Shown: piece by piece, positions 1 through 25,604 of the stretch
Numbering within the stretch: the first letter of the stretch is position 1
Layout of the letters: every line of letters begins with the position of its first letter
Assembly (NCBI GenBank): GCA_015233705.1
Contig: JADFXE010000008.1
Location: forward strand, 1-25,604
Reading direction: 5' to 3'
Source of the DNA: Candidatus Omnitrophota bacterium
Lineage (GTDB): Bacteria; Omnitrophota; Koll11; Zapsychrales; Fredricksoniimonadaceae
DNA: 25,604 nucleotides
Made by a program: the position numbers and the translations under genes
The notes under the pieces: model-generated
What the model was told of the DNA's origin: nothing
Databases searched by the model: none
Seen by the model: only the letters and a program-made list of their open reading frames with translations

Positions 1-511
1 AACGCCTCCCAGGATTATAACCGATTACCCATTCAAAACTTCAAAGAGGCAAAAATTTTTGAAGGAATGTGAACAGGAGCAGTTAACCAAAAACGCCCAG
101 GAACTCTTGTTGCAGGTGGTTTAATTTGGGGGTGGGGTCACGCCCTGACGAAGAAGGGGTCTTCGCTTTTACCCATCCTCGACCTGATGTGCGAGTGGGG
201 TCAAACAAATAGCCCTCGAAAAACAAATAAATCCAAATAATAACCAACAATACAGTCAGAATAATCAAACACCTCCTGATTTAGAGATAGAATCACCCCC
301 AAAGCCAGTTTCTCGTACTTTTTCCTATTCATATTTATGAGTAATATGCGTACATATCGAGAAACTGCGCAGGGCTAAAACGACTCGATATTAGAGATAG
401 AGAGATAACTTTTGAGCGATTTTCAGGGCTGTGAAGGATGAGATTTTAGAACGAACGAAAAACAAGACTAGCCGCCAAAAATAGATGTCGTAACTGTTTG
501 AAGTGTTTGAA
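1..511. other. Gene-poor region with small repeats
   Basis: No confident gene is seen here. What can be seen: a 10-bp perfect inverted repeat (CAGTTTCTCG at 306-315, CGAGAAACTG at 358-367) around an AT-rich centre that itself holds TCATA/TATGA at 329-340; the 11-mer TTAGAGATAGA at 281-291 and again at 391-401, with its AGAGATAG core inverted at 551-561; a short hairpin (CGAAGA/TCTTCG) at 149-165; and GTGGGGTCA near 132 and 196. A weak small ORF (83-268, minus) is listed separately. The base composition is more AT-rich than in the neighbouring operons, which fits non-coding or recently acquired DNA. Confidence 0.5.
83..268 (-). CDS. Possible small membrane protein (doubtful)
   Basis: This is a 61-codon frame with a TTG start. 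Residues 2-20 are strongly hydrophobic and would make one membrane helix; the remainder is basic and polar with no recognisable domain. In its favour, a perfect Shine-Dalgarno core (AGGAGGTG, 270-277) lies just upstream. Against it, the SD-to-TTG spacing is only about 3 bases, shorter than normal, and the second half covers a hairpin-bearing stretch that looks like non-coding repeat. I do not recognise any family. It may be a chance frame. Confidence 0.2.
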   Translation of the reverse strand: MIILTVLLVIIWIYLFFEGYLFDPTRTSGRGWVKAKTPSSSGRDPTPKLNHLQQEFLGVFG

Positions 512-549
512 CATAAAGAAAGCCCTGACCGGATATCCCGATCAGGGCT
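512..549 (-). terminator. Rho-independent terminator of the tRNA gene
   Basis: Read on the minus strand, AGCCCTGA pairs with TCAGGGCT and the stem continues through a U-G wobble into CGG/CCG. This gives about 12 bp with a five-base GAUAU loop, followed by TTCTTT. On the plus strand the wobble would be a C-A mismatch and there is no T-run, so the structure points to minus-strand transcription. It lies about 40 bases beyond the 3' end of the tRNA. Confidence 0.8.
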
Positions 550-586
550 AATTCTATCTCTCCTCTTTCAAGAAGAGATGCATAAA

Positions 587-663
587 TGGTGGCGGAGACT
601 GGATTTAAACCAGTGACACATCGGGTATGAACCGATTGCTCTATCAGGCTGAGCTACTCCGCC
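587..663 (-). tRNA. tRNA with CAT anticodon (elongator Met or Ile2)
   Basis: A complete cloverleaf can be drawn. The acceptor GGCGGAG pairs with CTCCGCC, followed by discriminator A and an encoded CCA. The D arm is GCTC/GAGC. The anticodon arm is ATCGG/CCGAT with loop TTCATAC. The variable loop is GTGTC, and the T arm is ACTGG/CCAGT. The paired G1-C72 and an anticodon stem without three consecutive G-C pairs argue against initiator tRNA. Elongator Met and lysidine-modified Ile2 both carry CAT and cannot be separated here. Oddly, D-loop position 19 is A rather than G, and T-loop position 56 is T rather than C, so the usual G19-C56 tertiary pair becomes A19-U56. Confidence 0.93.
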
Positions 664-677
664 AGAAAGCGGGTTGC

Positions 678-706
678 ATTTTATGCTAAAGGTAAAAAAA
701 TATCAA
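678..706 (-). promoter_or_regulatory. Sigma70-type promoter of the tRNA gene
   Basis: On the minus strand, a -35 box TTGATA (701-706) is separated by exactly 17 bases from a -10 box TAAAAT (678-683). A start about 7 bases further on would lie just before the mature tRNA 5' end at 663. The promoter sits after the end of the upstream HTH gene, so the tRNA is probably transcribed on its own. Confidence 0.7.
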
Positions 707-730
707 GGATTTTTCAGACGGAATAGCAGG

Positions 731-1036
731 TTATTTGGAAAAAAAGATGATCGCCAGAAGCGCTATGATCACGACGAAAGAAACGACATAGAAATCATTA
801 TAAGCAAAAAAATCTCTCAGCCGTTCCTGGAAGGTATACGGGAATTTCACATTCTCGGAGACAATGGTGCCGGAGGATTTCAGCTGCTGGACCTCGACGC
901 GCTTGAAGCGAAGATACTGGTCCGCGATCCGGTAGGACATGAGCTTCTTCTGCTCGGAAAGCTCCATGACCTTGCCCTCGGAAACACCGATTATCTGCGC
1001 GGCCTCCCTGACTGTCACATACGGGCTTTGTGTCAT
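731..1036 (-). CDS. Excisionase-type HTH protein with C-terminal membrane anchor
   Basis: The product has 101 residues. Residues about 6-55 have the pattern of a MerR/excisionase-like DNA-binding domain (VTVREAAQIIGVSEGKVMEL, then a basic wing). Residues about 82-99 form one hydrophobic helix ending in FFSK, so the protein looks tail-anchored with its HTH in the cytoplasm. The start codon overlaps the stop codon of the bactofilin-HTH gene (ATGA, 1033-1036), implying coupled translation and a shared function. I infer that it binds DNA, or a protein, at the inner membrane; no target can be read from the sequence. Nothing resembling phage integration genes is nearby, so a true excisionase role is unlikely. 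Confidence 0.85.
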   Translation of the reverse strand: MTQSPYVTVREAAQIIGVSEGKVMELSEQKKLMSYRIADQYLRFKRVEVQQLKSSGTIVSENVKFPYTFQERLRDFFAYNDFYVVSFVVIIALLAIIFFSK

Positions 1037-1563
1037 CTGACCATGCCGGAAGTGGCCCAGTTATCGATCTGGGCGCGTTCAAATTTGAGGTTTTCGCCTT
1101 CGCGGATGACCGGGATCTTTCCAGAACGGACAAGCTCCGCAATGGCCCCTTCATCGAGCTCAAGATAGATCGCCAATTCCTTGATATTCATCCATTCATT
1201 GGCCTCCTGAACCGTCATGTGACATCCGCCCTGGAAGACCGCACCCTCCACGATGTTCAGCTTCGGGGTATTAATATCGCCGGTCAACACCGCCGTGGGA
1301 AGAAGCGTCAGCATTTTCGTGACACTGACATTTCCCTTAACCTTACCGGCAATGATGACATTGTCGCCGTTGATATTCGCCTCGACCTGCGCCCTACCGC
1401 CGACCGTCAGGGTGCCGCGGACGTCCAGGCTGCCGGAGAACTGGCCGTTGATCTTCAGGTCCACCGGGTCCTTGAAGGTCAAACTTCCGTGCATCTCGGC
1501 ATTGATCTCAATGGACTTGGTTGTTTCTTCGATACGGGGGGCTTTTTTCTCGCCGAAAGCCAT
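1033..1563 (-). CDS. Bactofilin fused to an excisionase-type HTH domain
   Basis: The product has 176 residues. Residues about 15-116 show the bactofilin (DUF583) beta-helix repeat pattern, for example GSLTFKDPVDLKINGQFSGS, with repeated G-x-hydrophobic rungs. Bactofilins polymerise without nucleotide into membrane-associated cytoskeletal filaments. Residues about 125-172 (MNIKELAIYLELDEGAIAEL and a wing ending NLKFERAQIDNW) form a MerR/excisionase-type HTH, which is not part of classical bactofilins. I chose the ATG at 1563 because AGGGAG lies 8 bases upstream and the protein then starts MAFGEKK, a typical bactofilin N-terminus; an earlier start at 1593 has no such signal. The gene has its own promoter and overlaps the membrane-anchored HTH gene downstream. 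Confidence 0.9.
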   Translation of the reverse strand: MAFGEKKAPRIEETTKSIEINAEMHGSLTFKDPVDLKINGQFSGSLDVRGTLTVGGRAQVEANINGDNVIIAGKVKGNVSVTKMLTLLPTAVLTGDINTPKLNIVEGAVFQGGCHMTVQEANEWMNIKELAIYLELDEGAIAELVRSGKIPVIREGENLKFERAQIDNWATSGMVR

Positions 1564-1603
1564 AATCGATACTCCCTGGTAGGATGGTTGCAATAACAGT
1601 CAT

Positions 1604-1632
1604 TTTATAACAGATTGTGCGTGGCAAGTCAA
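1604..1632 (-). promoter_or_regulatory. Sigma70-type promoter of the bactofilin-HTH pair
   Basis: On the minus strand, TTGACT (1627-1632) and TATAAA (1604-1609) are 17 bases apart, close to consensus. The -35 box overlaps the tsaD stop codon (1629-1631). The leader to the ATG at 1563 is about 35 bases and includes the AGGGAG ribosome binding site. The pair can therefore be expressed independently of the tsaD operon. Confidence 0.75.
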
Positions 1633-2627
1633 CACATGGCCGGCTTTTTCACGGAAGACGCATGATGATAAGCCAGGCCAGCGACCATGGCAGCATTGTC
1701 CATGCACAAAGGCAGCGGTGGAAAATGGACCCGCACTCCGGCAGCCTTGGCACGTTCCTCCAACCGGGTCCTGAGAGAGGAATTCGCCGCCACGCCTCCG
1801 CCGATAAGGAGCGTTGTGGCCTTCTTGCGGCGGCAGGCCAAAAGCGCCTTTTCAACCAAAACGTTCACTACACCCTCCTGAAAGGCATGGGCGACCCGCG
1901 GAATGCTGAAATCCTTGCTCGCCGAATGCCGCTGGGTGTAATAAAGCACCGCGGTCTTGATGCCGCTGAAACTGAAGTCATTGGTCCCCTCAAGGCTGGC
2001 GCAGGAAAATCGAATATCGTTATCCCTTACTGTTTGGGCCAATTTGTCAATAACCGGACCGCCCGGATAGCCCAGGTTTAATATCCGCGCAACCTTGTCG
2101 TAGGCCTCCCCGGGTGCATCATCGCGAGTCTGCCCGAAGACACGAAAAGTCCTGAAGTCCTTGATGAAAAAAAGGCTTGAATGTCCGCCGGAAACAACCA
2201 GACCGACAGCAGGGAGCGGAAATTCTTCAAGAAGGTCCTGCCCCTCATCCGCCTTCTTGTCGACCAGATAATTGGAGTAAATGTGCGCCTCAATGTGATT
2301 GACCGGGATCAGCGACTTCTTCAAAGCAAAACTGAGCGAGCTGGCAAAAGACGCACCAACCAGGAGCGAACCGATCAAACCCGGGTTCCTGGTAAAAGCA
2401 ATGGCATCGATCTTCTCCAACGCAAGGCCAGCGGCTGCCAAAGCCCGGGTGCTCACAATATTGATCCACTCCAGCTGACGCCGGGAGGCAATCTCAGGGA
2501 TGATCCCGCCGTACTTCTGGTGGTCCTTGAGGCTGGATGCAACGACATTGGAAAGGATCAGCCGCCCGTCTTTGACAATACTGGCGGAAGTCTCGTCACA
2601 GGATGTTTCAATTCCCAGAATATTCAT
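1629..2627 (-). CDS. tsaD: tRNA N6-threonylcarbamoyladenosine transferase TsaD
   Basis: TsaD transfers the threonylcarbamoyl group from TC-AMP onto A37 of ANN-reading tRNAs, together with TsaB and TsaE; neither is in the window. The 332-residue protein begins MNILGIETSCDETS, the family's ASKHA-fold N-terminus. It has the metal-binding HIEAH at residues 111-115 and the C-terminal GVAANSSLR and DNAAMVAGLAYH motifs. The start at 2627 is chosen because the family motif begins there; a 12-codon upstream extension has no family support. The start overlaps the end of the deacetylase gene by 20 bases, with GGGAG about 13 bases before the ATG, so coupling is likely. Confidence 0.97.
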   Translation of the reverse strand: MNILGIETSCDETSASIVKDGRLILSNVVASSLKDHQKYGGIIPEIASRRQLEWINIVSTRALAAAGLALEKIDAIAFTRNPGLIGSLLVGASFASSLSFALKKSLIPVNHIEAHIYSNYLVDKKADEGQDLLEEFPLPAVGLVVSGGHSSLFFIKDFRTFRVFGQTRDDAPGEAYDKVARILNLGYPGGPVIDKLAQTVRDNDIRFSCASLEGTNDFSFSGIKTAVLYYTQRHSASKDFSIPRVAHAFQEGVVNVLVEKALLACRRKKATTLLIGGGVAANSSLRTRLEERAKAAGVRVHFPPLPLCMDNAAMVAGLAYHHASSVKKPAMC

Positions 2628-3507
2628 ACTGCTTGATGTACTCCCTGACCGGCAGGAACTCAATACCCTGCTGGCTGAACTTTTCCGTCTCTTCCTTGAT
2701 GATCTTAAGCGTCAAGTCCCGGTCATGGCCGATCATAAGCGCATAACCGCGTTTTCTGGCGATACGCACCGCTTGAGCAAACTGATGTTCAATATAAGCT
2801 CGTTCATTGCGGTTATCCAGAAACACATCCCGACGACCGATCTTCATTTTCTGGGCCTGCGCCGCCTGCAGGCAGACGGAACGCTGGGTCGTCACACTGT
2901 CCACAAAAAAAAGATTGCGCTTCTTAAGCTCGCCGAGGACCGTGTTCATCAGCGCAAGACTTTCCGTGCCCTTGGAACCTGTATGGTTATTGACACCGAC
3001 AACGCCGGACATCTCATCCAGAATGCGCCTGAGCGTCTTTTGCAGGACCGGCGCCGGCATTGAGACCAGCAAAAGATAATCCTTGGCATAATACTCGCGG
3101 GCAGAATACGGCTCCAGCGGCAAATGAAGCATGGGATCCTTGCCGGCAGCCTTGGCGCAGGCAATGATATCCCTTGAGTAAGGCAACCCCGGAAGAATCG
3201 CAACGCCCAGAGGTGCGGAAATATCCTGCAGATACCGGCAGTGGGCCTGGTTATATCCCCAATCATCCAGAATGATCGCGATATGCCCGTTAATCTCTGC
3301 CGGAAGCTTTTGCGCCGGCACCGGCGCCTGCGTCGGTCTCGGCACACCCTTAGGCGGGCGCTTGACCTCATGCGATGACGCACCCCTGACCTTCGCCGAC
3401 GGAACCTTCTTATGCAGGACACATCCGCGGATAAAAAGGGCCGCAACCAGGACCGCGATCCCGATTGTCGCCAGGACTATGACATTATTATTCTCGCGAG
3501 ACGACAT
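2608..3507 (-). CDS. Divergent polysaccharide deacetylase family protein
   Basis: The product has 299 residues. Residues about 8-28 form an N-terminal membrane anchor, followed by a basic and proline-rich linker to about residue 70. The rest matches the divergent polysaccharide deacetylase family (DUF610, YibQ-like): HIAIILDDWGYN, then PLGVAILPGLPYS, MLHLPLEPY and a GVNNHTGS stretch. The family has a NodB-like barrel, but its substrate is unproven in most organisms; an envelope role is inferred. It starts 7 bases after the ctpA stop codon with AAAGGA immediately upstream. Pairing with a CtpA-type protease is common and fits a role in cell-wall hydrolase control. Confidence 0.9.
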   Translation of the reverse strand: MSSRENNNVIVLATIGIAVLVAALFIRGCVLHKKVPSAKVRGASSHEVKRPPKGVPRPTQAPVPAQKLPAEINGHIAIILDDWGYNQAHCRYLQDISAPLGVAILPGLPYSRDIIACAKAAGKDPMLHLPLEPYSAREYYAKDYLLLVSMPAPVLQKTLRRILDEMSGVVGVNNHTGSKGTESLALMNTVLGELKKRNLFFVDSVTTQRSVCLQAAQAQKMKIGRRDVFLDNRNERAYIEHQFAQAVRIARKRGYALMIGHDRDLTLKIIKEETEKFSQQGIEFLPVREYIKQYEYSGN

Positions 3508-3514
3508 ATTTCCT

Positions 3515-4957
3515 TTACGAGCCAGCCTTGGCGGGCTGAAGCTTCTTGTAGACCCTGATCCCCTTGATCACATTGATAGCCGCGCGGATCTGGTTATCAT
3601 CATCCATGCGCTTTTTCACCTCAAGCTCGTGCTTGCGCTTCTCGATCGCGTTGGGATCCGTGATGCCCTGCTCCTCTATTTTGTCAAAGATATCCTTGGC
3701 ATCCTTACGGCCTTTTTTATCCTTTTTATCCGCCTTGTCGCTCTTGGCATCCTTCAGATCATCGTCATCATCCGCATCATCCTCGCCCTTGGGATAGACC
3801 CGCTCGACCACGATATCAGGCGTGATACCGATCTCGTGAATACAAACGCCCGAGGGGGTGAAATACTTGCTGGTGGTCAGGCGCAGGCCGGAACCGTCCG
3901 GCAGAGGAATGACCGACTGCACCGATCCCTTGCCAAAGGACTTGACGCCGAGCGTCACGGCGCGCTTGTTATCCTTGAGAGCGCCGGCCACGATCTCGCT
4001 GCCCGAAGCGCTGCCTTCATTGATCATGAGCACGATCGGCCAGTCCGCGAACTCGTCCTTGGTGTTGTGCGAAATACTCACCGAGTTATCAACCGGATGA
4101 CGGCCTTTGGTCGAGACAATGGTCTTCCCTGCAGGGAGGAACATCTCGCTGATCTTGATGGCGACGTTCAACAATCCGCCCGGGTCATTGCGCAGGTCAA
4201 AAATAAGGGCCGTGGCCCCTTCGTCCTTCATCTTCTTAAGGGCCGCATAGATCTGCTCATAGGAATTCTCACGGAACTCAACGAGCCGGACATAGGCGAT
4301 GCCGTCCTCGATAATATGCGGGTCTTTCACATCCTGAATTTTGATGATCTCTCTGGTGATGTCAAACTCGTGGATCTTGAACTCAGGCTCGCGAAGAACC
4401 GTGATATGCACCTTGGTTCCCGGCTCGCCGCGAAGTTTCTTGACCGCGTCGTTCAGCGTCATCTCCTTGGTCAGGTCCTTTTCGATCTTGACGATCCGGT
4501 CGCCGGCCTTGATCCCCGCTTTCCAGGCCGGAGTGTCCTCGATCGGCGTGATGACCGTCAAAAGGCCATCGCGGACGGAGATCTCGATCCCCAGTCCGCC
4601 GAACTTGCCCTCGGTTTCGGTCTTAAGGTCCTTATATTCGTCAGGCGTCAGGAACTGGCTGTGCGGATCAAGAGAAGACAGCATGCCGGTCAACGCGCCG
4701 TAGATGATGTCCTTGGCCTTTTTCTCCTCAACATATTCCGATTGAATGGTCGTGAGAGCGTAACTAAAAAGCTCAACCTGGGCATAAAGATCATCCGGCT
4801 TGAAACTGTCCTTCTTCTCGGTCTCGACCGCTGCCGAAAGGTTCTCGGTGGGCGGCTCTTTGACCGGCGTCGCGACACCTGTCTGGGAACGCGCCACCGT
4901 CGAAAAAAACACGATCGCGCCAACGACCATCAGGACCGCGAGGAATTTCTTAAACAT
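3515..4957 (-). CDS. ctpA: Carboxy-terminal processing protease, S41 family
   Basis: The 480-residue periplasmic serine protease has a signal peptide or anchor at residues 1-28. An N-terminal helical segment contains DPHSQFLTPDEY (97-108). A PDZ domain follows at about 115-190 (GGLGIEIS, AGIKAGDRI). The S41 core has Ser318 in GSASGSE and Lys343 in SFGKG; the 25-residue spacing matches the family's Ser-Lys dyad. The start at 4957 is supported by AAGGAG 7 bases upstream and overlaps the gatB stop by 8 bases. Residues about 391-421 form an unusual tail: an acidic aspartate run followed by a lysine/aspartate-rich stretch, then a helical C-terminus. The symbol is a family assignment. Confidence 0.95.
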   Translation of the reverse strand: MFKKFLAVLMVVGAIVFFSTVARSQTGVATPVKEPPTENLSAAVETEKKDSFKPDDLYAQVELFSYALTTIQSEYVEEKKAKDIIYGALTGMLSSLDPHSQFLTPDEYKDLKTETEGKFGGLGIEISVRDGLLTVITPIEDTPAWKAGIKAGDRIVKIEKDLTKEMTLNDAVKKLRGEPGTKVHITVLREPEFKIHEFDITREIIKIQDVKDPHIIEDGIAYVRLVEFRENSYEQIYAALKKMKDEGATALIFDLRNDPGGLLNVAIKISEMFLPAGKTIVSTKGRHPVDNSVSISHNTKDEFADWPIVLMINEGSASGSEIVAGALKDNKRAVTLGVKSFGKGSVQSVIPLPDGSGLRLTTSKYFTPSGVCIHEIGITPDIVVERVYPKGEDDADDDDDLKDAKSDKADKKDKKGRKDAKDIFDKIEEQGITDPNAIEKRKHELEVKKRMDDDNQIRAAINVIKGIRVYKKLQPAKAGS

Positions 4958-6383
4958 TTTGTATTCTCCTTTGAATGATCTCATTAAGCTTTTTGGGGTT
5001 GGCCTTCCCCTGCATCTTTTTCATCGCCTGGCCAACAAGAAAACCTGAAGCGCTCCCTTTCCCGGAGCGGATCTGTTCAACGACCGCGGGATTCTCTTTG
5101 ATCGCTTCATCCACGACCTTCTCCAGCAGCGAATCATCCGACACCTGGGCCAGGCCCTTGTCGCGGATCACGGCCTCCACATCCTTACCGGAAACAACGA
5201 CTTCGGCGAGGATATCCTTGCCCACCAGATTACTGACCGTGCCGTCCTCAACGTGCTTGATCAGTGCCGCCAAATTCGTCGGCGTCAGCTTGAGCTCCTG
5301 GATGCCGCATTTTCTGTCGTTAAGCTCCTTCATCAGCTGGACGTTCATCCAGTTGCACACCTTCTTCACATCCGGATGAAGCTTGGCAACCGCTTCAAAG
5401 AAATCCGCAAAGGCCCGATTCTGGATCAGGATCGTCGCATCATAATCCGAAAGCTTGTACTGCGAAATAAAACGCTGCCGCTTGGCGCTCGGCGATTCCG
5501 GCAATTCCCGGCACACAGCCTCGATCTCATCAGCCTTGAGCGTGAACGGCACCAGGTCCGGCTCGGGAAAGTACCGGTAGTCGTGCGCCTGTTCCTTGCT
5601 GCGCATGGAAACGCTCATGCCTTTGGCATCATCCCACAACAGCGTCTCCTGCACGACCTTGCCGCCGGACAGGACGACCCGCGTCTGGCGGTCGACCTCA
5701 TACTCAATGGCGCGCTTGACCGCGCTGAAGGAATTCAAATTCTTGAGCTCTGCCTTGGTGCCCAGAGCGCTCTGCCCCACAGGCCGGATCGAGACGTTGG
5801 CATCACAGCGCAGCGACCCTTTTTCCATGTCACAATCGGACACATCAAGGTAGGACAAGGCCAGCTTGAGGGTTGTCAGATAATCGTAAGCTTCCTGGGC
5901 TGAACGCATATCCGGCTCGGAAACGATCTCGATGAGCGGAGTGCCGGTCCGATTGTAATCCACCAATGAACAATTGCCCGCATCATCGTGAATAAGCTTG
6001 CCCGCGTCCTCTTCCATGTGCGCACGGGTGATGCCGATCCGCTTTTCCTTGCCGTCGGAGGTGACCATCAGAAAACCGTTCTTCGCGATCGGGAAATCAA
6101 ACTGGGAAATTTGGTAATCCTTGGGCAGATCAGGATAGAAGTAATTCTTACGGTCGAATTTGACGAACGTGTTGATCTCGCAATTCAGGGCCAGCCCGAC
6201 CTTCATCCCTGACAAAAGGACCTGGCGGTTGAGGACCGGCAGCGATCCCGGCAGCCCCAGGCACACCGGGCACACGCAGGTGTTCGGCTCAGCGCCAAAG
6301 ACATTACGGCAGCCGCAAAAGATCTTCGTCGCGGTGCCCAGCTGAAGGTGAACTTCCAGACCTATAACCGTTTCAAATTCCAT
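4950..6383 (-). CDS. gatB: Asp/Glu-tRNA(Asn/Gln) amidotransferase subunit B
   Basis: GatB is the kinase and tRNA-binding subunit that activates misacylated Glu-tRNA(Gln) or Asp-tRNA(Asn) for transamidation with ammonia from GatA. The 477-residue protein begins MEFETVIGLEVHLQL and has the family signature FDRKNYFYPDLPKDYQISQ. It carries a four-cysteine zinc site (FCGC ... CVCPVC, about residues 22-40). The C-terminal YqeY-like tail ends GQAMKKMQGKANPKKLNEII. It lies 9 bases after gatA, with AGGA upstream of the ATG. The presence of GatCAB implies that at least one of GlnRS and AsnRS may be absent or bypassed in this organism. Confidence 0.97.
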   Translation of the reverse strand: MEFETVIGLEVHLQLGTATKIFCGCRNVFGAEPNTCVCPVCLGLPGSLPVLNRQVLLSGMKVGLALNCEINTFVKFDRKNYFYPDLPKDYQISQFDFPIAKNGFLMVTSDGKEKRIGITRAHMEEDAGKLIHDDAGNCSLVDYNRTGTPLIEIVSEPDMRSAQEAYDYLTTLKLALSYLDVSDCDMEKGSLRCDANVSIRPVGQSALGTKAELKNLNSFSAVKRAIEYEVDRQTRVVLSGGKVVQETLLWDDAKGMSVSMRSKEQAHDYRYFPEPDLVPFTLKADEIEAVCRELPESPSAKRQRFISQYKLSDYDATILIQNRAFADFFEAVAKLHPDVKKVCNWMNVQLMKELNDRKCGIQELKLTPTNLAALIKHVEDGTVSNLVGKDILAEVVVSGKDVEAVIRDKGLAQVSDDSLLEKVVDEAIKENPAVVEQIRSGKGSASGFLVGQAMKKMQGKANPKKLNEIIQRRIQNV

Positions 6384-6392
6384 GTCTTGATC

Positions 6393-7820
6393 CTAAAGCT
6401 TCGCTCTCTGTGAATGCCAAGGGTGCGCCTGCTCGTAACTGTAGGCGACCCGCAGCAATGTCTCCTCGTCAAAGGCCTTGGTCATGATCTGCAGGCCGAT
6501 GGGCAGCTTCTTGTCATCAAATCCGCACGGGATGGAAATCCCCGGGATGCCAGCCAGGTTCGCCGGAATCGTGAAGATGTCTGAAAGATACATGGACAAA
6601 GGATCGTTCGCCTTCTCGCCGATCTTGAAGGCCGTGGTCGGTGACGTCGGACAAATGATCGCGTCACACTCCGCAAACGCTCTGTCAAAATCCTGCTTGA
6701 TGAGCGTGCGGACCTTCTGGGCGCGAAGATAATAAGCGTCATAATATCCCGACGAAAGGACATAGGTGCCGAGCATGATCCTGCGCTTGGCCTCATTGCC
6801 GAAACCCTTCTGGCGCGTTGTCTCATACATATCGATCAGGGCGGTCTTGCCGGGCTTGTCAGGATACGCGCGCAGGCCGTACTGAACACCGTCGAAGCGG
6901 GCCAAATTGGAGCTGGCCTCGGCTGTCGCCACAATATAATACGTCGCCACTGCATATTCCGTGTGCGGCAAAGAGATCTCCTTGACGACCGCGCCCTGTT
7001 TCTTCAAAGACTCGACCGCCTCGCGCACAGCCTTCAGGACTTCCAGCTGGATACCGTCAATGAAATACTCTTTCGGAATGCCGATCCGCAGGCCCTTCAC
7101 ATCCTTTACCAGTGCCCTGGTGTAATCCGGCACCGGCTTGTCGACCGAGGTCGAATCGCGCTGGTCGAATCCCGCGATGATGTTCAACAGCAGGGCACAG
7201 TCCCTGACGTCCTTGGTGAAAGGACCGATCTGGTCCAGGCTCGAACCAAAGGCAATAAGACCGTAACGTGACACACGGCCGTAAGTTGGCTTCAGGCCCA
7301 CCACGCCACAGAACGCCGCCGGCTGACGGATAGACCCGCCGGTATCACTCCCCAGCGCCCAAACCGCCTGACCTGCCGCAACCGCAGCCGCTGAACCACC
7401 GGAAGAACCGCCCGGAACCCGTTCCAGATCCCAGGGGTTGCAGGTAATGCCGTAGGCCGATGTCTCCGTCGAAGAACCAAAGGCGAATTCATCCATGTTC
7501 AACCCGCCCAAAATAACACCACCCTTGGCCTTGATGCGCTCAATGACGCCGGCATCATACGGCGGCCGGAACCCTGCAAGGATCCTGGACGCACAGGTCG
7601 CCAGCTGACCTTTGATGCAGATATTATCCTTGATACCGATCGGCAGCGGACACTCGCCCGCATTGGCCTCAACCGGGTCATAAAAACGCGCAAAGGCATG
7701 AGTCTTTGCGTTCACAGACTCAGCACGGGCGCGAACAGACGCGGTCACCTCGACGGGCGAACCCTTCCCGGAGGCGATCAGGTCCAGAAGTTCATGGGCT
7801 GTTTGATCGTAGAGGTTCAT
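6393..7820 (-). CDS. gatA: Asp/Glu-tRNA(Asn/Gln) amidotransferase subunit A
   Basis: GatA is the glutaminase subunit, which releases ammonia that is channelled to GatB. The 475-residue protein shows the amidase-signature catalytic triad Lys64 (PIGIKDN), Ser139 (GGSSGGS) and Ser163 ([12 protein letters not shown]), with the same spacing as characterised GatA enzymes. The C-terminal half has [18 protein letters not shown], also typical. The length is normal. The start codon overlaps the gatC stop codon (ATGA), so the subunits are translationally coupled in the order C-A-B. Confidence 0.97.
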
Positions 7821-8101
7821 TCAATGACCTTGGGGACTTTATAAAAACCGCCGTGCTTGTCCACGGCGAACCTGAGGGCTTCTTCGTTGGTCAAAGAGGG
7901 CCTCACGACATCATCGCGAAACACGTTCTCCACGTCCAATACATGGCTGGTCGGCTTGACCGAGGACACATCCAGCGTGTTGAGCTTGTCAACATACTGG
8001 AGAATGCCTTCCAGATCTTTCGCAAAACGCTCGGCCTCAGCATCTTCCAAACGAAGACGCGACAGGCCAGCAACATAATTAACGGTCTTTTTATCGATCA
8101 T
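7817..8101 (-). CDS. gatC: Asp/Glu-tRNA(Asn/Gln) amidotransferase subunit C
   Basis: GatC is the small subunit that wraps around and stabilises GatA. The 94-residue protein has the family pattern: [12 protein letters not shown] near the N-terminus, a central [16 protein letters not shown], then [20 protein letters not shown] and a C-terminal FYKVPKVIE. The start at 8101 has GGGAGAGG about 6 bases upstream. It is the first gene of the gatCAB-ctpA-deacetylase-tsaD operon. Confidence 0.96.
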
Positions 8102-8148
8102 GGGATACCTCTCCCAGGGGCGCCATCTTTCTTAATTTTTGAGTTTAA

Positions 8149-8177
8149 ATACTACCACCCAGCCGATGGCATGACAA
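8149..8177 (-). promoter_or_regulatory. Promoter of the gatCAB-ctpA-tsaD operon
   Basis: On the minus strand, TTGTCA (8172-8177) and TAGTAT (8149-8154) are separated by exactly 17 bases. This lies in the only sizeable gap (8102-8197) between the histidine kinase gene and gatC. It would give a leader of about 40 bases ending in GGGAGAGG before the gatC ATG. The -10 box is only a moderate match. I see no terminator hairpin after the kinase gene, so readthrough may also occur. Confidence 0.55.
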
Positions 8178-8197
8178 GGTAAAACTGGCTCACAAGT

Positions 8198-9844
8198 TCA
8201 GGAAACCACCAGATCATGGACTTCCAATCCCTTGGGGATCGTAAAATGGAAGGCCGCGCCTTTGCCAAGATCAGATTCCACCCAAACCTTCCCGCCATGG
8301 TCATCGATGACACTTTTGACAATGCTCAGGCCCGCGCCAGTCCCCTCATATTTATCGGAAGTATCCAGACGCTTGAAGATCGCAAAGATCTCCTCGTGAT
8401 ACTGCGACTCAATGCCGATCCCGTTATCCTGGACAATAAATTCGTGCGAATCCACATTCTCTTTGTAGGAAACCTTGACCATGGGCTGCAGATCAGGACT
8501 GCCGCTGGAGAACTTGATCGCATTGGTCAAAAGGTTCTGAAAGACCTCCTTGACCTTGATCCCGTCGCAGATAATCGTCGGCATGTCGCGCTCGATCTTC
8601 AGATCAACCTTGGCCTCCTTGATCTTGTACTCCAGCGTGACGGCCAGTTCATCCAAAAGCGCACCGATCTGGACATACTGATAGGGATTGCGCACCCGGG
8701 AGATCCGGGTCAGGGCCAAAAGATCCTTGATCAAGGCATTTGAGCGATCCACGCCCCGGCACACACCCTCGAGACATTCCCGGGCCTTCACGTCAAAATT
8801 ATCGTAATAATGGCTCCTCAAGAACTCCGCATACCACGCGATCCCCATCAAGGGCGAGCGGATGTCATGGCTAACCGTCTGGACAAAACGATCAAGCTCG
8901 CGATTGACCCTTTCCAGGTCCTTTTTCTGTTGCTCGGTGATCTCCAGATTATGTCTGAGCGCTTCCCGTTGCTCCTCGAGCTTCTTCTTCGATTCATCCA
9001 GCTGAAAGGCCATTTTGTTGAACGCCCGGCTGACCGCGCCCACTTCGTCCTTGGCTGATCCATCCAGATGGATATCCAGGCGCCCGGCCCCTACATCCTC
9101 CGCCGCCTTGACCAGTGTCTTCAAAGGCTCGTCGATACTGCGGATGATCCAAAAGGTCAGCGACAGGGCCGCCAGCAGGCTCAGGGACAAAATGATCCAC
9201 AGCGCACGCTCGGCCGTTGATTCATACTGCCGGGACCTGTCCAGCGAGCGCTTGGTCAACTGCTCGACCTCATTCATCAGGTTTTCAAGCTCCGTAGAAA
9301 GCTTGCGCTCATCACGATGGATCTGATCCACATCGTCAGTGGAAAGTTCATACTTGCCGGCCGCAATGGCGCCGAACATCTCGCCGATGAGCGCATCGTA
9401 ATGAATATGGGCCTTCTCGATCTCCTTGAGCGTCGCAGCCGCCCCGCGCAGGGCGTCGTGCACCTTGGCTTCCCGCGCCGAATGGATCGCGTCATCGATC
9501 AGAACCTTGGCATCAACGATGTTAAGCGCACCGGCCTTGGCCAGGTCATCAAAAGTGCCTTTTCCCAAGTTGACATGGAACAGCAGATGCTCCTTGCGCG
9601 CGGGAGTGGTCTGCTGATACGCCAGCTCCTCGGCGATGCGCCGGACACGCTCAAAGACCACCGCTTTCTGCAACTGGGACTTGGTCACGGCCGTGGCGGT
9701 CTGCATCAGGACCACGTCCTTGTTGACAACACCCTTCAATTCTCCGCCGACACGCTGCAGAAGCCGGGAACCGACCAGGCCGACAATGGCCAGAAACAGC
9801 AACAGAGAAATGGCAAGCAACAGGACCTTGGCCGAGATCTTCAT
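8198..9844 (-). CDS. Membrane sensor histidine kinase (orphan)
   Basis: The product has 548 residues. Transmembrane helices at about 7-28 and 213-234 enclose a helical periplasmic sensor of about 180 residues, which has no recognised ligand motif. A HAMP domain follows at about 235-288, then a coiled coil at 288-320. The HisKA domain has phospho-acceptor His326 in TVSHDIRSPL. The ATPase domain has the N box around Asn437-Asn441, G1 at 473-478 (DNGIGI) and G2 at 501-505 (GTGAG). The core resembles phytochrome-type kinases. There is no receiver domain and no response regulator gene in the window, so its partner is elsewhere. The start overlaps the ybgC stop codon (ATGA). Confidence 0.93.
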   Translation of the reverse strand: MKISAKVLLLAISLLLFLAIVGLVGSRLLQRVGGELKGVVNKDVVLMQTATAVTKSQLQKAVVFERVRRIAEELAYQQTTPARKEHLLFHVNLGKGTFDDLAKAGALNIVDAKVLIDDAIHSAREAKVHDALRGAAATLKEIEKAHIHYDALIGEMFGAIAAGKYELSTDDVDQIHRDERKLSTELENLMNEVEQLTKRSLDRSRQYESTAERALWIILSLSLLAALSLTFWIIRSIDEPLKTLVKAAEDVGAGRLDIHLDGSAKDEVGAVSRAFNKMAFQLDESKKKLEEQREALRHNLEITEQQKKDLERVNRELDRFVQTVSHDIRSPLMGIAWYAEFLRSHYYDNFDVKARECLEGVCRGVDRSNALIKDLLALTRISRVRNPYQYVQIGALLDELAVTLEYKIKEAKVDLKIERDMPTIICDGIKVKEVFQNLLTNAIKFSSGSPDLQPMVKVSYKENVDSHEFIVQDNGIGIESQYHEEIFAIFKRLDTSDKYEGTGAGLSIVKSVIDDHGGKVWVESDLGKGAAFHFTIPKGLEVHDLVVS

Positions 9845-10221
9845 TGTAATCGCTCCTTCATGTCCGCCGGGATGGGCTGCGGTTTGAAATCATGGCTCAG
9901 ACAGACCAGAACCACCTCTGCCTCAACCAGTGTCTGGCCGGTCAGCTTGTTCCAGACCCGCTGACAGAAAAAGATCTGGGCACCGGTGGTTTTCTCCACC
10001 CGGGCATCACAGGCGATCGTGTCGCCGTATCGCGCCGGGGACTTGTAAGACACATTGCAGGAACGGACCGCGTAAAGAAGCCCCTGCGCCAGAAAAGACT
10101 TTACCTCCAGGCCGCGCTGTTCCAGATATTCTGTCCGTGCCTCCTCGAGATACTTGAGATAATTCGCGTAATAAACAACGCCGCCCGAATCAGTATCGTG
10201 ATAGAAGATCTTTTTTTCCAT
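9841..10221 (-). CDS. ybgC: YbgC-type acyl-CoA thioesterase
   Basis: This is a hot-dog-fold thioesterase of 126 residues. The signature HDTDSGGVVYYANYLKYLEE near the N-terminus contains the catalytic aspartate of the 4-hydroxybenzoyl-CoA thioesterase/YbgC family. The start at 10221 is chosen for the strong GGGAGG ribosome binding site 6-7 bases upstream and because the family sequence begins MEKKIFYHDTD; an upstream start at 10254 would overlap rsmA without support. YbgC is usually next to tol-pal genes, but here it sits between rsmA and a kinase gene. The substrate (short acyl-CoA or acyl-ACP) cannot be read from the sequence. Confidence 0.92.
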   Translation of the reverse strand: MEKKIFYHDTDSGGVVYYANYLKYLEEARTEYLEQRGLEVKSFLAQGLLYAVRSCNVSYKSPARYGDTIACDARVEKTTGAQIFFCQRVWNKLTGQTLVEAEVVLVCLSHDFKPQPIPADMKERLQ

Positions 10222-10250
10222 AAAGCCCCTCCCTTGGGGCAAAAGAATGA

Positions 10251-11066
10251 TCAACCTGCCAGATGATCTGCGATCCTGGCGTACTCCTCCAAGCCCAGTT
10301 CTTCTGCCCTGGCATTCGGCTTGACGCCGGAGGCTTCCAGGGCCTTCAGCAGTTTATCCTTGGGCGCGAACATGCCCAGAGAATTAACCAGGGCCTTGCG
10401 CCGCTGCTGGAACGCCAGACGGATGATGTTCAAAAAGAGCGCCTCGTCGCTGACCTTGACCGGCGGGACTTTGCGCATATCAAGCCGCATGAAACACGAC
10501 TGGACCTTGGGGACCGGCCGGAAGGCCTGCTTGCTGATCTCAAACAGGATCCGCGGCTCGGCAAAATAATTCACGAAACAGGTGAAGGAGGAATACTCCT
10601 TGCTCCCCGGCTTGGCCACCAGCCGTTCGCCGAACTCCAGCTGCACGGTCATGAAAAGCGATGTGAAACGGTCCTTGTGCTCCAGGACCCGCGAGATGAT
10701 CGGCGTCGAAATATAATACGGCAGATTGCCAATGACCTTGATCGGCGCGGGAATAAGCCCCAGATCGAATTTCAGAAAGTCTGCCTGGTGGACCTTAAGA
10801 TTGGCCTCAGCGAATTCACGGCCCAGCCCCTCGGCCAGCTGCCGGTCGGCCTCGACCGCAATGACACCTTTCACCTCGGGAAGAATCGCCCGCGTGAGCG
10901 CGCCCTGACCAGGACCGATCTCCAGGACCGTTTCCTCAGGGTTGAGCTCACAGGCCGCAATGATGCGCGCCAGCACCTTCTGGTCAGCCAGAAAATTCTG
11001 CCCCAAACGCTTCTTGATCACAAATGCAGGAAATGCCGCATCACTCTTGTTTGTGGTTTTCTTCAT
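10251..11066 (-). CDS. rsmA: 16S rRNA dimethyladenosine transferase RsmA/KsgA
   Basis: RsmA dimethylates two adjacent adenines near the 3' end of 16S rRNA (A1518/A1519 in E. coli) late in small-subunit assembly. The 271-residue protein has the N-terminal KKRLGQNFLAD, the SAM-binding LEIGPGQGALTR (about 48-59) and the catalytic NLPYYIS (114-120). The C-terminal half has FRPVPKVQSCFMRL and FQQRRKALVNSLG, typical of the family. The start codon overlaps the pdxA stop (ATGA). The pdxA-rsmA adjacency is conserved in distant bacteria. Confidence 0.97.
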   Translation of the reverse strand: MKKTTNKSDAAFPAFVIKKRLGQNFLADQKVLARIIAACELNPEETVLEIGPGQGALTRAILPEVKGVIAVEADRQLAEGLGREFAEANLKVHQADFLKFDLGLIPAPIKVIGNLPYYISTPIISRVLEHKDRFTSLFMTVQLEFGERLVAKPGSKEYSSFTCFVNYFAEPRILFEISKQAFRPVPKVQSCFMRLDMRKVPPVKVSDEALFLNIIRLAFQQRRKALVNSLGMFAPKDKLLKALEASGVKPNARAEELGLEEYARIADHLAG

Positions 11067-12013
11067 ATGGATACCGTCAGCCGGACAGCCAGGTCAATCG
11101 AGGCCTTCATGGAACCCGGGTCAGCCAGGCCCTGGCCTGCGATCCCGAACGCTGTCCCGTGCGCCGGGGAGGTGCGGATGAACGGCAGCCCCACGGTCAG
11201 GTTCACCAACCGGTCAAAATACAATGTCTTAAGAGCGATCAGCCCCTGGTCATGGTACATCGCGGCGATGAGATCATACCCGCGGCAATTGCGCGGTTCA
11301 AAGAGCGTATCCGCCGGGAAAGGTCCCAGAACATCCATACCGAGCGCCGCGGCTTTTTTCATGGCCGGGATGATCTCCTTGATCTCCTCATCTCCCATCT
11401 GCCCGCCTTCACCGGCATGCGGATTAAGGCCAAGGACCGCAATCCTCGGGCGCTTGATCCCGAAACGATCGACCAGAAAATCATTTGTGGCCTGAAGGAC
11501 GCCAAGAACCTTTTCCTTTGTCACCAGCCTGGGCAGTTCCCTGATCGCCACATGCCGGGTCACCAGGACCAGCTTCATATCTCCGGCGACAAAGACCATT
11601 TCCACATTCTTCAATCCAAAGGCCTGGGCCAGGAAAGTCGTATGCCCCTTGAATCCCTTGTGAAAATGTGACACCGATTCTTTGGACACCGGTGCAGTCA
11701 CCAGACCATGGACCCGGCCAGACTTCAAAAGCTCAACCGCCTTCGCAAGATACAACAGCGAATCATGACCGGATTCAGCCGTCGGTCTTCCGGGAGCATG
11801 CGTGAGCGAACCATGGCCGCTGATATGAAGAAAGGTCGGCAGGTCCTTTTTCCTGGGCCAATAGCGACGAAACGACGCCTCGTTACCGATGAGGACAAAC
11901 TCAACGCCTTTCATCGCCCTTGCCTTCAGCAATGCAGCGGCCGTGACCTCAGGCCCGATGCCGGCCGGATCACCCAAAGTAATGCCAATGATCTTACTCT
12001 TTGATCTCAACAT
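11063..12013 (-). CDS. pdxA: 4-hydroxythreonine-4-phosphate dehydrogenase PdxA
   Basis: PdxA oxidises 4-phosphohydroxy-L-threonine in the DXP-dependent pyridoxal phosphate pathway. The 316-residue protein has ITLGDPAGIGPEV at the N-terminus and three metal-binding histidines: His154 (VTRHV), His199 (NPHAGEGG) and His254 (YHDQGL). Their spacing is the same as in the E. coli enzyme, shifted by 12. The start at 12013 is chosen by homology; the preceding open frame has another composition and is a shadow of the surA-like gene. The start overlaps that gene by 20 bases and the ribosome binding site is weak, so coupling is likely. Some PdxA-like proteins (PdxA2) act in other pathways, but the context favours true PdxA. 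Confidence 0.95.
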   Translation of the reverse strand: MLRSKSKIIGITLGDPAGIGPEVTAAALLKARAMKGVEFVLIGNEASFRRYWPRKKDLPTFLHISGHGSLTHAPGRPTAESGHDSLLYLAKAVELLKSGRVHGLVTAPVSKESVSHFHKGFKGHTTFLAQAFGLKNVEMVFVAGDMKLVLVTRHVAIRELPRLVTKEKVLGVLQATNDFLVDRFGIKRPRIAVLGLNPHAGEGGQMGDEEIKEIIPAMKKAAALGMDVLGPFPADTLFEPRNCRGYDLIAAMYHDQGLIALKTLYFDRLVNLTVGLPFIRTSPAHGTAFGIAGQGLADPGSMKASIDLAVRLTVSI

Positions 12014-12929
12014 AGGCTTTCTTGCGCAGCGACTCAACCCATTCCTCGAAACGCTGGCGGAATTTCTCATCAAACAAACGCTGGTAGATCCCCTCTTTGG
12101 CGTCTTCCAACGAGGACGCCACTCCAGCTTTGCGGCCACCTAACTTGATAATAAAAAATCCTTCCTTGACCTCGACAATGCCCGAAACATCCCCCACTGT
12201 CATCTTTTCAAGGACCGGGATGAACTCCGGACGCAGCTGGTCATCCGTAACTTCCCCAACTGGAGGAAGGTCCGAATAAGCGCTCATCACAGCCTTAAAC
12301 TCCACGCCGGCCTTGAATTTCTTCAAGGCCTCCGCGATCTTCTTGCGGGCCTGATCGCGATCCTTGCCTTCACCGACAAAGACCGTATCCAGATACAGAC
12401 GCGTCTTTCCGCCGAAATCACGGGAATGCGAATTGTAGTATTCTGTCACTTCTTTAGGATTAACCACGACTTTGGCGCGGACCTCATTATCAACCGTGGC
12501 CTGGCCTTTGATCTGGTTCTCGATCTTCTTTTTGATATCACTGACCGTCAGGCCTTCCCGCTTGATGGCGTTCAAAAAATCATCGACAGACGAATATTTC
12601 TTCTTGATATCATCCAACTTGGATTCAATGGCCTGGGGACGGATCTGGATGCCGCTTTTATCCGCCGCAGAAAGGATCAACCGTTCTTCGATCAACTGCT
12701 TGATCCCCTTGGCCTGATACTGCTGCATGATCAATTGGGCCTCCTCAGCGCTCTTGCCCTCGATCTTAAGCTCGGACGCCACGCCCCGCAGATAATCCTG
12801 CATGTCCTTGACCGTGATGACCTCGTCGTTGACAATGGCTAGAATGGCATCATCGACCGCCCATGCCGGAGTGACAGCAAGCGCGCCAATAATCAATACA
12901 AGACAACTAATCAACCTTCGCAAGAACAT
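11994..12929 (-). CDS. SurA-like periplasmic peptidyl-prolyl isomerase/chaperone
   Basis: The product has 311 residues. A signal peptide (residues 1-24, ending TPAWA) is followed by VDDAILAIVNDEVITVKDM, the usual start of the SurA N-terminal chaperone domain, which extends to about residue 155. A parvulin-type rotamase region follows at about 165-265 (GDVSGIVEVKEGFFIIKL), and a C-terminal helix closes the fold. There is one rotamase domain where E. coli SurA has two. The start at 12929 has GGAG 7 bases upstream and lies 23 bases inside the end of mfd. Its place before pdxA-rsmA matches the surA locus of proteobacteria, which supports a role in outer-membrane protein folding. Confidence 0.9.
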   Translation of the reverse strand: MFLRRLISCLVLIIGALAVTPAWAVDDAILAIVNDEVITVKDMQDYLRGVASELKIEGKSAEEAQLIMQQYQAKGIKQLIEERLILSAADKSGIQIRPQAIESKLDDIKKKYSSVDDFLNAIKREGLTVSDIKKKIENQIKGQATVDNEVRAKVVVNPKEVTEYYNSHSRDFGGKTRLYLDTVFVGEGKDRDQARKKIAEALKKFKAGVEFKAVMSAYSDLPPVGEVTDDQLRPEFIPVLEKMTVGDVSGIVEVKEGFFIIKLGGRKAGVASSLEDAKEGIYQRLFDEKFRQRFEEWVESLRKKAYVEIKE

Positions 12930-14817
12930 GGGTTCTCTCCATTTCTTTTTTGATATTCTCCACCGATTCTTTAAGCAACCGGCAGTACAGATCAAACCCG
13001 ATGCTTGAAATGTAGCCGTGCTGTTCCTGCCCCAAAAGATTCCCGGCCCCGCGGATCTGCAGGTCCTCAAAAGCGATCTGGAACCCTGCGCCAAGGTCGC
13101 TGAACTTCTGCAGCGCCTCGATCCTGCGCTTGGCCACTCCCGAAAGATACGCGTGTTCAGGGATGATGAAATAGGCATAGGCCTTGACATCCATCCGGCC
13201 CACACGGCCGCGCAGCTGGTGCAGGTCTGACAACCCAAAGCGATCCGCTCTATTAACTATAAGAGTATTAGCATTAGGTATATCAATACCGGATTCTATT
13301 ATAGTGGTGCAGACCAAAACATCAACCTCGCCCTTTAAAAACTTGAGCATGATGGACTCCAGCTCCCGCCCCGGCATCTGGCCATGGCCGATAGCCAGCC
13401 TGGCCTTGGGCACCAGGCGCTGGATGATCTGGGCGATCGGCGTGATATCCTCAACATGATTGTGCAGGAAAAAGACCTGCCCGCCGCGCACCAGCTCCCG
13501 GCGGATGGCATCCCCGATCACATCCTCGTCAAAATGGATGATGTGCGTGGCCACCGGAACCCGGTTCTGCGGCGGCGTTGAAATGACCGACATGTCCCGG
13601 CAACCGGCCAGGGCCAGATAAAGCGTCCGCGGGATCGGCGTTGCGGTCAAAGTCAGGACATCGGCCAAAAGCTTCATATGCTTCAAGCGCTCCTTGGCCG
13701 TGACCCCAAAGCGTTGCTCTTCGTCAATAATGATAAGTCCCAGGTCTTTGAAGGAAACATCCTTGGACAAGAGCCGATGAGTGCCGATCAGGATATCGAC
13801 CTTGCCCTCAGCCGCTTCCTTGACGATCAGCGACTGCTCGGCCTTGGTCCTGAACCGGGACAGCATCCCGATCTTGACCGGATAATCCTTCATGCGTTTG
13901 GAAAAATTAAAGTAATGCTGCTCGGCCAGGACCGTGGTTGGCACCAGCACCGCGACCTGCTTGCCATCCATGACCGCTTTGAAGGCCGCACGCATGGCGA
14001 CCTCGGTCTTGCCGTAACCCACATCCCCGCATAAAAGCCGGTCCATGGGCAAAGACGCTTCCAGGTCCTTACGGACATCCTCGGTGGCCTTGCGCTGGTC
14101 GATCGTCTCGGTAAAAGAAAAGGCCGCTTCAAATTCGGACTGCCATTGGCTGTCCGGCGAAAAAGCATACCCTTTCAGGCTCTCGCGCAGAGCCTGGACA
14201 TGCAGAAGCTCGGCCGCCAGGCGCTGGATGCGCTTCTCGATCATCCGGCGGACTTTCTCCCACTGACGCGAACCTAATGTGAAAAGGCGCGGCGGTTTCT
14301 TGGCAAACCCGATATATTTCTGGACCAGGTGCAGGTCGTGGCGCGGAACGTAAAGCTTCTCCCCGCCCTGGTATTCGATAACAAAATGCTCGACGGATTT
14401 AAGGTCGATCTCGAAAGACTTGAGCCCCAGGAATTTCCCGATGCCGTGGCGGTTATGGACAACGTAATCGCCTTTCTGGATATCCACGAAGTTGCTGAGC
14501 GGCATCTCGGAGCTGAAGCCTTCGCTCTTGGCCGCGCGCTTTCTGGCCGGCAGGATGATGACCGCGCGGTGCTCCCAGATATTCTTGCCTGTCTTCAAAT
14601 TGAAGGAATAGATCGTGCGGATCTTGTCGTCGTCAATGTCAATGCGGACAGGCGAATCAAAATTGACCGGAAAGACATCGAGGATACTGCCGCGCTGGGC
14701 ATACTCGCCCTCGGCGGCAACAGAGGTCACCCGCTCATAACCGAAACGGGCAATATCCTGCCGGAGGCTTTCAAAGCCAACGGTCTGGTCGACGAAATAC
14801 TTGAGGGAATGGAACAT
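12907..14817 (-). CDS. mfd: Compact transcription-repair coupling factor (Mfd-type translocase)
   Basis: Mfd pushes stalled RNA polymerase off DNA and recruits UvrA. This 636-residue protein has about half the usual length of around 1150. Residues 20-92 match the UvrB-interaction module (GYERV, GEYAQRGSILDVFP). Residues 110-175 are the CarD-like polymerase-interaction domain (KGDYVVHNRHGIGKFLGL). Residues 225-600 form the RecG-like motor with Walker A GDVGYGKTE (264-272), DEEQ (365-368), TATPIPRTL and QLRGRVGR (534-541). The flanking UvrB-like modules, D3 and the C-terminal D7 domain are absent. No Shine-Dalgarno precedes the ATG, and the in-frame codons upstream reach a TAA within a hairpin, so no longer form exists here. 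The name is a family assignment. Confidence 0.88.
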   Translation of the reverse strand: MFHSLKYFVDQTVGFESLRQDIARFGYERVTSVAAEGEYAQRGSILDVFPVNFDSPVRIDIDDDKIRTIYSFNLKTGKNIWEHRAVIILPARKRAAKSEGFSSEMPLSNFVDIQKGDYVVHNRHGIGKFLGLKSFEIDLKSVEHFVIEYQGGEKLYVPRHDLHLVQKYIGFAKKPPRLFTLGSRQWEKVRRMIEKRIQRLAAELLHVQALRESLKGYAFSPDSQWQSEFEAAFSFTETIDQRKATEDVRKDLEASLPMDRLLCGDVGYGKTEVAMRAAFKAVMDGKQVAVLVPTTVLAEQHYFNFSKRMKDYPVKIGMLSRFRTKAEQSLIVKEAAEGKVDILIGTHRLLSKDVSFKDLGLIIIDEEQRFGVTAKERLKHMKLLADVLTLTATPIPRTLYLALAGCRDMSVISTPPQNRVPVATHIIHFDEDVIGDAIRRELVRGGQVFFLHNHVEDITPIAQIIQRLVPKARLAIGHGQMPGRELESIMLKFLKGEVDVLVCTTIIESGIDIPNANTLIVNRADRFGLSDLHQLRGRVGRMDVKAYAYFIIPEHAYLSGVAKRRIEALQKFSDLGAGFQIAFEDLQIRGAGNLLGQEQHGYISSIGFDLYCRLLKESVENIKKEMERTHVLAKVD

Positions 14818-14828
14818 GGGCTGATTAG

Positions 14829-14859
14829 AGCCCCGCTTCGCCTTCGGCTTCGCGGGGTT
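14829..14859. repeat. GC-rich hairpin before mfd
   Basis: CCCCGC and GCGGGG (14831-14857) enclose an evenly spaced inner pair GCC/GGC with TTC between every segment, so the 27 bases read CCCCGC-TTC-GCC-TTC-GGC-TTC-GCGGGG. It has no T-run and lies 14 bases before the mfd start codon, where it would hinder ribosome binding if folded. It looks like a small interspersed palindrome. Confidence 0.7.
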
Positions 14860-14864
14860 AATTC

Positions 14865-14912
14865 GGGCAACAACTTATGTCGGCCCAAAATCGGCCTCCA
14901 TAAGTTGTGCCC
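14865..14912. repeat. Long hairpin between the secDF terminator and mfd
   Basis: GGGCA plus CAACTTATG (with one bulged A) pairs with CATAAGTTG plus TGCCC, giving a 14-bp stem. GGCC at 14882-14885 and GGCC at 14893-14896 can form an inner stem. It directly follows the T-run of the secDF terminator and has no T-run of its own in a useful place. It may be a palindromic repeat element or a structured mfd leader. Confidence 0.7.
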
Positions 14913-14914
14913 TC

Positions 14915-14971
14915 ATTAAAAAAAGCCCCTGAACTTTGAAAGCGTACAGCTTCCATCATCCAGGGGCTTTT
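14915..14971 (-). terminator. Rho-independent terminator after secDF
   Basis: On the minus strand, AAAAGCCCCTG pairs with CAGGGGCTTTT (11 bp) around a loop of about 29 bases that holds a small inner stem (AAGC/GCTT). It is followed by a run of seven T. It starts 7 bases after the secDF stop codon and closes the long alaS-to-secDF gene series. Confidence 0.85.
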
Positions 14972-14977
14972 AAAAGA

Positions 14978-17179
14978 CTACTTCCAGTCCTTCTGAAACG
15001 TCAGGACCAGCGGCGTCACGATATACATCGTCGAATACACACCGCAGATAAACCCGATGATCAAAACCAGCGAGAAGGTGTTCAAAACCTCTCCGCCGAA
15101 GAAAAAGAGCGCCACAACGACCAGCAGCGTGACCAGCGTGGTCAGGATCGTCCGGCCCAGCGTCTGGTTAATACTGTGATTGATGATCTGCGCCAGCGTT
15201 TCCTTCTTGTTCTTCAGGAGATTCTCGCGGACACGGTCAAACACAATGATCGTGTCGTTGATCGAATAACCCGCAATCGTCAACAGCGCAGTCACGACCA
15301 GAAGGTCGATCTGCCGCCCCAAAACAACCGAAAGCCCCAGAGCCACCAAAATGTCGTGGATGAGCGCAATAACACCCGCCAGGGCAAAACCGAAGTTCTT
15401 GAATCGGATCCCGACGTAGATGAGAATTGATCCCAGCGCCAGAGCGATCGCCCAAATAGCACGCTGGCGAAGAGCCTTACCGACAACCGGCCCCACCTTC
15501 TCAACACGCACGATCTCAAAACCGTTATCCGGGAATTCTTTCTTGAAGATCGCCGTCACCTGTTTGTCCGAATCCTCGCTCGTGCGAATGATAACATTCT
15601 CGGGATTCTTATCAAACTGCTGGATGACCGCATCCTTGATACTGGCATCCTTAAGAGCCTTCCGTACCACTTCCGCTGAAACCGGTCTCTGGAAGCGATA
15701 CTGCTGGACCTGGCCGCCGGAGAAATCGATCCCGTAAGCCTGCGGACCTTTCATCATGATAACAATAAGGCCGCCGATGGTCACAACTGCGGAAAGGACA
15801 CAGAAAAGATACATGCTCTTGAGGAAATTGAAGTCCGTCTTTTTGCTCAGGATCTTCATCATTCTCAAGTTCTTGATAATGCCCTTCTCCAGAAGATACT
15901 CAAAAATGGCCCGCGAAACATAGACCGCCGTGAACAAACTGGCCGCCAACCCGATGGACAGTGTCACTGCAAAACCCTTGATCGGGCCTGAACCGAACTG
16001 AAAGAGCAAAAACGCCGCCACCAGTGAGGTGACATGCGTGTCAATGATGGCCCGCAAAGCGCGGTCATAACCGCTCGACAACGCCGCAGCCAGAGTGCGG
16101 CCGTTCTCCAACTCCTCACGAATACGCTCATTAATAAGGACGTTGGCATCAACCGCCATCCCCAATGTTAGGACGATACCTGCAATACCCGGCAAGGTCA
16201 GGGTGACCTGAGAGCCTGGCATCATGACATTGATGAAACCCATGGCGCCGATGATCATGCCAAGGTTGACCACCAGGGCCAGGGAAGCGATCATGCCGCC
16301 AACCCAGTAATACATGATCATGAACGCCACAACGAACAAAGAACCAAAGATCGTGGCCCAAATACCTGAATGAATAGAATCTCTGCCGAGCAAAGGACCG
16401 ATGGTGCGCTCTTCTTCCACATAAATTGGCACAGGTAGAGAACCGGAGCGCAGCGCCAAGGCCAGCATGGAAGCATCTTCGAATTTGAAGTCGCCCGTGA
16501 TCTCGGCTGTGCCGGTCAGAATCGGCTCGCGGATATTGGGAGCCGACAGGACCTCATTATCCATAACGATCGCCAAGCGCTCACCAACATGCTTCTGGGT
16601 CAGGTCCGCGAAATTCTTGGACCCTTCATTATTAAAGGTCAAACTGATCCGGTAATAAAACGACTGCTGGTCAAGCTCGGCACGGGCATCCGTGATCGCC
16701 TCACCACCCATCACAGCCTTGGACTCCAGAAGGATCGGGGCACGACCCTTTTCCTTCAAATACTTAAGCTCATACCCTTCAGGGACCTTGCCAGCCAAGG
16801 CGTCCTTGAACATGGCATCGTCTTCCTTGACGATCTTGAATTCCAGATGCGCCACGCGCTTGACCATATCAACGGCCCTGTCGCGGTCAGTCACACCCGG
16901 CAACTGAACCAGAATCTGATCTTCACCCTGGCGCTGGATCACGGTCTCGCCCACACCCAGGCTGTCGATACGGTTGCGCAGGATCTCCATGGCCCGCAGC
17001 ACAGCATCTTCCTTAAGAGCCGGAGCGAGTTTGGAGGTGTCGACCTTAAGGACCAGGTGCATACCGCCCCTCAAGTCCAACCCCAGATTGATACGCTTGT
17101 TGATCGGCCAGGCGAAGGCCGCACACGCGATGATGACGCCGAGAATAAGGTAGAATTTGTTGCGAAGTCCCTTGCTCAT
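14978..17179 (-). CDS. secDF: Protein translocase SecDF fusion
   Basis: SecDF uses the proton gradient to pull exported proteins through SecYEG. The 733-residue protein joins SecD (about 1-425) and SecF (about 440-733). SecD has LGLDLRGGMHLVL, a large periplasmic domain and AGIVLTLGMAVDANVLINERIREEL. SecF has YGIDFSGGQVQQYRF and a transmembrane block with AGYSINDTIIVFDRVREN. About twelve membrane helices are expected and visible. The intracellular joint falls near KILSKKTDFNF. SecD and SecF are separate in many bacteria, so the fusion is a useful trait. AGGGA precedes the ATG, and yajC lies 30 bases upstream as in many genomes. Confidence 0.97.
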   Translation of the reverse strand: MSKGLRNKFYLILGVIIACAAFAWPINKRINLGLDLRGGMHLVLKVDTSKLAPALKEDAVLRAMEILRNRIDSLGVGETVIQRQGEDQILVQLPGVTDRDRAVDMVKRVAHLEFKIVKEDDAMFKDALAGKVPEGYELKYLKEKGRAPILLESKAVMGGEAITDARAELDQQSFYYRISLTFNNEGSKNFADLTQKHVGERLAIVMDNEVLSAPNIREPILTGTAEITGDFKFEDASMLALALRSGSLPVPIYVEEERTIGPLLGRDSIHSGIWATIFGSLFVVAFMIMYYWVGGMIASLALVVNLGMIIGAMGFINVMMPGSQVTLTLPGIAGIVLTLGMAVDANVLINERIREELENGRTLAAALSSGYDRALRAIIDTHVTSLVAAFLLFQFGSGPIKGFAVTLSIGLAASLFTAVYVSRAIFEYLLEKGIIKNLRMMKILSKKTDFNFLKSMYLFCVLSAVVTIGGLIVIMMKGPQAYGIDFSGGQVQQYRFQRPVSAEVVRKALKDASIKDAVIQQFDKNPENVIIRTSEDSDKQVTAIFKKEFPDNGFEIVRVEKVGPVVGKALRQRAIWAIALALGSILIYVGIRFKNFGFALAGVIALIHDILVALGLSVVLGRQIDLLVVTALLTIAGYSINDTIIVFDRVRENLLKNKKETLAQIINHSINQTLGRTILTTLVTLLVVVALFFFGGEVLNTFSLVLIIGFICGVYSTMYIVTPLVLTFQKDWK

Positions 17180-17209
17180 GGTTTCCCTGTCGGATAAAAG
17201 TTTATAGGA

Positions 17210-17485
17210 TTACTCAGCCTTCTTGGTCACAGCCACGATCGAGTCCTTCTCGAACTCCACGCGGCAATTCTCATCCAGGCGAAGGACGACCGTCTTGTCC
17301 TTGACGTTCACCACCACACCGTGGATCCCGCCCGCGGCAATGACCTCATCGTTCTTCTTGAGATCGGCGAGCGTTGCCTGATGCTCCTTGCGTTTCTGCT
17401 GCTCAGGACGGATAAGGATAAAATACCAAATCGCGATGAGCGCGCCCCACATCAAAAGCATGGGAATACTCGATTGCTGCGGCAT
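17210..17485 (-). CDS. yajC: Preprotein translocase accessory subunit YajC
   Basis: The protein has 91 residues, with one membrane helix at about 8-25 and the family sequence FILIRPEQQKRKEHQATLADLKKNDEVIAAGGI, followed by a small beta domain. YajC associates with SecDF. The ribosome binding site AGGAG lies about 6 bases before the ATG. The usual upstream partner tgt is not here; rpsP takes its place. Confidence 0.96.
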   Translation of the reverse strand: MPQQSSIPMLLMWGALIAIWYFILIRPEQQKRKEHQATLADLKKNDEVIAAGGIHGVVVNVKDKTVVLRLDENCRVEFEKDSIVAVTKKAE

Positions 17486-17509
17486 ACGATTCTCCTGGAT
17501 GAATAACGG

Positions 17510-17758
17510 TTAGGCCTTCTTGGCTTTGTTATAAAGAGTGCGGACCGTATCGGTCATCTGCGCGCCCTTTTTAACCCAGCCCTCGACTTTGGCCGTATCG
17601 ATCTTGTAGACCGCAGGTTTCTTGGCCGGGTCATAATGCCCGAGGATATCGAGCACGCGACCGTCACGCGGCGACTGCTTGGGGATGGCAACGATGCGCC
17701 AGTTGAGATTTTTCTGGGCCGGGTCGCCGGTTCTCTGCATTCTGATCCTGACTTCCAT
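17510..17758 (-). CDS. rpsP: 30S ribosomal protein S16
   Basis: The product is an 82-residue S16 protein of the small subunit. Recognisable parts are MEVRIRMQRTGDPA, NWRIVAIPKQSPRDGRVLDI, LGHYDP and the C-terminal GWVKKGAQMTDTVRTLYNKA. It has a ribosome binding site AAGGAAC about 7 bases before the ATG. It stands between trpE (44 bases upstream) and yajC (24 bases downstream) rather than in the common ffh-rpsP-rimM-trmD-rplS cluster. Confidence 0.95.
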   Translation of the reverse strand: MEVRIRMQRTGDPAQKNLNWRIVAIPKQSPRDGRVLDILGHYDPAKKPAVYKIDTAKVEGWVKKGAQMTDTVRTLYNKAKKA

Positions 17759-17802
17759 GTAACTTGTTCCTTTCGTACTGTTGTTTGTAACTGCTCTGTT
17801 GT

Positions 17803-19298
<1,496 letters not shown>

Positions 19299-19302
<4 letters not shown>

Positions 19303-20060
19303 GACGTTATCCTCACGCTCACGCCGCATTCTTTCAAATGCGCCTTGACCTGAGCCACTTCAATTTCCCGATAATGAAAGATCGACGCGGCCAGACCCGC
19401 ATCAGCGCCGGTCTTTGTAAAGACATCCACAAAATGCTCAACCTTTCCAGCACCGCCGGAGGCAATCACCGGAATATTGACCGCCGCGCTGACCGCCTTG
19501 GTCAAGGGAAGATCAAACCCATCCTTGGTACCGTCCGCGTCCATGCTGGTGAGCAAGATCTCGCCAGCGCCAAGACGCTCAATCTCTTTTGCCCAGGACA
19601 CGGCCTCTTTATCCGTCGGATTGCGGCCGCCATGGGTAAAGACCTTCCAGGTGCCGTCAACCTTCTTGGCATCGATCGCGACAACAATGCACTGACTGCC
19701 GAACCGATCTGACGCCTCTTTAACCAGCTGCGGATTTTTCACCGCCGAGGTATTGATCGAGACCTTGTCCGCGCCAGCGTTCAAAAGCGCGCGGATATCC
19801 TCAACCGAATTGATCCCGCCGCCGACCGTGAGCGGCATGAAGATCTGTTCGGCCGTGCGGCTGACCACATCGATAAAAATTTTGCGCTTCTCATGGCTGG
19901 CCGTGATGTCCAGGAACACCAGCTCATCAGCCCCGGCCTTGTCATAGAGGGCCGCAACCTCGACCGGGTCACCCGCGTCGCGAAGGTTCACAAAATTCAC
20001 GCCCTTTACGACCCGGCCGTCCTTGACATCAAGACATGGAATGATCCGTTTGGTCAGCAT
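19299..20060 (-). CDS. hisF: Imidazole glycerol phosphate synthase cyclase subunit
   Basis: HisF is the cyclase half of the HisHF enzyme, which forms imidazole glycerol phosphate and AICAR from PRFAR. It is a 253-residue (beta-alpha)8 barrel beginning [20 protein letters not shown], with Asp11 as one catalytic acid and the second in VVAIDAKK (about 130). Phosphate-binding loops are seen in GGGI and ASGGAG. It overlaps hisA by 7 bases (ATGCTGA), with AAGGAAG upstream. Confidence 0.97.
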
Positions 20061-20773
20061 AATTTCAATGCTTCCTTGAGGTCCAGCTTTCCTTCATAGA
20101 TCGCCCGGCCCGTGATGGCGCCGTACAGATTCGGGGCTTTCAGCGCCAAAAGCGCCCTGATGTCCGCGATATCCTTGATCCCGCCGGAGGCAATGACATT
20201 GACGCCAGCGATCTTCAGGATCTCCTTGAGCCCGTCCATATTCGGCCCGGTGAGCGCCCCGTCGCGGGCAATGTCCGTATAAATAATATATTTGAACCCC
20301 ATGGCCGCAAGCTCTTTGGCCAGGTCAACGCCCTTGACCGTCGATGTTTCAACCCAGCCGCGCTGGGCCACAAAGCCGTTCGAACAATCCAGACTGACCG
20401 CGATCCGCCCGTCCCAGGCCTTAAGAACCTCAGCTAGAAATTTCCGATCATCAACAACCTTGGTCCCCAGAATGATCCGGGCCGCGCCGGCATTCAAATA
20501 ATCATCGACGACATCACGCGTGCGGATGCCGCCGCCGATCTCAACCGGGATCTTGACCTCGGCCACGATTCGTTTAATCACATCCTTGTTACGCCGTTCA
20601 CCGGCCAGCGCGCCGTCAAGATCAACGACATGCAGGCATTTTGCTCCCAACGCCGCCCACTGCCTGGCCATGGCCAAAGGGTCTTCGCCATACTCGGTCA
20701 CCTGATCGAACTTGCCCTGGAAGAGCCGGACGACCTTGCCATTCTTGATATCAATTGCGGGGATGATGATCAT
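20054..20773 (-). CDS. hisA: ProFAR isomerase (histidine biosynthesis)
   Basis: HisA performs the Amadori isomerisation of ProFAR to PRFAR. It is a 239-residue half-barrel-duplicated TIM barrel with Asp8 ([19 protein letters not shown]), Asp129 (VSLDC) and the [13 protein letters not shown] loop, plus phosphate-binding GGGIRT and ASGGI. The overlap with hisH is ATGA. In lineages without trpF a similar enzyme (PriA) serves both pathways; the sequence alone does not show dual activity. Confidence 0.96.
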
Positions 20774-21375
20774 AGCGCCACAAAATTCCTTAATATGCCC
20801 AAGCCTACGGCCTGACTCTTCTCCGGGTGAAATTGTACGCCCCAGATATTCTTCGTCGCAATAGCTGAGGCGTATTTGACGCCGTAATCCGTGATGGACG
20901 CTGCAGTTGCCATGTCCCTGGGCTTTACATAATAAGAATGACAGAAGTAAACAAACGAGCGGTCAGCCACGCCCTTGAACATTGCCCGGCCGTTCTCCTG
21001 AACCAAGAGCTCATTCCAACCCATCTGCGGGACCTTGACCGTATTGGGGAATTTCTCGACCGTACCCGGCAGAATCCCAAGGCCTTTCACATTGCCACCT
21101 TCGCTGCTCGACTCAAAAAGAAGCTGATAGCCCAGGCAAATCCCCAGAAATGGCTTGCCTGAAGCGCTCTGGTCCCTGATGACAGACACCAACGCAAGCT
21201 CGCTCAACCGGTCCATGGCAGGCTTGATGGCGCCGACGCCAGGCAGGACAATCTTGGCCGCGCCTTCGATCAACTTCTTATCTGATGTGACACGGACATC
21301 ACGCCCGCCGGAAGCCTCTATAGCTTTCTGGACGCTGCGCAAATTACCCATGCCGTAGTCGATGATGGCTATCAT
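20770..21375 (-). CDS. hisH: Imidazole glycerol phosphate synthase glutaminase subunit
   Basis: HisH is a class I glutamine amidotransferase that feeds ammonia to HisF. The 201-residue protein has Cys80 in GICLGYQLLF and His183-Glu185 in GVQFHPEKS, completing the catalytic triad, and begins IAIIDYGMGNLRSV. The region directly before the ATG is the repeat arm of a palindromic element (GTGACCTTGTGACTT). There is no Shine-Dalgarno, in contrast to its neighbours. Translation must start without one, or through structure or coupling. Confidence 0.96.
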   Translation of the reverse strand: MIAIIDYGMGNLRSVQKAIEASGGRDVRVTSDKKLIEGAAKIVLPGVGAIKPAMDRLSELALVSVIRDQSASGKPFLGICLGYQLLFESSSEGGNVKGLGILPGTVEKFPNTVKVPQMGWNELLVQENGRAMFKGVADRSFVYFCHSYYVKPRDMATAASITDYGVKYASAIATKNIWGVQFHPEKSQAVGLGILRNFVAL

Positions 21376-21535
21376 AAGTCACAAGGTCACAAGGTCACAA
21401 GGTCACAAGGTCACAAAGATTTTAGCCAATAAACATACAGAACAAAAAATAATACAAGAAAACCTTCAGTATTTTTTACTTTACGCTTATTGGCCTTCTC
21501 TTTTGACTTTGTGACTTTGTGACATTGTGACTTTT
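21376..21535. repeat. Palindromic element 1, between hisB and hisH (8-bp units)
   Basis: This 160-bp element fills the gap from the hisH start codon to the hisB stop codon. The left arm is five direct repeats of GTCACAAG (21378-21417, the last ending A). The right arm has the inverse: TTTGTGAC at 21508-21515 and 21516-21523, and ATTGTGAC at 21524-21531, with a shortened copy before them. Each arm ends AAGTCA outward. Inside the arms, GCCAATAA (21425-21432) pairs with TTATTGGC (21487-21494). The AT-rich centre holds no ORF. Element 2 has the same plan. Confidence 0.9.
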
Positions 21536-22151
21536 AGTCAATAATCCCCTTTGTGCTCGGCACAATGCCTTCCCGCCGCGGGTCAACCTGTGTCGCCTGA
21601 TCCAGCGCAAGCCCCAGGGCCTTAAAGACGGCCTCCACATTGGTATGAATATCATCCGAGACGTTCTGGATGGTAATGCTCAGCGTCGCATCCAAAGTGT
21701 GAGCGAAAGACTCCAGGAAATGCTCCAGATAACTCAAGGAATACTCCTCCTTGTCCTTGCGCTGGACAACCATATCGTTCTCCACGTTGAGTTTGAAATA
21801 CCCACGTCCGCTCACATCGATGATACAGCACGCGACCGTGGCCTCCATCGGCGCTCCCGCAAAGCCGAAGCGGCGGATGCCGGCCTTATCACCTAGCGCC
21901 TGCTTAAAGGCCTTGCCCAACACGATCCCGATATCCTCATTGGTGTGATGAATGTCGATCTCAGTGTCTGACTTGACGACCTTAAGCTCCAGATCAAAAA
22001 GTCCGTGGAACGCGAAGAGCTCGACCATGTGATCCAGAAACGGGATCCCGGTCTCGATCTCACAGCGGTCCCCTCGGCCGTCGATATTCAGCTTGGCCTT
22101 GATGTGGGTCTCTTTACTCTTACGCTCAACTACAGCAACTCGTTCGCTCAT
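21534..22151 (-). CDS. hisB: Imidazoleglycerol-phosphate dehydratase
   Basis: This 205-residue single-domain dehydratase lacks the phosphatase domain found in the bifunctional enterobacterial HisB. The manganese-binding histidine motifs are visible: HHTNEDIGI, FLDHMVELFAFHG and YLEHFLESFAHT, plus NVSDDIHTNVEAVFKALG near the C-terminus. The start at 22151 has GGGAGG about 5 bases upstream; a TTG frame from 22181 would read into a repeat element and is rejected. It is the only gene of this his series that is not overlapped by a neighbour, being flanked on both sides by palindromic elements. Histidinol-phosphatase must be encoded elsewhere. Confidence 0.96.
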   Translation of the reverse strand: MSERVAVVERKSKETHIKAKLNIDGRGDRCEIETGIPFLDHMVELFAFHGLFDLELKVVKSDTEIDIHHTNEDIGIVLGKAFKQALGDKAGIRRFGFAGAPMEATVACCIIDVSGRGYFKLNVENDMVVQRKDKEEYSLSYLEHFLESFAHTLDATLSITIQNVSDDIHTNVEAVFKALGLALDQATQVDPRREGIVPSTKGIID

Positions 22152-22167
22152 AAGGGCCTCCCTTAAC

Positions 22168-22323
22168 AAGTCAGCGGTCAACAGTCAGCGGCCAGCAGAA
22201 GACGCCAATAAGCGCATGAAAGAAATATCCTGAAAAAAAACACTCTGAACCTTTTCCTTCTCTTTCTTCTCGCCGCTTATTCCCTTCCCTCTGTTGACTG
22301 CTGACAGCTGACTGTTGACTTTT
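22168..22323. repeat. Palindromic element 2, between hisD and hisB (7-bp units)
   Basis: This 156-bp element begins right after the hisD stop and ends just before the hisB ribosome binding site. The left arm has four heptamers: GTCAGCG, GTCAACA, GTCAGCG and GCCAGCA (22170-22197). The right arm (22292-22319) has four in the other orientation: TGTTGAC, TGCTGAC, AGCTGAC, TGTTGAC. Outer ends are AAGTCA and TGACTTTT, as in element 1. The inner pair AATAAGCG (22207-22214) and CGCTTATT (22274-22281) recalls the GCCAATAA/TTATTGGC of element 1. No ORF is present. Confidence 0.88.
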
Positions 22324-22324
22324 A

Positions 22325-23548
22325 TTATTTAAACCTCACATTCACCGATTCCGCATGCTTGACCAGGCCTTCGATCAAAGCCACCTTTTCCAAAGGTTCG
22401 CGCACCTTCTCCAAAGCCTTCCTTGAATACGAAATGATATGGCTCGTCTTCAGAAAATCATTCAAGCACAACCCCGAGGAGAACTTCGCGGTGCCCAACG
22501 TCGGCAACACATGGCTCGGTCCCGCAATATAATCACCCAGCGGAGTCGGACTATAGGGCCCCAGAAAGATCGCGCCCGCATTCTTGATCAGTTTGGCAAT
22601 GCTCTTGGGATTGTTCGTCAGGATCTGCAGATGCTCCGGCGCGATCCGGTTGGCGATCTCGCAGGCCTCCTGGATGTTCTTGGCATAAATGACGATCCCG
22701 CCCTGGACACGATTCTTGACCTGACGGATCAGCTGCTTTGACGTCGATATCAGGATCGACAGACCGCCCGCATGCTCGATCTGCGACTCAAAATCCGCAA
22801 CCACATAGTCCGGATTGCTGAGCCGGTTGGCAATAACGACCAGCTCCGTCGGACCGGCAAGCATGTCAATGTCCACATATCCGAACAGCTGACGCTTGGC
22901 CTCGGTCACGTAGGCATTGCCCGGACCAACGATCTTGTCCACCCTGGGGATAGACTTGGTCCCGAAGGCCAAGGCCGCGACCGCCTGCGCCCCGCCGACC
23001 TTGTAAACTTCATCCACATTAAGAAGATTCGCCACGGCCAGGATGTAAGGATTCACCCGACCGTCCTTACCCGGCGGTGTCACGATCACGATGCGCCGGA
23101 CACCAGCGATTCTCGCCGGGATCACGGTCATGTAGACTGAAGAAACCAATGGCGCCGTGCCAGCCGGGATATAAAACCCGACGGTATCAAGTGACTTATA
23201 CTCTTCCTTAAGCATGATCCCGTCCGCGCTCTTGATACTGACCGGGCGCTTGATCTGTTTCTTGTAAAATGCGGAAACATTATTGATAATGAACTTGAGC
23301 GTATCAATGAAATCCGGCGAGATATTCTGAAAGGCACTGCTGATCTCACACTCCGAGACCCTGAGATCCTTGGCCTGAAGCTTGACCTTGTCAAAACGCC
23401 TGGTGTACTTAAGCACCGCGGCATCGCCGTTCATCCGGACATCCTCGATCATGCGCTGCACTTTTTCGATCGTGCTCTTGCGGCGGTAATACAGATTGCG
23501 TTCGTAAAGCTGCTCCATGTTCTTGCTGTTGAGCTTGACCAGTTTCAT
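22325..23548 (-). CDS. hisD: Histidinol dehydrogenase
   Basis: HisD oxidises histidinol to histidine in two NAD-dependent steps. The 407-residue protein has the signature VGPGNAYVTEAKRQLFG followed by DMLAGPTELVVIA. The Gln-His pair in FESQIEHAGG and APEHLQI belong to the zinc and catalytic site, and the C-terminal HAESVNVRF is typical. It is slightly short for the family because of a trimmed N-terminus. The start overlaps the alaS stop codon (ATGA), with AAGGAG about 11 bases upstream. Confidence 0.97.
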   Translation of the reverse strand: MKLVKLNSKNMEQLYERNLYYRRKSTIEKVQRMIEDVRMNGDAAVLKYTRRFDKVKLQAKDLRVSECEISSAFQNISPDFIDTLKFIINNVSAFYKKQIKRPVSIKSADGIMLKEEYKSLDTVGFYIPAGTAPLVSSVYMTVIPARIAGVRRIVIVTPPGKDGRVNPYILAVANLLNVDEVYKVGGAQAVAALAFGTKSIPRVDKIVGPGNAYVTEAKRQLFGYVDIDMLAGPTELVVIANRLSNPDYVVADFESQIEHAGGLSILISTSKQLIRQVKNRVQGGIVIYAKNIQEACEIANRIAPEHLQILTNNPKSIAKLIKNAGAIFLGPYSPTPLGDYIAGPSHVLPTLGTAKFSSGLCLNDFLKTSHIISYSRKALEKVREPLEKVALIEGLVKHAESVNVRFK

Positions 23549-25604
23549 AGCACCAATCTCTCCTTAACAGACCGCTTGACTTCCTCGAAGACCGACAATA
23601 ATTTCTGGGGATCCTTGCAGCCGGCCTGGGCCATGTTGGGCCGGCCGCCCCCTGATCCGCCGAACAAGGGAGCGACCTTCTTGATGACATCCCCCGCGTT
23701 CAATCCTTTTTTCACCAGATCATCAGAAACTGCCACAATAACCGCGCCATCCTCGGCGGCCGTCGCGATAAGCAAGGTCACGACCGTCGGACATTTCTGT
23801 TTAACAAGATCAGACACGCGCCGCAGCGTTTCCATGTCAGCATCTTTAAATGCCTGAGCGACAAAAGAGACCTCGCCGACCTTCTCGGCTCGGGCAATGA
23901 CCTCGGCGATCGAGCTCTTGATCACTTCAAAATTCAGATCTCCGACGGTCTTTTGCAAATCCTTGACCTTTTTGACCTGCTGTTCGACCCTGACGACCAC
24001 CTCATCCAGAGGCGACTTGAGCACCGCGGCCGCCTTCTCCAACTGATGCTCACGGCCACGCACATACGCCAAGGCCCCGGTTCCCGTGACCGCCTCGATA
24101 CGCCGGATACCCTGCGCCACCGCTGATTCAGAAACGATCTTGAAAAGCCCGATCTGTCCCGTCGCATCCAAATGCGTCCCGCCGCAGAATTCACTGGAAT
24201 ATTCACTGACCGAAACAACCAAAACCGTTTCGCCATATTTCTCGGCAAAAAATGCCAAAGCACCGGTCTTCTTTGCCTCTTCAACCGACATAGCTCTCTT
24301 GACAACCACATCACAACGGCGGATGAAGGCATTGACCGCATCCTCGATCTTCTCAAGCTCCTCGCGCGTGACCGCCTTGGGACTGGTAAAATCAAAACGC
24401 AGACGATCCTGATCAACCGAGGATCCCTGCTGTTTCACATGCTCGCCCAGCACCTGGCGCAAGGCTGCCTGCAAAAGATGCGTTGCCGTATGATTGCGCG
24501 CGATGGCCATGCGGCGCTCGCCGTCGATCGAGGCCTTGATAACCTCACCAGCCCTGATCATACCCTTGACCTGCCCCTTGTGCACGATCACGTCACTGGT
24601 CTTTTGCGTATCTTTGACTGTCAGCGATCCGGCCTTGCCGGAAATAATCCCAATGTCCGCGACCTGCCCACCCTGTTCAGGATAAAACGGCGTCTTGTCC
24701 AAAACAACTGTCGCAGTCGAGCCATCCGCGGCCTCCGCGACCTTCTTCCCTTCCACAAAGATCGCGATCACCGTGGCATCTGCCGAAGGCGCGTCGTATC
24801 CTAGGAAGACCGTCTTGGGCAGATCCTTAACATCCACATCACCGGCGAGGAAAACATCGCCCTGCATCTTGCTTGCCGCGCGCGAACGCTCCTTCTGCGC
24901 TTCCATCAATTTCTCACAGACAGCATCAGCTGCCTTCAAAAGCTCATCACCAAACCGGTCTTTGATCTTTGCCTGAATAAGCACCAGCGGCAGACCATAG
25001 GTATCGCGATAGCGGAACATCGTCTCGCCGATCACGGCGGCATCAGCCTTGATCTGCCCCAACTCGGCCACGAACTCAGGCACCTTCTCGGCATTGACCT
25101 TGATGACCGCCTCTTCAATGCGCCTGACGCTTGCAGTGACATCCTTTTCCTTACCGACCAGCTCTGGATACGGCCCTTTCATGGCAGCAACGACCGCGGC
25201 AACAAAAGTATGCGCCAAAGGCTTTTTGACACCGGCCTGAAGAAGAATATTGGTCACATCAACGATCAGCCGGCGCATGACATAACCGCGCCCCTCGTTC
25301 GACGGCTCAACTCCGTCGGAAAGACCGAACGTAACGGCCCGGACATGATCCGCGATCACACGCTTCTCGCGAAGCGTGAGTGTCGCCCCCTCAGCCGCAA
25401 CAGCCTTCTCGATCGCAGCGATGATCGGCTGAAAAAGATCAGACTCAAAGTTGTTGCGTTTGCCCTGCATGACCGCGGTCAAACGCTCCAGGCCCATTCC
25501 GGTATCGATATTCTTGGCCGGTAAAGGCTCAAGCACACCGCCGTCCTTGCGGTTATATTGGGTAAAGACCAGGTTCCATATCTCACAGAAACGGCCGCAG
25601 CTGC
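23545..25604 (-). CDS. alaS: Alanine-tRNA ligase, C-terminal part (cut by window edge)
   Basis: AlaS charges tRNA(Ala) and clears mischarged Ser and Gly. Only the part after the ATP-binding region is present; the frame is open to 25604 and starts with RFCEIWNLVFTQYNR, followed by KNIDTGMGLERL. The tRNA-recognition region includes SDGVEPSNEGRGYVMRRLIV. The editing domain has both zinc pairs, NHTATH and EFCGGTH, 98 residues apart as in E. coli. The C-terminal DHHA1 domain ends with LFGGSGGGRPNMAQAG. About 685 codons are in the window; the 5' end and promoter lie beyond it. It overlaps hisD by ATGA. Confidence 0.97.
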   Translation of the reverse strand, partial: SCGRFCEIWNLVFTQYNRKDGGVLEPLPAKNIDTGMGLERLTAVMQGKRNNFESDLFQPIIAAIEKAVAAEGATLTLREKRVIADHVRAVTFGLSDGVEPSNEGRGYVMRRLIVDVTNILLQAGVKKPLAHTFVAAVVAAMKGPYPELVGKEKDVTASVRRIEEAVIKVNAEKVPEFVAELGQIKADAAVIGETMFRYRDTYGLPLVLIQAKIKDRFGDELLKAADAVCEKLMEAQKERSRAASKMQGDVFLAGDVDVKDLPKTVFLGYDAPSADATVIAIFVEGKKVAEAADGSTATVVLDKTPFYPEQGGQVADIGIISGKAGSLTVKDTQKTSDVIVHKGQVKGMIRAGEVIKASIDGERRMAIARNHTATHLLQAALRQVLGEHVKQQGSSVDQDRLRFDFTSPKAVTREELEKIEDAVNAFIRRCDVVVKRAMSVEEAKKTGALAFFAEKYGETVLVVSVSEYSSEFCGGTHLDATGQIGLFKIVSESAVAQGIRRIEAVTGTGALAYVRGREHQLEKAAAVLKSPLDEVVVRVEQQVKKVKDLQKTVGDLNFEVIKSSIAEVIARAEKVGEVSFVAQAFKDADMETLRRVSDLVKQKCPTVVTLLIATAAEDGAVIVAVSDDLVKKGLNAGDVIKKVAPLFGGSGGGRPNMAQAGCKDPQKLLSVFEEVKRSVKERLVL

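Follow-up and report, generated by a model that had tools for sequence, protein, structure and literature searches.

Results

The window encodes a bactofilin-wHTH fusion followed by a second wHTH protein

The window is the whole stretch of DNA that was analysed, 25,604 nt from Candidatus Omnitrophota bacterium (GCA_015233705.1, contig JADFXE010000008.1, positions 1 to 25,604). Two genes on its minus strand, joined by an ATGA overlap, encode a bactofilin that ends in a winged helix-turn-helix (wHTH) domain, here called the BH fusion or BH, and a smaller wHTH protein with a C-terminal hydrophobic helix, here called HTM. The features of the locus are listed below, with the basis of the assignments in parentheses.

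1629..2663, minus strand: tsaD, the conserved upstream neighbour (PF00814 and neighbourhood)
1033..1563, minus strand: gene 1, BH fusion, protein P0001, 176 aa (ORF, Pfam, AlphaFold2, homologues)
1543..1563, minus strand: N-terminal MAFGEKK of P0001, possibly a weak membrane-targeting peptide (sequence, column statistics, literature comparison, inference)
1222..1512, minus strand: bactofilin beta-helix domain, residues 18-114 (PF04519)
1048..1194, minus strand: BH wHTH domain, residues 124-172, with an acidic recognition helix (PF12728, AlphaFold2, charge analysis)
1033..1036, minus strand: ATGA overlap, stop of gene 1 and start of gene 2 (sequence)
731..1036, minus strand: gene 2, HTM, protein P0002, 101 aa (ORF, profile match, homologues)
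878..1021, minus strand: HTM wHTH domain, residues 6-53 (HTH_17 match; fold of the homologous chain of locus L132)
788..826, minus strand: HTM juxtamembrane motif, residues 71-83, ERLRDFFAYNDFY in the window (residue conservation)
737..793, minus strand: HTM C-terminal hydrophobic helix, residues 82-100, a likely tail anchor (sequence, AlphaFold2 of a homologue, inferred topology)
587..663, minus strand: tRNA-Met (CAT), after HTM
521-549: terminator-like hairpin, after the tRNA-Met gene

Residues 18-114 of P0001 matched PF04519 (Bactofilin) with an E-value of 4.3e-24 and 85.1 bits against a cut-off of 27.9, while residues 124-172 matched PF12728 (HTH_17) at 5.6e-6 and 27.0 bits, exactly the cut-off. 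AlphaFold2 predicted a right-handed beta-helix, like that of solved bactofilins, with strands within residues 17-116, and a wHTH with helices at 127-134 and 138-147, wing strands at 153-155 and 158-162, and a further helix at 163-172. Mean pLDDT per ten residues was 77-84 over residues 121 to 170 and 57 in the last six residues. The matching region of P0002, residues 6-53, hit HTH_17 at 7e-6 and 26.6 bits, slightly below the cut-off of 27, and an HTM homologue (L132) was predicted by AlphaFold2 to adopt a wHTH fold with a terminal helix of 19 residues. The two wHTH domains are related to each other, with a probability of 97.9% and an E-value of 5e-13 in a profile-profile comparison of 71 against 71 sequences. 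A sequence-only reading of this DNA had described a bactofilin beta-helix with an in-frame MerR/excisionase-type HTH, followed through the ATGA overlap by a second, related HTH with a hydrophobic C-terminus, and both parts of that description were confirmed.

Bactofilins polymerise, and P0001 carries the C-terminal polymerisation-interface phenylalanine as F110, which we mapped to F105 of the Thermus thermophilus (Tth) bactofilin via residue ranges. This position is F in 68% and L in 27% of 163 unique BH-HTM pairs. The N-terminus, MAFGEKK, only loosely resembles MFSKKKK, the membrane-targeting consensus given in PMC12448750; its hydrophobic residue is at position 3 rather than 2, and lysine or arginine occupies column 6 in 53% and column 7 in 67% of sequences. 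It is possibly a weak membrane-targeting peptide.

Judging from its sequence and the model of its homologue, HTM is likely a tail-anchored inner-membrane protein. Next to its hydrophobic helix, the family has a juxtamembrane consensus near ERxxDFFYFNDFY, in which D75, F76, N80, D81, F82, and Y83 are each conserved in 92-99% of the 163 unique pairs; a few divergent members (L246, L253) have a degenerate form of it. The motif may lie on the membrane or bind a second ligand. A divergent HTM-like protein in genome G020 (L279, about 1438-1836, minus strand) has RYYDFYIVS as its juxtamembrane stretch; no tsaD was found in its neighbourhood, and its genome lacks PF04519. A phage or mobile origin was set aside: a viral search with P0002 gave four stretches, none of which was confirmed as a viral relative, and PHROGs matched P0001 and P0002 in the HTH only.

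The gene pair is nearly phylum-wide in Omnitrophota

Searches returned 619 homologues of P0001 at E <= 0.001 and 53 of P0002, itself included. Among the 120 P0001 homologues listed, precomputed annotation gave both Pfam domains for 112 and PF04519 alone for 8. A scan of GTDB species genomes returned 65 loci, and HTM lay directly after BH in all 61 Omnitrophota loci with a strong BH-profile match, separated by -4 to +82 bases wherever the start was clear. The remaining loci were three plain bactofilins from other phyla (L062, L063, L065) and an Omnitrophota locus whose contig ends inside the gene (L064). When 196 sequences (195 loci plus the window) were scanned, HTM was present in 192 and BH lay directly upstream in 189 of these, a count that includes duplicates because several places were fetched twice; 163 pairs are unique. 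The pairing is not due to chance.

The HTM profile (E <= 1e-13) matched 252 of 285 Omnitrophota genomes, once in each, and the BH profile (E <= 1e-35) matched 237, at a threshold that an additional, plain bactofilin of G228 (L260) also reached. The best BH match per genome was <= 3.1e-54 in all 237, compared to 8.5e-30 for the best plain bactofilin listed from other phyla. PF04519 was detected in 239 of the 285 genomes and was single copy in 226, so the fusion is usually the sole bactofilin. The genome search for the same pair that the sequence-only reading had proposed thus revealed a near phylum-wide, single-copy pair, much broader than could have been known from one locus. One assembly, nDJH2bin18, has two different BH-HTM pairs (L001, L014), reflecting either a paralogue or a mixed bin.

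The surroundings of the pair are also stable. tsaD is nearly always upstream, at 60 loci in one survey and in second place at 83 of 96 in another. The order shared by the window (1629-7820) and L001-L061 is gatC-gatA-gatB, an S41 protease, a divergent polysaccharide deacetylase, tsaD, in some cases an MgtC-like gene, the bactofilin-HTH gene, and HTM. Genes downstream of the pair often include SNase-like, tilS, ftsH, folP, and cdaA-like genes, where all names but the first come from reading the sequence. Deep lineages instead have acetyl-CoA synthase and AIR-carboxylase-like (LarB?) genes there. MgtC-like and AIR-carboxylase-like genes flank the pair in 86 and 60 of 97 deep loci, respectively, and neither flanks it in the window. 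Elsewhere in the window, a HAMP histidine kinase gene adjoins gatA (8198-9844, minus strand), and secD and secF are fused to encode one 733-residue protein (14978-17179, minus strand).

Two other phyla were searched with the same profiles. No complete open match to the HTM profile was found in 199 genomes from the phylum of G009 (labelled Planctomycetota) or in 198 from that of G008 (labelled Deltaproteobacteria UBA5758); matches at E <= 1e-8 in 6 and 7 of these genomes, respectively, covered the HTH part only or ran across stop codons. With the BH profile, 64 of 149 and 122 of 148 genomes from the two phyla yielded matches to bactofilins or HTHs, and no open frame among the matches listed contained both domains. 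Candidate fusions were set aside on inspection: L245, a broad BH-profile match outside Omnitrophota, is another kind of protein that has just the HTH, and the longest matches listed, in G585, G590, and G544, are plain bactofilins. Neither protein was found complete in the genomes sampled, a statement that covers these two phyla and not all bacteria. Tandem bactofilin-like genes were seen outside Omnitrophota, with three at L062 (4849-6906; Deltaproteobacteria UBA5758) and at least two in G585 (L311).

HTM occurs without the BH fusion, but not the reverse

Crossing the two profiles over the 285 genomes gave 237 with both genes, 15 with HTM but not BH, and 33 with neither, some of which may reflect gaps, as genome completeness was not given. 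None of the 237 genomes with BH lacked HTM. Related genomes without the fusion, which the sequence-only reading had named as evidence against it, thus exist as a minority, 15 of the 252 with HTM. The locus could be seen in 12 of these 15. HTM follows tsaD there, in some cases after an intervening MgtC-like gene, and no bactofilin gene separates them; all 12 genomes fall outside the 239 with PF04519. Of the other three, two (G160, G266) start at the edge of a contig, and G034 has a single weak match to bactofilin. At 6 of the 12 loci, from one bactofilin-less Omnitrophota clade (L268, L270-L274; three of these places were also fetched as L169, L187, and L189), HTM lies between tsaD and an apparent polA, the gene for DNA polymerase I.

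When mapped on a TsaD tree built from 113 rows chosen by hand (101 paired, 12 unpaired), the distribution of the bactofilin needs four changes, at least two of them forced by well-supported branches; an earlier tree comprised 75 of 115 chosen paired rows, the window, and the 12 unpaired rows. We read the four changes as losses of the bactofilin because the fusion is found all around them. Since HTM occurs alone and BH never does in these genomes, HTM is the constant part of the pair and the bactofilin the dispensable part. Compared with paired HTMs, the 12 that lack BH show differences at Y35/K36, K21, and D/E25, and we considered this as a natural experiment. The idea was dropped because paired relatives near some of them on the TsaD tree (L107, L108, L110) also lack an acid at 25 and because two of the four losses retain Y35.

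The recognition helices have lost the charge of DNA-binding relatives

According to PMC5859096, BldC contacts bases through R30 and K26 and phosphates through T27, T29, and K33, with wing residues H46, R47, and R48 also involved; R30A essentially abrogates DNA binding, and RacA has an arginine equivalent to R30. We compared 71 BH and 71 HTM domains (sets A3 and A4, each 71 of 81 rows chosen from the 163 unique pairs) with other Omnitrophota HTH_17 domains of unknown function, taking BldC 24-36 as the recognition helix. The first 28 controls are the best-scoring PF12728 matches and lean canonical; 36 lower-scoring ones were added, and the contrast held. L205 and L221 were left out of the first 30 because the profile filter scored them as BH or HTM, and among the 40 later loci, L332 repeated L219 and three had been fetched for possible fusions outside Omnitrophota. 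The other sets comprised 25 of 120 listed homologues (A1), 26 of 53 (A2), and 39 of 40 chosen (A6). All charge figures are descriptive, as the sequences are related and not independent trials. Mann-Whitney and Fisher p-values were set aside for the same reason, since they count related sequences or genomes as independent.

The mean net charge of the recognition helix was -1.34 for BH (sd 0.95, n=71) and -0.89 for HTM (n=71), compared to +3.14 for the high-scoring (n=28) and +2.17 for the lower-scoring controls (n=36); among known proteins it is +3 for BldC, Gp37, and RacA and +1 for Tn916 Xis. Helix charge was zero or below in 68/71 BH and 61/71 HTM domains, versus 4/64 controls (0/28 and 4/36). 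Over the whole domain, BH averaged -3.61 and HTM +1.87 against +3.89 and +3.86 for the two control groups, with none of the 36 lower-scoring controls negative. The position of BldC R30 is D or E in 59/71 BH and 55/71 HTM domains (E143 in P0001, E25 in P0002), so both window proteins lack the RacA-type base-contacting arginine. This position is not decisive alone because 11/28 controls also have an acid there, making net helix charge the better measure. The position of K26 is K or R in 3/71 BH and 49/71 HTM domains. The HTM wing, in which R43 is invariant, has a charge of +3.3, like that of the controls (+3.0). Many small HTH_17 proteins are encoded in Omnitrophota (L202-L231), often with YLxVKKRTxYDWxKKGKIPA, and are far more basic than BH.

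Judged by its helix and whole-domain charges, BH lacks the electrostatics of a DNA binder, and DNA binding by this domain is disfavoured. HTM is intermediate, with an acidic helix and a basic wing, and might contact DNA through the wing. The sequence-only reading had said that losing the basic DNA-contact surface in homologues would count against it; this loss is largely seen for BH and half seen for HTM. A tether in which one or both of BH and HTM bind DNA and fasten the nucleoid to a bactofilin scaffold at the membrane, as RacA acts at the Bacillus pole, is made unlikely by the acidic average of both helices and by the prevalence of acids at the R30 position.

Docking and coevolution gave no BH-HTM contact signal

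AlphaFold2 modelling of BH and HTM of L132, linked via the natural in-frame gap, gave a pTM of 0.35 without confident docking, which neither supports nor refutes a contact. Gap artefacts dominated a mean-field DCA of 146 BH/HTM/TsaD triplets (121 effective), and the maximum BH-HTM z of 3.75 was below the 10.7 of the BH-TsaD control, so that the analysis was uninformative, with no BH-HTM signal above the TsaD controls. This lack of a signal between them would fit a situation in which both wHTHs bind a shared third protein without touching each other, as CbpM binds a J-domain (3ucs), and two homologous acidic-helix domains in one operon are consistent with it. However, there is no obvious partner gene: tsaD, nearly always upstream, is a tRNA-modification gene, and the MgtC-like and AIR-carboxylase-like genes that flank the pair in deep loci do not flank it in the window. 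We therefore consider a common partner of this kind improbable.

Discussion

A literature search confined to one collection of papers, without subscription titles or preprints, found no paper joining bactofilins and Omnitrophota, no sign of a bactofilin-HTH fusion among the papers listed, and no experiment on the BH fusion or HTM. The sequences point to a new form of bactofilin that has a membrane partner of its own, for which we propose a function below. In characterized bactofilins (BacA/CcmA family, PF04519; Thermus thermophilus, Caulobacter BacA), the C-terminal tail is usually short and poorly conserved (PMC12448750), whereas here it is a folded wHTH in fixed pairing with a membrane wHTH protein. 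Both wHTHs share fold and topology with BldC, RdfS, Xis, and RacA, but most BH and HTM members have lost the positive charge of the helix, and the domains are fused to a filament protein or a membrane helix. The wHTHs of BldC and RdfS contact each other head to tail.

Two known systems resemble the pair in part. In Myxococcus xanthus, the C-terminal region of BacP recruits PadC, which is encoded next door; in the part of PMC5703909 consulted, the BacP C-terminus is disordered and PadC is ParB-like, with no membrane helix described, whereas here both partners have wHTHs and the second ends in a hydrophobic helix. In Caulobacter, the cytoplasmic part of the membrane-spanning client PbpC helps to hold BacA to the membrane (PMC12448750), but PbpC synthesises cell wall and its cytoplasmic tail is unrelated. 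By analogy, BH would carry a docking tail and HTM would be its membrane receptor.

We propose that the gene pair encodes a bactofilin module anchored in the membrane. The beta-helix of the bactofilin would polymerise, as its fold and family suggest. The BH wHTH, descended from an excisionase/BldC-like DNA-binding domain, would have been turned into a protein-docking domain, and the cytoplasmic wHTH of HTM would serve as its receptor, either through a direct wHTH-wHTH contact, which we infer, or via a shared partner. This would keep the filament on the membrane, as PbpC, a bitopic client, can for BacA in Caulobacter. HTM would also have a second role, since it outlives the bactofilin in several lineages. 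We see about an even chance that both wHTHs bind protein and that HTM is the membrane receptor of the bactofilin in such a module. A more specific arrangement, a phylum-defining cytoskeletal system in which the acidic wHTH of each bactofilin subunit joins the wHTH of the tail-anchored receptor head to tail in a filament-to-membrane array, with the receptor the more constant part and binding a second ligand, is tentative and somewhat doubtful. Of the scaffold ideas in the sequence-only reading, gene order and one-way co-occurrence lend good support to a coupled pair on a membrane scaffold and a protein partner is favoured, while a DNA tether through BH is unlikely.

Points against a membrane-anchored module are the docking model of low pTM and the uninformative, gap-dominated DCA, and most bactofilins are thought to bind the membrane by themselves (PMC12448750) and need no receptor. 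The basic wing of HTM is a further point against it: its charge persists in the 12 lineages without BH (+3.25, compared to +3.31 in paired HTMs), so BH binding alone does not account for the patch. This persistence, together with the retention of HTM without BH, would suit a division of labour in which HTM weakly contacts DNA or RNA through its wing at the membrane and the part of BH is confined to docking, on HTM or on another protein. However, the HTM helix is acidic, more so without BH (-2.25, n=12), and the wing charge may be structural, as similar basic wings are common to the control domains; we regard such a division as decidedly unlikely. The sequence-only reading had also offered a membrane-bound regulator. 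An HTH with a C-terminal membrane helix is a known plan of such proteins, but a one-component transcription regulator with the bactofilin as sensor or localiser is very improbable given the acidic recognition helices, the few residues after the helix with no periplasmic domain, and the constant position of the pair, which closes a cluster of housekeeping genes.

Omnitrophota occur widely, but most have not been cultured and their cell biology is poorly known. The BH fusion and HTM are small enough for expression, so a membrane-anchored bactofilin module can be tested without culturing the organism. As a single-copy pair in most Omnitrophota genomes that was not found complete in the two other phyla sampled, BH and HTM are a strong candidate for a core cell-building part. 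If the proposal is true, it would mean that a dedicated receptor ties a bactofilin to the membrane and that a DNA-binding fold has become a structural connector.
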